NCBI RefSeq assembly: GCF_003123745.1
Contig: NZ_QETB01000005.1
Coordinates: forward strand, 124,001 to 188,000
Length of the DNA: 64,000 nucleotides
Direction of reading: 5' to 3'
From: Ancrocorticia populi
GTDB lineage: Bacteria; Actinomycetota; Actinomycetes; Actinomycetales; Actinomycetaceae
Shown: positions 1 to 64,000 of the stretch, piece by piece
Layout: the number at the start of each line of letters is the position of its first letter
Position numbering within the stretch: the first letter of the stretch is position 1
Program-made: the position numbers and the translations under genes
Notes under the pieces: model-generated
Database searches by the model: none
The model's input: the letters and a program-made list of their open reading frames with translations, nothing else
Told to the model about the DNA's origin: nothing

Positions 1-785
1 TGGACCCCACAAGCCAGATCATGGATGCACTCAAGACTCAGACGAAGGTGGAGGGAACCCGTGATGCCGAGCGTGTGCGTGAGATCCTCCGCGAACAGCT
101 CCTCGGCCTGGTGGATCCCTCGATGGACAGGTCTCTGGCCACGGATCCCGTGGCGGATGAGGAAGGAAAGAGCCAACCTGCCGCCATCTTGATGGTTGGT
201 GTTAATGGCACGGGTAAGACCACAACGGTGGGCAAGCTCGCCCGCCTTCTGGTTGCCGAAGAGAAAACAGTGATTCTGGGAGCGGCAGATACGTTCCGCG
301 CGGCCGCAGCAGACCAGCTGGCCACGTGGGGCGAACGTGTGGGAGTGGAGGTGGTGCGCTCTGATCGCGAGGGCGCTGACCCCGCCTCGGTGGCCTTCGA
401 AGCGGTGAAGACGGCGAGTGATAAGGGTAGTGATGTCGTCGTCGTCGATACCGCCGGGCGCCTCCAGAACAAAGCTGGCCTTATGGACGAACTGGGGAAG
501 ATCAAGCGCGTCATGGAGCGGACCACCCCCGTAGGTGAAGTTCTCCTTGTGTTGGACGCCACAACGGGCCAAAACGGCCTTCAGCAGGCGAAAGTTTTCG
601 CGGAAGTTACAGGAATTACAGGGATCGTCCTGACCAAGCTGGACGGTACCGCAAAGGGCGGCATTGTCATTGCGGTGCAACGCGAACTGGGTGTCCCAGT
701 GAAGTTCGTGGGACTGGGCGAGGGCGCGGATGATCTCGCGCCTTTCGATCCGGAAGGTTTCGTGGATGCCCTTCTGGGCGCCTAA
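1..785 (+). CDS. ftsY: FtsY, signal recognition particle receptor GTPase (5' end outside window)
   Basis: Membrane-associated receptor that docks SRP-bound ribosomes at the translocon; its GTPase pairs with Ffh, encoded 3.6 kb downstream. The reading frame is already open at base 3, so the ATG at 21 is internal and the gene is cut by the window edge. About 260 residues of the NG domain remain. The P-loop GVNGTGKTTT is encoded near 197-226, followed by DTFRAAAADQL, the DTAGR G3 motif and TKLDGTAKGG (G4). The C-terminal GLGEGADDL closing helix region is intact. The acidic N-terminal A domain is not visible. The assignment to FtsY rather than Ffh rests on the lack of an M domain and on a separate ffh in the window. 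Confidence 0.96.
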   Translation, partial: DPTSQIMDALKTQTKVEGTRDAERVREILREQLLGLVDPSMDRSLATDPVADEEGKSQPAAILMVGVNGTGKTTTVGKLARLLVAEEKTVILGAADTFRAAAADQLATWGERVGVEVVRSDREGADPASVAFEAVKTASDKGSDVVVVDTAGRLQNKAGLMDELGKIKRVMERTTPVGEVLLVLDATTGQNGLQQAKVFAEVTGITGIVLTKLDGTAKGGIVIAVQRELGVPVKFVGLGEGADDLAPFDPEGFVDALLGA

Positions 786-787
786 CT

Positions 788-825
788 GTTACATACCCGA
801 AACGAACACGCCTCCACAGTGAAAC
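788..825 (+). promoter_or_regulatory. GlnR-type operator upstream of amt-glnK-glnD
   Basis: The sequence reads GTTAC-n6-GAAAC-n6-GCCTC-n6-GAAAC, with half-sites at 788-792, 799-803, 810-814 and 821-825. This is the 11-bp phasing of the actinobacterial GlnR box (GTnAC-n6-GAAAC, repeated). Three half-sites fit well and the third is degenerate. It lies 63 bp before the amt start. Inference: the ammonium transport and PII genes are switched on by GlnR under nitrogen limitation. No glnR gene is in this window. Confidence 0.65.
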
Positions 826-887
826 GGCGTTAGGGAAATCTTGGTGGCACGGAGCCGGCCGAACGTGCCGGACGCAAGGAGGCCACC

Positions 888-2192
888 ATGGAAGCCCTGG
901 ACACGGGCGCGACCGCGTGGATGCTAACCTCGGCATCCCTCGTGCTGCTTATGACGCCTGCACTCGCATTCTTCTACGGGGGAATGAGCCGAACGAAGTC
1001 CGTTCTCAACATGATGATGATGTCCATCGGCACAATGGCCGTCATCGGCGTGATCTATCCGCTGTGGGGATACTCAATGAGCTACGGGGAGAGCTCGGTT
1101 GGCGGGATCTTCGCCAACCCCTTTGACGGTTTTAACCTTTCCGGCCTCATTTATGGCGATGGAGGTGAGTTCCTCCTAGATGATCTTGGCGTACCCGCGA
1201 TTGTGGGCGTGGCATTCCAAGCCACCTTCGCGATCATCACTGTGGCGCTGATTTCCGGCGCCATTGCGGACCGCTCCAAGTTCTCCTCCTGGCTCGTGTT
1301 TGCCGGACTGTGGGCCACGCTGGCCTACTTCCCAATGGCACACATGGTTTGGGGTGGCGGATTCCTCTCCGATTCGGAGAACGGCTTGGCGGCGATGCTC
1401 TTTGGCACTACGGATGGGGCGGCCACCGTTGCGCCGATCGACTTCGCTGGCGGTACCGTTGTACACATCAACGCCGGTGTAGCGGCCCTAGCTCTGGCGC
1501 TCATCATCGGCAAACGGAAGGGCTTCGGAGAAGGGGCCTTCCGCCCGCACAACATCCCGTTCGTCATGCTGGGTGCTGCCCTGCTCTGGTTCGGATGGTT
1601 CGGATTTAACGCGGGGTCAGCATTCACTGCTGACGGCGCTGCCGGCCTAGCGTGGGTGAACACCACCTCCGCTACCGCCGCCGCTATCCTCGGATGGATC
1701 CTCACGGAGAAGATCCGATTCGGTCACATGACCGCGCTTGGTGCGGCCTCCGGAGTTGTAGCGGGGCTCGTAGCCATCACGCCGGCTGCTGGATCCGTGA
1801 GCCCATTCGGTGCGATCATGCTGGGTGCCATCGCCGGAGCCGTGTGCTCGCTGGCCGTGTCTCTCAAGACGAAGTTCGGCTACGACGATTCATTAGACGT
1901 GGTGGGAGTGCACCTTGTTGGTGGACTCATCGGAACTGTTCTGGTTGGCCTGTTCGCAACCGATACCGGCCTGTTCTACGGCGGCGGTATCAAGCAGTTG
2001 GTTGTCCAAATCGCGATCGCGTTGGTGGCTATCATTTACTCTGGAGTGGTTACCGCCATCATCGGATTTGCCATCAAGGCAACGATGGGATGGCGCGTCA
2101 GTGAAGAGGATGAGGAACGCGGGATCGATTCAGCAGAACACGGTGAATCCGCATACGATCAGCTAGTTGGCGCATACTCGAAGGAGATCTGA
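888..2192 (+). CDS. amt: Ammonium transporter, Amt family
   Basis: Integral membrane channel that moves ammonium/ammonia into the cell. The 434-residue protein has the usual Amt length, about eleven hydrophobic segments and the signature region DFAGGTVVHINAG near residue 185, which carries the first pore histidine. The N-terminus begins with the out-facing segment ALDTGATAWMLTSASLVLL. The ATG is preceded by a strong AAGGAGG ribosome site at 877-883. glnK follows after 2 bp, the classic Amt-GlnK pair in which the PII trimer blocks the pore when nitrogen is plentiful. The GlnR-like site upstream suggests nitrogen control. Confidence 0.97.
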   Translation: MEALDTGATAWMLTSASLVLLMTPALAFFYGGMSRTKSVLNMMMMSIGTMAVIGVIYPLWGYSMSYGESSVGGIFANPFDGFNLSGLIYGDGGEFLLDDLGVPAIVGVAFQATFAIITVALISGAIADRSKFSSWLVFAGLWATLAYFPMAHMVWGGGFLSDSENGLAAMLFGTTDGAATVAPIDFAGGTVVHINAGVAALALALIIGKRKGFGEGAFRPHNIPFVMLGAALLWFGWFGFNAGSAFTADGAAGLAWVNTTSATAAAILGWILTEKIRFGHMTALGAASGVVAGLVAITPAAGSVSPFGAIMLGAIAGAVCSLAVSLKTKFGYDDSLDVVGVHLVGGLIGTVLVGLFATDTGLFYGGGIKQLVVQIAIALVAIIYSGVVTAIIGFAIKATMGWRVSEEDEERGIDSAEHGESAYDQLVGAYSKEI

Positions 2193-2194
2193 AC

Positions 2195-2533
2195 ATGAAG
2201 CTTGTTACCGCAATTATTCAGCCCCACCGCCTCGACGAGGTTAAGAAGGCCGTCATGGCCGAGGGCGTTAAGGGAATGACGGTTTCTCAGGTGAACGGAT
2301 ATGGACGCCAGCGCGGCCACACCGAGGTTTACCGTGGCGCCGAATACACCGTGGATCTTCTGCCCAAGGTCAAGATCGAGCTCGTGTGTGCGGACGATCA
2401 GGCCTCTGAACTGGCACTGACCCTAGCCGGGGCGGCGCGCTCCGGCCGGATCGGAGACGGCAAGATCTGGATCACTCCCGTGGAAGAGGTGATCCGGGTA
2501 CGAACCGGTGACTCGGGCGAGGATGCGCTCTAA
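2195..2533 (+). CDS. glnK: PII nitrogen regulatory protein GlnK
   Basis: Small trimeric signalling protein that senses ATP/ADP and 2-oxoglutarate and gates the Amt channel. The 112 residues match the standard PII length. The T-loop stretch GYGRQRGHTEVYRGAEY contains the tyrosine (in EVYRG) that is uridylylated or, in actinobacteria, adenylylated by GlnD. The C-terminal IWITPVEEVIRVRTGD is the second PII signature. It lies 2 bp after amt and overlaps the possible starts of glnD, so the three genes are one transcription unit. Confidence 0.97.
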   Translation: MKLVTAIIQPHRLDEVKKAVMAEGVKGMTVSQVNGYGRQRGHTEVYRGAEYTVDLLPKVKIELVCADDQASELALTLAGAARSGRIGDGKIWITPVEEVIRVRTGDSGEDAL

Positions 2534-4298
2534 CTTGAAAACTCTTCGTGAGGCACGGCCAGCAACTGTTGGGCGTGCCTCACGAGAGCGTTGGAGCCAA
2601 GACATCGACGCCGCCGTCCAAGTTTTGTGGGACCAAGCTCTAGATAATCAGGGCGTTCATGGCCAGGTTTCAGGGATCGGACTTGCCGCGGTTGGTTCTC
2701 TGGGGCGCCGGGATACCGGGCCCCAGTCCGATTTGGATTTAGTTCTTATTCACGACGACGGCGCCCACCCCGAGCTTTCCGGCGGTATCACGGGACTCTC
2801 AAATGACCTGTGGTATCCGATTTGGGATGCCAATCTAGAGCTTGATCACTCGGTGCGATCCATCAAGGACTGCCGGGGAGTGGCCAAGGCGGACCTTTCG
2901 GCGTCCATGGCCCTGCTTGACCTGCGAGTTATCGCGGGTGACGGTGAGATTGTGCAAGAAGCGGCGTCTACCGTTCTGGCCGATTGGCGGGCCGGAGCGC
3001 GGCTGCGTTTCGATGACATCGTTGCGGAGCAGCGGGGGCGGCGCGCGACTTTTGGGCGGCTTGCGTACCTGATTGAGGGGGACCTCAAGGAAGCAGCCGG
3101 AGGTATGCGCGATGCGCTCCTCATCAAGGCCGTCGTGGCCTCTTGGCTGGCCGAACGCCCCTCTATCAACTACGAGGATTCCTACGAGTTTCTCTTGGAC
3201 GTTCGTGACGCGCTCGCGATTTCCACCGGGCGCCACCAGAACGTGCTTCGTTTGGCATACCAAGACGATGTTGCCCAGATGCTGGGTTTTTTGGGGAGCG
3301 GCGGCGCTGATCCGGCGGATGAGCTCTTGGCAGCTGTATCCGAGGCTGCGCGCACTATCCGCGCGGCGTATTCGGACGTAAAGCGGAGGGCCTCGGGCCG
3401 GCTGGCTCCGACCGGGCGGTGGCGTGGGCCGCGGTTCGTGCGCGGCCGTGCCGTTCCTCCGCGGTTGAAGGAAGTTGCAGCCGGGGTGGGCGAACTTGCG
3501 GGAGAACTGGTGCTGACTGGGCAGGCCGGCCCCGATGATCCCGCTGTTTTGTGGGCACTGGTGGGGGAGGCCGCGCAGCGCGACTTACCGATTCGATTGG
3601 GCACGCTCGTCCACATGCAGCGCGCCGGGGCCGGGCGTGCGGCTCACGAGGATTGGAATCGCGAGCAGTTCGAGCGAGTTCTTGGATCTGGGAGAAACCA
3701 GATCTCTGTGTGGGAGGCTCTCGATACCGCGGGGCTTTTGACGGAGATGGTTCCGCGATGGGCGGAGATCCGAAACCTGCCCCAGCGATCGGTCATCCAC
3801 CGTCATACCGTGGATCGGCACCAGTTTGAAGTAGCGTCTCTTGTGCCTGGCATGGTGAGCGTTGAAGGGCAGGGGCTTGGAACGTTAACGGCGGGGCGCC
3901 GTTCGGCACTACTCCTGTCCGCCTTCTTTCACGATATTGGCAAGCGCCCTGGGTTCCCGAATCACGCTGAACGCGGGGCGGAGATGGTATCGGAGATACT
4001 CGCGCCGATGGGATACTCACGTGAGGTAGTACGCGAGGTGGAGACGCTTACGCGCCACCACCTCCTACTGGGGGATCTCGCCACGTCCGAGGATCCCTAC
4101 GATCCAGCAACGTGGGAGATACTCTCGAACGCCGTCGACGCAGATCCGGAACTGCTCGTGTGCCTGCACCTGTTGACTGGGGCGGACGCCTCCTCGTGCA
4201 AGCCGGAGGCATGGGGGCCGTGGAAGGCCAGCCTGGTTACCTCATTGGTAAGTGAGGCGTACAGCAGCCTCGTGCATAGGCCGGACCAGTCCGCCTAG
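2508..4298 (+). CDS. glnD: GlnD-type [protein-PII] nucleotidyltransferase/hydrolase lacking ACT domains
   Basis: Bifunctional enzyme that adds a nucleotide to the PII T-loop tyrosine and removes it. Visible domains: a nucleotidyltransferase core with GSLGRRDTGPQSDLDLVL at residues 63-80 (metal ligands D75 and D77), a linker helical region, and an HD hydrolase domain with HDIGKRPG at H475-D476. The 596 residues end about 120 residues after the HD motif. The two C-terminal ACT domains that sense glutamine in E. coli GlnD (about 890 aa) have no counterpart, and ffh starts 53 bp further on, so there is no space for a frameshifted remnant. Start: GTG at 2508 is used; ATG at 2523 is equally possible. 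Both overlap glnK. Confidence 0.88.
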   Translation: MTRARMRSNLKTLREARPATVGRASRERWSQDIDAAVQVLWDQALDNQGVHGQVSGIGLAAVGSLGRRDTGPQSDLDLVLIHDDGAHPELSGGITGLSNDLWYPIWDANLELDHSVRSIKDCRGVAKADLSASMALLDLRVIAGDGEIVQEAASTVLADWRAGARLRFDDIVAEQRGRRATFGRLAYLIEGDLKEAAGGMRDALLIKAVVASWLAERPSINYEDSYEFLLDVRDALAISTGRHQNVLRLAYQDDVAQMLGFLGSGGADPADELLAAVSEAARTIRAAYSDVKRRASGRLAPTGRWRGPRFVRGRAVPPRLKEVAAGVGELAGELVLTGQAGPDDPAVLWALVGEAAQRDLPIRLGTLVHMQRAGAGRAAHEDWNREQFERVLGSGRNQISVWEALDTAGLLTEMVPRWAEIRNLPQRSVIHRHTVDRHQFEVASLVPGMVSVEGQGLGTLTAGRRSALLLSAFFHDIGKRPGFPNHAERGAEMVSEILAPMGYSREVVREVETLTRHHLLLGDLATSEDPYDPATWEILSNAVDADPELLVCLHLLTGADASSCKPEAWGPWKASLVTSLVSEAYSSLVHRPDQSA

Positions 4299-4351
4299 CG
4301 TAGGATGGTGGGCAGTCTATTGTCCGCAATCCGCAACTCGAAGGTAGGCCA

Positions 4352-5923
4352 GTGTTCGATACGCTTTCCGACCGCATTACCGGCTCGTTTAAGAACTTGC
4401 GCTCCAAGGGGCGCCTCACCGCCTCGGACGTTGAGCAAACAATTAGCGAGATTCGCCGCGCCCTCTTGGACGCGGACGTGGCGCTGCCCGTGGTGCGTTC
4501 GTTCACGTCCGCGGTCCGCGAGAATGCAACGGGAGCGCTCGCCTCTCAGGCGCTGAATCCTGGTCAGCAGGTTGTCCGGATCGTCAATGATGAACTGGTG
4601 GAGATCTTGGGCGGGCAAACCCGTGATCTCAACATGGCGCAAACCCCGCCAACCGTCATTATGCTCGCGGGCCTCCAGGGAGCTGGTAAAACCACGCTGG
4701 CCGGAAAGCTTGGCCTGTGGCTGCGAGAACGCGAGCACAAAGTCTTACTAGTTGCCTCCGATCTCCAGCGCCCGAACGCGGTTCAGCAGTTGGAGGTTGT
4801 GGGCACGCGCGCCGATGTGGACGTCTGGGCGCCCGAACCGGGCAATGGCGTGGGCGATCCGGTGGAGGTTGCCAGGACCGGCGTGGAGTTTGGTAAGACC
4901 AACGGATACGACGTGGTGGTTGTGGACACTGCGGGCCGGCTGGGCGTTGATCAGGAGATGATGCAGCAGGCGATCGATATTCGCGATGCTGTGCACCCCA
5001 ACGAGACCCTGTTCGTGGTAGACGCCATGATCGGGCAGGACGCTGTAGCCACGGCGAACGCCTTCCAAGAGGGCGTGGGATTCACCGGCGTGGTGATCTC
5101 GAAACTGGACGGCGATACCCGCGGCGGTGCTGCGCTTTCGGTTCGTGGTGTCACTGGCAAGCCGATCCTGTTTGCCTCCAATGGCGAGAAGCTCGAAGAT
5201 TTCGAGCGGTTCCATGCGGATCGCATGGCCTCTCGCATCCTCGATATGGGCGATATTCTCACGCTCATTGAGCAGGCCGAACGAACCTGGGACGAACAGC
5301 AGCAGGCCGAGCTGGCCACAAAGATGGCCGGTGGAGACTTCACGCTCACCGATTTCATTGAGCAGCTGCACCAGCTCAAGCGCATGGGCTCAATGAAGAA
5401 GCTCATGGGAATGATGCCGGGCATGGGCCAGTACCGCGATGCGCTCGATGCTTTTGATGAGAGCTCAGTGGATCGGATCGAAGCGATCGTTAATTCCATG
5501 ACTCCCGCCGAACGGGACGATCCGAAAATCCTCAACGGATCGCGCCGCCTGCGCATTGCGAACGGTTCGGGTACCACCGTTCAGGAGATCAACTCATTCA
5601 TCGACCGTTTCATGCAGGCCAAGAAGTTCATGGTGCAGGCCTCCCGCGGCGGGGGAATGCCCGGTATGCCGGGAATGCCAGGAATGCCCGGTGCTGGGGC
5701 AGGCGGATCGCGTAAGGCCAAGCGAGCGAAGAAGAAGAGCTCGGGCAACAAAAAGGGCCGCTCGGGCAATCCCGCGAAGCGCGCTCGCCAGGCGGCAGAG
5801 GAAGCAGCCCAAGAGAATCTCAAGACGCAGGATAATCAGGGCAGTGCATTTGGCGGCGGCGCCAAGCAGCAGCAGTCGCTTGACCCTGCCAGCATGGAAG
5901 AGCTGCAGCGGTTCCTGCGCTAG
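4352..5923 (+). CDS. ffh: Signal recognition particle protein Ffh
   Basis: SRP54 homologue that binds 4.5S RNA and signal sequences of nascent membrane proteins, and docks to FtsY. Order of domains: N helical bundle (1-90), G domain with P-loop GLQGAGKTTLAGKL near residue 108, DTAGR and TKLDGD-like motif SKLDGDTRGG, then the methionine-rich M domain (about 325-440). A GMPGMPGMPGMPG tandem run follows at about 435-447, and then a basic, lysine-rich tail of about 75 residues that is longer than in the E. coli protein (453 aa). The start is GTG at 4352 after a GAAGGTAGG site. The stop codon overlaps the stop of the convergent CDF gene. Confidence 0.97.
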   Translation: MFDTLSDRITGSFKNLRSKGRLTASDVEQTISEIRRALLDADVALPVVRSFTSAVRENATGALASQALNPGQQVVRIVNDELVEILGGQTRDLNMAQTPPTVIMLAGLQGAGKTTLAGKLGLWLREREHKVLLVASDLQRPNAVQQLEVVGTRADVDVWAPEPGNGVGDPVEVARTGVEFGKTNGYDVVVVDTAGRLGVDQEMMQQAIDIRDAVHPNETLFVVDAMIGQDAVATANAFQEGVGFTGVVISKLDGDTRGGAALSVRGVTGKPILFASNGEKLEDFERFHADRMASRILDMGDILTLIEQAERTWDEQQQAELATKMAGGDFTLTDFIEQLHQLKRMGSMKKLMGMMPGMGQYRDALDAFDESSVDRIEAIVNSMTPAERDDPKILNGSRRLRIANGSGTTVQEINSFIDRFMQAKKFMVQASRGGGMPGMPGMPGMPGAGAGGSRKAKRAKKKSSGNKKGRSGNPAKRARQAAEEAAQENLKTQDNQGSAFGGGAKQQQSLDPASMEELQRFLR

Positions 5924-6858
5924 AACCCCGGGATTGGTACGAACCCGTCTGGGATATCCTCGTACGAGCTGGGATCTTCGATCGGTTCCACGTGGATGAG
6001 GACGCCAAGATCTGGAACGGCGCGCTTCATCTCCGTCTTGACGGTTTCCGCCAGATCGTGGCCCCGGCGAACGCTCCATTCTCCGGGGATCAGCAGGTCT
6101 ACATTGGCATATGACTCCCGGCCGGAAACGCGGGTCTGTAGCCCGTGGAAGGTGACGTCATCGTTGGAAAAGCTCTGTAGTACCTTGATGATGGCTTCGT
6201 TGTGTTCGGCGGGCAGCGTGACGTCCATCAGGCCCTGGAGTGACTGACTGATGAGCCGGATGCCCGTCACCGTGATGTTCACACCTACAACCAGCGCGAC
6301 AATCGGGTCCAGAACGTCCCACTGTGTGATGCCAACAAGCCCGATTCCTACCAGAACGCCAGCGCTGGTGGCAACATCGGTCATGAGATGACGGCCGTCT
6401 GCGTTCAAGGTGGGAGAGGAGTACTTCTTTCCCGCCCGAATCAGAATCAACCCCACGGCGCCGTTCAGAACGGACGCAGCCACCGAGATGAGGAGGCCCG
6501 TGCCCACGTTCTCGATGGGTTGCGGGTTGACGATGCGGTGTATGGCACTACCGATGATGAAGAGAGCCGCGGCAAATATCATTGCGCCCTCAACAGCTGC
6601 CGAGAAGTACTCTGCCTTAGACCGCCCATAGGTGAAGCGTGAATCGGCGGGCTTTTCCGCCTGGATCAGGGCTAGCAGCGCCACGAGGGCGGCAACAACA
6701 TTCACCACCGATTCCGCGGCATCGGAGAGTAGGCCAACGGAGCCTGTGAGAAGGTAGGCACCAGTCTTCAGAGAAAGCGTGATAATTGCTGCCGCTATGG
6801 AGAGCCAAGCGAACCGGACGAGGGATCGGGGGTGCTGATGCTGATCGGAAATTGCCAC
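5920..6858 (-). CDS. Cation diffusion facilitator (CDF) family exporter
   Basis: Proton-driven exporter of divalent metals (Zn, Fe, Mn or Co; the substrate cannot be told). The 312-residue protein has six hydrophobic segments in the first 205 residues, then a cytoplasmic metal-binding C-terminal domain (about 210-290) with VSGRESYANVDLLIPG. TM5 carries RHLMTDVATS, giving the conserved H-x3-D half of the metal site. TM2 reads SDAAESVVN, so the other half-site appears as E-x3-N rather than H/D-x3-D. It is convergent with ffh (4-bp overlap) and stands alone on this strand. No metal-regulator site was recognised before it. Confidence 0.9.
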   Translation of the reverse strand: MAISDQHQHPRSLVRFAWLSIAAAIITLSLKTGAYLLTGSVGLLSDAAESVVNVVAALVALLALIQAEKPADSRFTYGRSKAEYFSAAVEGAMIFAAALFIIGSAIHRIVNPQPIENVGTGLLISVAASVLNGAVGLILIRAGKKYSSPTLNADGRHLMTDVATSAGVLVGIGLVGITQWDVLDPIVALVVGVNITVTGIRLISQSLQGLMDVTLPAEHNEAIIKVLQSFSNDDVTFHGLQTRVSGRESYANVDLLIPGEWSVRRGHDLAETVKTEMKRAVPDLGVLIHVEPIEDPSSYEDIPDGFVPIPGF

Positions 6859-6984
6859 CTAGACATTGTGGTGCATCGGATTAGGGGATCCAAGCGTGCC
6901 ATGGCGAATGAAGCCGATGACACGATGTTCGGAGGCCCGAATCAGTTCTGTGGGAGAGGACACCGTGATGCTTCGTGGAAGCAA

Positions 6985-7014
6985 TTGCCGTGGGGGCGCA
7001 GATTCTGGCAGAAT
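6985..7014 (+). promoter_or_regulatory. Likely promoter of the rpsP-khpA unit
   Basis: TTGCCG at 6985-6990 and CAGAAT at 7009-7014 are spaced by 18 bp, a reasonable housekeeping-sigma match. The predicted transcript would start near 7021 and carry a leader of about 120 nt before rpsP. The rest of 6859-7142 holds no convincing gene; the two overlapping open frames there lack family similarity. Confidence 0.45.
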
Positions 7015-7142
7015 GATGCGTTGTACTTGGGCAAAGCGGAGTCCCTCTCAACTTCGGTGCGCCCTTGTCGAATTCTTCATCGGATGGTCCCCCGTCCTGA
7101 TGGCGAGTTCACCCCAAGATAGAACCAGGAGTGACCACAAAA

Positions 7143-7571
7143 GTGGCAGTCAAGATTCGTTTGAAGCGCATGGGTAAGATCCGTGCACCCTTCTACCGTG
7201 TTGTTGTTGTCGATTCCCGTAAGCGCCGTGACGGTGCTGTGATCGAGGAGATCGGCGTTTACCAGCCTACCGAGAATCCTTCGCTTATTAAGATTGATTC
7301 CGAGCGTGCGCAGTACTGGCTTTCTGTTGGTGCTCAGCCCTCGGATACTGTCAAGCAGCAGCTTAAGATTACCGGCGACTGGCAGAAGTTCAAGGGCTTG
7401 CCCGGGGCTGAAGGCCGTCTCAAGGTCAAGGACACCGTAGATGTTGAGGCAGCGCGTAAGTCCGCTGTTGATTCCGTACAGAACGATGCTGAGAAGCAGC
7501 GTGCTGCTGCTTCGGCCGCGAAGGCCGCCGAAGCAGAGTCCGCCGAAGAAGAAGCCGGAGAGGAAGCCTGA
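7143..7571 (+). CDS. rpsP: 30S ribosomal protein S16
   Basis: Component of the 30S subunit body. The N-terminal 90 residues match bS16 closely ([39 protein letters not shown]). A long C-terminal extension of about 45 residues rich in Ala, Glu and Lys follows, as in many actinobacterial S16 proteins; total 142 aa. The start is GTG at 7143, chosen because the family begins (M)AVKIRL and AGGAG lies 11 bp upstream; an earlier in-frame GTG at 7131 overlaps that site. The stop overlaps the khpA start (TGATG). Confidence 0.97.
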
Positions 7572-7810
7572 TGCTTGCTGAAGCCCTGGAGCACCTCGTT
7601 CGTGGAATCGTTGATTCCCCTGACGATGTTACGGTGCGGTCACGTAATACCCGCCGTGGTGAGCTCCTCGAGGTTCGGGTGAATCCCGAAGATCTCGGGC
7701 GCGTCATTGGACGCAATGGGCGCACAGCGAAGGCGCTTCGATCCGTTATTGGCGCACTGTCCGGTAAGGGCTCTGTGCGCGTTGACGTGATCGAAACCGA
7801 TCAACGCTAA
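7571..7810 (+). CDS. khpA: KH-domain RNA-binding protein KhpA
   Basis: Small RNA-binding protein of the KhpA/YlqC family, which in other Gram-positives pairs with KhpB and affects cell elongation through RNA binding. The 79 residues form one KH domain; the GXXG loop is GRNG in LGRVIGRNGRTAKALR, residues 43-58. It sits in the usual rpsP-khpA-rimM-trmD order, its ATG overlapping the rpsP stop by one base, and a terminator follows at once. Confidence 0.93.
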   Translation: MLAEALEHLVRGIVDSPDDVTVRSRNTRRGELLEVRVNPEDLGRVIGRNGRTAKALRSVIGALSGKGSVRVDVIETDQR

Positions 7811-7822
7811 CTTCGCGAAAAG

Positions 7823-7858
7823 AACCGGCCCCAGCCTTTGGTTGCGGGCCGGTTTTTT
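7823..7858 (+). terminator. Rho-independent terminator after khpA
   Basis: A 9-bp stem, AACCGGCCC at 7823-7831 with GGGCCGGTT at 7846-7854, has a 14-nt loop and ends in a run of six T. It separates rpsP-khpA from rimM-trmD. Confidence 0.85.
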
Positions 7859-7886
7859 ACAAGCACACTTTCGACAGGAGAACTAG

Positions 7887-8417
7887 GTGCAACTAACCGT
7901 TGCGATTATCGGGGCGCCCCACGGGCTCAAGGGAGAAGTCCGCTTAGACGTCCGGACAGATTCGCCAGACAAGCGCCTAGCCGTTGGCTCCATGCTGGAG
8001 ACGGAGCCTCCAGAATTTGGCCCCTTGACCGTTGAGCGCACACGTACCCACAAGGGCAGCCTCCATGTCATCTTCGAGGAGTGTCACGATCGAAGCGGGG
8101 CTGAGGCCTTAGCCGGTACCAAGCTGGTCATCGAAACAGACGAGGAAGATGGTAGCGAGGATAATGCTTGGTACGCCCACGAACTGAAGGGATTAGAGGT
8201 ACTAGACCCTGACGGTTACACGCTCGGCGAGGTAATTGGTCTGGAGCCGATGCCAGCTCAAGATCTCCTTGTAGTTCGTGAACCGGATGGAATCATCACC
8301 CGCGTTCCGTTCGTCAAAGACATCGTGACCGAGGTTGATCTGGACGATGAGTGCGTGGTGGTTGATGCGCCGGCCGGCCTGTTTAGCGAGGAAGAGATGG
8401 ACATTGATGAGATTTGA
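7887..8417 (+). CDS. rimM: Ribosome maturation factor RimM
   Basis: Assists late assembly of the 30S head by binding S19. The 176-residue protein has the N-terminal RimM beta-barrel (TVAIIGAPHGLKGEVRL at 3-19) and a C-terminal PRC-type barrel (about 95-170) containing WYAHELKGLEV and LLVVREPDG. The start is GTG at 7887 with ACAGGAG 6 bp upstream. Its end overlaps the trmD start by 11 bp, so the two are translationally coupled. Confidence 0.95.
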   Translation: MQLTVAIIGAPHGLKGEVRLDVRTDSPDKRLAVGSMLETEPPEFGPLTVERTRTHKGSLHVIFEECHDRSGAEALAGTKLVIETDEEDGSEDNAWYAHELKGLEVLDPDGYTLGEVIGLEPMPAQDLLVVREPDGIITRVPFVKDIVTEVDLDDECVVVDAPAGLFSEEEMDIDEI

Positions 8418-9792
8418 CATCATCTCCGTATTTCCTGAGTTCTTCCGCGTCCTAGATCTCTCGCTGATCGGGAAAGCGCAGGAGCGCGGGATCCTTTCGA
8501 TCGGCTGCCACGATCTGCGGGATTGGACGGACGATCCACACAGAACCGTGGACGATACCCCGGCCGGTGGCGGAGCGGGAATGGTGATGCGCCCAGATGT
8601 ATGGGGCAAGGCAATTGATGCGGTCATGGAGCCAGATGGCGGCGAAAACGTCGTCGTCGGCCCAACCGTACTCGCGATACCAACCCCATCTGGCTACCCA
8701 CTCACTCAACGCACATGCGAACGGATCGCGCGCGAGGCCGAGCATGTGATCGTGGCCTGCGGGCGCTACGAGGGAATCGACGCACGGGTGGCCGAACATT
8801 ATGGGGCCAAGGGCGTCCGGGTGATCGAGTATTCACTTGGTGACTACGTGCTTAACGGTGGCGAGGTGGCTGCGGTGGCACTCGTAGAGGCCGTGGGGCG
8901 GCTTCTGCCGGGGATGGTGGGCAATCCAGAATCCCTTGTAGAGGAATCCCACGGTGCGGCCGGGCTTCTCGAATATCCCGTCTATACCCGGCCCGTCTCG
9001 TGGCGGGACGCGCATATCCCCGAGGTTCTGCTCTCCGGAGATCACGGAGCAGCCGCCAGATGGCGGAAGGACCGAGCCCTCGAAAAGACCGCCACGCGGC
9101 GGCCCGATATGATCCCGGTGATTGATGCAGAAGGGCTTGATAAGAAGGATCGTGCAACACTTTCGCGGCTCGGCTACCTCACCCCTCGCGGGGCGGAGCA
9201 TCCGGTGAAGGTTCATGCGCGAGTGGCGGAGCACAAGGATTTGTGTGGACTGACTGACTTAGCGGCCCGAACCTTCCCGGATGCGGCGCCAGCCTATCTG
9301 CGAAGAGAATCCGTGGAGAGTTTTATCGGGAAGAATCTCTCGCTCGAATCATTCCGGGGCTATCTAGCCGACGAACACTGTCAGGTGTGTGTGCTCGATG
9401 CCGGGCAGGAGGGCCTGATTGGCTATACCTTGGCGATTGTGCCTGAAGCGGATGGTGTTGCGGGGCTCGATGAGGGGGCTCCCGTTGATGCCCTCATCGA
9501 TGGCGCCGAACGCCGTGGCCCGTTGACGGAACTCTCCAAGTTCTACATTGATCGGGACTGGCGCGGAACCGGCGGTGCCCAGATGCTCTGGGATTACGCG
9601 ATTGCCGAGCTGGCCCAAGCATGCGATCAATGGGACAATCCGGGTGTTTTCCTAGGAACCAACGCGGCAAACCGGCGGGCACGCCACGCCTACCGCAAGC
9701 TCGGTTTTGAGGAAGTAGGCGAGCGCCGATTCATGGTAGGTGAGCAAGACAACCACGATATTGTTTTTGCTCGAGGATTGCGTATGCCATAA
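8407..9792 (+). CDS. trmD: tRNA (guanine37-N1)-methyltransferase TrmD fused to a C-terminal GNAT acetyltransferase
   Basis: TrmD methylates G37 of tRNAs reading CNN codons and prevents +1 frameshifting. Residues 1 to about 262 form a complete TrmD: RFDIISVFPEFF, PAGGGAGMVM, the AdoMet trefoil-knot segment EYSLGDYVLNGGE near residue 140, and the C-terminal DRATLSRLGYL domain. The frame continues with no stop into about 195 residues of a GNAT domain, with ELSKFYIDRDWRGTGGAQML (acetyl-CoA loop RGTGGA) and NRRARHAYRKLGFEEVGER. The whole is 461 aa against about 240-270 for ordinary TrmD. The ATG at 8407 fits the family N-terminus. The substrate of the acetyltransferase half is unknown. Confidence 0.93.
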   Translation: MRFDIISVFPEFFRVLDLSLIGKAQERGILSIGCHDLRDWTDDPHRTVDDTPAGGGAGMVMRPDVWGKAIDAVMEPDGGENVVVGPTVLAIPTPSGYPLTQRTCERIAREAEHVIVACGRYEGIDARVAEHYGAKGVRVIEYSLGDYVLNGGEVAAVALVEAVGRLLPGMVGNPESLVEESHGAAGLLEYPVYTRPVSWRDAHIPEVLLSGDHGAAARWRKDRALEKTATRRPDMIPVIDAEGLDKKDRATLSRLGYLTPRGAEHPVKVHARVAEHKDLCGLTDLAARTFPDAAPAYLRRESVESFIGKNLSLESFRGYLADEHCQVCVLDAGQEGLIGYTLAIVPEADGVAGLDEGAPVDALIDGAERRGPLTELSKFYIDRDWRGTGGAQMLWDYAIAELAQACDQWDNPGVFLGTNAANRRARHAYRKLGFEEVGERRFMVGEQDNHDIVFARGLRMP

Positions 9793-9926
9793 TTAATAGG
9801 CTTCTCGCCATTACAGTGCGCTGGACCTGCCGCAGGGGGTCGCGCATCGGTGAGCTTTAATCGCCAGCACCTCGTGTGCTCCGAGATCGCTTGTGACCTG
9901 CGTGCACGAGCGGAAAGTGAAGAAAG

Positions 9927-10271
9927 ATGCAGACTCTCGATTTTGTTGATGCAGCGTCCCTGCGCAGCGATATCCCAGAATTCCGTCCCGGCGATACTGT
10001 ACGCGTGAACGTGAAGGTTGTTGAAGGCAACCGGACCCGCGCTCAGGCTTTCACTGGTGTTGTGCTTGCCCGTTCCGGCGCAGGCGTTCGTGAGACTTTC
10101 ATTGTTCGCAAGATGTCCTTCGGTGTAGGCGTTGAACGTACATTCCCGCTCCACTCGCCGACGATTGAATCGATCGAAGTTGTTTCTCGTGGCATCGTTC
10201 GCCGCGCGAAGCTTTACTACCTGCGTGATCGCCACGGTAAGGCCGCGAAGATCAAGGAGCGCCGCTCCTAG
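9927..10271 (+). CDS. rplS: 50S ribosomal protein L19
   Basis: bL19 sits at the 30S-50S interface. The 114 residues match the family throughout: [50 protein letters not shown], and the basic end [18 protein letters not shown]. The ATG is preceded by GAAGAAAG. The 134 bp before it (9793-9926) hold no gene and are probably the promoter and leader. A strong hairpin follows the stop. Confidence 0.98.
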
Positions 10272-10287
10272 TAGGCAGCGTTTTTCT

Positions 10288-10316
10288 CGTGTGGGGTCCC
10301 GATGGGGCCCCACACG
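10288..10316 (+). terminator. Hairpin terminator after rplS
   Basis: A 13-bp stem, CGTGTGGGGTCCC at 10288-10300 with GGGGCCCCACACG at 10304-10316 (one G-T pair), has a 3-nt loop. A short T stretch follows (TGTTT). Confidence 0.8.
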
Positions 10317-10420
10317 TGTTTAGGGGGTATGAGGAGAGACTCATCTCCTCACGCCGTGGCGCGCGCGAAGCCCGAACTAAATTGGGTAGCATCTGAGTGG
10401 CAGCAGGAAAGGGGCACGTA

Positions 10421-11239
10421 ATGGCAGATGAGTTACCTCCCTCATTTCCTCCAGACCCGTTGAACGAAGCAGATATTAGCCGGCCCTCACCAAAGGATCC
10501 CGTTCGCAGGCCACCGGAGGAGACCGAGGCTAATGCTGAAGACGAGGAAAGCGGGGCCGAGGAGAACAAATCCTCATTGCTACGCAGTGTCCTCGAATTC
10601 GTTGGCGTGATCGCCGCCGCCCTACTACTTTCCGTGCTGATCAAAGCCTTCCTCATGCAGGCGTATTACGTGCCCTCGGGTTCGATGGAGCAGACCCTTC
10701 AGGAAAACGATCGGATCGCCGTGAATCGCCTAGCGCGTGACGCGGAGGATATCCATCGCGGGGACATCGTTGTGTTTGTTGACCCCGGGGGGTGGCTGGA
10801 TGAACAGCCCGATACCCGCGGTGGCTTCCAGAGACTGACCTCTGATGTGCTTCAGGCAGTTGGCCTGCTCCCGCAGGATAGCGGGCATCACTTAGTTAAG
10901 CGCGTTATCGGGATTGGTGGCGATGAAGTGGCGTGCTGTACCGACCAGGGTCTGCTTACCGTCAATGGTGAGCCCATCCAAGAGGACTACCTAGCCCCCG
11001 GGATGGAGCCCTCACTTCAAGAGTTTAGCGTGACCGTTCCCGATGGAGAGCTGTGGGTGATGGGGGATAATCGCTCGAATTCACAGGATTCCCGCTACCA
11101 CGAACTGGTGGAAGGCAATGGGTTCGTGCCCGTGGACAACGTGGAGGGCAGGGTTTGGTCCATCTTCTACCCGTTCTCCCGGATAGGCGGGACGGGGCAC
11201 ACAGAATCATTTGAGTCAGTTCCGTCTAATGGTGATTAA
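10421..11239 (+). CDS. lepB: Signal peptidase I
   Basis: Membrane serine protease that removes signal peptides from exported proteins. The 272 aa contain an acidic cytoplasmic N-terminus (about 50 residues), one transmembrane helix (about 55-76), the catalytic serine in VPSGSMEQTL (S88) and the general-base lysine in HLVKRVIGIGGD (K160). The box GELWVMGDNRSNSQDSR follows near residue 210. The ATG at 10421 is preferred because AGGAAAGGGG lies just upstream; an in-frame GTG at 10397 would add eight residues. The gene overlaps rnhB by 11 bp, the usual rplS-lepB-rnhB order. Confidence 0.96.
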   Translation: MADELPPSFPPDPLNEADISRPSPKDPVRRPPEETEANAEDEESGAEENKSSLLRSVLEFVGVIAAALLLSVLIKAFLMQAYYVPSGSMEQTLQENDRIAVNRLARDAEDIHRGDIVVFVDPGGWLDEQPDTRGGFQRLTSDVLQAVGLLPQDSGHHLVKRVIGIGGDEVACCTDQGLLTVNGEPIQEDYLAPGMEPSLQEFSVTVPDGELWVMGDNRSNSQDSRYHELVEGNGFVPVDNVEGRVWSIFYPFSRIGGTGHTESFESVPSNGD

Positions 11240-11924
11240 GGTACCCACACGCGAACTCGAACTAGCCATGCTGGCCAAGCTTAAATCTGGCGTTGGACCA
11301 GAGGCGCGGCTGGGCGGAGTGGACGAGGTAGGGCGCGGGGCGCTCGCCGGTCCCGTCAGCGTGGGGATCGCTGTAGTGGATGGGACAACCCCAGACGAAT
11401 TTCCGGCGGGACTACGTGATTCCAAGATGCTTTCCGCTGGAGCGCGAGAGCGGATTGTAGAGCAGTGCAGGCAGTGGCCCGTTGATTTGGCCGTTGGGCA
11501 CGCGGGACCCGAAATCGTTGATCGCCTAGGGATTATCGGGGCGTTGCGCGCGGCGGCGGGGGCGGCTTATCGGCAGCTCGCCGAACGCGGCCACGCTCCG
11601 GACGCGATACTGCTTGATGGCACGCATGACTGGTGGTCTGCTGCAAGCCTCTGGGATCCGGGGGAGCTACCGAATCTACCTGTACATACTCAGGTGAAGG
11701 GCGATGCGAACTGCGCCGTTGTTGCCGCGGCTTCCGTGGCGGCAAAGGTGGAACGCGACCATCTCATGAGCGATCTGTCCCAAGGCTACCCGCGTTACGA
11801 TTGGGCTAAGAACAAAGGGTATTCGTCCCCGACCCATATCGAGGCGCTCAGCCAGCTTGGCCCGTGCCAGCTGCACAGACAATCGTGGAAACTACCGGGA
11901 GTGGGAGGCAAAAGCAGTGAGTGA
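11229..11924 (+). CDS. rnhB: Ribonuclease HII
   Basis: Cleaves RNA in RNA-DNA hybrids and at single ribonucleotides in DNA. The 231-residue protein carries the acidic active site in GGVDEVGRGALAGPV (D and E), ILLDGTHDW and the later KVERDHLM, plus the typical VKGDANCAVVAAASVAAK and YDWAKNKGYSSPTHIEAL. The ATG at 11229 overlaps the lepB stop. An upstream TTG at 11211 is possible but less likely. The 3' end overlaps the DUF2469 gene by 8 bp. Confidence 0.95.
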   Translation: MVIKVPTRELELAMLAKLKSGVGPEARLGGVDEVGRGALAGPVSVGIAVVDGTTPDEFPAGLRDSKMLSAGARERIVEQCRQWPVDLAVGHAGPEIVDRLGIIGALRAAAGAAYRQLAERGHAPDAILLDGTHDWWSAASLWDPGELPNLPVHTQVKGDANCAVVAAASVAAKVERDHLMSDLSQGYPRYDWAKNKGYSSPTHIEALSQLGPCQLHRQSWKLPGVGGKSSE

Positions 11925-12231
11925 CATCGAGAGTTTCGAATCCGATTCCGAACTTGCCCTGTACCGCGAGTATCGGGATGTAATCAAGATCTTCCGGTTT
12001 GTTGTGGAGACGGAGCGGCGTTTCTACCTTGCTAATGACGTGGACGTGAAAGTCCGCGCCTCCGGGGGTGGAGACGTATTCTTCGAAGTGAACTTAACGG
12101 ATGCGTGGGTATGGGATATCTACCGCTCCAGCCGGTTCGTTCGCTCAGTACGGGTTGTGACGTTCAAAGACGTGAACGTTGAGGAGCTCAACAAACAGGA
12201 CATCACCCGGGAGCTTGATATCACGGATTAG
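11917..12231 (+). CDS. DUF2469 family protein
   Basis: Small conserved actinobacterial protein of unknown function, nearly always found beside rnhB. The 104 residues are acidic. They begin with an acidic cluster (ESFESDSELALYREYRDV), then a region rich in beta strands with FRFVVETERRFYLANDV and VFFEVNLTDAWVWDIYR. No catalytic motif or membrane segment is visible. The start is GTG at 11917, with GGGAGG 8 bp upstream; the longer open frame before it overlaps rnhB deeply. Recognised by family and position only. Confidence 0.9.
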   Translation: MSDIESFESDSELALYREYRDVIKIFRFVVETERRFYLANDVDVKVRASGGGDVFFEVNLTDAWVWDIYRSSRFVRSVRVVTFKDVNVEELNKQDITRELDITD

Positions 12232-12328
12232 GTTCCCGGCGTTTCCCCAGTGAGCCTTCGTGTGGTCTTTCTCCACAGGGGAGGCGACGGTGGCCGTGTA
12301 AGCACTAGCGGTCGGCTTTGCTTGAAGC

Positions 12329-12799
12329 ATGAGTACAGCGAGTTCGGCAGTAGAAACGCCCCACATTCTTCGACCACCTTATCGGGATGAGCAAATTGAT
12401 CTTGGCAAGGAGTGGGATCCGCCGGAGTTAAGATGCGGATCCACCACACAAGAACTTGGTGTGTGGGGAGAAGAGGTGGCCTATCGCCACCTCAGGGCCA
12501 GAAGCATCCAGATTCTAGAGCGGAACTGGCGCTGCCGGCGCGGGGAGATTGATCTCATCTGTTACGATCCCGCCCGCGGTTCGATATTCGCGTGCGAAGT
12601 AAAGACGCGCCGCGATCATGGCCGTGTCCCGGCCATTGAGTCCATTTCTCGGGCCAAATTGGCACGGTTGCGCCAACTCTTGGCATTCTGGATCTCTACT
12701 CACAACATGCATGCCGAACTCCTTGAAATTGACGTCATTGCTATCACGGTATCCGCGGACCATTCATGGAACCTCTGCCATATCGAGGGAGTCTTATGA
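12329..12799 (+). CDS. YraN/UPF0102 family endonuclease-like protein
   Basis: Member of the Holliday-junction-resolvase-like UPF0102 family; the true role is not established. The 156 residues contain LGVWGEEVAYRHL (E), ILERNWRCRRGEIDLIC (GEIDL, metal-binding D) and IFACEVKTRRDHG (E-x-K), the restriction-endonuclease-like core. A family-atypical N-terminal tail of about 45 residues precedes the core. No clear ribosome site lies before the ATG. The stop overlaps the comM start (ATGA), as in the common yraN-comM-dprA order. Confidence 0.9.
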   Translation: MSTASSAVETPHILRPPYRDEQIDLGKEWDPPELRCGSTTQELGVWGEEVAYRHLRARSIQILERNWRCRRGEIDLICYDPARGSIFACEVKTRRDHGRVPAIESISRAKLARLRQLLAFWISTHNMHAELLEIDVIAITVSADHSWNLCHIEGVL

Positions 12800-14313
12800 A
12801 ACTTGGGATCGCACACGCCGTCTCGATTCTGGGGGTGGAGGGCCATGGTGTTCGGATTGAGGTAGCGCTCCTACGCGGGTTGCCGGCCTTTACGATTGTT
12901 GGGCTTCCAGATGCCGCCGTATCGGAATCGAGAGAGCGAATCAGGGCGGCCTTCGCCGCGGCAGGTATTTCTTTCCCGACCGCCCGAGTTACGGTCAACT
13001 TATCACCCGCCGATACTCCCAAATCTGGGACGGGCTTTGACCTTGGTATCGCAGTGGCAATCATCTCCGCAATGTCTTCTTGGAGGGTAAGCGAGAACAT
13101 CACGTGGATCGGGGAACTCGGGCTGGATGGATCAGTGCGACAGGTGCGGGGAATCCTTCCGGCTGCTCTCTGGGCGGCGCGCCGCCCCGATGCACACCTC
13201 GTTGTTCCATATGGATCTCGAGGTGAAGCCACGCTTGCTCAGGTACATGTCTCAGCACTGTGGCATCTGAGCCAAGTTGCACAGGACGCCGGGGTGGATT
13301 GCGCGGGTGTGCCTGAGAGACCGGAAATCGATGCCACTGGCACGGTGCCTGCTCCATTAATCCCTGACCTCGAGGACGTTCGCGGCCAAGAAGAGGCGCG
13401 CAGGGCGCTAGAGATTGCCGCTGCTGGCGGACACCATCTTCTTATGACTGGTTCGGCAGGAATTGGGAAGTCAATGCTAGTGGGGTGTCTCCCGGGGATC
13501 CTGCCACCGCTGACCACCGCGGAGGCGGTTGAGGTGGCCACGATTGCATCGGCTGCCGGGGATTTTGCCGGAGCGCTCTCGCGTATTCCTCCGATGAGCA
13601 CTCCACACCACACCGCGAGCGCGATAGCACTCATTGGCGGAGGAACGAATCCGCGGCCGGGAGCGATTTCGCGATCGCACCGCGGTGTACTGTACCTCGA
13701 CGAGCTCCCAGAGTTTCCCCGTTCGGTGTTGCAGGCACTCCGTCAGCCGATGGAGGAAGGTTACATAGATATTCACCGAGCCAAGCATTCGGTTCGTTTC
13801 CCCTCGAAGTTCCAATTGATTGGCTCCGCTAACCCCTGCCGATGTGGCATGTTTTATGAGGATTCTCTGCAGTGCACATGTAGTCCCCGTGAACGTAGGG
13901 ACTACTTCCGACGCATCGGTGGGCCCATGCTAGATCGGTTCGATCTCAATATCGTGCTACACAGGCTCTCGCGGGCTCAGCTTGCCTCGCCTAGCATCGG
14001 TGAACCTTCCCGGCTAGTTGCCGAACGTGTTTATGGTGCGCAGGAGCGGATGGTGAGCAGGCTCGAGAGTTCGGGATGGACGAAGAATTCCGAGGCCTCG
14101 CCCGCATGGTTGCGTGACAACACCGTTTTGCCGGATCGCGCCGATGATCTCATCAATAATGTGCTGGTCACTGGCCAGCTCTCCATGAGGAGCGTGGCAA
14201 AGATACTTCGCGTGGCGTGGACTCTTGCCGATCTTGCCGGGCGTGAGAGCCCCGCGGAGGAGGATATACATGAGGCCTTCGCACTGCGATCACGGGGAGT
14301 GTCCCATGTCTAG
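12796..14313 (+). CDS. comM: YifB/ComM family Mg-chelatase-like AAA+ ATPase
   Basis: Hexameric helicase-like ATPase; ComM of other bacteria promotes branch migration during natural transformation and recombination. The 505 residues include an N-terminal Lon-protease-like fold (1-170: VEGHGVRIEVALLRGLPAFTIVGLPD), the Walker A motif GSAGIGKS near residue 218, Walker B LYLDELPEF, SANPCRCG, a four-cysteine insert (CRCG...CTCS), and the C-terminal sensor 2 domain SMRSVAKILRVAWTLADL. The ATG at 12796 overlaps the yraN stop. dprA overlaps its 3' end by 8 bp. Confidence 0.94.
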   Translation: MKLGIAHAVSILGVEGHGVRIEVALLRGLPAFTIVGLPDAAVSESRERIRAAFAAAGISFPTARVTVNLSPADTPKSGTGFDLGIAVAIISAMSSWRVSENITWIGELGLDGSVRQVRGILPAALWAARRPDAHLVVPYGSRGEATLAQVHVSALWHLSQVAQDAGVDCAGVPERPEIDATGTVPAPLIPDLEDVRGQEEARRALEIAAAGGHHLLMTGSAGIGKSMLVGCLPGILPPLTTAEAVEVATIASAAGDFAGALSRIPPMSTPHHTASAIALIGGGTNPRPGAISRSHRGVLYLDELPEFPRSVLQALRQPMEEGYIDIHRAKHSVRFPSKFQLIGSANPCRCGMFYEDSLQCTCSPRERRDYFRRIGGPMLDRFDLNIVLHRLSRAQLASPSIGEPSRLVAERVYGAQERMVSRLESSGWTKNSEASPAWLRDNTVLPDRADDLINNVLVTGQLSMRSVAKILRVAWTLADLAGRESPAEEDIHEAFALRSRGVSHV

Positions 14314-15430
14314 CCTCAGTGAACGCGATGCCGCCATGGCATGGACCCGGATATGCGAAGGCGAGGATGTTCGGGCGTACCAGCTCATCGAAGAGAGGGG
14401 ATACGCCGGGGCGCTTGAGTGGCTCAGAGCTCCTAAGAAGAGATCTGACTGGGGAGAATACGCGCAGGTGGCCGAACGTTGGGCCGGGCGGATAAGCGAT
14501 GATGCTTTTCAGCGCGATCGGCGGACCATGCAAGGGCTGGGAGGCTTCCTTATTCCGTCGGATCCTAACTGGCCCCAGAGCCTCGAAGATCTCGGGGAGC
14601 GCCGTCCGCTCGGCCTCTGGTACCGAGGTGACGTGACTGCTCTCGCCAGCCCTAGCATCGCCATCGTGGGAACTCGCGATGCTTCCCAATACGGCAGCCG
14701 CGTTGCAACCGATTTCGCCTTTGAACTGGCGAAGATGGGGGTGGTAATTGTTTCGGGTGGCGCCTTCGGTATCGACGCGGCCGCCCATCGGGGAGCTCTA
14801 CAGGCTCAGGGGCGAACGATTGCGGTTCTGGCGGGCGGGATTGATCGGCCCTATCCGTTGCGCAATGAGAACCTGTTCTCTGCCATGTTGAACGGGGGCG
14901 GACTCTTGCTGTCAGAGGTTCCCCCGGGGGCGTCGCCACACAGGCATCGCTTTCTCGCGAGAAATAGGATCATCGCTGGTATCACGCGCGCCACCGTGGT
15001 TGCTGAAGCCCCCTATCGATCGGGCGCGATCAACACCGCTCGGCATGCGCTCGAGATCGGGCACGAGGTGGGGGCGATACCTGGCCCGCTCACCTCCGTG
15101 CGATCTGCGGGATGCCATCGCCTCCTACGTGAAAACGCCACCTGTATCACCACGGCGGCCGAAGCTGCGGAGCTCTTGGGCTATACATCTATCGCCAACG
15201 GTGTCCAGGGGGCGCTGGACGTTGTTTACCGAAGAGGACCTACAAACAACCCTCTCTCTTTGCGTGTGCAGGATGCATTGCCCGTCACACACGCGGCAAC
15301 ACTCCAGAAGATAGCGGCCACTGCCGGACTGAGCGCGCAAGAAACGATGAGGGGACTGGGAAACCTAGAGATGGAGGGGATCGCCGAATCGGTAGGCGGG
15401 AAATGGCGCCTTGCCAAGAGGAGTGCGTGA
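14306..15430 (+). CDS. dprA: DNA-processing protein DprA
   Basis: Binds incoming single-stranded DNA and loads RecA during transformation. The 374-residue protein contains an N-terminal SAM-like region, the Rossmann core with AIVGTRDASQYGS, IVSGGAFGIDAAAHRGAL, LAGGIDRPYP and ARNRIIAGITRATVVAEA (about 115-290), and a C-terminal winged-helix (about 320-374). The ATG at 14306 has GGGGAG 6 bp upstream and overlaps comM. No other competence genes are in the window, so natural transformation is not shown. Confidence 0.94.
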   Translation: MSSLSERDAAMAWTRICEGEDVRAYQLIEERGYAGALEWLRAPKKRSDWGEYAQVAERWAGRISDDAFQRDRRTMQGLGGFLIPSDPNWPQSLEDLGERRPLGLWYRGDVTALASPSIAIVGTRDASQYGSRVATDFAFELAKMGVVIVSGGAFGIDAAAHRGALQAQGRTIAVLAGGIDRPYPLRNENLFSAMLNGGGLLLSEVPPGASPHRHRFLARNRIIAGITRATVVAEAPYRSGAINTARHALEIGHEVGAIPGPLTSVRSAGCHRLLRENATCITTAAEAAELLGYTSIANGVQGALDVVYRRGPTNNPLSLRVQDALPVTHAATLQKIAATAGLSAQETMRGLGNLEMEGIAESVGGKWRLAKRSA

Positions 15431-15468
15431 TAGCCAACCGTGCCGGGCCGAGCAACTAAGCTGGAAGA

Positions 15469-16410
15469 GTGGGACAACGGGTGATGATCAACGAACTGCT
15501 CTCTCAATACGAGCGAGAATTGCGGCTTAGGCGTGGGCTTTCCGAGAATACGGTGGTGGCCTACCTCTATGAGGCGCGTTCGCTGTGCGCTTTCATCACG
15601 CGGTCAATCGATGCGGACCCGGGTGAGCCCATCGATCTATCTGGGCTTAACCTCGAGGACGTGCGTTCTTGGCTGGCCGAAGCAAGCAGCGGGGAGGCCC
15701 GTTCCTCGATGGCGCGGCACTCCGCCTCTATCCGCACCTTTTCCTCGTGGCTGTACCGCAGTGGATTTACGGATGTGGATGCGGCGGCCCGGCTGAAGGC
15801 ACCGCGCGCCTCTAACGAGCTTCCGCACGTCCTCACCCAAGATCAAGCCCGAGACCTCCTCGGGTTCGTCCACGATCGCGCCGCCGATGGCGATCCACTC
15901 CACGTGAGAGATTCGGCGATGTTGGAACTGCTTTACGCGGCGGGTCTACGGGTCAGTGAACTATGTGAACTAGACGTATCCTCGCTCCGGCCGGACTCCA
16001 CGGTCCGGGTGATTGGCAAGGGGAACAAGGAACGGATCGCCCCATACGGAGTCCCCGCAATGCGTGCGCTCATGGCCTACCTTGATGTTCGAAGCCAACT
16101 GGTTGCCGCACCTACGTCTGGTGGGCCCGCCACTGAAAAGGCGCTTTTCGTGGGCGCACGTGGAAAGAGAATCAATCCGCGCACGGTGCGTGACACCGTA
16201 CATAGGCTCGCAAGTCAGGCGGGCGTTCCTGACATCTCTCCCCACGATCTGCGGCATTCGGCAGCCACCCATCTGCTGGACGGGGGATCGGATTTGCGAA
16301 CGGTTCAGGAGATTTTGGGACACGAATCGCTCGCAACAACCCAGCGCTACACACACGTGAGCGCCGAACGCCTACGCCAGAGCTTCGTTCAGGCTCACCC
16401 GCGCGCCTGA
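15469..16410 (+). CDS. xerC: Tyrosine recombinase XerC
   Basis: Site-specific recombinase that resolves chromosome dimers with XerD. The 313 residues contain the N-terminal SAM-like core-binding domain (about 6-110) and the catalytic domain with all active residues: R in GLRVSELCEL, K in VIGKGNKERI, HDLRH (H-x2-R), and GHESLATTQRYTH (H and nucleophile Y). Its place after dprA and before rpsB is the standard actinobacterial xerC position, which argues against a phage integrase. The start GTG at 15469 is likely; the ATG at 15484 is an alternative. Confidence 0.92.
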   Translation: MGQRVMINELLSQYERELRLRRGLSENTVVAYLYEARSLCAFITRSIDADPGEPIDLSGLNLEDVRSWLAEASSGEARSSMARHSASIRTFSSWLYRSGFTDVDAAARLKAPRASNELPHVLTQDQARDLLGFVHDRAADGDPLHVRDSAMLELLYAAGLRVSELCELDVSSLRPDSTVRVIGKGNKERIAPYGVPAMRALMAYLDVRSQLVAAPTSGGPATEKALFVGARGKRINPRTVRDTVHRLASQAGVPDISPHDLRHSAATHLLDGGSDLRTVQEILGHESLATTQRYTHVSAERLRQSFVQAHPRA

Positions 16411-16440
16411 CTACTCCCACAGTCTGATTGGGGAGTAGTC
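16409..16440. terminator. Bidirectional terminator hairpin between xerC and the M23 gene
   Basis: A perfect 10-bp stem, GACTACTCCC at 16409-16418 with GGGAGTAGTC at 16431-16440, has a 12-nt loop. It sits over the junction of two convergent stop codons and overlaps the last codons of the minus-strand gene. No T-run follows on either side. Confidence 0.6.
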
Positions 16441-16986
16441 CAAGAGGGAGAGCGGGTTGATGTAGCGGTCCCCAGAATACTTCGCACCCCAGTGTAGAAC
16501 CCAGGAACCCGCGAGATGGCCAGAATCGAGCTGGCCGATTACTTGCCCTCGGGCTACTGATTCGCCCTTCTTGACGGTCGGGGTCACTGGCTCGTATGTG
16601 GTTCGGAGTCCGTTCTGGTGCTCGATGGAGACTACGTTGCGGTCGGAGAGCCGCCCCGCGTACATGACGGTGCCGGATGCTGCAGCCTTGATGTCCGCTG
16701 CCTCCGACATTCCCAAGTCCACCCCTCGATGGCCCGGCAGCCACCGCTCGGATGGATTGTTGAACTTCCGAATCACAGGTACCTCGGACCCGCTGGGCCA
16801 CTGAAAGTCTTGTGAGGGGTTGGCCCCCTGCGCCATAGTCTGCAAACCTGCCTCGGCCGAGGATGTCGCGGCCCGGGAAGACTCGGTAGGCTCTTCCTGG
16901 TTATCCATAGACGGCTGAACTGTCCATAGCCACGCGGCAGAGGAAAGGAGAATAGCGGCGGCCCCTAAAGTCATTGGTGCTCTCAT
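16411..16986 (-). CDS. M23/LytM-type peptidase-domain protein, membrane-anchored or secreted
   Basis: Cell-wall protein of the LytM fold. The 191 residues have a hydrophobic signal or anchor (about 4-24), a low-complexity Ser/Glu/Ala linker (25-60) and an M23 domain (about 65-180) with HRGVDLG (the H-x3-D zinc ligands), DIKAAASGTVMYAG and GESVARGQVIGQLDSG. The usual H-x-H motif reads V-L-H-W-G: the first His is replaced by Val. This form is common among small actinobacterial M23 proteins, so activity is uncertain. It is convergent with xerC. Confidence 0.85.
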   Translation of the reverse strand: MRAPMTLGAAAILLSSAAWLWTVQPSMDNQEEPTESSRAATSSAEAGLQTMAQGANPSQDFQWPSGSEVPVIRKFNNPSERWLPGHRGVDLGMSEAADIKAAASGTVMYAGRLSDRNVVSIEHQNGLRTTYEPVTPTVKKGESVARGQVIGQLDSGHLAGSWVLHWGAKYSGDRYINPLSLLDYSPIRLWE

Positions 16987-17332
16987 GTGACGAGCATCTC
17001 AGGTACGCGATCCATCGCCAGCCGCCGTCCGTCTCCCTGTGGACAGACCTCACACGAAACATGCTTGGGGAAACCTCGGCGCCCCGGGTATGTAGCCAAG
17101 AACACCATTTGATACCCCTTCCCGCCTAGATGGCGGAGCCCGCCTCGGATAAACTTGATGGGCAGCTAGCGTGAGCTGGCTGACTTCGCGTGCCTTTTTC
17201 GCTTCGCTTCGGCGGGGCGCTCGGCCTCCACGGTCTCGTCAGAGAGGTGGCCGGTGGGGCACTAGGGCATCGAGCAACCGCCCGATGTACAAACCAAACC
17301 GCGCGCACACGCGCGCCTGAGAAAGGACGACC
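16987..17332 (+). other. Non-coding region upstream of rpsB (promoters and leader)
   Basis: This gap of about 345 bp separates the divergent M23 gene and rpsB. No gene is supported. GATAAACT near 17147-17154 could be a -10 region for rpsB, giving a leader of about 170 nt. The leader includes CCAC/GTGG pairing around 17230-17253 that could form a hairpin; I do not recognise a known ribosomal leader family. Confidence 0.4.
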
Positions 17333-18205
17333 ATGGCAGTCGTTACCATGCGCCAGCTGCTTGAAGCTGGTGTCCACTTCGGGCATCAGACCCGCCGCTG
17401 GAACCCGAAGATGAAGCGTTACATCCTCACCGATCGTAACTCGATCTACATCATCGATCTCCAGCAGACCGTTGATTACATCAACAAGACCTACGACTTC
17501 GTCAAGGAGACCGTTGCTCACGGTGGCAACATCCTTTTCGTTGGCACGAAGAAGCAGGCTCAGACGGCCGTCAAGGAGCAGGCTGAGCGCGTTGGCATGC
17601 CCTACGTGAACGAGCGCTGGCTCGGCGGCATGCTGACCAACTTCCAGACAGTCTCCAAGCGTATCTCCCGCCTCAAGGAGCTGGAGCTCATTGACTTCGA
17701 CGATGTGGCAGGATCTGGCCGCACCAAGAAGGAACTCCTCATGATGCGCCGCGAGAAGGAAAAGCTCGAGCGTACGCTCGGCGGTATCCGCGACATGACC
17801 AAGGTTCCCTCGGCCGTGTGGATCGTTGACACCAACAAGGAGCACTTGGCAGTTGCTGAGGCACACAAGCTCAATATCCCCGTTGTTGCCATCCTCGATA
17901 CCAACTGTGATCCGGATGATGTCAATTACGCGATCCCCGGCAATGACGATGCCATTGGCGCCGTTGGCTTGTTGACCCGCGTGATTGCTGATGCCGTGGC
18001 TGATGGCCTTTTGGCACGTGGCGGCGGAGCTGCCACTGAGGAAGAGCCCATGCCCGAGTGGGAGCGCGAGATTCTCGCTGCCAGTGAAGGCGAAGAGGCT
18101 CCCGCGGCCGAAGAGGCACCCGCAGCTGAAGAGACTCCGGCTGCAGAAGAAGCTCCCGCGGCAGAGGCAGAAGAAGCTCCCGCAGCGGACGCTCCTCAGG
18201 CCTGA
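17333..18205 (+). CDS. rpsB: 30S ribosomal protein S2
   Basis: Component of the 30S subunit platform, needed for S1 binding. The first 240 of 290 residues match uS2: [66 protein letters not shown]. The C-terminus adds about 50 residues of a low-complexity Glu-Ala-Pro tail (repeats of the type EEAPAA), typical of actinobacteria. The ATG at 17333 follows GAAAGGA. tsf begins 30 bp downstream in the same unit. Confidence 0.98.
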
Positions 18206-18235
18206 TTCCCCGAAAACTCAGTAGAAAGAACGTAG

Positions 18236-19084
18236 ATGGCAAACTTTACTGTTGCTGACGTCAAGGCGCTGCGTGACAAGACCGGCGCAGGCATGATGGA
18301 CGTGAAGAAGGCTCTCGACGAAGCGGATGGCGATGTCACCGCAGCCGAGGAGATCCTTCGAGTCAAGGGCATGAAGTCCATTTCCAAGCGTGAGGGCCGC
18401 ACGGCCGCGAACGGCTTGGTAGTGTCCGCAGTTCGCGATTCTGCGGCAGGCCAGCGCGGCGTGCTCGTTGAGGTGAACGCGGAGACTGACTTCGTGGCTA
18501 AGAATGAGAAGTTCATCGAGATGTCGGAAGAGATCATCGAAGCCGCTGTGGTTTCGGGTGCTTCTGACGTTGATTCCCTCCTTGGCGCCAAGCTGGGCGA
18601 GGGCACGGTTAAGGACCGCATTGATGGCATGATTGCCATCATCGGCGAGAAGATGGAAATCTCTCACGTCGAGGTTCTTGAAGGTGCGCACGTTGAGGCT
18701 TACATGCACCGCACGAACCCAGATCTGCCGCCGCAGGTTGGTGTTCTTGTGTCCACCGATGCAGGAGCAGCATCCGTTGCTCACGATATCGCTGTGCACA
18801 TCGCGGCTCTGTCCCCCTCCTACCTGAACCGTGAATCGGTTCCGCAGGATGTCGTGGATAACGAGACCCGCATCGCCACCGAAACCACGATCGCCGAGGG
18901 CAAGCCCGAGAAGGCTGTCCCGAAGATCGTTGAGGGCCGCATGAACGGTTTCTACAAGTCCGTGGTGCTGGAGGATCAGGGCTTCGCTCGCGATCCCAAG
19001 GTCTCCGTGGGCCAGGTTGCTAAGGCCGCCGGCGGCAAGGTCACTGGCTTTGTTCGCCTGCGCGTGGGTGCTTCCGCTGAGTAA
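18236..19084 (+). CDS. tsf: Elongation factor Ts
   Basis: Guanine-nucleotide exchange factor for EF-Tu. The 282 residues contain the N-terminal UBA-like domain (VKALRDKTGAGMMDVKKAL), then the core with GVLVEVNAETDFVAKNEKF and VAVHIAALSP-like VHIAALSPSYLNRE, and a complete dimerisation region. It forms one unit with rpsB and ends at a strong terminator. In many actinomycetes pyrH is the next gene; here about 9.6 kb of other genes lies between. Confidence 0.98.
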   Translation: MANFTVADVKALRDKTGAGMMDVKKALDEADGDVTAAEEILRVKGMKSISKREGRTAANGLVVSAVRDSAAGQRGVLVEVNAETDFVAKNEKFIEMSEEIIEAAVVSGASDVDSLLGAKLGEGTVKDRIDGMIAIIGEKMEISHVEVLEGAHVEAYMHRTNPDLPPQVGVLVSTDAGAASVAHDIAVHIAALSPSYLNRESVPQDVVDNETRIATETTIAEGKPEKAVPKIVEGRMNGFYKSVVLEDQGFARDPKVSVGQVAKAAGGKVTGFVRLRVGASAE

Positions 19085-19101
19085 TCGGCGCTAGTAGCTA
19101 G

Positions 19102-19134
19102 AAAGCCGGGGTACGTCATGTACCCCGGCTTTTT
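19102..19134 (+). terminator. Rho-independent terminator after tsf
   Basis: A 13-bp stem, AAAGCCGGGGTAC at 19102-19114 with GTACCCCGGCTTT at 19120-19132, has a 5-nt loop and a T-run. It marks the end of rpsB-tsf and the left edge of the accessory block. Confidence 0.9.
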
Positions 19135-19160
19135 CATTGTCGACGACGACGAATCGCCCC

Positions 19161-20519
19161 TCAGTTCTTGAAACCGTGCACGGGTGCGGGAATGATACCG
19201 CCGCGAGCAATGAAGGCCTCAGAGGAGTACGGGCTGACGGGCATGACGGGAGCCTGCCCTAAGAGCCCACCGAATTCGACCATATCGCCTTCCTGAGTGC
19301 CGGGTGCGGGGATCACGCGGACCGCGGTGGTCTTATGATTCATGACTCCGATGGCGGCCTCATCAGCAATCATGCCGGCGATGGCAGACGCGGGCGTATC
19401 GCCGGGTACAGCCACCATGTCCAGCCCCACGGAGCAGATAGCCGTCATCGCTTCGAGCTTCGCGAGCGAGATAGCTCCCATCGCGGCAGCCTCAATCATT
19501 CCTTCATCCTCGGACACGGGGATGAACGATCCGGAGAGGCCCCCCACGTGGGAGCAGGCCATGAGACCGCCCTTCTTCACCGCATCGTTGAGCAGGGCGA
19601 GTGCCGCTGTTGTCCCGTGAGCACCAACTCGTTCGATGCCCATGGCCTCGAGAGCGCGGGCTACGGAATCTCCCACTTCGGCCGTGGGTGCCAGCGAGAG
19701 GTCCACGATACCGAACTTGACACCTAGACGCTCCGCTGCGAGGTTGCCCACCAGCTCACCCATTCGGGTCACCTTGAAGGCGGCCTTCTTAACCGCTTCG
19801 GCAACTATGTCAAAAGGAGCGTCGGGCACGGCCTCGATGGCACGTTTGATTACTCCGGGGCCGGATACCCCAACCGAGACCACGCAGTCGGGCATTTCGG
19901 GTCCATGGAAGGCACCGGCCATGAAGGGGTTGTCCCCAACGGAGTTAGCAAACACCACCAGCTTCGCCGCGCCTAGGCCGCCCTCTGATTGTGACGCGGT
20001 TTCTACGATGGCGCGTCCCATATCGGCAACGGCATGCATGTTGATACCGGCGCGGGAGGATCCGATGTTCACCGAGGAACACACGATATCCGTCTGGGCC
20101 AGGGCTTGCGGAATCGAGGAGATGAGATTCTGATCGGAGGATGTGGCACCCTTCTCTACCAGAGCCGAGAATCCTCCAATGAAATCTACGCCGGCCTGTT
20201 TTCCGGCGTCATCGAGCATTCGGGCCCACGGGAGTAGGTCGGATTCGTGTGAGGCTGCTGCAACGAGTGCAATAGGGGTGACGGAAATCCGCTTGTTGAT
20301 AATAGGAATGCCCAGCTCGGCTTCGAGTTCCTCGCACACCTCAACGAGGCGAGCAGCCTGCGCGGTGATGCGGTCAAAGCAGCGGGTACGGGCCCTTTCC
20401 CCGTCGCTATCGGCGCAATCCATGAGGGAGATACCCATCGTGACGGTGCGGATATCGAGTCTATCCTCGGAGATCATCTGGATGGTCTCCAAGATGTTGT
20501 CAGCCGTGTCCATGGCCAT
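19161..20519 (-). CDS. UPF0210 (DUF711) family protein
   Basis: Conserved protein related by fold to glycyl-radical enzymes (the PFL-like DUF711 family); its reaction is unknown. The 452 residues include [20 protein letters not shown] at the start, [14 protein letters not shown], and a glycine-rich C-terminal half. The ATG at 20519 has GGAGG 9 bp upstream; a TTG six bases earlier is less likely. It lies 14 bp after the ACT-domain gene, and this ACT-UPF0210 pair is widely conserved, suggesting that the ACT protein regulates or partners it. Confidence 0.92.
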
Positions 20520-20533
20520 TGACAAGATCCTCC

Positions 20534-20803
20534 CTACAGGCTGTGCATTGCGTTGAAGATGGCTTCGGACTGCATGTGAACTTCCATTCCGATGCTTGTA
20601 CCGATCTTGCTCATGGCGGCCTGAAGCTCTGGCAGCGTGATATCGGTTTCCTCGAAGTCCACTTGGAGGATCATGGTGAAGTATTCGCCCATGAGCGTCT
20701 GTGAGACGTTGGTGATGTTGGCATCGTGTTCGGCGAGCCCGGTCGCGATTGCCGCGATGATGCCTGTGTGGTCAATACCGGTGACCGTCATAATTGCGCG
20801 CAT
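20534..20803 (-). CDS. ACT-domain protein, UPF0237 family
   Basis: Small regulatory ligand-binding protein of unknown ligand. The 89 residues are a single ACT domain: [21 protein letters not shown] at the start (beta-alpha with the GIDHTG turn), [20 protein letters not shown] in the middle, and IGMEVHMQ at the second strand. It precedes the UPF0210 gene with a 14-bp gap on the same strand and is divergent from the retron-like RNA and RT. Its own promoter must lie within about 20804-20875. Confidence 0.92.
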
Positions 20804-20839
20804 GAAACCTAGTCTGTCACGAAGCCTGCCACTTTTCCC

Positions 20840-20868
20840 TTCACACGCCAGTCACTGCGGTATAGGCT
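20840..20868 (+). promoter_or_regulatory. Promoter of the retron-like RNA/RT unit
   Basis: TTCACA (20840-20845) and TAGGCT (20863-20868) are separated by exactly 17 bp. This predicts a transcript start near 20875, just before the candidate a1 arm of the structured RNA. It is the only good plus-strand promoter match seen between the ACT gene and the RT. Confidence 0.6.
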
Positions 20869-20876
20869 TATTGAAC

Positions 20877-21062
20877 CAGTTGGAGAGATCGCAGCGAAGC
20901 GGTTGTGCCAGTTTTCTGGCTCGAAGGGTTGAGGGGATTCCCCTCAATCTGGGGTGCGGCTGACCGTGCTCTACGGAAGAGCTTCCGCAATGGTTGGGCG
21001 GCGGCAGCTATCTGCTACGCATCTACCTGCCGTCCCGCCCCGTTCCGGCAACTCTCCGTTTG
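20877..21062 (+). ncRNA. Candidate retron msr-msd RNA
   Basis: A 186-nt gene-free stretch upstream of an RT that folds as retron RNAs do. Candidate arms are a1 at 20877-20887 and a2 at 21052-21062: GGAGAG/CTCTCC plus flanking pairs including two G-T and one mismatch. Just inside a1, AGC at 20893-20895 offers a branching G. Hairpins follow: GCCAG-TTTT-CTGGC (20907-20920); TTGAGGGG-ATT-CCCCTCAA (20929-20947); TGCGG/CCGCA (20955-20959, 20985-20989) enclosing GCTCT/AGAGC. The msd candidate is a long hairpin, GGGCGGCGGCAG (20996-21007) with CTGCCG-TC-CCGCCC (21027-21040), 12 bp with a 2-nt bulge and 19-nt loop. The small msr stems with a T-rich loop and one long distal stem match known layouts. 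No sequence family is recognised. Confidence 0.6.
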
Positions 21063-21117
21063 ACAACGTCGAGATCAAAGTTAGTTGCGATCCTCCACTG
21101 GCCCAGGAGGCATTCTC

Positions 21118-22131
21118 ATGAGCAAAGACCCGGCTAGCGTAGCAAGCCTCGGTGAGCTTGCCACGCTCACTGAAACCCCGTATTGGTACCTCAGGTCCAT
21201 CGTGGAGAGGCGCACGGACCCCTATATGAGCCTACAGCGAGCTAAACGCGGGGGAGGGGTACGCCCCATCTCGGCTCCCGAGCCGCCACTCATGCATGTA
21301 CAACGCTGGATCCTGCACAATGTGTTGGACGGACTCGATGAGCACAGTGCGAGCTATGCGTACCGCAGGGGCCGCTCCATTGCTCACTGCGCGAAGGCCC
21401 ACGTGGGAGCCCGCTGGCTCGTCAAGATGGATATCCATAACTTCTTCGGGACGGTAACCGAACAACGCGTTTACAAGGTGTTCCGTGACCTTGGGTATGA
21501 GCGTCTCATAAGCCTCGAAATGGCGCGTTTGTGCACACGTGAAGAAATGAAATCGTCCACCCGTGCACCAGGCTTTCGTTACACGGCCGTGCCCTCTTAC
21601 GTTTCCGGAACCATCGGAGTGCTCCCGCAGGGTGCGCCAACATCGGGAGCGCTCGCGAATGCCGTGGCCACACGGATTGACCGCGCCCTCTCTGGACTGT
21701 TGGGGGATAGAGGTATCACCTATACCCGATACAGCGACGATCTTACGTTCTCTACACGCGATGGTTTCGATCGCGTGCGCGCGAGTGACCTCATTAGCCA
21801 AGTGACTGGAGTCGTGCAGAGCTGCGGCTTTCAGGTGCACAAGAAGAAGACGCACGTGGTCCCGCCTGGGGCGAGGCATGTGGTCTTGGGGCTTCTGGTA
21901 ACGGAAAACAACGTGCGGCTTCTTCCCGAAATCAGGAGGAGGATTGAGCAGCACGTGCGCGGCGTTGAGGGCTTTGGCGTTCGCCACCACGCCGATCACA
22001 GGGGCTTCGATGATCCGTCGGCGATGATCGGCTATGTTGGGGGATGCCTCTCCTTTGCCTTGTCCGTAGATCCTGACTGGGCGGCGCCGATGTACCGCCG
22101 CTGGATGAAGGCGTTGTCCGCTCCATGGTGA
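21118..22131 (+). CDS. Retron-type reverse transcriptase
   Basis: RNA-directed DNA polymerase expected to copy the msd part of the adjacent RNA into msDNA. The 337 residues carry the RT motifs: RGGGVRPISAPEPPL (44-58), the first catalytic Asp in KMDIHNFFG (D105), LPQGAPTSGALANAVATRID (169-188, the retron-style QGAPTS block), the YSDD box at 205-208 and HKKKTH (241-246). The retron VTG position reads VLG (256-258). There is no maturase, HNH or protease domain, and the size fits a retron RT rather than a group II intron. The ATG at 21118 has AGGAGG 7 bp upstream. The stop overlaps the first ATG of the AraC gene by 7 bp. No standard retron effector is recognised nearby. Confidence 0.88.
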   Translation: MSKDPASVASLGELATLTETPYWYLRSIVERRTDPYMSLQRAKRGGGVRPISAPEPPLMHVQRWILHNVLDGLDEHSASYAYRRGRSIAHCAKAHVGARWLVKMDIHNFFGTVTEQRVYKVFRDLGYERLISLEMARLCTREEMKSSTRAPGFRYTAVPSYVSGTIGVLPQGAPTSGALANAVATRIDRALSGLLGDRGITYTRYSDDLTFSTRDGFDRVRASDLISQVTGVVQSCGFQVHKKKTHVVPPGARHVVLGLLVTENNVRLLPEIRRRIEQHVRGVEGFGVRHHADHRGFDDPSAMIGYVGGCLSFALSVDPDWAAPMYRRWMKALSAPW

Positions 22132-23258
22132 GACCATTGGCCCACGTATTTTCGCTGTTGCCAGCGCACACTGGAGCCATGGGACAGGGCAGAAACGATG
22201 AGTTCTATTATGAGCATCTCGCGCCCTCACGTGGGATCCACGCATGGCAATATGTGTATGAAATCGGCTCCTATCACTATAATTGGCACCCCGCTCTCGA
22301 ATTGCTGCTCGTTCTGACCGGTGAGGTTGAAGTATGTGCAGATGGATCAACATCGGTTTTGGGGCCTGGGGATCTCGTCCTCATTAACTCGGGTGAAGGG
22401 CACGCAACGCTCGCCAAGACGCCGAACTCTGTAGTACTCCTCCTCCACTTGGACCAGTCTTACTTGGCAGGCTTCACACCTGACGGTGCGGCGCAGACTT
22501 TCGCTTGCCGGAGTACCCCCGTCACTCGGTCGGACCCCGGATTCACCGAATTGCGGCGAATTCTCGCGGGCATGATGCTGGGCACCCCCGCAGATTCTCC
22601 GGGAGCTATCGCCTCGTATGAGTCGGGGCTTGCTCGGGTTGTTCAGTTACTCTTCGAACACTTTGTGGTAGAAGAGGCGCCCACACTCCGAGCTGACACG
22701 ATTGGGCGTGATACCGCGCTGACCCGAGCCACGGCGTACATTGAACGGCACCACTGTGAACGGATTACGCTCAAACAGCTCAGCGAGGTTACGGGATACT
22801 TTCCGAGTTACGTATCCGAGCTGTTCAGTCAGACTCTCGGGATGACAACCTCGGCGTATATTCGCCGAGTCCGGCTGGCACACGCGGTCACCGAACTTAG
22901 CCAGACGGGAAAACGTATCAGCGATGTGGCGATAGAAAGCGGGTTTCCCGAAGTGAAATCGTTTAACGCCGCTTTTCACCAAGCGTTTGGTAAGACCCCA
23001 TCGCAGTACCGGCAGCATTTGCGCGAGCTTGGTGACCGGATCCAACTGGTCGATGAGTCGTTCCACGAGCAGTTTATTCCTCGCTCCAGTGAGAGAATCA
23101 ATCGGGTACTTCGGAGCTTCGCTCAGATGGCGGGGTCCTGCCCCAGCGTGTGCCCACGTCCGGCGCTTGGACCACTGGTGGAGGGATCGATTGCCGAGTC
23201 AATCGATTTGGCCCATGATCTGATCTCTCGTCTCGAGAAGCTCTCCGGAGTGCAGTAG
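22125..23258 (+). CDS. AraC-family transcriptional regulator with cupin domain
   Basis: Likely activator of the downstream dicarboxylate genes. Residues about 40-120 form a cupin-type sensor (HPALELLLVLTGEVEV, GPGDLVLINSGEGHA). Residues about 205-305 hold two helix-turn-helix motifs (ITLKQLSEVTGYFPSYVSEL and ISDVAIESGFPEVKSFNAAF, ending FGKTPSQYR). About 70 further residues of unknown role follow. Start: the ATG at 22125 overlaps the RT stop and would add 18 poorly conserved residues; the ATG at 22179 (MGQGRNDEFYY) is the other candidate and may be the true start. It is 248 bp from ttdA, same strand. A link to the retron through translational coupling is possible but not shown. Confidence 0.88.
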   Translation: MVRPLAHVFSLLPAHTGAMGQGRNDEFYYEHLAPSRGIHAWQYVYEIGSYHYNWHPALELLLVLTGEVEVCADGSTSVLGPGDLVLINSGEGHATLAKTPNSVVLLLHLDQSYLAGFTPDGAAQTFACRSTPVTRSDPGFTELRRILAGMMLGTPADSPGAIASYESGLARVVQLLFEHFVVEEAPTLRADTIGRDTALTRATAYIERHHCERITLKQLSEVTGYFPSYVSELFSQTLGMTTSAYIRRVRLAHAVTELSQTGKRISDVAIESGFPEVKSFNAAFHQAFGKTPSQYRQHLRELGDRIQLVDESFHEQFIPRSSERINRVLRSFAQMAGSCPSVCPRPALGPLVEGSIAESIDLAHDLISRLEKLSGVQ

Positions 23259-23506
23259 CCCAAGCTGAATGGGCATTAATTCGGAACTGCTGGTCCTCCT
23301 AGTTTGCCGTTTACGCGCGAAGCCCTGAAAACACGCCGAATTGTCTGGGGAATTCTTTTGTCGCGGCTGCCTTAGTGTGTTCGCGCACACGGTGTTAGTG
23401 CGAGCATCAGAGTGTCTCTTGCCGAAGATCAGCACAGCGCCGTCTGGCGGTCCTCGAAATACTAGGAGTACACATACCCCACCTATAGCAAGGGAGGTCT
23501 CGGGTT
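23259..23506 (+). other. Intergenic region before the tartrate operon
   Basis: The 248 bp hold no gene. A small inverted repeat GTGTG/CACAC with a short loop lies at 23375-23390 and could be part of a regulator site. No firm promoter match was found. A good ribosome site GGGAGG at about 23491 serves ttdA. Confidence 0.35.
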
Positions 23507-24436
23507 ATGAGTACACAGGTTGAGAGCCAACCGGGCATGGAGCTAGATGATGGAGCTGCACGTCTAATCGATATGATCGGGACGTTCACGACGATCGTCA
23601 GCCAAAAATTACCTGATGATGTGACAGAGAAGCTCCGCGAATTGGCTGAGGAAGAAGATCAGCCGATGGCCAAGATGATCTATGAGACGATGGTGAAGAA
23701 CCAGAATCTCGCATGGGATCTGCGGCGCCCTTCATGCCAAGATACCGGGCTTGTTCAGATGTTCATGCGCGTGGGAACACATTTTCCGTACATCGATGTC
23801 ATGGAAGATGTTTTGGAAAAGGCAGTTGATAAGGCCACAGCAGATGCTCCACTGCGTCTCAACTCAGTTGAGACGTTTGAGGAAGTGAACACTGGTACCA
23901 ACACCGGAACCAAGTCGCCATGGATCTACTCCCAGATGATCTCGAACTCGGATGAACTGGAAGTGGACGTCTATCTGGCCGGCGGTGGCTGCTCCCTCCC
24001 GGGACAGGGTAAGACTCTGATGCCAGGCGAAGGCTACGAGGCCGCCGTCAAGTTTGTGCTTGATGTCATGACGTCGTACGGCGTGAATGCATGCCCGCCA
24101 TTGCTTGTGGGAGTGGGTATCGGTACGTCCATCGATTCTGCCGCCTACATGTCCAAAGCGGCACTCATGCGTCCAGTCGGAAGCCATTCGGCCAATTCGA
24201 AGGCCGCTGAGCTTGAAGTCCTGTTAAAGGATGCGATTGATTCCATCGGACTTGGGCCTCAGGGCCTTGGTGGGAACCGCTCCGTCATGGGAGTACACAT
24301 CGAGAACTCTGCACGCCATCCATCGGTTCTCTCGGTTGCGGTCAACACCGGTTGTTGGTCGCACCGCCGCGGAACAATTCGAATCAAAAGCGATCTTAGC
24401 TATGAGCTACTCACACACAAGGGGATGGAGTTGTGA
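23507..24436 (+). CDS. ttdA: L(+)-tartrate dehydratase-like alpha subunit
   Basis: Iron-sulfur hydro-lyase subunit; with TtdB it would convert L(+)-tartrate to oxaloacetate. The 309 residues align in order with E. coli TtdA (303 aa) as I recall it: [69 protein letters not shown] and [13 protein letters not shown]. The cysteines in [13 protein letters not shown] and NTGCWSH are the expected 4Fe-4S ligands. Class I fumarases share this fold, so fumarate or another hydroxy acid cannot be excluded. The stop overlaps the ttdB start (GTGA). Confidence 0.9.
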
Positions 24437-25059
24437 CCACCACACTGACCACACCAATCAAGCCGGAAGATGTTGAAGATCTTCGTGTCGGGGACGTTGT
24501 ATTCCTCGACGGATACATTGTGACGTGCCGGGACGTTCCTCACCGACGTGTTGTTGAATTAGATCGTGAGCTGCCCATCGATATCTCCGAGGGTGCCATC
24601 TTGCATGCAGGCCCGATCATGCGGCAGGTATCAGGCCAAAATGAGGGCGAGGAAGAAAAGTACGAGTGTGTATCGGTTGGCCCCACAACCTCGATGAGGA
24701 TGGAGAAGTTCGAGGACGAGTTCATCCGTAAGACCGGTGTGAGGCTAGTTGTTGGCAAGGGAGGCATGGGTCCTAACACCGAACGCGGATGCACAGAATA
24801 CAAGGCGCTTCACTGCGTGTTCCCTGCGGGCAACGCGGTGATCGCTGCTACGTCCGTAGAGGAAGTTGAAGGCAGGTATTGGCCCGAACTTGGTATGCCG
24901 GAATCGCTATGGGTTCTACGTGTCAAGCAGTTTGGACCGCTCATCGTTTCGATCGATACACAGGGCAACAACATCTTCGAGCAGAAGAAGGTTGAGTACA
25001 ACATCAGGAAGGATGCTGTTCTCCCGTCCTTGTACGAAAAGGTTAGGTACATTAAATGA
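24433..25059 (+). CDS. ttdB: L(+)-tartrate dehydratase-like beta subunit
   Basis: Small subunit of the two-subunit hydro-lyase. The 208 residues match E. coli TtdB along most of their length: [83 protein letters not shown] and a C-terminal VRYIK. It starts with GTG inside the ttdA stop and ends inside the ATGA start of the transporter, so all three genes are translationally coupled. Confidence 0.92.
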
Positions 25060-26531
25060 GCGCTCAGGCCACTGCTACTTCGGCGGCCGGGAAGCTCAAG
25101 GCGGAAGTTAGCCCGCTTAAACTTGCAATATGCGTTCTATTGGGCGTAGCTCTATGGCTGATCCCCACGCCGAACGGCCTTGAAGACAACGCTTGGCACC
25201 TTTTTGCCATCTTCCTCGCAACCATCGTAGGCATCATCATGAAGGCCGCCCCGATGGGTTCGCTGTCTGTCGTGGCCATGGCGCTTTGCGCCGGAACTCA
25301 GGTTCTGGTCCCCGGGGACGCCAAGGGGTCCATTGAGGCATCGCTCAGTGGGTTCTCCAACGCGACCATCTGGCTCATCGTCTCGGCCTTCTTTATCGCG
25401 CGAAGCGTTGTAAAGTCGGGGTTGGGTGAGAGGCTCGCCTACTTGTTCATCCGGGTATTTGGTAAGAGCACAATTGGTCTAGCTTACGGGCTGGGACTGA
25501 CGGATCTGGCTCTTTCTCCCTTCATCCCCTCGAACACGGCCCGCGCTGGCGGAATCGTCTACCCGATCACCAAGTCGATTGCCGAGCAGGCTGGCTCGCA
25601 TACGGAGGATCCGTCCACGCACCGAAAGGTTGGTTCCTACCTAGCGCTCACTGGATACAACATGGATCTGGCCGTCTCGGTCATTTTCCTCACGGGTGCG
25701 GCGCCAAATGCCATGGCAGTTCAACTTGCCATGGAGCAAGGTGTGGATATCTCGTGGACCGGGTGGCTGATGGCAGCTTTGCTGCCGGGTATCATTGGCG
25801 TCATTCTGGTGCCGATTATCCTCTACTTCACCTATCCTCCTGAAGTGAAGAAGACCCCAGAGGCGCCCAAGGAAGCTGTGGAGAAGCTCAAGGAACTCGG
25901 GAAGGTCACGAGACCCGAATGGACAACCCTTGCAGTATTCGTTGTGATCATCGTCCTTTGGGTGTTCGGCGCGGACATTCTCAACGCCACCACGGTTGCC
26001 TTCATCGGGCTTGCTGCTCTGCTCATTGGTAGGGCGCTCACTTGGGAAGACATGAAGTCTGAAAAGGCCGCATGGGACACCCTTGTGTGGTTCGCTGCGC
26101 TGGTTATGATGGGAACTTACCTTAACACCACCGGATTCATTTCGTGGTTCGGAGACGGCGTGGGTGGATGGCTGGAAGCGCAAGGAATGAGTCCAATTAT
26201 CGCCTTTGTTGCGCTCACAGTGGTCTACGCTCTCTCCCACTACTTGTTCGCATCTGGAACTGCGCATGCAGCTTCGATGTTCGCCGTATTCCTCGCGGTC
26301 GGGTTGGCCCTTGGGCTTCCAGCGGTACCGCTCGTAGTTTTCCTAGGCGCTTTGCCAACCATCATGGGTTGCCTTACCCATTACGGAAACGGTCCGGCGC
26401 CAATCTACTTTGGGTCCGGCTATGTTGAACTCCGGGCGTGGTGGGTGAACGGCCTCATCATTGGAGTAATGCACCTTGTTGTCTGGCTTGTGATCGGGAC
26501 TGCTTGGTGGAACATTATCGGTGTGTGGTGA
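25056..26531 (+). CDS. DASS/CitT-type dicarboxylate transporter, likely tartrate carrier
   Basis: Membrane carrier of the divalent anion:sodium symporter superfamily, similar in size and layout to the E. coli tartrate/succinate antiporter TtdT (487 aa). The 491 residues have about 12-13 hydrophobic segments. Visible signatures are [20 protein letters not shown], the substrate loop [27 protein letters not shown], and near the end [20 protein letters not shown]. It is coupled to ttdB (ATGA), supporting uptake of the dehydratase substrate. The exchanged or co-transported ion cannot be told. Confidence 0.88.
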
Positions 26532-26625
26532 GTATGGCGTGAGAGGTGACGTCGTCGTCGGGGAAAATATGGTCATCGTGTAAACTGGTGGCGGTCATCC
26601 GCTCAACGTGAGGACTCAGCCCACC

Positions 26626-28140
26626 ATGAATACCATCCCGCCTTCAAAATCAGACGGGAACGCCAAGCCGTTTCGGGGATTCCGCCGGAAGGTCGCAGAA
26701 CGGCATCGCACGGGCGAAGCAGAAATCAGTACGCGGTCCAAACTCAAAAAGCGCCGAGCCAAGTCCCGCCTCACGCGGTCCCAGCTACTGGGGCGCGTTG
26801 GGGCGGGCTTTGGCCTCCTCATCCCGCTCTTGGTGGACATCCCAGGTCTAGGACCAGCGGGCGAGCGCATGCTGGGTATCTTCATCGCCGCCATCCTCTT
26901 GTGGGCAACCGAGGCGGTGCCCCTTTATGCAACTGCGGTAGCGGTGATATTTGCTCAGGTGCTCTTGATCTCCGATCAGGCGATCCTGCCCGTAGCAGAG
27001 GACGCTCCGAGCGCCGAAACATTCTTTAACTCCCTGTCTAACCCCGTCATCATCCTGTTCATGGGTGGCTTTCTTCTGGCCGATTGTGCCGCAAAGTTCA
27101 GGGTAGATAGAGCTCTCGCGGCCGTACTGTTGCGGCCGTTCCTGAAAAGCGCTCGCTTGACGGTGTTGGGCGTCATGGCCATCACCGCGTTGTTGGGCAT
27201 GTTCATGTCTAACACTGCTACCACCGCCGCCATGTTCGCGGTGGTGATTCCCGTGATGAAGGCGCTTCCGGAGGGAAAGGCGAGGGCGGGCCTAGCGCTC
27301 TCGATCCCGGCGGCGGCGAACGTGAGTGGTATTTCCACGCCCGTGAGCTCACCTCCAAACGCCATCGCGTTGGCAGCACTGGAAAACAATGGAATCCACA
27401 TCACGTTCGTTGAATGGATGATTGCCGCGGTTCCGCTGGCGATCATCATGATGATCGCGGTGTGGGCGTTTATCGCGTTCTCGTTTATCCCAGCGGACCT
27501 CAAGATGGAAATAGACACTTTCGCTAAGTTCAACACGTCTAAGCGGGCGATCGCTTTCTATATCGTCGCGATCACAACGATTGTGTTGTGGATGACCGAG
27601 CCCCTGCACGGCGTTTCCTCAAATACCGTGGGATTCCTGCCAGTTGTTGCGCTCTTGTTGCTGGGTGTAATGAACGGAGGTGATATCCGCAAGCTGGATT
27701 GGCCGATCCTTTGGCTGGTGGCCGGTGGTATTGCTCTAGGAAGTGGTGTTGGGCTGACGGGGCTGGACGAATGGCTGATCGGTTCGATTGCGTGGGAGTC
27801 TATTCCCTCCTCCGTTGTGTTCTTGGCTCTGGCGGCGCTGACAGCGGTTGTTGGTGTGTTCTTGTCTAATTCGGCTGCGGCCAATCTGCTGATCCCTATG
27901 GCGATCGGTATCTCTTCGGGACTGGAAGGTACTACCGCCCAAATTGCCGTTGTTGTGGCACTAGCGTGTTCCATGGGAGTGCTTCTGCCGATTTCCACGC
28001 CACCCAACGCAATCGCTTATTCCACCGGCGCAGTTCAGACCAAGGACATGGTCAAGGTGGGCTTGGTCATTGGTGGAGTTGGGGTTGTGCTGTTGGCGTT
28101 CGTCATGCCTCATTTATGGGATATGCTCGGCGTTATCTAA
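26626..28140 (+). CDS. Second DASS/SLC13-family anion transporter
   Basis: Sodium-coupled dicarboxylate (or sulfate-type) transporter. The first 60 residues form an unusual basic cytoplasmic tail rich in Lys and Arg. About eleven hydrophobic segments follow, with the two SLC13 hairpin motifs FMSNTATTAAMFA (SNT) and FLSNSAAANLLIP (SNS) and the paired SSPPNAIALAAL and STPPNAIAYSTG loops. It is more like SdcS/VcINDY than the preceding CitT-type carrier. The start is uncertain: ATG at 26626 or in-frame GTG at 26608, neither with a strong ribosome site. A receiver-domain gene follows after 47 bp. Confidence 0.88.
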   Translation: MNTIPPSKSDGNAKPFRGFRRKVAERHRTGEAEISTRSKLKKRRAKSRLTRSQLLGRVGAGFGLLIPLLVDIPGLGPAGERMLGIFIAAILLWATEAVPLYATAVAVIFAQVLLISDQAILPVAEDAPSAETFFNSLSNPVIILFMGGFLLADCAAKFRVDRALAAVLLRPFLKSARLTVLGVMAITALLGMFMSNTATTAAMFAVVIPVMKALPEGKARAGLALSIPAAANVSGISTPVSSPPNAIALAALENNGIHITFVEWMIAAVPLAIIMMIAVWAFIAFSFIPADLKMEIDTFAKFNTSKRAIAFYIVAITTIVLWMTEPLHGVSSNTVGFLPVVALLLLGVMNGGDIRKLDWPILWLVAGGIALGSGVGLTGLDEWLIGSIAWESIPSSVVFLALAALTAVVGVFLSNSAAANLLIPMAIGISSGLEGTTAQIAVVVALACSMGVLLPISTPPNAIAYSTGAVQTKDMVKVGLVIGGVGVVLLAFVMPHLWDMLGVI

Positions 28141-28187
28141 ACTCACCCTGTAGTAGAAAGACGGCGATGTCCGGCGAGGAGGCCCTC

Positions 28188-28658
28188 ATGACATTGTGTA
28201 TTCTCATCCTCGAGGATGAACCCGAGGTGCGCCATGCGCTCGAACGCGATCTTCAACCGTTCGCCGATCGGTTCCAGCTTGAGTCTGCTGAAAGCTATGC
28301 GGACGCGTGGGATGTAGTGGAGGAGATCGTCCAATCGGAGGATGAGCTTGCGCTCGTCTTGTCCGATCATCGGCTACCTGATCGGGACGGGGTGGATTTC
28401 CTTATTTCCCTCTCGGAAGACGATCGAGTTTCGGACGCCAAGAAGATTCTTGTGACCGGGCAAGCGTATTTGGACGATACTGTGCGGGCGGTTAACAAGG
28501 CTCACTTGGACTACTACGTTGCTAAGCCGTGGGAAGCGGGCGAGTTATGTGAAGTGGTCCGGGAGCTTCTGACCGACTATGTGTTGGAAAACGGCGTGGA
28601 TCCGCTACATTACATGCGGGATTTGGACGAGGAGCGAATTCTAGAAGTCTGGCGGTAG
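28188..28658 (+). CDS. Receiver-domain-only response regulator
   Basis: Phospho-acceptor protein without an output domain. The 156 residues show a full CheY-like fold: acidic pocket LEDEPE (residues 7-12), phosphorylation site in LVLSDHRLPDRDG, switch Thr in ILVTGQ, and the Lys of YYVAKPWE. About 30 C-terminal residues beyond the fold (LLTDYVLENGVDPLHYMRDL) contain no DNA-binding domain. The ATG at 28188 has GAGGAGG upstream; the longer frame overlaps the transporter gene and was rejected. No histidine kinase gene is in the window. Its position suggests a link with the DASS transporter. Confidence 0.85.
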   Translation: MTLCILILEDEPEVRHALERDLQPFADRFQLESAESYADAWDVVEEIVQSEDELALVLSDHRLPDRDGVDFLISLSEDDRVSDAKKILVTGQAYLDDTVRAVNKAHLDYYVAKPWEAGELCEVVRELLTDYVLENGVDPLHYMRDLDEERILEVWR

Positions 28659-28739
28659 TGGGGCAAACGCTGTGCTCGCTGGTAGGCTTACTGACGGGCA
28701 TCTGCTCCCCGGCATCATCCTAATGAAAGGAATTAGCCC

Positions 28740-29495
28740 GTGAGCTCAGTATTAGGCGATCACAACGAGGATAGCGTGCGGCGTGTACTACTAAAGGTTT
28801 CAGGCGAAATGTTTGGCGGAGGTGCCGTTGGGCTCGATGCTGACGTTCTGACTCGCATCGCGGGCGAAATCTCTGAGGCGGTGGCCGATGGCGTTCAGGT
28901 TGCCATCGTGGTGGGCGGCGGGAACTTCTTCCGCGGCCCCGAACTCCAGCAGCGCGGTATGGACCGTGCGCGCGCGGACTACATGGGCATGCTGGGCACC
29001 GTGATGAACGCGATCGCGCTTCAGGACTTCATTGAAAAAACGGGAACGCCAGCTCGTGTACAGACCGCCATCCAGATGACGCAGATCGCCGAACCTTATG
29101 TTCCGCTCCGGGCTATTCGCCATTTGGAGAAAGGACGCGTGGTCATCTTCGGTGCGGGCGCGGGAATGCCCTACTTCTCCACGGATACCGTCTCCGCTCA
29201 GCGCGCTCTAGAGCTGCACTGCGATGAGATCCTTGTGGGGAAGAACGGCGTTGACGGGATCTATAGCGCGGATCCTAAGCTGGACCCCACCGCTCAGAAA
29301 CTGGAGTGTCTCACCTACGGCGATGCCCTAGCTCAGGGCCTGCGCGTGGTGGACGCAGCGGCATTTTCGCTGTGCCGCGACAATCACCTGACCATGCGCG
29401 TTTTCGGTATGGGCGAATCAACCAATGTGACCCGAGCGCTTCGCGGCGAGAAGATCGGTACGCTTGTCACTGAAGATAAGCAGGAGGAAGAGTAG
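28740..29495 (+). CDS. pyrH: UMP kinase
   Basis: Phosphorylates UMP to UDP in pyrimidine synthesis. The 251 residues carry the amino-acid-kinase fold: [57 protein letters not shown] (nucleotide site) and [13 protein letters not shown]. The start is GTG at 28740 with AAAGGA 9 bp upstream. It opens the conserved pyrH-frr-cdsA-rlmN cluster, with 2 bp to frr. Confidence 0.97.
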
Positions 29496-29497
29496 TA

Positions 29498-30055
29498 ATG
29501 ATCGATGATGAGCTCCTTGAAGCCGAGGAGAAGATGGAGAAGGCCATTGATGTGGCCCGCCATGATTTCACCAATATCCGGTCCGGACGGGCCAACGCTG
29601 GTATGTTCACGCCAATACTCGTGGATTACTACGGCGCGCCCACACCGCTCCAGCAGCTCGCTTCGGTGACGGTTCCCGAGGCACGTACCGTGCTGATCAG
29701 CCCGTTTGACCGCACGGCGATGGCCGCAATCGATAAGGCCATTCGGGCCGCGGATCTGGGTGTGAATCCCACGGATGATGGCAACGTGATCCGATGCGTG
29801 CTGCCCTCTCTGACCGAAGAGCGCCGCAAGGACTACGTGAAGATGGCTAAGGCGAAGGCAGAGGACGCCCGAGTCTCAATCCGCTCCATTCGCCGCAAGG
29901 CGAAGGAAGCCCTAGACAAGATTAAGAAGGATGGGGACGCTGGCGAAGATGACGTTGTGCGCGCCGAATCCGAACTTGACCAGCTCACGAAGCGTTTCGT
30001 GGATCAGGTGGATAAGCTGCTTGAGGCCAAGGAGAAGGATCTTCTAGAGGTCTAA
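29498..30055 (+). CDS. frr: Ribosome recycling factor
   Basis: Splits post-termination ribosomes together with EF-G. The 185 residues match the family exactly in size: [22 protein letters not shown] (cut here), [44 protein letters not shown] and [18 protein letters not shown]. The ATG lies 2 bp after pyrH and cdsA follows after 3 bp. Confidence 0.98.
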
Positions 30056-30058
30056 CCG

Positions 30059-30904
30059 GTGTTTGAACGGCTTGCCCCTCACCCTCCTCAGCCTCCGGCT
30101 AAATCAACCTCCAAGGCGGGGCGAAACCTTAAAGCCGCCGTACCTACGGCAGTTGTTCTACTGGGACTTGTTGCGCTCTCAGTACTGTGGCGCATGGAGC
30201 TCTTCGCGGTTCTGGTGGCCGTTGCGATCTGCATTGGCCTTTGGGAGATCGCTGGCGCCTTCCTCGCGCGTAACGTACGCATTCCGGTAGTGCCACAGTG
30301 GGTTGGGGCGATCACGATGGTTGCGGCCACTTGGATCGAGGGCTTGGGCGGGGGACTGATCGCCTTCCTGCTCTCGGTTGCGGCTGTGTTCCTATGGTGC
30401 GTAATCGACGGCTCTGAGCGGGCGCCCCGGGATGTTCTGGCGGCGATCTTTGCTCTGGCCTGGATTGCCTTGCTCGGGTGCTTTGCGGTTGCCCTCGCGT
30501 TTCTGAATGATCCGGTATGGATGGTCACGTTGCTCATCCTCATGCCTGTAGCGAACGATACCGGCGGCTGGGCATTCGGAGTCCTTTGGGGTAAGCACCC
30601 CATGAGCCCCAGTATTTCTCCTAAGAAATCGTGGGAAGGGTTCGCGGGTTCCGTAGTTTGTGCTCTGGCGGTGGCGCTCGTGCTGGTGTACGGCGTTCTT
30701 GGCCAGCCTTGGTATTTAGCGCTAATCGTGGCTTTTGCGGCGGTAGCATGCTCCACCTTGGGCGATCTGTGCGAGTCCCTACTGAAGCGCGATCTGGGCG
30801 TGAAGGACATGGGATCGATCTTTCCTGGCCACGGCGGCATGATGGATCGTATTGATTCGATACTTATGTGGGCGCCATTCTGCTACCTCATCATGTCATG
30901 GTAG
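30059..30904 (+). CDS. cdsA: Phosphatidate cytidylyltransferase
   Basis: Membrane enzyme making CDP-diacylglycerol, the precursor of all bacterial phospholipids. The 281 residues contain about eight hydrophobic segments. The C-terminal half carries VANDTGGWAFGVLWGKHPMS, SPKKSWEGFAGS and the CDP-alcohol signature LGDLCESLLKRDLGVKDMGS, then FPGHGGMMDRIDSIL (metal-binding Asp). The N-terminal 35 residues are a basic, proline-rich cytoplasmic tail. The start is GTG at 30059, 3 bp after frr. Confidence 0.95.
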   Translation: MFERLAPHPPQPPAKSTSKAGRNLKAAVPTAVVLLGLVALSVLWRMELFAVLVAVAICIGLWEIAGAFLARNVRIPVVPQWVGAITMVAATWIEGLGGGLIAFLLSVAAVFLWCVIDGSERAPRDVLAAIFALAWIALLGCFAVALAFLNDPVWMVTLLILMPVANDTGGWAFGVLWGKHPMSPSISPKKSWEGFAGSVVCALAVALVLVYGVLGQPWYLALIVAFAAVACSTLGDLCESLLKRDLGVKDMGSIFPGHGGMMDRIDSILMWAPFCYLIMSW

Positions 30905-30955
30905 GAGCACTGCCACATCCCGCAAGGCGGCCTTCCGTGGGACAATAGCAGGGCT

Positions 30956-32215
30956 ATGAATTCTCCGAAGTATCCGAAGGCATCCACGCGGCAAGTGATG
31001 CCCGCAGTTGAATCGGGCCCCATGCCCGTTTTCACCATGAAGCCCGCAAGCAAGGGCAAGCCGCCCACGCACCTTGCGGACCTCACTCTTGACGCACGTA
31101 AGAAGGCCATGAAAGAGGCGGGTTTGCCAGCTTTCCGTGCGGACCAGCTCTCGCGCCACTACTTTGAGCGCCACGAGGCCACGGCTGATGCGATGAGCGA
31201 TCTTCCGGCCGGTAAGCGAGAGGAGATCGTTGACTCCTTTCTGCCGCCCCTTCTGACGAAGGTTCGCGATCTTCGGGCCGATCAGGGAAAGACCATTAAG
31301 TCACTCTGGCGGATGTTTGATGGTGCGATGGTGGAAACGGTCCTCATGCGCTATCCGGGGCGCGCCACGCTGTGCATCTCGTCTCAGGCGGGCTGCGGGA
31401 TGGCCTGTCCATTCTGCGCCACCGGACAGGGAGGGCTTACCCGCAACCTGTCCACCGGGGAGATCGTTGAACAGGTCAGAATGGGCATGGTGGCCGCCGA
31501 ATCTGGGGATCTGGCCGGTGGGCCCACCCACGTGTCCAACATCGTCTTTATGGGAATGGGAGAACCGCTGGCGAACTGGCGTCAGGTTCAGGCCGCCCTG
31601 CACCGCATGATCGAGCCGTCCCCGTCTGGACTAGGTATCTCTGCTCGCGGCGTCACCGTATCCACGGTGGGCATGGTTCCCCTTATCGACAAGCTTGCCG
31701 ATGAGGGCCTTCCCGTAACGCTTGCCGTATCTCTTCACGCTCCCGATGACGGCTTGCGTGATCCGCTGATTCCACTGAACTCCCGCTTCAATGTGAAGAA
31801 GCTGCTGGATTCGGCGCGCCGCTACTTCGAAAAGACCGGGCGGCGTGTTTCGATCGAATACGCACTCATCAAAGACATGAACGATCACCAGTGGCGCGCC
31901 CAGCTTCTTGCTGATGAGTTGAACGCGCGTGGCCGCGGCTGGGTTCATGTCAATCCAATTCCGTTGAACCCAACTCCCGGATCCATTTGGACGGCGAGCC
32001 TGCCGGAAACCCAACAGGTTTTCGTTGATACTCTTGAAGCCTCAGGTATCCCTACAACCATCCGGGATACCCGTGGTTCTGATATCGATGGCGCATGCGG
32101 GCAGCTTGCCGCCGAGGTCAAGGGAAATTCTGCCCGTGCCCAGAAGGCTGCTGCAGCGGCCGAGCGGGTGATGGCCGCGATTAATAATGGGGAGGAGCAC
32201 GAGGCTGATGAGTAA
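30956..32215 (+). CDS. rlmN: 23S rRNA A2503/tRNA A37 methyltransferase RlmN
   Basis: Radical SAM enzyme methylating C2 of A2503 in 23S rRNA. The 419 residues contain the CX3CX2C cluster site GCGMACPFCATG (C147, C151, C154), GEIVEQVRMGM, NIVFMGMGEPLANW, SLHAPDDGLRDPLIP and near the C-terminus RGSDIDGACGQLA with the methyl-carrying Cys. The extra N-terminal 25-30 residues are not conserved. The 3' end overlaps the start of the DivIVA-like gene by 8 bp. Confidence 0.95.
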   Translation: MNSPKYPKASTRQVMPAVESGPMPVFTMKPASKGKPPTHLADLTLDARKKAMKEAGLPAFRADQLSRHYFERHEATADAMSDLPAGKREEIVDSFLPPLLTKVRDLRADQGKTIKSLWRMFDGAMVETVLMRYPGRATLCISSQAGCGMACPFCATGQGGLTRNLSTGEIVEQVRMGMVAAESGDLAGGPTHVSNIVFMGMGEPLANWRQVQAALHRMIEPSPSGLGISARGVTVSTVGMVPLIDKLADEGLPVTLAVSLHAPDDGLRDPLIPLNSRFNVKKLLDSARRYFEKTGRRVSIEYALIKDMNDHQWRAQLLADELNARGRGWVHVNPIPLNPTPGSIWTASLPETQQVFVDTLEASGIPTTIRDTRGSDIDGACGQLAAEVKGNSARAQKAAAAAERVMAAINNGEEHEADE

Positions 32216-32756
32216 CGATACCTTCGAGCGTGTTGGCCGCTTTGGTTGGGGCTATGACCCTATTGAAGTTGACGAATTCCTAGCCGAAGCTAAAACGGCC
32301 TATGCGGGGCGGGGGAACTACGATCTGAACGAACAGTCTGTCCGCAACGCAGGTTTCTCTCGCGTGCGCCACGGCTATGACCCAAAGCTTGTTGATGCGG
32401 CGATGGATCGCCTCGAAGCAGCCTTTATTCAGCGCAGGCGCGCCAACGTGGTGCGTGAGCGCGGTGAAAGCACGTGGTTAAACAAGACCTATGAGGATGC
32501 CAAGAGCCTTTATCCGCGCCTGCTCCGCCCCCAAGGGGAACGCTTTTCTGATGCCACGGGATGGGGCTACCTCAAATCGGATGTCGATGAGCTCATGGAT
32601 CGGCTCATGGAATACTTTGACGGTAAGCGTTCTCTGACGTCGAGCGAACTACGAGACGCCGTGTTTGATCAGGCCAAGGATAGTAAGGGCTACGACGTCT
32701 CCGTAGTGGATGTGTACATCGAGCGAGCTATCACGGTCCTTGTTGCCGTGGAATAG
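32208..32756 (+). CDS. DivIVA-like repeat protein of unknown function
   Basis: Small acidic protein of 182 residues built from four imperfect copies of a 25-35 residue unit with a G-Y-D-x-x-x-VD core: FGWGYDPIEVDEFLAEA (about 12-28), VRHGYDPKLVDAAMDRLEAA (about 53-72), GWGYLKSDVDELMDRLMEYF (about 118-137), and KGYDVSVVDVYIERA (about 160-174). This is the DivIVA N-terminal lipid- and pole-binding motif (FR-GYD-x-x-EVD-x-FL). No long coiled coil follows, unlike true DivIVA/Wag31. The ATG at 32208 has GGAGGAG 10 bp upstream and overlaps rlmN; dxr starts 10 bp after. A role at the septum or membrane is inference. Confidence 0.85.
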   Translation: MSNDTFERVGRFGWGYDPIEVDEFLAEAKTAYAGRGNYDLNEQSVRNAGFSRVRHGYDPKLVDAAMDRLEAAFIQRRRANVVRERGESTWLNKTYEDAKSLYPRLLRPQGERFSDATGWGYLKSDVDELMDRLMEYFDGKRSLTSSELRDAVFDQAKDSKGYDVSVVDVYIERAITVLVAVE

Positions 32757-32766
32757 GGGCCGGGCC

Positions 32767-34002
32767 GTGACTGAATCATCGCGAACACGCAGCGTTATCA
32801 TCCTCGGCTCCACCGGATCGATCGGCACGCAGGCGCTCGATGTTATACGGCGTAATAGGGCACGCTACGATGTGGTGGCCCTTGGTGCAGGCGGTGCCAA
32901 CCTTGATCTCCTAGCCCAACAGGTACAAGAATTCGCAGTTCCGGTTGTTGCGGTAGCAGATGAGGCGCGCGTTCCCGAGCTGAGTGAGCATCTGGGCGCG
33001 AGCGCGCGCGTGATCGGCGGGCCAGACGCGATGTCTGAAATCGCGGCCGGCGCTGGGCAGAATCGGCCCGTTGACCCAGTCCAAACGGTGGTGCTCAACG
33101 GCATCACCGGATCTGTGGGTCTGCGTCCAACACTCGCGGCCTTAGCTAGCGGAGTCACTCTTGCACTCGCCAATAAGGAATCACTCGTGGTGGGTGGCGG
33201 CCTCATTGCAGAGGCGATGGTGCGCCCGGGCCAGATCGTGCCTGTGGATTCCGAGCATTCGGCCATCGTCCAATCTCTGCGTTCGGGCGTGCATCACCGC
33301 GGCCTGTGTTCGCAACACGTGGATGGGACCAGCGAGGTCAAGCGAATCATCCTGACCGCCTCGGGAGGGCCATTCCGGGGCCGCCATCGCAGCGAACTCG
33401 CGCGCGTGACGCCCGCCGAGGCACTAGACCACCCTACGTGGAAGATGGGACCCGTGGTCACCATCAACTCCTCGACACTCATGAACAAGGGGCTGGAACT
33501 CATCGAGGCCGCCTACCTTTTCGATGTGGCCCCGGAAAACATCGTGCCGGTTGTGCATCCCCAATCGGTGATCCACTCCATGGTGGAGTTCGCCGATGGG
33601 GCAACAATCGCGCAGGCATCGCCGCCAGACATGCGCCTGCCGATCGCGCTTGGGCTCTCGTGGCCCGAGCGGCTAGAGCAAATCAGCACGCCCAACGCGT
33701 GGGATGCGCCCGTTTCGTGGACTTTTGAGCCTCTTGACGATGAGACTTTTCCCGCTGTGTCCCTGGCCCGGGCAGCGGTGACAGCCTCACCGTTGCACCC
33801 GGCAGTCCTCAACGCCGCCAACGAGGAATGCGTGGCCGCCTTCTTGGAGGGCAAGCTCCCATACCTCAGCATCACAGATACCGTGTCCGAGGTTTTGAGT
33901 GAATTCTCAGGAGAACGAGGCATCCTCGATCTGGAAACGGTGCTTGGCACCGAAAGATGGGCACGCTCACGCGCCCATGAGGTGATGGCACGCCGCGCTT
34001 AA
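32767..34002 (+). CDS. dxr: 1-deoxy-D-xylulose 5-phosphate reductoisomerase
   Basis: Makes 2-C-methyl-D-erythritol 4-phosphate, the first committed step of the MEP isoprenoid pathway, using NADPH. The 411 residues show the NADPH fold VIILGSTGSIGTQALDV, LANKESLVVGG, VPVDSEHSAIVQSL (metal and substrate site), TASGGPFRG, NPTWKMG-like HPTWKMGPVVTINSSTLMNK and HPQSVIHSMVEF. The start GTG at 32767 gives the family N-terminus. ispG, another MEP enzyme, lies two genes on. Confidence 0.97.
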   Translation: MTESSRTRSVIILGSTGSIGTQALDVIRRNRARYDVVALGAGGANLDLLAQQVQEFAVPVVAVADEARVPELSEHLGASARVIGGPDAMSEIAAGAGQNRPVDPVQTVVLNGITGSVGLRPTLAALASGVTLALANKESLVVGGGLIAEAMVRPGQIVPVDSEHSAIVQSLRSGVHHRGLCSQHVDGTSEVKRIILTASGGPFRGRHRSELARVTPAEALDHPTWKMGPVVTINSSTLMNKGLELIEAAYLFDVAPENIVPVVHPQSVIHSMVEFADGATIAQASPPDMRLPIALGLSWPERLEQISTPNAWDAPVSWTFEPLDDETFPAVSLARAAVTASPLHPAVLNAANEECVAAFLEGKLPYLSITDTVSEVLSEFSGERGILDLETVLGTERWARSRAHEVMARRA

Positions 34003-34020
34003 CTCAGGAGGCGATAGATT

Positions 34021-35319
34021 GTGGGATCGCTTCCCGGAATCCTCTTATTGATTGTTGGCCTTCTGGTATCAGTTGGGCTACACGAAGTGGGACATCTGCT
34101 TCCAGCCAAGAAGTTTGGCGTTAAGGTTCCCCAGTACTTCATTGGGTTCGGCCCAACGATCTGGTCCACCACGAAGGGTGGTACGGAGTACGGGTTGAAA
34201 GCTCTTCCGTTGGGCGGCTACGTCCGGCTTGCAGGAATGGTATGGCCCGGCGCAGAAAGCCGTAAGCAGGTCAATCGCAAGGGCGAAGTGACTATCGCCG
34301 AAGAAACCCGCCGCGCGAGCGCCGCCGAACTTACCCTCACCGAGGAACCCCATGCATTCTGGAGGCTCGGCGCTGGCAAGCGCCTTATCGTCATGTTTGG
34401 CGGCCCGGTCATGAACTTCCTTATCGCCGGCGTGCTGCTCGCGGTGGTGTTCTGTGGCATTGGCATTCTTCAACCTTCCAATCAGATCTCCACGGTGAGC
34501 ACGTGCGTCACCGATTCCGATAGGTGTGAAGAGGGTGATCCACCCGCTCCAGGGGCGCAGGCCGGGATTATGCCGGAGGACGTCATTGTCTCGTGGGACG
34601 GCACGCCCGTTTCTGATTGGGACGATATCCAGCAGACTATCGCGGCGGGTGACGCGAATCCCGTCAACGTTGTGGTTGAGCGCGATGGCACAGAGAAGAC
34701 CCTTGTTGTTACGCCGACATTGGCGGAACGTCCCGTCGTCGGCGAAAACGGCGAAGTGGCTACGGATGCCAACGGCGAAGTCTTGACCGAACAACGACCC
34801 TACGTGGGTATTGGCCCGGCCTACACCCACGAACGCGTGTCCCTTACCGAAATCCCGGGCGAACTGTGGGATCTCACAAGCGGTACCGCGCAGGTAATCG
34901 CGAAACTGCCTGGAGACCTATGGAATACCGCGACCGGGCTGATTACGGGGGATGACCGGGCGTCAAGCGGTGTTATGGGCATCGTGGGGGCGGCCGATCT
35001 TGCCGGGAACATCACGAGCTCCGATCAGGACGCCTATGGGTTATCGGCTCGGATAGGTGACCTGCTCCTCCTTATCGCCTCACTTAACATCAGCCTCTTC
35101 CTCTTCAACCTGCTTCCGCTGCTCCCATTAGACGGCGGGCATATCGTGGGTGCCGCCTACGAAGGAGTGCGACGCCGCTTCGCTCAGCTGCGAGGGAAAC
35201 CAGATCCAGGCCCCGTTGACATCGCGCGCCTCATGCCATTCGGCTATATCGTGGCTTTCGCCTTTATTCTCATGACTGTTCTCCTGATTGTTGCAGACAT
35301 TGTCAACCCGATCTTCTGA
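34021..35319 (+). CDS. Site-2-type M50 metalloprotease (RseP/Rip1-like)
   Basis: Intramembrane zinc protease that cleaves transmembrane substrates such as anti-sigma factors. The 432 residues contain the zinc motif HEVGH in the first TM helix (about residue 21), the loop [14 protein letters not shown], a membrane segment at about 120-145, a PDZ domain (about 175-265: [23 protein letters not shown]) and the third ligand in [15 protein letters not shown] near residue 365, followed by a last TM. The start is GTG at 34021. The dxr-M50-ispG order is standard for actinobacteria. Confidence 0.94.
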
Positions 35320-35356
35320 CTCCCACCTCGCTGGAGAAAGTGGAATACTGGGGCGC

Positions 35357-36511
35357 GTGAGTATTGCTCTAGGAATGCCAAGCGTGCGCCCCGAAGCCCC
35401 CGTGCTGGCCCCACGAAAAACGACCCGTCAGATTCAGGTTGGTGACGTTGCCGTGGGCGGCAGCGCGCCTGTTTCCGTGCAGTCAATGACAACCACGAAA
35501 ACGCATGATATCGGAGCCACGCTCCAGCAGATTGCCGAGCTAACGGCGGCTGGCTGCGATATCGTGCGCGTGGCGTGCCCAACCGATAAGGATGCCGAGG
35601 CGCTCCCCATTATCGCGAAGCAGTCGCGTATCCCCGTGATTGCGGATATCCATTTCCAGCCCAAGTACGTCTTCGCCGCCATCGAAGCCGGCTGTGGCGC
35701 CGTGCGCGTCAACCCAGGAAACATCCGCAAGTTTGACGATCGCGTCAAGGAGATTTGCGAGGCCGCAACGGACCACGGGGTCTCGTTGCGTATCGGCGTT
35801 AACGCTGGATCGCTGGATCCGCGGCTGCTGAAGAAGTACGGATCGGCAACCCCCGAGGCGCTCGTGGAATCGGCGGTGTGGGAGGCGAGCCTGTTCGAGG
35901 AGCAGGGATTTAAGGATTTCAAGATCTCTGTTAAACACCACAACGTGGTGACGATGGTGGAGGCATACCGCCAGCTTTCTGAGCAGGGGGATTGGCCGTT
36001 GCACCTAGGTGTGACGGAGGCCGGCCCTGCCTTCCAAGGCACCATTAAGTCTGCCACCGCGTTCGGAGCGCTTCTGGCCGAGGGAATCGGCGATACTATC
36101 CGAGTCTCCCTGTCCGCGCCTCCCGTTGAGGAGGTCAAGGTGGGTACGAAGATTTTGGAATACATGGGACTGCGCGAGCGCAAGATGGAGATCGTCTCGT
36201 GTCCCTCATGCGGCCGCGCCCAGGTTGATGTGTGGGAGCTTGCCGAAAAGGTCGAAAATGGTCTGAAGGACATCACCGCCCCCATCCGCGTGGCAGTGAT
36301 GGGCTGCGTGGTGAACGGACCGGGGGAGGCGCGCGAGGCGGATCTCGGGTGTGCTTCCGGTAACGGCAAGGGCCAGATTTTTGTACGCGGGAAAGTGGTG
36401 GAAACCGTGCGCGAGGATGCCATTGTTGAGACGCTGCTGCGCTACGCCAATCAGATGGCGGAGGATATGGGCGAAGGCAGCGATGGACATGTAGACGTGG
36501 TGGCGTACTAA
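35357..36511 (+). CDS. ispG: 4-hydroxy-3-methylbut-2-enyl diphosphate synthase
   Basis: Fe-S enzyme of the MEP pathway, making HMBPP from MEcPP. The 384 residues contain VGSVAVGG-type [17 protein letters not shown], the TIM-barrel segments [28 protein letters not shown] and [17 protein letters not shown], and the C-terminal cluster domain with SCPSCGRAQ and [17 protein letters not shown], which supplies the three cysteines. The start is GTG at 35357; the longer frame would overlap the M50 gene by 32 bp. Confidence 0.97.
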
Positions 36512-36530
36512 CCACCCAGGTTGGAGTTTG

Positions 36531-37391
36531 ATGCGTTGGCCAAGTAGATCTACCACGGCTCTGCGCCGCTTGTACGGAGCGGACAAATCCAGAGCGATCG
36601 AGTTCCTTGATCGGAACCCGGTAGATTCCGTGCTGGCTCGCGCAAATGTTGACCGTATGGGGATCGGCCCTTCCAGCGCGCTCGCGCAGCTGGCACCAGG
36701 AAGCCGCGACATCCAGGCGCTTGCCTGGGATTCGGGCAACCTTATTCCTTTGGGCTTTGACAGCGATGGCTTGGAGAGCTTGGCCAATACTGTGTTGGGG
36801 CACGGAAAGCTGGGCGGTTCGCTCGTGGGCCCGGCCGATCAGGTCCTCAGCCTCTGGGATCTGTTGCAGTATACGTGGGGGCCCGCGCGCGAGGTGAGGC
36901 CGCGTCAGTTCTCCATGGTGATCGATCATCCTCCGCTCTTGGAGCCCGATCCCGAGGTCCGCCCGGCGCGCCCGGCCGAACACGGGCTTGTTCTTCCCGC
37001 ATCCGTTGCCATGTTCACCGAGGAGGTAGGCTACGATCCCACCGCTTACGGCAATTCATACGCGAGCCGCGCGGCGCGTCTGATTCGCGATGGCATGACG
37101 TACGTGAAGCTTGGCCCTGCGTTGGATGGCCCGGGATCGCGTGTGATTTTCAAAGCGGATGTGGGGGCTCTGGCTGGCGGGGTGTCCCAGATTCAGGGTG
37201 TGTGGGTGGCTCCCGACATGCGAAACCGGGGTATTGGTGGGGCGGCTATGGCGTCCGTTGTGGATCAGGTGCGCGCTACCTTCAGTCCGTTGGTTGCGCT
37301 GTACGTCAACGATTTCAACCCGGCCGCTGTCAAGGTATATCAGCGTGTTGGCTTCCGCATCGTGGGTGAATGGGCAACGGTGTTGCTCTAG
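36531..37391 (+). CDS. DUF4081 / GNAT family acetyltransferase
   Basis: Probable N-acetyltransferase of unknown substrate. The 286 residues comprise an N-terminal DUF4081-like domain (about 15-135: [20 protein letters not shown]) and a GNAT domain (about 150-286) with [20 protein letters not shown] (acetyl-CoA loop RNRGIGG) and [20 protein letters not shown]. This two-domain protein lies next to ispG in many actinobacteria. The ATG at 36531 follows AGGTTGGAG. Confidence 0.88.
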
Positions 37392-37446
37392 GGCCGATGC
37401 GCGGTCTGATATTAGGCAAATCGGCTTGGTTGAGTATGCTAGTGAC

Positions 37447-39222
37447 GTGCTCAGAATGTCTACGCTATTTGTCCGCACCCTGCGCGAGGATCCTGCCGAT
37501 GCAGAGGTGGCAAGCCACAAGCTCCTTGTCAGGGGTAGTTATATCCGCCGGGTCGCCCCTGGAATCTACACGTGGTTGCCGCTCGGGCTGAAGGTCCTCT
37601 CCAAGCTGGAGACGATCGTCCGCGAAGAGATGGACGCCATGGGTGCCCAAGAGGTGCTTTTTCCAGGCCTTCTTCCGCGCGAGCCCTATGAGGCTACAAA
37701 CCGCTGGACTGAGTACGGGCCCACCGTGTTTAAGCTGAAAGACCGCAAGGAAGCCGATTATCTTCTGGCGCCAACCCACGAGGAGATGTTTACGCTTCTC
37801 GTCAAGGATCTGTACTCCTCATACAAGGATCTTCCGGTTGTTTTGTACCAGATTCAGACGAAGTACCGGGACGAGGCCCGCCCGAGGGCGGGGGTTATTC
37901 GTGGGCGCGAGTTCGTGATGAAGGACGCCTACTCGTTTAATATCGACGACGACGGGCTTGACGCCACCTACTTCACCATGCGTGAGTCCTATCAGAAGAT
38001 CTTCCAGAGGCTGGGGCTGCCCATCGCCATCTGCCGGGCAATGTCCGGGGCTATGGGCGGATCGCGCTCCGAGGAGTTCCTGTTCCCGTGCGAGATCGGC
38101 GAGGACACTTTCGTTCGCTCTCCGGGCGGCTACACCGCCAACACGGAAGCCGTCACGACGCCGCCACTGCCGGAGCTGGATTACGCGGGTGTTCCAGCGC
38201 CGGAGCCGGTGGATACGCCCGACGCGACAACCATTGAGACTCTTGTGGCGGTGGCCAATGATCTGCGTCCCCGCGTTGACCGTGCATGGGAGGCCGCAGA
38301 CACCCTGAAGAACGTTGTGGTGACCTTGACGCACCCAGCGGGGGAGCGCGAGCTCCTCATCATCGGGCTACCGGGTGAGCGCGATGTGGATATGAAGCGC
38401 GTGGAGGCGTCCCTTGCCCCCGCCGAAGTAGAGATGGCAACGCCCGAGGATCTCAAGGCGTTCCCCGAACTAGTACCGGGGTATATCGGCCCAGAGGTAA
38501 TCGGGCCGCAAAGCGCGCGGCGCTCCGAGGATGAACCGATGGCGCTACGCTACCTCATCGATCCTCACGTGGCCCGTGGCAGCGCATGGATCACCGGCGC
38601 CAACGAGCCCAACAAGCACGTCTTCAATCTCGTGTACGGCCGCGACTTCGAAGCGGACGGAACCATCGAGGCCGCGGAGGTAGTGGCCGGAGATGAGGCC
38701 CCTGATGGCTCGGGACCGCTTGAGATCGCTCGCGGTATCGAACTCGGCCACATCTTCGAACTGGGCCGGAAGTACTCCGAGGCCCTTGACCTCAAGGTGC
38801 TCGACCAGAACGGCAAGAGTCAGATCGTCACCATGGGTTCCTATGGACTGGGCGTGACGCGGACATTGGCCGCGCTAGCGGAGTTCAACCACGATGAGGC
38901 TGGGCTCGTGTGGCCCGAGGAGATCGCTCCGGCTACCGTACAGATCCTCGTGACGGGCAAGGGCGATGAGCTTTTCGAGAAGGCGGACGCGCTTGCTCGC
39001 GAATTTGAGGCCGAAGGTATCGAGGTGTTGGTCGATGACCGCAAGAAGGTTTCTGCCGGCGTGAAGTTCAAGGACTTCGAGTTGCTTGGCGTTCCATATG
39101 GTGTGGTGGTGGGCCGCGGGCTTGCCGATGGCACCGTGGAGCTGCGTAGCCGGCGCACCGGGGAACGCGTTGAGGTTCCCGTGGGCGAGGCCGTTGCGAA
39201 GTTCGCGGAGTTTAAGGCGTAG
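37447..39222 (+). CDS. proS: Prolyl-tRNA synthetase (bacterial type)
   Basis: Charges tRNA-Pro. The 591 residues hold class II motifs: [20 protein letters not shown] with motif 1, [21 protein letters not shown] (cut here; motif 2), the editing INS domain between about 225 and 385 ([18 protein letters not shown]), motif 3 [15 protein letters not shown] and the anticodon-binding domain (about 490-591, [17 protein letters not shown]). The start is GTG at 37447 ([14 protein letters not shown]); the ATG at 37456 is possible. The 3' end overlaps the convergent minus-strand gene by 11 bp. Confidence 0.97.
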
Positions 39223-40144
39223 TTAGGCCGGGGAATGGCAGGGCCGCGGAACGCTCTGCCGGGCTTACATACAGCGAGCAGGCGTAGGAGATAATCGCGC
39301 TGCGATCATCTCCACTGGCGCTCGCTGCTGCGGAGACGAGTGAACTCGAAAGGTCGCTCAGTCCCACCTGCGTATAGGTCTCTTCCTCGGAGAGTGTGGG
39401 GTAAGCTGCGAACGCCTCGCGATCATCAGCTAGGCCGGTGGCTAGCATCGCCTCGATGAAGGAGTTCAGGGATTCGACTCGGGCAACTTCTGCTTCCCTA
39501 GAATCGGAGTCCATGCGGGCCGTGTCCGTTTCGATCCACTGACGCGAGTTATCTGCCACGGTCAGGAGTTCGGGGGTGGCGGACACTTGGGCAGCCGCGG
39601 TGATGTCCAGCTCTCCGCAGCTTGCACTGGAGCCTCTGCTATCCGCGTAGTTGCCCGCCAAGAGCTTCGAGCTGAGGGCCATCGAGGCCAGCAGTGTCTG
39701 GCTTTCCGGTTCGGCCGAATCCATGGTTGCTAGGGCGGAGTCCGAGAACTCCTCTAGGGCCGTCAGCAGTTGATCTCCTGAGGCTTCGGCTGGTGCCGCC
39801 GTCTCTAGGGGCGGGTTGGTATATCCGGACGGGGCGCCGGAGGGCCACGGTACCCATACTCCGCCTAACTGTTCTACGTAGGCGGAAGCGGTGTCATGGA
39901 TCGCAGCAAGTTCCATCGAATCTGGAGATGAATCGAGGAGATGTTGAGCAGAATCGCTGATGTTGCGAGCTTCAACGGCCAGTGACTGGCGGGCACTTTC
40001 TTCGGCTGTGGGTTCTTCGGGGGTGAGATCCACATTTTCCCAGCGGCCGCCCATTGCCACGATGGCTCCGGCGAAAATGGCGATTCCGATGAGGACTCCA
40101 ACGATGAATCGGAGGGTTGAGCCCTTCTCCTGTGATTGCTGCAT
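39212..40144 (-). CDS. Membrane-anchored protein of unknown function (position of DUF4439-type genes)
   Basis: Hypothetical protein of 310 residues with a short basic N-terminus, one transmembrane helix (about 12-33, [21 protein letters not shown]) and an extracytoplasmic, mostly helical domain rich in Ala, Ser, Glu and Asp. It has two cysteines (in SSASCGELD and SYACSLY) that could form a disulfide. No LPXTG or lipobox is seen. It faces rimP (divergent, 83 bp between starts), where mycobacteria carry DUF4439 genes; a relation is possible on position and helical content, not on recognised motifs. Confidence 0.75.
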
Positions 40145-40227
40145 GCTGCCATCTTGCCATGCCGGGTGTTGTTACACACGAAGGACTCATTTCAACGGAC
40201 GCTATGGGGGCGGGTAGTCTTGACCCC

Positions 40228-40761
40228 ATGGCAAAGTCCTCACAACGTAATCGCAAGCCGCATACCGATAAGCGCCGCGACAATGACGCACTGTCGTCGT
40301 CGATCGCTGTGGCTATTGAACCCATCGTGACCGGAGAGAATCTCTATTTGGAGTCCGTTAAAGTGGGCAGGGCCGGGAACCGGGCGGTTGTGAAGATCGT
40401 GGTAGATCTGCCCGACGGCCCGGGCGGAGTAGATTCGGATTCACTCGGGGCCGTTTCGCGGCTGATCTCAGCTAGGCTGGACGATGTGGATCTTGTTGAA
40501 GGCGCCTACACGCTTGAAGTCTCAACGCCCGGGGCTGATCGGGTGCTGACAACGCCGCGTCATTTCTCCCGTTCTGTTGGACGGCTCATCTCCATCCGAG
40601 GTGCTGACGGAACTGCGAAGATCGGGCGCCTCGAATCGGTTGAGGGAGACACTCTGTACCTCAAAGGCGATGAAGGAACATATACTTGGGCGTTGTCAGA
40701 TATTGAGAGCGCGCGCGTTCACGTTGAACTGAGCAATTCTCAAGCGGACTCGGAGGACTAG
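40228..40761 (+). CDS. rimP: Ribosome maturation factor RimP
   Basis: Needed for 30S assembly. The 177 residues contain the N-terminal alpha-beta domain (IAVAIEPIVTGENLYLESVKV, VKIVVDLPDGPGGVDSDSLG, VEGAYTLEVSTPGADRVL) and the C-terminal SH3-like barrel (GRLISIRGADGT to VHVEL). The first 28 residues are basic and variable. The ATG is at 40228. The gene begins the classic rimP-nusA-ylxR-infB-rbfA-truB run, with 9 bp to nusA. Confidence 0.95.
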   Translation: MAKSSQRNRKPHTDKRRDNDALSSSIAVAIEPIVTGENLYLESVKVGRAGNRAVVKIVVDLPDGPGGVDSDSLGAVSRLISARLDDVDLVEGAYTLEVSTPGADRVLTTPRHFSRSVGRLISIRGADGTAKIGRLESVEGDTLYLKGDEGTYTWALSDIESARVHVELSNSQADSED

Positions 40762-40770
40762 GGAAACGCC

Positions 40771-41775
40771 ATGGATATTCAGATGAATGAACTCCGCATC
40801 GTGGAGAGTGAGCTGGGAATCAGCGTTGGCGTCTTGGTCGAGGCCATCGAGGATGCCCTGTTGCACGCCTACCAGCGTGTGCCCGGAGCTATCCGTGAAG
40901 CCCGCGTAGAAATGGACCGGACAACCGGCAAAGTGACTGTGTGGGCACCCGAGGTTGACGATGAGGGCAACAAGATCGGGGAGTTCGACGATACTCCAGG
41001 AGATTTCGGGCGAATCGCGACGGCCACTGCAAAGTCGATCATCGCTCAGCGCCTGCGGGATGCCGAATCGGATCGCGTGCTCGGCTCATTCAAGGGCAAG
41101 CAGGGCGAAATCGTTTCCGGCGTGGTCCAGCAGGCCAGTACACGCAGCGAATCCCGCGACATCCGCGTGGATGTGGGTGAACACGAAGCGGTACTGCGCT
41201 CCGAGGAGCAGGTTCCAACCGAACATTTCCATCATGGCGATCACATTCGAGCGCTCGTGCTGGATGTAACCGTGACTCCGCGCGGCGCCTCAGTGAGGCT
41301 TTCGCGCAGCCACCCAGATTTCGTCCGTCGACTCTTCGAGCAGGAAGTTCCCGAAATTCAGGACGGTACGGTAGAACTGGTTGCTCTGGCGCGCGAAGCT
41401 GGTCACCGCTCCAAGGTGGCTGTGTGGACGGCTGATGCCGATCTCAACGCTAAGGGTGCCTGCATCGGCCATAACGGTCAGCGCGTACGTGCCATCACCA
41501 CAGAGCTCAATGGGGAAAAGATCGATATCGTTGATTATGACGATGATCAGGCAACGTTTATCGCTGCCTCCCTTTCCCCGGCAAAGGTTTTGCGTGTGGA
41601 TATCCTCTCCCGCGATCAGCGGCAGGCCCGCGCCATTGTCCCGGATGAGCAGACTTCACTTGCCATTGGGAAAGAGGCACAGAACGTTCGGCTCGCAGCT
41701 AAGCTGACCGGCTGGTCCATTGACATTCGCAAGAAGTCGGAGGATCCTCTGGCGGAGGAGGAGCAGGAGATCTAG
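40771..41775 (+). CDS. nusA: Transcription termination/antitermination factor NusA
   Basis: RNA polymerase-associated factor controlling pausing and termination. The 334 residues contain the N-terminal domain (LVEAIEDALLHAYQR), an S1 domain (about 105-175) and two KH domains (about 190-320) with GACIGHNGQRVRAITTELNGE (cut here) and AIGKEAQNVRLAAKLTGWSID. The C-terminal acidic repeats of E. coli NusA (495 aa) are absent, as usual in actinobacteria. Confidence 0.96.
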   Translation: MDIQMNELRIVESELGISVGVLVEAIEDALLHAYQRVPGAIREARVEMDRTTGKVTVWAPEVDDEGNKIGEFDDTPGDFGRIATATAKSIIAQRLRDAESDRVLGSFKGKQGEIVSGVVQQASTRSESRDIRVDVGEHEAVLRSEEQVPTEHFHHGDHIRALVLDVTVTPRGASVRLSRSHPDFVRRLFEQEVPEIQDGTVELVALAREAGHRSKVAVWTADADLNAKGACIGHNGQRVRAITTELNGEKIDIVDYDDDQATFIAASLSPAKVLRVDILSRDQRQARAIVPDEQTSLAIGKEAQNVRLAAKLTGWSIDIRKKSEDPLAEEEQEI

Positions 41776-41874
41776 CCCTCTATCCGGCCATTGAGTGACC
41801 TTGCGCTCGGCCGTGGGCATTTTGTGCCCAAACACGTTAGGATACATACGGTTGACCAATAGGTGGGAGCCTCT

Positions 41875-42171
41875 GTGACTCAAACACAGCGCACATGCGT
41901 GGGCTGCCGTGAGGTCGATGCCGTGAAACATCTAGTTCGGATCGTTGCCGTTAACACTGCCTGTCAGGTAGATGAGAAGGGCAATGCTGCGGGTAGGGGA
42001 GCGTGGATTCATCCGAATTCAAGCTGCTTGAACCGTGCAATACGGACTCATGGATTTGATCGAGCCTTCCGCAAGAGCGGGCTGGATTGTGAGCCCGTAA
42101 GCCGATGGCTAGACAACAAGAGCTCAGGCGTGGATGCGCCCGAGCTGACCCGAGAAAAAGAAAGCGGGTAG
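41875..42171 (+). CDS. YlxR family RNA-binding protein
   Basis: Small nucleic-acid-binding protein of the YlxR/DUF448 family; reported as a regulator or RNase P-linked factor in Firmicutes, with the role here unknown. The 98 residues carry the signature QRTCVGCREVDAVKHLVRIV and the GRGAWIHPNSSCLNRAI loop. The start is GTG at 41875 with GGGAG 6 bp upstream. It sits between nusA and infB as usual. Confidence 0.92.
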   Translation: MTQTQRTCVGCREVDAVKHLVRIVAVNTACQVDEKGNAAGRGAWIHPNSSCLNRAIRTHGFDRAFRKSGLDCEPVSRWLDNKSSGVDAPELTREKESG

Positions 42172-42259
42172 GAACCCGATGGGCACCCAATGAGTACCCA
42201 GCGATGAGCTGCCAGCAATAAGGGTCTGACGCGTGGCGCAGACCCTACGAAGGAGAACT

Positions 42260-45109
42260 GTGGCCAAGTTACGCGTCCATGAGCTCGCGAAAGAATTGGG
42301 CATTACGAGTAAGAACTTGCTCGAAGTGCTCAAGGAATCCGGTGAGTTCGTCAAATCAGCCTCGTCAACAATCGAGGCACCTGTTGTGCGAAAAGCACGC
42401 GAATACGTGGAAGCTCATCCCGAGCTTTCCAACAAGAAGCCTGCCGCCAAGAAGGCAAAGCCAAGCGGTGAGGCTGAGAAGAGCGAGCCTAAGAAGGCCG
42501 CCCCGAAATCCAAGGCGAAGCCAGGCCCTAAGCCTGCTGCGCCAAAGCCTGAACCTGAGGCCAAGCCCGCTGAAACTGAGGCTAAGCCCGCCCCTGCGGA
42601 GCCAGTAGCGGAAGAGAAGACCGAGTCTGCTGAGCCGCACCCCACACAGGCGAGTGGTTCACCAATTACACCGAAGTCCGCCGCACAGTCGGCCGCCAAA
42701 TCGGCACCTAAGCCGCACGCGCCGAAGCCCAAGCGTGATGATCGCCGTCGCGATGATCGGCGTCACAAGAACGATGGTCAGCGCGGTGGCGGACGCAATT
42801 CCGCTCCGCGTCCGGGTAACAACCCGTTCGCTTCGAATCAGGGAATGCCCCGCCCAGCCGGTCCGCGTCCCCATGCTCCGCGTCCGGGTAACAACCCGTT
42901 CGCTTCGAATCAGGGAATGCCCCGTCCAGGCGGAGGCCAAGGCGGCGGCCCGCGCCCGCAGGGCGGCGGTTCGCGCTCCGGCGGCGCGGGTAAGGCACGC
43001 CCGAGCGGTCCTCGCCCCAGCCCCAACATGATGCCTAATCATTTGGAGCAGCAGCCTTCTTCACCCAGCCGTGGTGGAGGCCGTGGGCGCGGCGGCAATA
43101 GCGGCGGTGGCCGTGGTGGCCGTCCGGGTACCGGTGGTGGCTTCACCCGTTCCGGTGGTAAGTCGCGTGGCGGTTCAACCGCCGGCGCGTTCGGCCGTCA
43201 AGGAGGGCGCCCCACCCGTGGGCGCAAGTCCAAGCGGGTCAAGCGCGAAGAATGGGAGAACCAGAGTTCGCCCATGGTTCAGGGTGTTCAGGTTCCCCAC
43301 GGCGATGGCACCACCGTTGTGCGTGTGCGCCAAGGCGCCTCTCTTGGGGACTTCGCGGAGCGTATCGGCGCGGATCCCGCAGCACTGATCACCGTCTTGT
43401 TCCGTATGGGCGAGATGGCAACCATGAACCAGTCGCTGGACGAGGACACGTTCAAGCTGCTAGGCGCAGAACTGGGATACGACGTTCAGGTAATGTCCGC
43501 TGAGGACGAGGATCGCGAGATCCTCGAGCAGTTTGATATCGATCTGGATGCCGAAGAGGCTGCAGAAGACGATGAGAACCTTGTCGCACGCCCGCCGGTT
43601 GTCACGGTTATGGGCCACGTTGATCACGGTAAGACCAAGCTGTTGGACGCGATCCGCCACGCACGCGTGTTGGAGACCGAACACGGCGGCATTACCCAGC
43701 ACATCGGCGCTTATCAGGTGCACATCGATTATGAGGACACGGATCGTGCCATCACCTTCATCGATACCCCTGGTCACGAGGCGTTCACGCAGATGCGTGC
43801 TCGCGGTGCCGACATTACGGACGTTGCGATCCTCGTGGTTGCGGCAGATGACGGCGTGATGCCCCAGACGGTTGAAGCGTTGAACCATGCTCAGTCCGCC
43901 GGAGTCAAGATCGTGGTTGCGGTCAACAAGATCGACGTGGAGGGGGCCAACCCCGCCAAGGTGCGCGCACAGCTGACCGAATATGGTTTGGTTGCCGAGG
44001 AATACGGTGGCGATACGATGTTCGTGGATATTTCCGCGAAGCAGCGCACCGGTATCGACGATCTGCTGGAGGCCGTGCTCTACACGTCTGACGCAGAGGT
44101 TGATCCGAAGGCCAATCCGGACAGGCCCGCTCGTGGCGTTGCCATCGAGGCAAAGCTGGATCAGGGCCGTGGAGCGGTTGTCACCGCACTAGTTGAAACC
44201 GGCACTCTGCGAGTTGGCGATCCACTTGTTGTGGGCGCCGCTCACGGTCGCGTTCGCGCTATGTTTGATGAGTCTGGAGCTAACGTGGAAGAGGCGGGGC
44301 CGTCGCGTCCCGTCCAGATCCTCGGCATGTCCGCGGTTCCGTCCGCAGGCGATAGCTTTATCGTTGCGAGCGATGATCGCACGGCCCGTCAGATCGCTGA
44401 TAAACGAGAGGCCGCCAAGCGTGCCGCGACACTGGCCAAGCGCCGCAAGCGCGTCTCCCTCGAGAACCTCAACGAGGCGCTTAAGGAAGGCACGGTCCAG
44501 ACGCTCAACCTCATCCTCAAGGGTGACGCCTCCGGTTCTGTCGAAGCACTGGAGTCCTCTCTTCTGGAGGTCGAGGTCAGCGATGAAGTTCAGCTGCAGA
44601 TCATCCACCGCGGCGTTGGCGCCATCACTCAGAATGACGTCAACCTTGCCACCGTGGATAACGCGGTCATCATCGGCTTCAACGTTCGGCCCGCCGAGCG
44701 CGTTCAGGAGCTTGCTGACAGCGAGGGTATCGAGATGAAGTTCTACTCGGTGATCTACAAGGCGATCGAGGATGTGGAGGATGCTCTCAAGGGCATGCTC
44801 AAGCCCATCTATCAGGAAGTCCAGCTGGGAAGCGCGGAGATCCGTCAGGTCTTCCGTTCAGGCAAGTTCGGCAATATTGCTGGTTCTATCGTGCGCTCCG
44901 GCACGATCAAGCGCGGCACAAAGGCTCGCTTGGTCCGCGATGGCGTTGTGATTGCTCCAGAACTGGAGATCGCCTCGCTTCGCCGCGAGAAGGACGATGT
45001 TACGGAGGTCCGCGAGGGCTACGAGTGTGGTATCACGCTTGGCCACAAGGACATCCAAGAAGGCGATATTATCGAAACCTTCGAAATGCAGGAGAAGGCG
45101 CGCGACTAA
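42260..45109 (+). CDS. infB: Translation initiation factor IF-2
   Basis: GTPase that brings fMet-tRNA to the 30S subunit and joins the subunits. The 949 residues contain an N-terminal winged domain ([20 protein letters not shown]), a long Lys/Pro/Ala then Gly/Arg-rich linker (about 60-330), the G domain with [33 protein letters not shown] and NKID (about 450-620), and the beta-barrel domains C1 and C2 ([17 protein letters not shown]). The linker holds an exact internal duplication (separate entry). The start is GTG at 42260 with AAGGAG upstream. Confidence 0.97.
42803..42924 (+). repeat. Tandem 72-bp duplication inside the infB linker
   Basis: A 50-bp stretch at 42803-42852 is repeated without change at 42875-42924, a 72-bp (24-codon) period. 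It encodes two copies of [18 protein letters not shown]. The frame is kept, and the identical third-codon positions suggest a recent duplication or gene conversion. Confidence 0.9.
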
Positions 45110-45128
45110 CATATCGCGCAAGCATCGG

Positions 45129-45160
45129 CGGCGGGCTACCCTAGTGGTGGCCCGCCGTTT
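45129..45160 (+). terminator. Hairpin between infB and rbfA (terminator or attenuator)
   Basis: An 8-bp GC stem, CGGCGGGC at 45129-45136 with GCCCGCCG at 45150-45157, has a 13-nt loop and is followed by TTT. It lies inside an otherwise co-directional run, so partial termination or RNA processing is plausible. Confidence 0.5.
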
Positions 45161-45178
45161 CGACCGAAAGGTGGCATC

Positions 45179-45622
45179 ATGCCAAATCCACGAGCAACAC
45201 GTATCGCGGGGCGCATCCAGCAGATTGTTGCCTCCCTTGTGACAACACGACTGAAGGATCCCCGGCTGGACATGGTCACGATCACCGATGTCAAGGTGAC
45301 CGGCGATCTCCAGCATGCAACGGTCTATTACACCGTTTACGGCGATCACCAGAAGCAGGCAGATGCCCGGCGCGGTCTCGAATCGGCCAAGGGGAACATT
45401 CGCTCGCAGGTGGGCCACCAGCTGGGTCTTCGCCTGACACCAACGATTGAGTTCGTTGCGGACGCACTGCCGGAGTCTGCCCGAACCTTCGAGGATGCCC
45501 TGACAGCGGCAAAGTTCCGTGATGAGCAGATTGCGAAGACCGCCGAGGGAGCTGCGTGGGCGGGGGAGTCCGATCCCTACCGCAAGCCCGAGGATATTGA
45601 GGGCGACGAGTTAGATGCCTGA
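45179..45622 (+). CDS. rbfA: Ribosome-binding factor A
   Basis: Assembly factor for the 30S subunit acting on 16S rRNA helix 1. The 147 residues have the single KH-like fold of the family: ARTIAGRIQQIVASL-type start (RATRIAGRIQQIVASLVTTR), LDMVTITDVKVTGDLQHATVY, GNIRSQVGHQLGLRLTPTIEF. The C-terminal 30 residues are acidic. The ATG at 45179 follows GAAAGG. It overlaps truB by 8 bp. Confidence 0.95.
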   Translation: MPNPRATRIAGRIQQIVASLVTTRLKDPRLDMVTITDVKVTGDLQHATVYYTVYGDHQKQADARRGLESAKGNIRSQVGHQLGLRLTPTIEFVADALPESARTFEDALTAAKFRDEQIAKTAEGAAWAGESDPYRKPEDIEGDELDA

Positions 45623-46574
45623 CCGGCCGCCACGGCCCTGGGGTGAGTTGCCTCGCGCTGAGGCAACTGCGCCCGACGGGCTGATCGTCGTGGATAAGGA
45701 TCAGGGCGTCACCAGCCACGATGTGGTTGGAGCGATGCGGCGATTAGCGGCCACTCGAAAGGTGGGACACGCAGGAACCCTCGATCCCATGGCCACGGGA
45801 GTGCTGTGCATCGGCATCGGTAAGGCAACGAAACTGCTGCAGTACGTCACGGGCGCGGACAAGGAGTACCGCGCGACCATCCGGCTGGGTGTGAACACCC
45901 ACACCGAGGACGCCGAGGGCGAGGTGACCGCCGTGCGCGGAGTTTCGAGCCTCGGATCGGATACATCTGCGATCGATCGAGCCATCGGGCAGCTACGTGG
46001 AGATGTCCAGCAGCGTCCGAGCTCCGTGAGCGCGGTGAAGGTGGATGGCCAGCGGGCGTATGCCCGCGTGCGGGCCGGTGAGCAGGTTGAACTTGCTGCC
46101 AGGCCCGTGCACATCGAAGGATTCGAGCGGGTGGGTGAACCCCGCCCGGCACTGCACGGGGTAACGCCCGTGCTGGACGTGGACGTTTTGGTCCGGTGTT
46201 CGGCAGGCACCTACGTTCGCGCGCTTGCCCGTGATGTCGGAGATTCGCTCGGAACCGGTGCTCATTTGACTTTCCTTCGGCGAACCCGGGTTGGAGCATG
46301 GGAGGTTGGGCAAGCCAACTCGGTGGCTCAGCTCGCGAGCTTGGTTCGAGCCGGGGAGGAACTTCCCGTCGTCGGTATAACAACACTCTGTACCCAGCTC
46401 TTGCCGTGCGTGGAGGTGAGCGAGGAAGAAGCAACCGCGCTTGCCCACGGCCAGTTCATCGCGGGACGCGAGACTGAAAACACCCCTGCGGCAGCATTAT
46501 GCAACGGCCGAGCCGTCGCTCTGATCTCCCGGCGCGGATCGAAAATGAAACCGGATCTCTTACTCGTGCAGTGA
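45615..46574 (+). CDS. truB: tRNA pseudouridine55 synthase
   Basis: Forms pseudouridine 55 in the T-loop of tRNAs. The 319 residues contain GLIVVDKDQGVTSHDVVG, the catalytic Asp in GHAGTLDPMATGVL, KEYRATIRLGVNTHTEDAEG, QRPSSVSAVKVDGQRAYARVR and CSAGTYVRALARDVG. A PUA-like C-terminal region follows (about 245-319). It is coupled to rbfA by overlap. Confidence 0.96.
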   Translation: MPDRPPRPWGELPRAEATAPDGLIVVDKDQGVTSHDVVGAMRRLAATRKVGHAGTLDPMATGVLCIGIGKATKLLQYVTGADKEYRATIRLGVNTHTEDAEGEVTAVRGVSSLGSDTSAIDRAIGQLRGDVQQRPSSVSAVKVDGQRAYARVRAGEQVELAARPVHIEGFERVGEPRPALHGVTPVLDVDVLVRCSAGTYVRALARDVGDSLGTGAHLTFLRRTRVGAWEVGQANSVAQLASLVRAGEELPVVGITTLCTQLLPCVEVSEEEATALAHGQFIAGRETENTPAAALCNGRAVALISRRGSKMKPDLLLVQ

Positions 46575-46603
46575 GGGGCCACCGAAGCGATAAGGTATGA
46601 CTC

Positions 46604-46795
46604 GTGAGTAATGAGAAGAAGCAAGAATCCACGTGCGGTTGCGGCGGAGCGTGCGGCGGCCACGGATCGGGGGCCCGGCAAGCTGGCGGTCCTGCTCGCC
46701 ACACTGACGGCCCTGCAGCCAAGGAAAAGGCGGCTCAGGGATTCGCTGACCTATCTGATGGTCGATTGAATTTGGGGCTGCGGGCGTCCAAGTGA
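46604..46795 (+). CDS. Small cysteine-rich protein upstream of ribF, function unknown
   Basis: A 63-residue frame starting with GTG at 46604, 29 bp after truB. The N-terminus has a compact Cys/Gly cluster (STCGCGGACGGHG: three Cys and one His within 11 residues) that could bind a metal; the rest is polar with a helical end. Its stop TGA overlaps the ribF start GTG, which argues for real, coupled translation. No family is recognised. It could still be spurious. Confidence 0.5.
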   Translation: MSNEKKQESTCGCGGACGGHGSGARQAGGPARHTDGPAAKEKAAQGFADLSDGRLNLGLRASK

Positions 46796-47793
46796 ACAGA
46801 ATAGACGTCTGGCGCCACCCCGAGGATATTCCCGCGGACCTCGGCCCAACTGTTGTGACTGTGGGCGTGTTTGACGGAGTCCACCGCGGGCACCACGCGG
46901 TGCTCTCCGAGACGGTGCGCAACGCCCGGGAACGGGGGCAAAGGTCCGTTGCCCTCACATTTGACCCGCATCCGGCTACCGTGCACCGTCCGGATCATCC
47001 GGTCAAGTTGGTTGCGACTCTGGAGGATCGCATCGATCGCCTAGCGGCTGCCGGAATCAATGCCGTATACGTTCAGCACTACACGCTTGATTACGCTCAG
47101 GCCACCGCTGAATCCTTCGTGCGCGATCAACTCGTGGGTGGCCTGCACGCGAGCCTCATCGTGGTGGGCGAGGATGCCCGATTCGGCAGGAACAACGCCG
47201 GGGATGGGGACCTGCTGATCGATATGGGCAGCAAACTCGGCTTCGAGGTGATCCTCCTCAATGATCTTGGCGAACCCGCTGGACGCCGGTGGTCCTCGAC
47301 ATGGGTGCGCGAGCTGTTAGCCGCGGGTGACGTAGAAAAGGCTGCAGAAATCTTGGGCAGGCCCCACCGCCTACGCGGCGCCGTAGTGCACGGATTCCAG
47401 CGTGGGCGAGAATTGGGTTTTCCCACCGCTAATCTCAAAGGCGAGGAGTTGGGCGAGATCCCAGCCGATGGTGTGTATGCCGGATGGCTGGTGAGAAACG
47501 TACCCGGCACAAGTGCGGCCGAATACCTCCCGGCCGCCATCTCCGTAGGCACAAACCCGCAGTTCGATGGTGTTGAACGCACGGTTGAAGCCCACGTGCT
47601 GGGCCGTGCTGATCTCAACCTCTACGGCGAAGAGCTAGCCGTTGATTTCATTAAGCGCCTTCGCCCGATGGTTTCCTTCGAATCGGTGGACGGGCTGCTC
47701 TCCCAGATGGATGAGGATCTGCGCAATACGGCCTTAACTCTGGGCGTGCCAACCGCAGGGCGTGTTGATCCCGATGAGGTCACGGCGATTTAG
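46792..47793 (+). CDS. ribF: Bifunctional riboflavin kinase / FAD synthetase
   Basis: Makes FMN and FAD from riboflavin. The 333 residues contain the N-terminal adenylyltransferase domain (VTVGVFDGVHRGHHAVL, LTFDPHPATV, VVGEDARFGRNNAGD) and the C-terminal kinase domain (about 185-320) with RGRELGFPTANL and VEAHVLGRADLNLYGEELAVDF. The GTG start overlaps the small Cys-rich frame. It supplies the FMN and FAD used by the flavin proteins of the iron operon at 60 kb. Confidence 0.96.
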   Translation: MNRIDVWRHPEDIPADLGPTVVTVGVFDGVHRGHHAVLSETVRNARERGQRSVALTFDPHPATVHRPDHPVKLVATLEDRIDRLAAAGINAVYVQHYTLDYAQATAESFVRDQLVGGLHASLIVVGEDARFGRNNAGDGDLLIDMGSKLGFEVILLNDLGEPAGRRWSSTWVRELLAAGDVEKAAEILGRPHRLRGAVVHGFQRGRELGFPTANLKGEELGEIPADGVYAGWLVRNVPGTSAAEYLPAAISVGTNPQFDGVERTVEAHVLGRADLNLYGEELAVDFIKRLRPMVSFESVDGLLSQMDEDLRNTALTLGVPTAGRVDPDEVTAI

Positions 47794-47940
47794 TGCGGCG
47801 TGCAACTTCACACTTGGAGCAAGGACTCGCACGTATTTACCAGTGTTAGACTAGCGGAGCCGTCAGATCGGCCACGGATGCGTCATTGCCTGGGAGAACA
47901 TGCCCCGGAGCTCCGTGCAACGGAACCTTAAAGGAGAAAC

Positions 47941-48210
47941 ATGGCCCTGAAGCCTGAAGAAAAGCAGAAGATCATCGCTGAGTATGCAACGCATGAGGGC
48001 GATACCGGTTCACCTGAGGTTCAGGTAGCACTTCTGAGTGCACGAATCAGCGAACTTACGGAGCATTTCCGCACTCATCATCACGATCACCACTCACGTC
48101 GTGGTCTGATGCTTCTCATCGGCCAGCGCAAGCGCCTTCTGGCATACCTTGCCGAAGAAGATATTGAGCGTTACCGTTCATTGATTTCCCGTCTCGGCCT
48201 GCGCCGGTGA
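47941..48210 (+). CDS. rpsO: 30S ribosomal protein S15
   Basis: uS15 binds 16S rRNA helices 20-22. The 89 residues match the family size and sequence: [61 protein letters not shown] and [13 protein letters not shown]. The ATG has AAAGGAG upstream. A TAGACT at 47847-47852 could be a -10 element. A terminator lies 8 bp after the stop. Confidence 0.98.
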
Positions 48211-48217
48211 CGAAGTG

Positions 48218-48242
48218 ACGGCCCGGGCCTAGCCCGGGCCGT
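48218..48242 (+). terminator. Terminator hairpin after rpsO
   Basis: A perfect 11-bp stem, ACGGCCCGGGC at 48218-48228 with GCCCGGGCCGT at 48232-48242, has a 3-nt loop and is followed by TTACTGTATTTC, a weak T tract. Confidence 0.8.
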
Positions 48243-48349
48243 TTACTGTATTTCTACAAGTTGAATTAGGCCCGGTTGTCGGTTGTGTCCTCCGGAAGGT
48301 TTCCGTGGGTTTCAACTGATGGCCGTGCCAAGATAAGAAAGGGGTCCCT

Positions 48350-50653
48350 GTGGAGGGTCCTGACGTACATAGTTCAGAAGCCGTTATTGATAACGGCAAT
48401 TTCGGCACACGCAACATTCGCTTCGAGATCGGCCGGCTAGCCCAGCAGGCCAACGGCTCGGCTCTCGCCTACTTGGACGGAGAGACAACCGTCTTCTCCG
48501 CCACCACGGCGTCCAGCAAGCCGAAGGAACACTTCGATTTCTTCCCGCTGACCGTTGATGTTGAGGAGCGCTCCTACGCTGCTGGCAACATCCCCGGATC
48601 GTTCTTCCGGCGTGAGGGCCGTCCTGGCACGGAGGCGATTCTGGCTGCCCGCCAGATCGATCGCCCGCTGCGTCCCGCCTTCAAGAAGGGCATGCGTAAC
48701 GAGGTCCAGATCGTTGCCACCGTAATGTCCATTCATCCGGATGATCAGTACGATGTGCTTGCGATCAACGCCGCATCGCTATCCACTTCACTCGCTGGTC
48801 TGCCGTTCTCCGGCCCAGTTGGTGGCACCCGCATGGCCCTTGTTGATGGCCAGTGGATCGCCTTCCCGCACTGGAGCGAGCTGGATCGCGCCACATTCTC
48901 CATGTCGGTTGCTGGCCGCCTCACCGAAGATGACGTTGCCATCATGATGGTGGAAGCCTCAGCTCCTGAGAACGCCGATGCCACGATCAAGTCCGGTGGC
49001 GCCAAGCCCACCGAAGACGTTGTGGCTCAGGGCCTGAACGCGGCCAAGCCGGTCATCCGCACCCTGTGCGAGGCTCAGCTTGAGCTCATCGAGAAGTATG
49101 CGAAGCCCACCGGCGATTACCCGTTCTTCCCCGATTACACGGAAGAGCAGTACGCTGCCGTAGAGAAGCAGGTTGGCGATCGCTTCCAGCCGATCCTCGG
49201 CATCGTTGCCAAGGCTGAACGTGATGATGCTCTTAACGAGCTCACCTCGGCCGTTGTGTCCGAGCTTGCCGAGCAGTTCCCGGAGGAAGAGGGCATGCTT
49301 GCCCTCGCCGTGAACGCCAACTTCAAGCAGGTCATGCGCCGCCACGTGCTGACCGAGGGCGTGCGTATGGACGGCCGTACCCCCGTTGAGATCCGCTCGA
49401 TCTCGGCAGAGGCCGGCGTGCTCCCACGCGTACACGGCTCCGCTCTGTTCCAGCGCGGCGAGACCCAGATTCTGGGTGTCACCACGCTCAACATGCTCAA
49501 GATGGAGCAGCAGCTGGATAACCTTTCTCCGGTCACCCGCAAGCGCTACATCCACCACTACAACTTCCCGCCTTACTCCACCGGTGAGACCGGCCGAGTT
49601 GGTTCCCCCAAGCGTCGCGAGATCGGCCACGGTCACCTCGCAGAGATCGCTCTGGAGTCCCAGCTACCCGAGCGCGAGGAGTTCCCCTACGCGATCCGAC
49701 AGGTCTCTGAGACCATGGGATCGAACGGTTCCTCCTCGATGGGCTCGGTCTGCGCCTCTACGCTCTCGCTTCTGAACGCGGGCGTTCCGCTCAAGGCCCC
49801 CGTGGCCGGAATCGCTATGGGCCTCGTGTCCGACGTGATCGACGGTGAAACCCGCTACGTCTCCCTCACCGACATCCTCGGTGCAGAGGACGCGCTTGGC
49901 GATATGGACTTCAAGGTTGCCGGAACTCGCGAGTACGTAACGGCCCTTCAGCTGGACACCAAGCTGGCTGGCATCCCCGCCGCCGTTCTTGACGCCGCTC
50001 TCAGCCAGGCCCGCGATGCACGCTTCGCGATTCTGGACCTCATGAGCGAAGCCATCGATGGCCCGGACGAGATGGCAGAGACCGCACCTCGCATTATCTC
50101 GGTGAAGATCCCGGTAGATAAGATTGGCGAAGTGATCGGGCCCAAGGGCAAGATGATCAACCAGATCCAAGAGGATACTGGCGCCGACATTTCGATCGAG
50201 GACGATGGCACCGTGTTCATCGGTGCATCGGACGGGACCTCCGCAGAGGCCGCCCGCACCACGATCAACGCGATCGCCAACCCCCAGTTGCCCGAAGCCG
50301 GAGAGCGCTACATCGGAACAGTGGTCAAGACCACCACGTTCGGTGCATTCGTTTCCCTGACCCCGGGCCGCGACGGCCTCCTCCACATCTCCCAGATTCG
50401 CCGCCTCGTTGGCGGCAAGCGTGTGGAGAACGTGGAGGATGTCCTCAACGTCGGAGATCGCGTAGAGGTGGAAATTGCCGAGCTGGATCAGCGTGGCAAG
50501 ATCTCGCTTCACGCGGTTGTCGAGGGCGAAGAAGAAGCCCCCGCTGAAGAGCAGAAGCAGGAGCAGCCACGCCGCGAGCGTCCCGAGCGCGGTTCGCGCC
50601 GTGGCTCCCGCCAGCGCCGCCGTACGCACGAAGGCTCCTCTGACGCCGAGTAA
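48350..50653 (+). CDS. pnp: Polyribonucleotide nucleotidyltransferase (PNPase)
   Basis: Phosphorolytic 3'-5' exoribonuclease of RNA decay. The 767 residues contain two RNase PH domains (first with [22 protein letters not shown], cut here to its core; second with [19 protein letters not shown] and [12 protein letters not shown]), a KH domain (about 585-645, [12 protein letters not shown]) and an S1 domain (about 650-725, [18 protein letters not shown]). The tail of 35 residues is Glu/Gln then Arg-rich. The start is GTG at 48350. The order rpsO-pnp is universal in this group. Confidence 0.97.
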
Positions 50654-50674
50654 GTACTAGGCACCAAGTGCAGC

Positions 50675-50712
50675 TGTGGGCCCCAACGTTCGAAAGAGCG
50701 TTGGGGCCCACA
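50675..50712 (+). terminator. Hairpin terminator after pnp
   Basis: A 14-bp stem, TGTGGGCCCCAACG at 50675-50688 with CGTTGGGGCCCACA at 50699-50712, has a 10-nt loop. There is no T-run. Confidence 0.7.
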
Positions 50713-50775
50713 GTCATGCCGTGGGATTGGCCGCAATCTAGGCATATGACCCGCTGCCTCGGTTAGGCTGGAGGG

Positions 50776-52107
50776 GTGAGCGAATCTATCGATTACACTG
50801 AAGCGCCCCTTGATCTGGATTTTTCGCGGGGTGGTTTATCCCTAGAGGAAGAGGGAAAGCTCCTGCGCCGCTCCGTCCTTCCCGGCGGTGTGCGGGTCCT
50901 GAGCGAGAGAATTCCCCATTCCCATTCCACCAGTATCGGCCTGTGGATCGGTGCCGGCTCACGTGACGAGGGCGATGAGGCCCGCGGATCCACTCACTTT
51001 TTAGAGCATCTCCTGTTCAAAGGCACACGCAATCGTGGTGCCAAGGAGATCGCAGAGCGCATCGATTATCTGGGCGGAGATTTCAACGCCGCCACCGCCA
51101 AGCAGTACACCTGCTATTACGGCCACTGTTTCGAGCAAGATGTGGCCCCCAGCCTCAACCTTCTGAGCGATATGGTCACTGGCGCGCGGCTGGACGCTGG
51201 CGATATGGAGATGGAGCGCGGGGTGATCCTCGAAGAGCTCTCGATGTACAACGATGACGCCGCTGAAGTTGCTCACGAGGCCATCACCTCCATGGTGTTT
51301 GGCGATCACCCGCTAGGACGCCCCGTGGGTGGTACCCGCGAATCCGTGAGCGCCTTGGCCAACGAGAGCCTCCACAATCATTATTCGGCGATGTACGGCC
51401 CGAGCGAACTGGTAGTCACCGCCGCCGGAGCGGTGGATCACGAGCAACTGTGCGAACGTGTGCACGCCGAGCTAGAGGCCGGCGGCTGGGACATGAGCGG
51501 CCCCGGAGTTCCCGAACCCCGGCGTACCGCCTCACTGATCGCGCCAGTGGAACCCGCAACCCGGTATATTGAGCGCCCCGTCGAACAAGCCGCCGTGATT
51601 CTCGCGGCCCCTAGCTTTGACCTTTTCGATGAGCGGCGCCGTGCGCTTTTCGCCATGAACGCGATTCTGGGCGGCGGTACCTCGTCACGCCTCTTCCAGA
51701 AGATTCGTGAAGAGCGGGGTTTGGCCTACTCGACGTACTCATTCCCGAGCCTGTTCCCAGAAGGCGGAATGTACGGCATGTACGCAGGATGTGCGGTGGC
51801 CAACGCATCCGAGGTGGCCACGCTGTTGGCAGCCTGCCTCGAGGAGATCGCCGCAGACGGAGTGAGCGATGCCGAGGTGGAATCGGCCTACCGCAGGATT
51901 CGGGCCGAGATCATCTTTTCTAATGAGCACTTGAGCTCCCACATGAACCGGTTGGGAAACGCGGAGCTGATTCGGGGCTCGCTCACCTCCCAGTCCGAAC
52001 TACTGCGCAAGGCCCGCGCTGTCACGGCCGCGGACGTCCAAGAGGTTGCCCAGTTCATCGCTTCTCAGCCGCGTTCGCTGGTTACGGTGGGTCCCGCGGT
52101 AGGCTAG
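50776..52107 (+). CDS. M16 family zinc metallopeptidase
   Basis: Insulinase-type peptidase (processing-peptidase-like) found after pnp in most actinobacteria and Firmicutes; substrate unknown. The 443 residues contain the inverted zinc motif HFLEH (H74, E77, H78) in GSTHFLEHLLFKGT, the distal Glu region EMERGVILEELSMYNDD and the C-terminal M16C half (about 185-400) with NAILGGGTSSRLFQKIREERGLAYS. The start is GTG at 50776. The stop abuts the dapB start region. Confidence 0.94.
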   Translation: MSESIDYTEAPLDLDFSRGGLSLEEEGKLLRRSVLPGGVRVLSERIPHSHSTSIGLWIGAGSRDEGDEARGSTHFLEHLLFKGTRNRGAKEIAERIDYLGGDFNAATAKQYTCYYGHCFEQDVAPSLNLLSDMVTGARLDAGDMEMERGVILEELSMYNDDAAEVAHEAITSMVFGDHPLGRPVGGTRESVSALANESLHNHYSAMYGPSELVVTAAGAVDHEQLCERVHAELEAGGWDMSGPGVPEPRRTASLIAPVEPATRYIERPVEQAAVILAAPSFDLFDERRRALFAMNAILGGGTSSRLFQKIREERGLAYSTYSFPSLFPEGGMYGMYAGCAVANASEVATLLAACLEEIAADGVSDAEVESAYRRIRAEIIFSNEHLSSHMNRLGNAELIRGSLTSQSELLRKARAVTAADVQEVAQFIASQPRSLVTVGPAVG

Positions 52108-52112
52108 TGCCT

Positions 52113-52847
52113 ATGATCAACGTCGCAGTGATAGGCGCCCAGGGGCGCATGGGTACAACCGTCTGTTCGGCCGTCGAGGATGCGCCGGACATGAACCTCG
52201 TGGCACGCCTCGATGTGGGCGATACACTTGATACAGGTTCGTTGAACGGCGCTGAAGTCGCCGTAGATTTCACGGTTCCCTCAGTGACCGAGGCTAACGT
52301 GCACGCGGTGTTGGAGGCGGGGGTTGACGTAGTTGTCGGCACAACGGGATGGAACGAAGAAACTCTGGCCGGGGTTCGAACCAAGGCCGAAGAAACGGGC
52401 CGCTCCGTCATCATTGCTCCCAACTACGCACTTTCCGCAGTCCTCGTCATGAGCTTTGCGGAAAAGGCGGCGCCCTACTTCGAATCGGTTGAAGTGATCG
52501 AAATGCACCACCCGGACAAGGTGGATGCTCCTTCTGGGACGGCCAAGACTACGGCTCAGCGCGTTGCTGCGGCGCGTGGGGACCTCCCGGAAAGCCCGGA
52601 CGCAACGGAGACTGATCCGGCCGGCGCGCGCGGGGCCAAGATCGATGGCGTGAGTGTTCACGCGGTGCGGCTGCGCGGCCTGAATGCCCACGAGGAAGTC
52701 CTCCTAGGTAACCCCGGCGAGCAGATGGTGATCCGCCAGGATTCTTTCGATCGTTCCAGCTTCATGCCTGGTGTGCTGCTCGCGGTGCGCGCTGTTATCG
52801 GGCGTGGCGGCCTCACCTACGGCCTCGACGAGGTAATGGGCATCTAG
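52113..52847 (+). CDS. dapB: 4-hydroxy-tetrahydrodipicolinate reductase
   Basis: NAD(P)H-dependent step of lysine and diaminopimelate synthesis, needed for cell wall. The 244 residues contain the Rossmann start INVAVIGAQGRMGTTV, VVGTTGW, APNYALSAVLVMSFA, the catalytic motif EMHHPDKVDAPSGTAKTTA, and RQDSFDRSSFMPGVLLA. The ATG at 52113 gives the family N-terminus; a GTG at 52107 overlaps the M16 stop. The 3' end overlaps the convergent GNAT gene by 4 bp. Confidence 0.96.
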   Translation: MINVAVIGAQGRMGTTVCSAVEDAPDMNLVARLDVGDTLDTGSLNGAEVAVDFTVPSVTEANVHAVLEAGVDVVVGTTGWNEETLAGVRTKAEETGRSVIIAPNYALSAVLVMSFAEKAAPYFESVEVIEMHHPDKVDAPSGTAKTTAQRVAAARGDLPESPDATETDPAGARGAKIDGVSVHAVRLRGLNAHEEVLLGNPGEQMVIRQDSFDRSSFMPGVLLAVRAVIGRGGLTYGLDEVMGI

Positions 52848-53413
52848 GCGTCAGAGAGCATTGCGTACCAGCAGTGCTCCGTGGCCTCTTCTGATCCGAT
52901 TTGCATGCTCCGCCGGAGGCCCGTTGGCGCAAAGCCAGCGCTGTGAAGGAAGTCCGTGTGCGCGTCATCTCCGGCCAGCACCCACATTTGCACAATGGTT
53001 GCGCCCTGTTCGCTGGCCAGATCCGTTGCTGCGGCCAAGAGACGGGATCCGTGTCCCGCGCGCCCGTTTTCCGGGGGTACCTCTAGGGCGGTTATTTCGA
53101 CGACGACGGGAAGTTCTTCCTCAGGTTCTTCACCATCCGCGGCTTCCACATGGGTGGGGGAGACGGCGGCAAATCCCACTACCTTCCCCTCATCCACCGC
53201 GGTCAGGACCGCGTGCTCGGGGCTGGGGAGATCGGTGATGGCCTGCTCCCATTGGCGCGAAAAGGCCTCGGGCACAAACACCTGAGCAATTTCTGGCTCG
53301 GGATCCTTCCCCAATGCCGCCACGATGGCATCGTGCATGGTTTGGGCGTGAATGGCCCCAATAAACTGTGCGTCTAGTGCCGTTGCGGGCCGGACAAAAA
53401 CGTGGTTTCCCAT
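52844..53413 (-). CDS. GNAT family N-acetyltransferase
   Basis: Acetyltransferase of unknown substrate. The 189 residues form one GNAT domain: FVRPATALDAQFIGAIHAQT at the start, AVLTAVDEGKVVGFAAV, EITALEVPPENGRAGHGSRL (acetyl-CoA loop RAGHGS) and TDFLHSAGFAPTGLRR. The ATG at 53413 is the best start; the longer open frame lacks support and reads into the iron-operon control region. It is convergent with dapB and divergent from the FTR1 gene. Confidence 0.88.
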   Translation of the reverse strand: MGNHVFVRPATALDAQFIGAIHAQTMHDAIVAALGKDPEPEIAQVFVPEAFSRQWEQAITDLPSPEHAVLTAVDEGKVVGFAAVSPTHVEAADGEEPEEELPVVVEITALEVPPENGRAGHGSRLLAAATDLASEQGATIVQMWVLAGDDAHTDFLHSAGFAPTGLRRSMQIGSEEATEHCWYAMLSDA

Positions 53414-53514
53414 GTCTCTAGGATACGCGATACAGGGAGCGAGCCAAGTCACAGCCTCATTAATGGACGATGCGGACATTAGTCCCTGCTCGCAGTTGCT
53501 CTCAGAGCATGAGG

Positions 53515-53533
53515 TTAGGCGTACCTGACTTAA
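53515..53533 (+). promoter_or_regulatory. DtxR/IdeR-type iron box upstream of the FTR1 operon
   Basis: The 19-bp sequence TTAGGCGTACCTGACTTAA matches the DtxR consensus TTAGGTTAGCCTAACCTAA at 13 positions, including the conserved TTAGG start and TAA end. It lies 29 bp before the GTG used here. Inference: the operon is repressed by an iron-loaded DtxR/IdeR protein and induced in iron shortage. No dtxR gene is in the window. Confidence 0.65.
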
Positions 53534-53561
53534 AGATGGAATCGATGGGGGATTGCACCAA

Positions 53562-55178
53562 GTGTCTGAACTGAAGCTGGTAAAGCTGCGCCCACTGGCG
53601 GGCCGCGGTGGTATGTTCGCGATGGTCATTGCGCTATGCATCGTATTCTTACCTTTCCTCTCCTCCCCGTCGTATGCGGCAGATAAGGACTGGGATTCCT
53701 ACGCGGACCAGATGATCGAGAAGATCGAGCAAATCCCAGATCAGTACGCTGCTGAGGACATTTCCGGCGTTGAAACGTCAATCCGGCAGGCTTATTACGA
53801 GATCCACCAAGTTAGCGGGATGGAAGCTGAGATCGATCACCGTTTGGGTGAAGATCGCAGCGATGCCTTTGTATCCCAGCTCCTGTCCCTCCGGGACTTG
53901 AGCCAGAACGGTGTCTCTCAGGAAGAGATCGAAGCTGCGACGAGCGAAACGATTGAACTCCTCCAAACAAATGTAGCTGACCTGAAGGATGCTCCCGAGA
54001 TTAATGACAAATGGTCCCGCGTAGCCACCCGATCGATCGATCAGGTTGAAGCCGCAAAAACGGCCTATGCCGCGGGCGATTACAGCACAGCGGCGAACGC
54101 GGCTCGCGATGCCTACCTTGCCCACTATGAAGCGGATGGTCTTGAGAAGGCGACGATCTCCTACATCGGCCAGAGCCGAGTCAGCGAGGTCGAGAGCATG
54201 TTTACTCAGCTTCGCCAGACGGGGCGAGATGGCGAAATATCCGTCGATGAGTTCAACGCCAAGGCAGACGAACTGATTTCTGCCCTGACTGAAGATGCAA
54301 CCGAACTCGACGCATTGACCTCCTCCGGCGAACTCGGCTGGACTGGATTCTGGGCCTCGTTCGCGATCCTGCTTCGTGAAGGTGCAGAGGCACTGCTCGT
54401 AGTTGCCGCGGTGGTCACCTATGCGATGAAGGCAGGACGTAAGGATCAGCTGGTAGGCATCCTCGTGGGAGTTGCTGGAGCGCTCGCGATTTCCATCGGC
54501 CTCGCCTTCGCTTTCTCGAAGATCACCAGTTCTGCCGCTACTGGCTTCGGGCAAGAGGTAATCGAGGGCGTCACGGGCTTGCTCGCGGTAGTCATGCTCA
54601 TCTGGGTGTCTAACTGGATCCTCTCGAAATCATCGGGCAATAAATGGCAGAAGTACATTGAGCACACAGCAGGCGAAGGCACGTCCTCTGGTGGAGTATT
54701 CGCCCTAGCATCTGTGGCATTCCTCGCGGTGCTTCGCGAGGGTGCGGAGACGATCCTCTTCTTTAGCCCGATCATCGCCGCCAGCAAGACGGGGGCGGAT
54801 CACGCCAAGATGTGGCTAGGCATTGGAGCAGCCGTGATCATCTTGGCGATCATGTTCACCCTCATCTGGGTATTCGGAGTACGCCTACCGATGAAGGCGT
54901 TCTTCAAGTGGACATCAGTACTCCTTGGAATTCTCGCTGTCACCATCGCCGGTGGGGCCATCAAGGAATTCCAAGACGCAACTCTCGTGCACGCCACCGC
55001 AGTTGGCGGTGTGCCCGAGGTGAGTTGGTTGGGTCTCTACCCAACCGTCGAAACGTTGGCAGCTCAGGCATTCGTGATTATCATTCTGGTGATTCTCGCG
55101 GTCCTCCAACGCCGGAGCGCCAACCAATCTAGGCAGCAGGCCACACAGGATGACCCTGCAGCCACCCACACGAAATGA
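53562..55178 (+). CDS. FTR1-family iron permease (EfeU-like) with long extracytoplasmic N-terminal domain
   Basis: Iron importer. The 538 residues start with a signal peptide (about 15-37, ending SPSYAADKD), then an extracytoplasmic helical domain of about 230 residues. A seven-helix FTR1 permease follows (about 265-510) with both R-E-G-A-E iron motifs: LLREGAEALLVVAAVV and LREGAETILFFSP. The layout matches FTR1 of the Campylobacter p19 locus rather than short E. coli EfeU. The start is GTG at 53562; a TTG at 53553 is possible. The 3' end approaches or overlaps the lipoprotein gene. Confidence 0.92.
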   Translation: MSELKLVKLRPLAGRGGMFAMVIALCIVFLPFLSSPSYAADKDWDSYADQMIEKIEQIPDQYAAEDISGVETSIRQAYYEIHQVSGMEAEIDHRLGEDRSDAFVSQLLSLRDLSQNGVSQEEIEAATSETIELLQTNVADLKDAPEINDKWSRVATRSIDQVEAAKTAYAAGDYSTAANAARDAYLAHYEADGLEKATISYIGQSRVSEVESMFTQLRQTGRDGEISVDEFNAKADELISALTEDATELDALTSSGELGWTGFWASFAILLREGAEALLVVAAVVTYAMKAGRKDQLVGILVGVAGALAISIGLAFAFSKITSSAATGFGQEVIEGVTGLLAVVMLIWVSNWILSKSSGNKWQKYIEHTAGEGTSSGGVFALASVAFLAVLREGAETILFFSPIIAASKTGADHAKMWLGIGAAVIILAIMFTLIWVFGVRLPMKAFFKWTSVLLGILAVTIAGGAIKEFQDATLVHATAVGGVPEVSWLGLYPTVETLAAQAFVIIILVILAVLQRRSANQSRQQATQDDPAATHTK

Positions 55179-55189
55179 AAGGAAACAAG

Positions 55190-55813
55190 GTGAAGAACAA
55201 GAAGTTTCTAGCCTTAGTGGCCGCAGCAACGATGGCCTTCTCTCTTAGCGCATGCTCGTCTGACGATGACAGCGCGGACACCGCCGAGGAAACCACCGCA
55301 GCCGTTGCGGATGATGAGAAGGACACCGCGGGCATCAACGAACTCCCTGTGGGAGATTCGGGCCCTCAGACCGATGGCCCGCTAACGGTAGATGCCGTCT
55401 ACTTCCAGGCGATTGATCTAGAGCAGGGCTCCATGGCCATGCCAGCTGCTTCAGAATCGGATATGCACTTCGAGATCGATATCGCCACAACGGACGAAGC
55501 CACCGAATGGGGATACGAGGCGGACCAGTTCCTGCCTTACCTCGACATCAAGGCCGTTGTGACCAACACCGATACGGGTGAGGAAACCGATCTGGGAACC
55601 ATGATGCCGATGATCGCCTCCGACGGCCCGCACTATGGAAACAACATCTCGCTCGAGCCCGGTAACTACGATGTGTCGTTGACCGTCACCTCCCCGGCTG
55701 ACGATTTCATGCTCCATACGGGCAACGATTCGTCCGGCGTTAAGGGCCGTTTCTGGGACGAGCCGCTGAAGTTTGAGTTCAAGAACTGGCAGTGGGACGG
55801 TCAGCTGATCTAA
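55190..55813 (+). CDS. P19/Tp34-family periplasmic-type iron-binding lipoprotein
   Basis: Metal-binding partner of FTR1. The 207 residues begin with a lipoprotein signal (FLALVAAATMAFSLSACSS, lipid Cys in LSAC), then an acidic linker (about 25-60) and a P19 immunoglobulin-like domain. The domain contains QGSMAMPAASESDMHFEIDI (Met and acidic metal ligands), YLDIKAVVTNTDTG and SDGPHYGNNISLEPGNYDV with the copper/iron-site His. The GTG at 55190 has GAAAGGA 7 bp upstream; an ATG at 55175 overlapping the FTR1 stop would add five residues. A strong hairpin follows. Confidence 0.9.
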   Translation: MKNKKFLALVAAATMAFSLSACSSDDDSADTAEETTAAVADDEKDTAGINELPVGDSGPQTDGPLTVDAVYFQAIDLEQGSMAMPAASESDMHFEIDIATTDEATEWGYEADQFLPYLDIKAVVTNTDTGEETDLGTMMPMIASDGPHYGNNISLEPGNYDVSLTVTSPADDFMLHTGNDSSGVKGRFWDEPLKFEFKNWQWDGQLI

Positions 55814-55837
55814 GTCCCTGTTCTCCTTCTGGAGAAG

Positions 55838-55871
55838 CAGCGGCGGCGCGCTACGGATCGCGCCGCCGCTG
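55838..55871 (+). terminator. Strong GC hairpin inside the iron operon
   Basis: A 13-bp stem, CAGCGGCGGCGCG at 55838-55850 with CGCGCCGCCGCTG at 55859-55871, has an 8-nt loop and no T-run. It lies between the lipoprotein and DUF2318 genes. It could lower expression of the downstream genes or stabilise the upstream message. Confidence 0.6.
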
Positions 55872-55917
55872 ATAGCTGCAAAGTTGATCGGATGATTTTC
55901 TAAGGTCTATCACGCAC

Positions 55918-57183
55918 ATGCTGAAACTGTTTGTTACCTCGGTCCAAAGCGCCTTGCCGCTGTGCCTTGCGCTGGCTATCTTGCTTGCCAGCCGCGCCTA
56001 TTCACCACGAGAACGCCGCATCGTTGCGCGTTGGACGGTGGTGGTCAGCGTCGTGGGACTCATTGGTGGAGCCGTCGTCGCGTTCTTGCGCCTCAATACC
56101 AAACTCATCGATGTCCCAACGTTTAATGCCTACGTTGGTCCAGTGACGTTCCTCGCCATCGTGGCCTTCTTAGTGGCCGTGTGGCTCTTTGGTGGCCGGG
56201 ACCTTCACGATATTGAGCAGACGTGGCGCCACCATCTGCTCACCGTGACGAGCCTTATCGCCATCGTGACTGCCGGGGTCTCTTACGGCTTCACCTACTT
56301 CTTCAATACCTCTGGAATTGTCCAGATGGGGTCCGGCATCCTCGATACGGATAGCCTTCTGCGCCTCGCTGGCTACGTCCTTGGTACGGTGCTCGTGATC
56401 GTTGCTGCTTGGGGATACGTCGTATCCGCCGCGCGGGTTCCCTGGTATGTGCGCACCGCCGTCACCACCATCGTTTTTGCTGCCATGGTGCTTCCGCGTG
56501 CGATCCTGCTCTATCAGCAGTTTGCCACACGCCAGATGGTTCCGCGCAGCAATCTTGTGTTCAGCTGGGTTCTGTGGATCCAACAGAACGAGGCAGCCAC
56601 TCAGATATCTCTTGCGTTCCTTGTCTCCGTTCCCGGAATCATTGCCCTGTGGACTCACCCCCGCGGTCCGTTCAAGAATGCCGCGGAGCGGCGGGCCCGG
56701 AAGGCCGATCAAATCTCCCGGCGCAAGTTCCTTAGCCTGTCCGTTGTGGGTTCCGTACTGTTCGTGGGGGCGCTGACAGTGGGGAAGACCCGCGCCGAGT
56801 ATGTGCCGGAGCTCTCCGAAATCGAACCCTCTACGGTTGACGGCGATTGGGTTACCGTTGCCCGAGATCTTGTGAGCGACGGGCACCTTCACCGGTTCGC
56901 ATACGAGGCCAAGGATTCGACCGAGGTCCGGTTCATCGTCATCAAGAAAAACGAGAGTGCATTCGGCACCGGACTTGATGCCTGTGAGATCTGCGGAGAT
57001 TCAGGCTATTACGAAGATAAGGGTAAGGTCATCTGCCGCGAATGCGACGTCATGATGAACGTCCAGACCATCGGGTTTGCCGGAGGATGCAACCCGATAC
57101 CGATCACGTACGAAATCGATGGAAACAAGCTCAAGTTCTCCGTGGAGGAGCTCGAGAGCCACGTTTCGGTGTTTAAGAGTTAA
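55918..57183 (+). CDS. DUF2318 Fe-S-containing membrane protein
   Basis: Predicted membrane redox protein; the counterpart of Cj1660 in the Campylobacter p19 locus. The 421 residues have seven or eight hydrophobic segments (1-265 and about 280-300) and a C-terminal extracytoplasmic DUF2318 domain (about 305-421) with CEICGDSGYYEDKGKVICRE (CX2C...CX2C) and GFAGGCNPIPI, five cysteines in all. Inference: it carries a metal centre that takes part in electron transfer or iron release. The ATG at 55918 stands 2 bp before the next gene's unit at its 3' end. Confidence 0.88.
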   Translation: MLKLFVTSVQSALPLCLALAILLASRAYSPRERRIVARWTVVVSVVGLIGGAVVAFLRLNTKLIDVPTFNAYVGPVTFLAIVAFLVAVWLFGGRDLHDIEQTWRHHLLTVTSLIAIVTAGVSYGFTYFFNTSGIVQMGSGILDTDSLLRLAGYVLGTVLVIVAAWGYVVSAARVPWYVRTAVTTIVFAAMVLPRAILLYQQFATRQMVPRSNLVFSWVLWIQQNEAATQISLAFLVSVPGIIALWTHPRGPFKNAAERRARKADQISRRKFLSLSVVGSVLFVGALTVGKTRAEYVPELSEIEPSTVDGDWVTVARDLVSDGHLHRFAYEAKDSTEVRFIVIKKNESAFGTGLDACEICGDSGYYEDKGKVICRECDVMMNVQTIGFAGGCNPIPITYEIDGNKLKFSVEELESHVSVFKS

Positions 57184-57185
57184 CA

Positions 57186-58451
57186 ATGTTTTTTTGGAGG
57201 ATGATCAACCGTGCGTTGCGTCGCCAGGTCAATAAACGCCTGATGATCGCGCTCACGATCTTGCTCGGATCTGGCCTGACAACCTCAATGTTTGCCGTCA
57301 TGATGGATGTGAGCGATAAGGTCCAGTCCGAGCTGAGCTCATTCGGTGCCAACATTCAGATCGTTCCGCAGGGCGCTTCAATCGTCTCGGACATGTATGA
57401 CGTTGATGCCCCAACAACTCAAGGAGCGATCCGAGAGGATGAGCTGGGTAACCTCAAGACGATCTTCTGGGGTCACAACATCGAGGACTTCACGCCATTC
57501 TTGACCACGTCTGCAAGTGTTGATAACCAGGATGTGACCGTTGTTGGCACATGGTTCAACCACTTCCTCGCCACCAAGACTGGCGAGGAAGTGGAAACCG
57601 GCATCAAGCACATGCGGGACTGGTGGGACGTCACAGGCTCGTGGGCAACAGACGATCAAGCGATGGCTGGCTCTAGGCTTGCCTCGGCCAACGGATGGGA
57701 AGCCGGCGATACGATCACCGTATCCGCTGATGGCCAGGCTTACGATGTCACGATCGCGGGAATCATTCAGGCCGGATCGGACGAAGATCGCCAGCTCTTC
57801 GTTCCCCTCGATATGGCCCAATCGATTGCTGGGCGAGACGGTGATGTGGAAAAGGTTGAGGTGCGTGCAATCACCACGCCCGATAACGATCTTGCGCGCC
57901 GCGCCGCGCGGGATCCCTCAACGCTATCGCTGAGCGAATGGGAAACGTGGTATTGCACGGCCTACGTGAGTTCAATCGCCTATCAAATCGAAGAGACGAT
58001 GACGAACGTGGATGCGAGTGCCGTGCGGCAGGTAGCGGACACGGAAGGTGAAATTCTGGGCAAAACACAGCTCATCATGACAGTGGTAGCTGTTTTCGCC
58101 ATGGTGGCGGCCTCACTGGGCATCGCGAACCTCGTGACCGCCTCAGTGATGGAACGGTCCAAGGAAGTGGGCCTCATGAAGGCCCTCGGGGCCCGAAACA
58201 AGAACGTGGTGGCCACGATCCTGACGGAAACATTTGTGGTTGCCCTCATCGGCGGTGTACTGGGCTTCTTTGCCGGCGTGGGCTTAGCCCAAATAGTGGG
58301 CCACCTTGTGTTCGGATCAGGGATAACGATCCGTCCGATGCTCATCCCCGTCATGATCCTCATCATCTTTGTCACGGTGATCTTGGGGTGTTTGCCCTCG
58401 ATGCGATACCTGCTCAAGCTCAAGCCAGCGCAAGTTCTTCACGGGAGGTGA
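57186..58451 (+). CDS. FtsX/MacB-type ABC transporter permease (first)
   Basis: Membrane subunit of an ABC system with the MacB layout: TM1 (about 15-38), a large extracytoplasmic domain (about 45-285), and three TM helices in the C-terminal FtsX domain (about 290-415) including ASVMERSKEVGLMKALGARN and LLKLKPAQVLHGR. It has 421 residues and starts 2 bp after the DUF2318 gene. The paired permease and the ATPase follow. Such MacB-like pairs often move or relay signals rather than pump small solutes; the role in iron uptake is inferred from the operon. Confidence 0.9.
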   Translation: MFFWRMINRALRRQVNKRLMIALTILLGSGLTTSMFAVMMDVSDKVQSELSSFGANIQIVPQGASIVSDMYDVDAPTTQGAIREDELGNLKTIFWGHNIEDFTPFLTTSASVDNQDVTVVGTWFNHFLATKTGEEVETGIKHMRDWWDVTGSWATDDQAMAGSRLASANGWEAGDTITVSADGQAYDVTIAGIIQAGSDEDRQLFVPLDMAQSIAGRDGDVEKVEVRAITTPDNDLARRAARDPSTLSLSEWETWYCTAYVSSIAYQIEETMTNVDASAVRQVADTEGEILGKTQLIMTVVAVFAMVAASLGIANLVTASVMERSKEVGLMKALGARNKNVVATILTETFVVALIGGVLGFFAGVGLAQIVGHLVFGSGITIRPMLIPVMILIIFVTVILGCLPSMRYLLKLKPAQVLHGR

Positions 58452-58455
58452 TGAG

Positions 58456-59583
58456 ATGAATAGCCATACACAAATGTATTTGCGCATGATCACGCGCTCG
58501 TTCTTTGGGCGGCTCTCGCGAGTCCTCATCGCGTCCCTATCTATTGCCGTAGGCGCAGCCACACTGGCGGGACTGGGACTCATCGCCTACACGGTGCCCG
58601 CACAGATGCAAAAGGAGCTTCGCTCATACGGGGCCAATCTGATTGTTGTTCCCTCTGGTTCCGATAGCCTGACTGACGATAGTTTGGCGGAGGCAGATGC
58701 CGCCGTCGGCGAAAATCTTGGGCGTGCGCCCTACCAATACACCAACCTGGTGTACAACCAGCAGCCCATCTCCGTGATGGGAACAGAACTGGACGATGCG
58801 CAGAAGGTGCGCCCCTACTGGGAGATCGACGGAAAGGAGCCGGCAGAAACCGGTGAAATTCTCGTTGGAGAAAAGGTAGCCGAAACCTACCGGTTCAAGG
58901 TGGGGGAGACGGTAGGCCTTTCTGAGCCCACCACAGACGATGGTGCGGCAGAAAACCTGACCGTATCGGGGATCTTGCACACCGGCGGGGCCGAAGATGA
59001 GCTGATCGTCATGGGATTCGATACCCTCAGCGAGTTCACCGGCGCAGATGCCCAGTACAACCTCATCGAATATTCGGTGAATGCAAAGGGCGAGGTCCTC
59101 ACGCAGATTGCCGATCAGCTGACGGACGAGGATTCGGGCATGGAAGGCGAGGTTGTTCGCCGAATGACCGAATCCGAATCAGGTATTGCCCAAACCCTCC
59201 AGACCCTCATCTGGATCGTGAGTGCCATCATCTGCGTGCTGACGCTCATCTCGATTTCCGCCACGCTCAACGCGGTTGTGTCCGAGAGGTCCCGAGAAAT
59301 CGGCCTGAAGAAGGCCCTCGGCGCGGTAGCGCGAGATATCACGCGCGAGTTCATTGGCGAATCGGTGCTTCTGGGTATCATCGGCGGGGCGGTAGGCTCT
59401 GCGGTTGGCATCTGGATGGCCAACTTCATATCGATGGAGGCGTTTGCCGTCAAAATCAGCATATCGTGGTGGGTTATTCCACTCACCCTGATTTTCTCCG
59501 TCATTATTGCGGTGGTGGGGAGCCTAGCTCCGGCCCGCCGTATTTCCAGAATTAATCCCGTAGATGTACTAGGTGGGGAGTAA
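58456..59583 (+). CDS. FtsX/MacB-type ABC transporter permease (second)
   Basis: Partner permease, 375 residues, same design: TM1 (about 18-40), an extracytoplasmic domain (about 45-250), then the C-terminal FtsX domain with VVSERSREIGLKKALGAVAR and a final ISRINPVDVLGGE. The ATG at 58456 follows GGGAGG, 4 bp after the first permease. The stop overlaps the ATPase ATG (TAATG). The two permeases differ from each other and probably form a heterodimer. Confidence 0.9.
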   Translation: MNSHTQMYLRMITRSFFGRLSRVLIASLSIAVGAATLAGLGLIAYTVPAQMQKELRSYGANLIVVPSGSDSLTDDSLAEADAAVGENLGRAPYQYTNLVYNQQPISVMGTELDDAQKVRPYWEIDGKEPAETGEILVGEKVAETYRFKVGETVGLSEPTTDDGAAENLTVSGILHTGGAEDELIVMGFDTLSEFTGADAQYNLIEYSVNAKGEVLTQIADQLTDEDSGMEGEVVRRMTESESGIAQTLQTLIWIVSAIICVLTLISISATLNAVVSERSREIGLKKALGAVARDITREFIGESVLLGIIGGAVGSAVGIWMANFISMEAFAVKISISWWVIPLTLIFSVIIAVVGSLAPARRISRINPVDVLGGE

Positions 59584-60305
59584 TGGCCACAACAGACGAA
59601 TCGATCTACTCCATTCAAAATGTCAGCCGGCGCTACGGCTCTCTCGCGGCGTTGGACGATGTAAGCCTGGACATCAGGCGGGGCGAATGGATCTCCATCG
59701 TGGGACCTTCCGGCTCCGGCAAGTCCACACTCATGAACATCATGGGATGTATGGACAGCCCGACGGAGGGCACTGTGTTGCTTGAAGGCGACCGGCTGGA
59801 CAAAATGGGCGAACCCGAGCTTGCCAACGTTCGGCGTAACAAGATTGGGCTCGTGTTCCAGCAGTTCCATCTGGTTCAGCACCTGAACGCCGTGGAAAAC
59901 GTGGAGCTTGCCCAGTACTACCACTCAATGCCGGATAGTCAGGAGGCCCTCGATGCGTTAGAGCGTGTGGGGATGAAGGATCGCGCAACGCACTTGCCGC
60001 GCGAGCTTTCAGGCGGTGAGCAGCAGCGTGTGTGCGTTGCCCGCGCCCTGATCAACCATCCGGACGTGATTCTCGCGGACGAGCCCACGGGTAACCTGGA
60101 CGAGGTAAACGAGCGCATCGTCATCGATTTCTTCCATCAACTCCACGACGGCGGAACAACTCTCATCGTGGTGACTCACGATGCCGAGGTAGCCGCCCAA
60201 GGAGAGCGCCAGATCATTCTGGAGCACGGGCGCATTGCCCGCGAAGTTATCGGCGTGGATGGCACTCCAACGAAGGGACAGAAGAACCGTGACGAAGCAG
60301 AGTAA
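59583..60305 (+). CDS. ABC transporter ATP-binding protein (MacB/LolD type)
   Basis: Cytoplasmic ATPase driving the two permeases. The 240 residues hold Walker [13 protein letters not shown] (about 45), [18 protein letters not shown] (Q-loop), the signature [15 protein letters not shown], Walker [13 protein letters not shown] and the switch VTHD. LolD/MacB-type ATPases share this form. It overlaps the second permease by 1 bp and the lipoprotein gene by 17 bp. Confidence 0.94.
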
Positions 60306-60735
60306 TCGGATCGGACTGGCCGTTGGACTGATTGGTGCTGCGCTCCTTGCAGGCTGCGGGGGCGGTGGTAGCTCGGCCGATCCGGCGAATGCCCTAGCGG
60401 ACGGGACGTACACCGGGACCTCGCCAGCCGAAGATGATGGCACATATGGCGTCGTGGAATTCACCGTAGCTGGCGGTGCCCTGTCCGATGTCACGTTCAC
60501 TGCCTTCGATGAGGATGGCACCGCTCACGATGAGAACTACGGGCTCAAGGCCGATGGCACTGTGGCGGACAAGGACTTTTACCAGCGTGCCCAGAACGCC
60601 ATCGATGCCGAGCAAACATACGTGAGTGAGTTTGAGGAAGAGGGAGACCAAAATACGGTGGATTCCATCGCCGGCGCCTCCCTGTCCTACCGCCTTTTCC
60701 AAGGCGCCGTAGAAGACGCCATCGCAAACGCCTGA
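60289..60735 (+). CDS. FMN-binding-domain lipoprotein, likely flavinylated
   Basis: Extracytoplasmic redox lipoprotein. The 148 residues start with a lipoprotein signal (GLAVGLIGAALLAGCGGGG, lipobox LLAGC). An FMN-binding domain of the RnfG/NqrC type follows, with DGTYTGTSPAEDDGTYGVVE and the flavinylation-like motif DSIAGASLSYRLF at the C-terminus. The usual D-x-x-S/T-GAT is GAS here, so Ser would be the attachment residue. ApbE, which attaches FMN to such motifs, is encoded 10 bp downstream. The start is GTG at 60289. Confidence 0.87.
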   Translation: MTKQSNRIGLAVGLIGAALLAGCGGGGSSADPANALADGTYTGTSPAEDDGTYGVVEFTVAGGALSDVTFTAFDEDGTAHDENYGLKADGTVADKDFYQRAQNAIDAEQTYVSEFEEEGDQNTVDSIAGASLSYRLFQGAVEDAIANA

Positions 60736-60745
60736 TAAAGACCTG

Positions 60746-61669
60746 ATGGACGATCGCTCCTTTCGCCCCAGCGTCCAACGGCCTCATTCGGCAACGTTCC
60801 CTACCATGGGCACTCTGTTACGGGTTGCCTGGGCGGGGAACAATCACGGTATTGCGGCAGCACTCCATCAGAAAGTGCGGCACCTCGAGCGCCTCATGAC
60901 GAGGTTTCGCGAGGATTCCGAGGTATCTCGTCTTGGTAGCCAGTGGGTTGAGGTGTCCTCGGATACCGCTGCCGTGTTGGGTGCCGCCAAGCTCTATGAG
61001 CACCAGACTGGCGGTCATTTCAGCGTGCTTGTTGGCCGCCAGATGCGCGAGTGGGAGGCCATCGCTGGCGGAGACGCCGCCAAGCCGCGGCCAACGCGCG
61101 GCAAGATCGAAATAGACGGGCCACGGTGCCGCATCCTTGACGCTCCCGAGCGCCCCGTTGATCTGGGCGGCATCGCGAAGGGATACGCCGCCGATCAGCT
61201 GCGTGACCTTGCTCGAAGCATGGGGGCCACCGATGTTCTGGTATCCCTTGGAACATCCTCGATTTCCGTAGCTGGCGCGCCCGCAACGATCGGGTTGGCG
61301 AGTCCGTGGCACGGCCCGGACCGCATCGGGTCCCTGACTCTGGAATTAGGGGCGCTCGCGGTTTCCGCCGATCCCGGCACGAGAATCGGTGCCCAGCGGC
61401 GCCGCAGCCACGTGCTGAACCCAGACACGGGCACGCCCGCCCTCACCGATCTATGCGGCGTTGTGGTCACGGGCGCCGATGGTATGGCGTGCGAGGCCTT
61501 CTCCACCGCCTATCTTGCGATGGGACTAAGTGCGGCCATGCACCTAGACGCCCAGCATCCTGAGCTCAACACCGTTTTCATGACAGTGGATGGCCGGTTG
61601 CTCGCCAGCCCGGACCTCAAGTTGCGGACGGTCAGTGGCCTGCAAGCTTGGTTTGAACGCCAGCGCTAG
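60746..61669 (+). CDS. apbE: FAD:protein FMN transferase ApbE
   Basis: Attaches FMN from FAD to Ser/Thr of target proteins in a Mg-dependent reaction. The 307 residues show the ApbE fold: TMGTLLRVAWAG, FREDSEVSRLG, PVDLGGIAKGYAADQL (FAD site), GATDVLVSLGTSSISVAG, SHVLNPDTGTPA and the metal-site loop VVVTGADGMACEAFSTA. No signal peptide or lipobox is visible, so the protein may act in the cytosol or its start may lie elsewhere. Its obvious substrate is the lipoprotein encoded just upstream. Confidence 0.92.
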   Translation: MDDRSFRPSVQRPHSATFPTMGTLLRVAWAGNNHGIAAALHQKVRHLERLMTRFREDSEVSRLGSQWVEVSSDTAAVLGAAKLYEHQTGGHFSVLVGRQMREWEAIAGGDAAKPRPTRGKIEIDGPRCRILDAPERPVDLGGIAKGYAADQLRDLARSMGATDVLVSLGTSSISVAGAPATIGLASPWHGPDRIGSLTLELGALAVSADPGTRIGAQRRRSHVLNPDTGTPALTDLCGVVVTGADGMACEAFSTAYLAMGLSAAMHLDAQHPELNTVFMTVDGRLLASPDLKLRTVSGLQAWFERQR

Positions 61670-62025
61670 GTGTCTGTGCCTGTAGGTTTTCTCAATCGGC
61701 GTTGCAAATAGATCGCCATCAGGAATGCGACTTGAACTCCAAGTAAGAGAGGGAAACTGAACGGAGTGAGAGGTTCTACGGTTGTGATGAACTGCCCCGT
61801 TTCTGTTGGCCATTCGCAGACGACCGAGGGTGGCAACATCCTCCATTCGGCATCCGGGACCGTCATCTCCGAGACTCCGTTAGGGGTACCACCTATCTCT
61901 ATGCAGGCCACAGCTGGAGATCCGGCGGAACGCATGTCCGAAATCGGGACAAGCGTGCACATTCCAAGGGAGACAAGTGCGCCGATACCAAGAATGAGAG
62001 TAGCGAACCTTTTCAGCGTTTTCAC
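61666..62025 (-). CDS. Small membrane protein of unknown function
   Basis: Hypothetical protein of 119 residues. It has an N-terminal hydrophobic segment (about 7-28, a signal or TM), an extracytoplasmic loop with two cysteines (in VACIEIGG and SVVCEWPTETG) and a second TM near the C-terminus (about 90-109) followed by a basic end (LQRRLRKPTG). The VCEWPTETG loop resembles hypothetical actinobacterial proteins with a PWVCEWP-like motif, from memory only. It is convergent with apbE (4-bp overlap). Confidence 0.65.
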   Translation of the reverse strand: MKTLKRFATLILGIGALVSLGMCTLVPISDMRSAGSPAVACIEIGGTPNGVSEMTVPDAEWRMLPPSVVCEWPTETGQFITTVEPLTPFSFPLLLGVQVAFLMAIYLQRRLRKPTGTDT

Positions 62026-62263
62026 TGTCTACTCCAAACTGAGATGAGACGGGATCTCCGACCAATGTTTTACGGATCCTATGATGCCCTGTTTTCGTAT
62101 CTCTTTATAACAAACATCTGGGTAATTCTGTGGCATGTGCAATCCTGCTTGCCGCAATACTTCCACGCTACGCCAGGAACATATTTTGTGGACCAATTTG
62201 TGGAACCTAGTTAAATGGGCTTAACCTAAATGTGTTGAGAGTCACTAACAGGTTGAAGATGGG
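62026..62263 (+). other. AT-rich intergenic region with possible promoter
   Basis: This divergent gap has lower GC than its neighbours. TTGTGG at 62186-62191 and TAGTTA at 62208-62213, 16 bp apart, could drive the secreted-protein gene. A short direct repeat, TTTGTGGACC at 62185-62194 and TTTGTGGAACC at 62197-62207, covers the same site and might bind a regulator. No gene is seen. Confidence 0.35.
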
Positions 62264-63493
62264 ATGAAGAACAATAGATGCTTCTTTGGGGCTGGAGCCG
62301 CATTTTTGCTGGTTCTTGCGCTTGGTGTAGGTACAACAGCCGGTGCGTCCCCGGAAGGACTTGCCAACGACCAACAGGCAAGTTTAGTTAGCGTTATGCC
62401 CAATGACTCGGCGCCTAGATCATCACAAGAGGCAGAGCACGTAGTCCTTGCGCACCCGATCTCTCTGCCTGAGGCATCGGAGATTGGGGCAGGTATTCCT
62501 GAAGTCGTAGGATTCAGGATTGAACAACCGGGGTTGGTTGGAGAAGTATTCCCTGGAGAAAAGTACACCGTAGAGCAGTACCTCTCAGACTTTGAGCGAG
62601 ATTACGGCGTTCAACCTGCCGTAACCGAAGTCATTCTAGAGAGTAGTGAGAGTCAAAGCGAAACCCAAGACTTGACGACAGATGAGGTTAACGCCGACGC
62701 CTTGGAAGGAGAGTTTGACAAAGCGAAAGCTGTTACCCCCGAAGCGCCTTCTGAGCATGGAGCAATGGCCACTGCAGCGCGAGACACGAAAAGTGACCAA
62801 CCGCCTGCTGTGGATGCGCGGGCAGCCGAGGCTGTGTGGGCACCGCAGTTCACTCAGATCTGGGCTCAGAATATCGACGGACAAGCTGCAGTTGCACAAC
62901 TGCACCGGTGGTACGCCGAGCGTAAACCTTCGAATATGCCATCCGACTGGGGAATGGAAAATGATCTGATGCAACACACCAGCCACAAGACAGCCGGGAC
63001 ACGTCCGGCTTGTTTGCCAACGAATTTCCGTGAATTGTTCTGGTCGTCGAAAGCGGGAAACATTGCGTGGGACTTCTACGATCCTCAAGGTGGATCGTTG
63101 AGCGGAGTTGGTGCATATTTCGATTGGGACGATCTAACAGACGGATGTGGCGAGCAGTCGATTACCGTAGGCATTGGCTACCCTCAGAATCTTCCCGCAG
63201 GTGACTCTGGTGTTACTGAATTGATGACCCGTGTGGTGGGAGAGGTTGGTGTTGAAAGCTCCACCAAGTTCAGCGCGTACGCTCAAGCGGTTTCGAACGA
63301 CTGTAATGATCTAGGACAAGAACCTGGTAGTGCCTGCATGGGGTTGAACACAGAGCGAAGCTTCCCGGCGAGCGGTGGGCAGCAAAGTCAAATCGTGGTT
63401 AATAGAAACCGTGAATGGACGCTCCCCGGCTGCTTTGCGACTGAGTATCCTAACAGTCCGATCACGGTTCCTGACTGCGGTTTCTTGGAGTAG
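62264..63493 (+). CDS. Secreted protein of unknown function
   Basis: Hypothetical exported protein of 409 residues. It has a signal peptide (about 1-28, LLVLALGVGTTAGA), an N-terminal region with VGEVFPGEKYTVEQYLSDFE and FERDYGVQPAVTEV (about 90-125), an acidic and Ala-rich linker (125-190), and a C-terminal domain (about 190-409) rich in Trp, Tyr and Gly. The last half holds six spaced cysteines (in ACLPTN, DGCGEQ, NDCND, SACMG, GCFAT, PDCGF), enough for three disulfides. There is no LPXTG or membrane anchor. No family is recognised. It lies in an AT-richer area beside a transposase remnant, which hints at transfer. Confidence 0.75.
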   Translation: MKNNRCFFGAGAAFLLVLALGVGTTAGASPEGLANDQQASLVSVMPNDSAPRSSQEAEHVVLAHPISLPEASEIGAGIPEVVGFRIEQPGLVGEVFPGEKYTVEQYLSDFERDYGVQPAVTEVILESSESQSETQDLTTDEVNADALEGEFDKAKAVTPEAPSEHGAMATAARDTKSDQPPAVDARAAEAVWAPQFTQIWAQNIDGQAAVAQLHRWYAERKPSNMPSDWGMENDLMQHTSHKTAGTRPACLPTNFRELFWSSKAGNIAWDFYDPQGGSLSGVGAYFDWDDLTDGCGEQSITVGIGYPQNLPAGDSGVTELMTRVVGEVGVESSTKFSAYAQAVSNDCNDLGQEPGSACMGLNTERSFPASGGQQSQIVVNRNREWTLPGCFATEYPNSPITVPDCGFLE

Positions 63494-63502
63494 GTGATAT
63501 CT

Positions 63503-63531
63503 ACCTGTTAGCCATCGGATGGCTAACAGGT
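63503..63531 (+). terminator. Hairpin after the secreted-protein gene
   Basis: A perfect 13-bp stem, ACCTGTTAGCCAT at 63503-63515 with ATGGCTAACAGGT at 63519-63531, has a 3-nt loop. It begins 10 bp after the stop and has no T-run. Confidence 0.7.
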
Positions 63532-63608
63532 GGATTGGTCCACTGTCAGCCTCTCTCGCAGTTGACGAGAGTATTCAGCATGAGAATTCAAAGAGCTTCA
63601 GTTACAAT

Positions 63609-64000
63609 CTAACAGTTCTGTCTATGGTCATAACGAGCATTCAAGAGTTTGCTCGGCACATCTTGACGGTGAAGGTTGGTATTGGCGGTTCCTCGGATTT
63701 GGCCGTGTAATTGGCATCTGAAGCCACGGGGCCACAACAGCCTGCGGGCTATGTAGTTGGCTAGGTCCTGAAGTCTGAGGGCGCAGATGTACAGGTGTTC
63801 AAGTCTGCCGTCGATCGCTTGGGCGGGGAGATTCGATGTTCCAGAGCGATCGAAATATGCCAGAATATCCACAGCTCAGCGTTTGAGAGTGCGTTCCAGC
63901 TTCATGACCTCGCTGAGGACCTTGGTTGTTGCATCGCTGACGACATCGATGATCTGGGCCATGATGCGTTTGCACTCTATTAGGTCGAGTGCTGGTAGGC
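63609..64000 (-). pseudogene. ISL3-family transposase, broken C-terminal part (continues outside window)
   Basis: Reading the minus strand from 64000, the frame gives IMAQIIDVVSDATTKVLSEV and LERTLKR, then an in-frame TGA at 63878-63876. The same frame continues with AVDILAYFDRSGTSN, AIDGRLEHL, LANYIARRLL and GFRCQLH. This matches the C-terminus of ISL3 transposases (typical core YFDRPGTSNGPTEAINGRL, from memory). Beyond the stop codon, the GPTEA box is changed to LPAQA, so the element is decayed. Its 5' part lies beyond the window and no terminal inverted repeat was identified. Confidence 0.75.

Follow-up and report, generated by a model that had tools for sequence, protein, structure and literature searches.

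The tRNA methyltransferase TrmD of Ancrocorticia populi is joined in frame to a GNAT acetyltransferase, and this fusion is real and old. In the window, by which we mean the whole stretch of 64,000 nucleotides analyzed here, the fused gene lies on the forward strand at 8407-9792: it starts with ATG at 8407, continues for 461 codons with no internal stop, and ends with a stop codon at 9790..9792. The first-pass annotation had described a TrmD prolonged by about 195 codons of GNAT; the single uninterrupted frame, in which both domains are matched, bears this out, the length given for the extension is accurate, and both domains had been named correctly. Judging from family membership, relatives, and conserved residues, we think there is an even chance that the product is one protein carrying two enzymes. 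The gene stands between rimM (7887..8417, +; Pfam RimM), which overlaps its start by 11 bases, and rplS, encoding ribosomal protein L19 (9927..10271, +; Pfam Ribosomal_L19), the next gene downstream. The gene order, read from Pfam and, for trmD, from Pfam and NCBIfam together, is ribosomal protein S16, RimM, TrmD, L19, signal peptidase, and RNase HII.

The SPOUT m1G37 tRNA methyltransferase half occupies residues 1-236 (8407..9114, +). The Pfam family tRNA_m1G_MT matches residues 22-233 with 172 bits, and the curated NCBIfam models NF000648 (TrmD; 277.8 bits over residues 1-236, cut-off 220) and TIGR00088 (213.4 bits, cut-off 195) both exceed their thresholds, so that residues 1-236 form an end-to-end member of the family. 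TrmD entries of the PDB match this half with E values down to 4e-72, and the 50 Foldseek matches listed for it are all TrmD by title. A search of the 2.65-Mb host genome gave no other match to TrmD. All 31 fused proteins compared have the same knot loop, G119-D125 (GRYEGID), and an acidic residue is kept at the position of the catalytic aspartate, which we take to be D169 of E. coli. Here the window protein has glutamate (residue 180, bases 8944-8946), a difference seen in the comparison with the M. abscessus TrmD of the PDB. We considered this change as a sign of altered TrmD activity and rejected it: glutamate occupies the position in 97/97 fused and 26/26 unfused rows of the order (duplicates included, the fused rows containing repeats of the same genome), and PMC8643618 reports that a TrmD with D169E has activity equivalent to wild type. 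It looks like a harmless swap common to the sampled members of the order. Compared with TrmD as modeled by NF000648 and TIGR00088, then, the window protein shares the full-length match and the knot loop and differs in this glutamate, as do the unfused rows, and in some 195 extra residues that form the GNAT domain. From family membership and the retained active-site residues, we infer that this half is an ordinary TrmD, which would methylate G37 of tRNA with S-adenosylmethionine. One other fused protein (L017) has an extra stretch within TrmD, after residue 74.

The two halves are connected by residues 237-266 (9115..9204, +), which resemble the C-terminal tail of unfused TrmDs. Among the unfused TrmD loci of the order, 13 of 20 were judged by eye to finish with a tail of the form LDxxxLDxxDxxxLxxLGW; the end of one locus fell outside the fetched stretch. 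In the long-linker fusions, the linker consists largely of this natural tail of TrmD. Across 96 rows, 84 linkers are 26-49 residues long (median 31) and 12 are of 3-6 residues, all of these in family f13. In these short-linker fusions (L025, L030-L032, L151-L156, L158, L162) the TrmD tail is missing and GNAT begins 3-6 residues past the TrmD domain. In the structural model of the window protein, the linker has block pLDDT values of 91-97. Because the full-length model reaches a pTM of 0.63 and is weak over residues 41-60 and 171-190, we claim no orientation of the domains.

The GNAT half (residues ~267-461; 9205..9789, +) belongs to the GNAT superfamily by two lines of evidence: Acetyltransf_1 (PF00583) matches residues 316-434 with 34.5 bits, above its cut-off of 20.7, and the predicted structure (pLDDT 94.9) matches GNAT structures. 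When this half was placed against the RimI and TmcA families, as the first-pass annotation had proposed, it grouped instead with PaiA and LcGNAT. Its profile finds 8osp (LcGNAT) at E 1e-27, 1tiq (PaiA of B. subtilis) at 2e-24, and 4e2a at 1e-18, whereas structures of RimI and Ard1 score 4e-7 or weaker. Foldseek likewise ranks 8osp and 1tiq first. In VIA-align these two give Z 20.5 (rmsd 2.3 over 172 residues) and Z 20.2 (rmsd 2.5 over 173), respectively, and 1wk4, 3fnc, 3f0a, and 3fix form a near-tie at Z 19.7-19.9, with RimI (5isv) at 16.9. Because four other GNATs lie within 1 Z, the fold alone says little, and it is the sequence ranking that carries the grouping. The score against the RimI model TIGR01575 is 18.9 bits, for a cut-off of 86.4, and that against the PaiA equivalog NF053587 is 31.8 bits, for a cut-off of 250. 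TmcA, the tRNA-Met cytidine acetyltransferase, combines a TmcA-type GNAT with helicase domains; the Pfam search, which matched seven families at E values of 1 or lower, found none of these. By these comparisons, the GNAT half belongs to a sister subfamily of the small-amine acetyltransferase PaiA, and is neither RimI nor TmcA nor PaiA itself.

The residues expected of a working acetyltransferase are also present. The glycines of the acetyl-CoA loop, G387 and G389, are found in 24 and 29 of 31 fused proteins, respectively. E375, Y380, and Y429 align with Glu92, Tyr97, and Tyr142 of LcGNAT, which matter by mutation according to PMC10416765. Both tyrosines are kept in 54/54 fused and 48/48 free rows; the glutamate is kept in 47/54 fused and 44/48 free rows, with tyrosine in its place in 7 of the 54. 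Both halves of the protein thus retain their catalytic residues, and the GNAT looks intact. LcGNAT of Lactobacillus curiae, a canavanine N-acetyltransferase, is the best match by both profile and structure and has equivalents of all three residues, but identity is only 22-23%, and LcGNAT is free-standing and, according to PMC10416765, associated with a guanidine riboswitch. PaiA, a spermidine/spermine N1-acetyltransferase, shares the modeled fold and the aligned glutamate and two tyrosines; it differs in sequence (20-21% identity, and a score far under the PaiA cut-off), in lacking the TrmD partner, and in the signatures 'ELSK' and 'FPxACPP', which are the window GNAT's own. With RimI, the ribosomal protein S18-alanine acetyltransferase, the fused half has the GNAT fold in common. 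Because the signatures 'ELSKxY' and 'FPxACPP' differ from both PaiA and LcGNAT, the substrate is probably not theirs. One fused protein (L009) contains long extra stretches within the GNAT domain.

Other genes of the host bear on the choice of substrate. The host carries a separate PaiA-like acetyltransferase (L002:799-1746, +; C1:1003495-1003995), a closer relative of PaiA: it scores 186 bits against NF053587, still under the cut-off of 250, whereas the fused GNAT scores 31.8. Spermidine synthase had no match in the host and exceeded its cut-off in 2 of 44 genomes, as against 10 of 14 control genomes. Because of this closer relative and the missing spermidine synthase match, plain polyamine acetylation is doubtful.

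The fusion is widespread. TrmD and GNAT share one open frame in 32 of 37 sampled Actinomycetaceae genomes, the host included, as counted from single-protein search rows, and in the order sample they are fused in 18/18 genomes of family f13 and 2/2 of family f12. It is thus present in most sampled genera of Actinomycetaceae, and two other families of the same order have it as well. This recurrence in many genomes also led us to reject a frameshift or assembly artifact as its source. In one genome (G006), which at first looked split, each half sits at the end of a contig, and it was counted as neither fused nor split. Four Actinomycetaceae genomes (G013, G018, G024, G029) lack a GNAT of the fused subfamily at E 1e-10. 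The TrmD of G018 nevertheless has a 167-residue tail (L040:1884-2384, -) with no detectable GNAT or family match, which by eye seems to resemble an eroded GNAT; the tail of the G029 TrmD gives GNAT matches, all of them below threshold.

We also scanned named genomes with a single peptide pattern, LAA[RE][TN]FPDA, taken from fused rows. Among the named loci fetched by their GNAT half, 55 of 56 are fused, the exception being Luteimicrobium album. Because the FPDA of the pattern favors fused copies (free copies have L in place of its D in 46/48 rows), this count tells who carries the fusion, not how often the domain is fused rather than free. By their titles, which also serve to identify the family of the 37 genomes, the 56 loci are mostly from Actinomycetaceae, including Actinomyces, Schaalia, Arcanobacterium, Actinobaculum, Trueperella, Flaviflexus, Winkia, and others; loci with other genus names are L123 (Xylanimonas), L127 (Sanguibacter), and L132 (Luteimicrobium).

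Within the class the GNAT subfamily is patchy. At 1e-8, its profile matches 84 of 246 genomes of the class, strongly (over 120 bits) in 31 of them, the host included, and the strong class copies fetched as loci (L066-L094) are free, with no TrmD in frame. In a sample of the phylum, 11/198 genomes match at 1e-20. Of 44 chosen genomes, 37 match at E 1e-10 with one strong copy each, fused or free (two of these copies are in two pieces, and that of G006 is cut by contig ends), and the seven that do not match are four Actinomycetaceae, two f8, and one f15. No second strong match was found in the 37 family genomes, save the split one of G006, in a single-protein search that could miss a divergent copy; in the class sample, G351 shows two strong matches, of which one touches the edge of a contig. 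The genomes checked thus carry the GNAT either fused or on its own, and almost never in both forms. Fused and free forms keep the same signature residues, which suggests that they share the same chemistry and that this chemistry can therefore probably proceed without TrmD. In ten loci of free copies, inspected by eye from the starts of open reading frames (L034 lies near a contig end and L089 is poorly called), no shared neighbor gene was recognized. A scan of genome contigs with the GNAT domain alone as query gave no match, nor did one of phage records. With the free homolog L070 as query, 28 plasmid records matched, at a best identity of 49%; among the 15 of these listed, the matching region is annotated as GNAT in 7 and has no feature in 6, and 2 records are unannotated.

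The reading that we favor, and that we regard as about equally likely to be right or wrong, is a two-activity enzyme: TrmD would methylate G37, the GNAT would acetylate a small amine, and the tether would provide expression and perhaps location. By analogy with its closest characterized relatives, and given its conserved catalytic residues, the GNAT half would move an acetyl group from acetyl-CoA onto the primary amine of a small molecule. The fused-or-free pattern suggests that the tether may mainly supply constant, growth-linked expression of the GNAT from the rimM-trmD-rplS neighborhood; it might also place the GNAT near tRNA and ribosomes. We came across no published activity for a protein of this subfamily. 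Several observations count against this reading, namely the tyrosine at E375 in 7/54 fused rows, the signatures unlike those of PaiA and LcGNAT, and the closer PaiA relative in the host. Retention of the fusion in 32/37 family genomes also counts against it, in that the tether could matter for translation.

The first-pass annotation had suggested a second modification of tRNA or ribosome, or protein acetylation coupled to translation. The fusion itself speaks for this and we found no support beyond it, the GNAT being PaiA-like, far under the RimI cut-off, and often free-standing; such a role is possible but not favored. TmcA and the toxins that acetylate aminoacyl-tRNA are GNATs that act on tRNA or aminoacyl-tRNA, and the fused GNAT might similarly modify tRNA itself or the amino group of an aminoacyl-tRNA, with TrmD bringing it to the substrate. 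The physical tie to a tRNA enzyme throughout those 32 genomes argues for this, as do profile matches, though weak ones, to KacT (5zgn, 23.9 bits) and entries like it, but these lie at E ~3e-4, compared with 1e-27 for LcGNAT; no TmcA-type Pfam match appears at E up to 1, and the subfamily often stands free, without TrmD in the same frame, so that we consider this reading unlikely. A mild acidity of the GNAT halves (net charge -3 as the median of 86 fused rows, and -9 in the window protein) is little argument against tRNA binding, because the TrmD halves, which would be expected to bind tRNA, are more acidic still (median -10). A broader version, to which we give slightly less credence, is that the GNAT is a tRNA-side enzyme on the TrmD dimer, where it would either acetylate something on or beside the tRNA (a nucleoside, a polyamine bound to tRNA, or the amino acid that an aminoacyl-tRNA carries) or sense acetyl-CoA and adjust m1G37 accordingly; if true, carbon status would be tied to reading-frame maintenance in Actinomycetaceae. 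More doubtful again is acetylation of a ribosomal protein or nascent N terminus, which would couple the acetylation of proteins to their translation. The genes of ribosomal proteins S16 and L19 lie nearby, and RimI is the second-best NCBIfam match of several free and fused homologs, yet the score of 18.9 bits is far below the RimI cut-off of 86.4, and elsewhere in the host, between genes read as TsaB and TsaD, there is a stronger candidate for RimI, although at 69 bits it too falls short of that cut-off.

Two further alternatives would leave the joined GNAT with less to do. It might be mainly a regulatory or structural appendage that binds acetyl-CoA or stabilizes TrmD, with no catalysis. The high confidence with which linker and GNAT are modeled would fit this, and so would the tails of G018 and G029, the former kept at 167 residues without a GNAT match; a scaffold, however, would not need both catalytic tyrosines, invariant in all 54 fused rows, and unfused TrmDs of the same family manage without a GNAT, which makes this proposal as improbable as direct action on tRNA. 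Alternatively, the fusion might be neutral, the GNAT keeping its old job and the joining having no function past coexpression. The fused-or-free pattern and the absence of the GNAT from four family genomes are consistent with neutrality, as are the two linker types (~31 and 3-6 residues) and the faster evolution of the GNAT halves, which, over 31 fused proteins, show a mean pairwise identity of 40% as against 66% for the TrmD halves. Most of the family has, however, kept the fusion, with a linker of steady length, which makes some advantage likely, and we rate neutrality the least probable of the readings considered.

TrmD is important for bacterial growth and is a studied inhibitor target, as titles of PDB entries indicate. 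Because it is a two-domain protein in named loci of Actinomyces, Arcanobacterium, Trueperella, and Schaalia, TrmD structures and inhibitors from other bacteria cover only half of the protein there. And because free and fused forms occur in related families, they offer a natural test of whether anything is gained by joining an acetyltransferase to a tRNA methyltransferase. The proteins themselves are already in public genomes. We found no description of a TrmD-GNAT fusion in titles and abstract openings of the open-licence literature, although an earlier mention elsewhere is possible, and the portions of PMC1282579 and PMC1829167 consulted do not mention one.

Finally, we propose that a free-standing actinobacterial GNAT gene was appended to the natural C-terminal tail of TrmD, once or several times, among the ancestors of Actinomycetaceae and closely related families. 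A GNAT tree of 103 rows, for which every fourth named fused locus was kept and seven duplicate loci and rows of <100 bits were dropped, needs 5 changes of the label 'free'. Approximately unbiased (AU) tests on 95 rows, a set from which eight further rows were dropped, did not reject a single clade of all fused rows (p 0.385), a clade of f13 (p 0.388), or one of f1 and f12 (p 0.698), the tree with this last constraint scoring higher. In a TrmD tree of 71 rows, for which the named loci were thinned to every sixth and six loci as well as rows of <250 bits were set aside, unfused f8 is nested among the fused rows, with many forks poorly supported.
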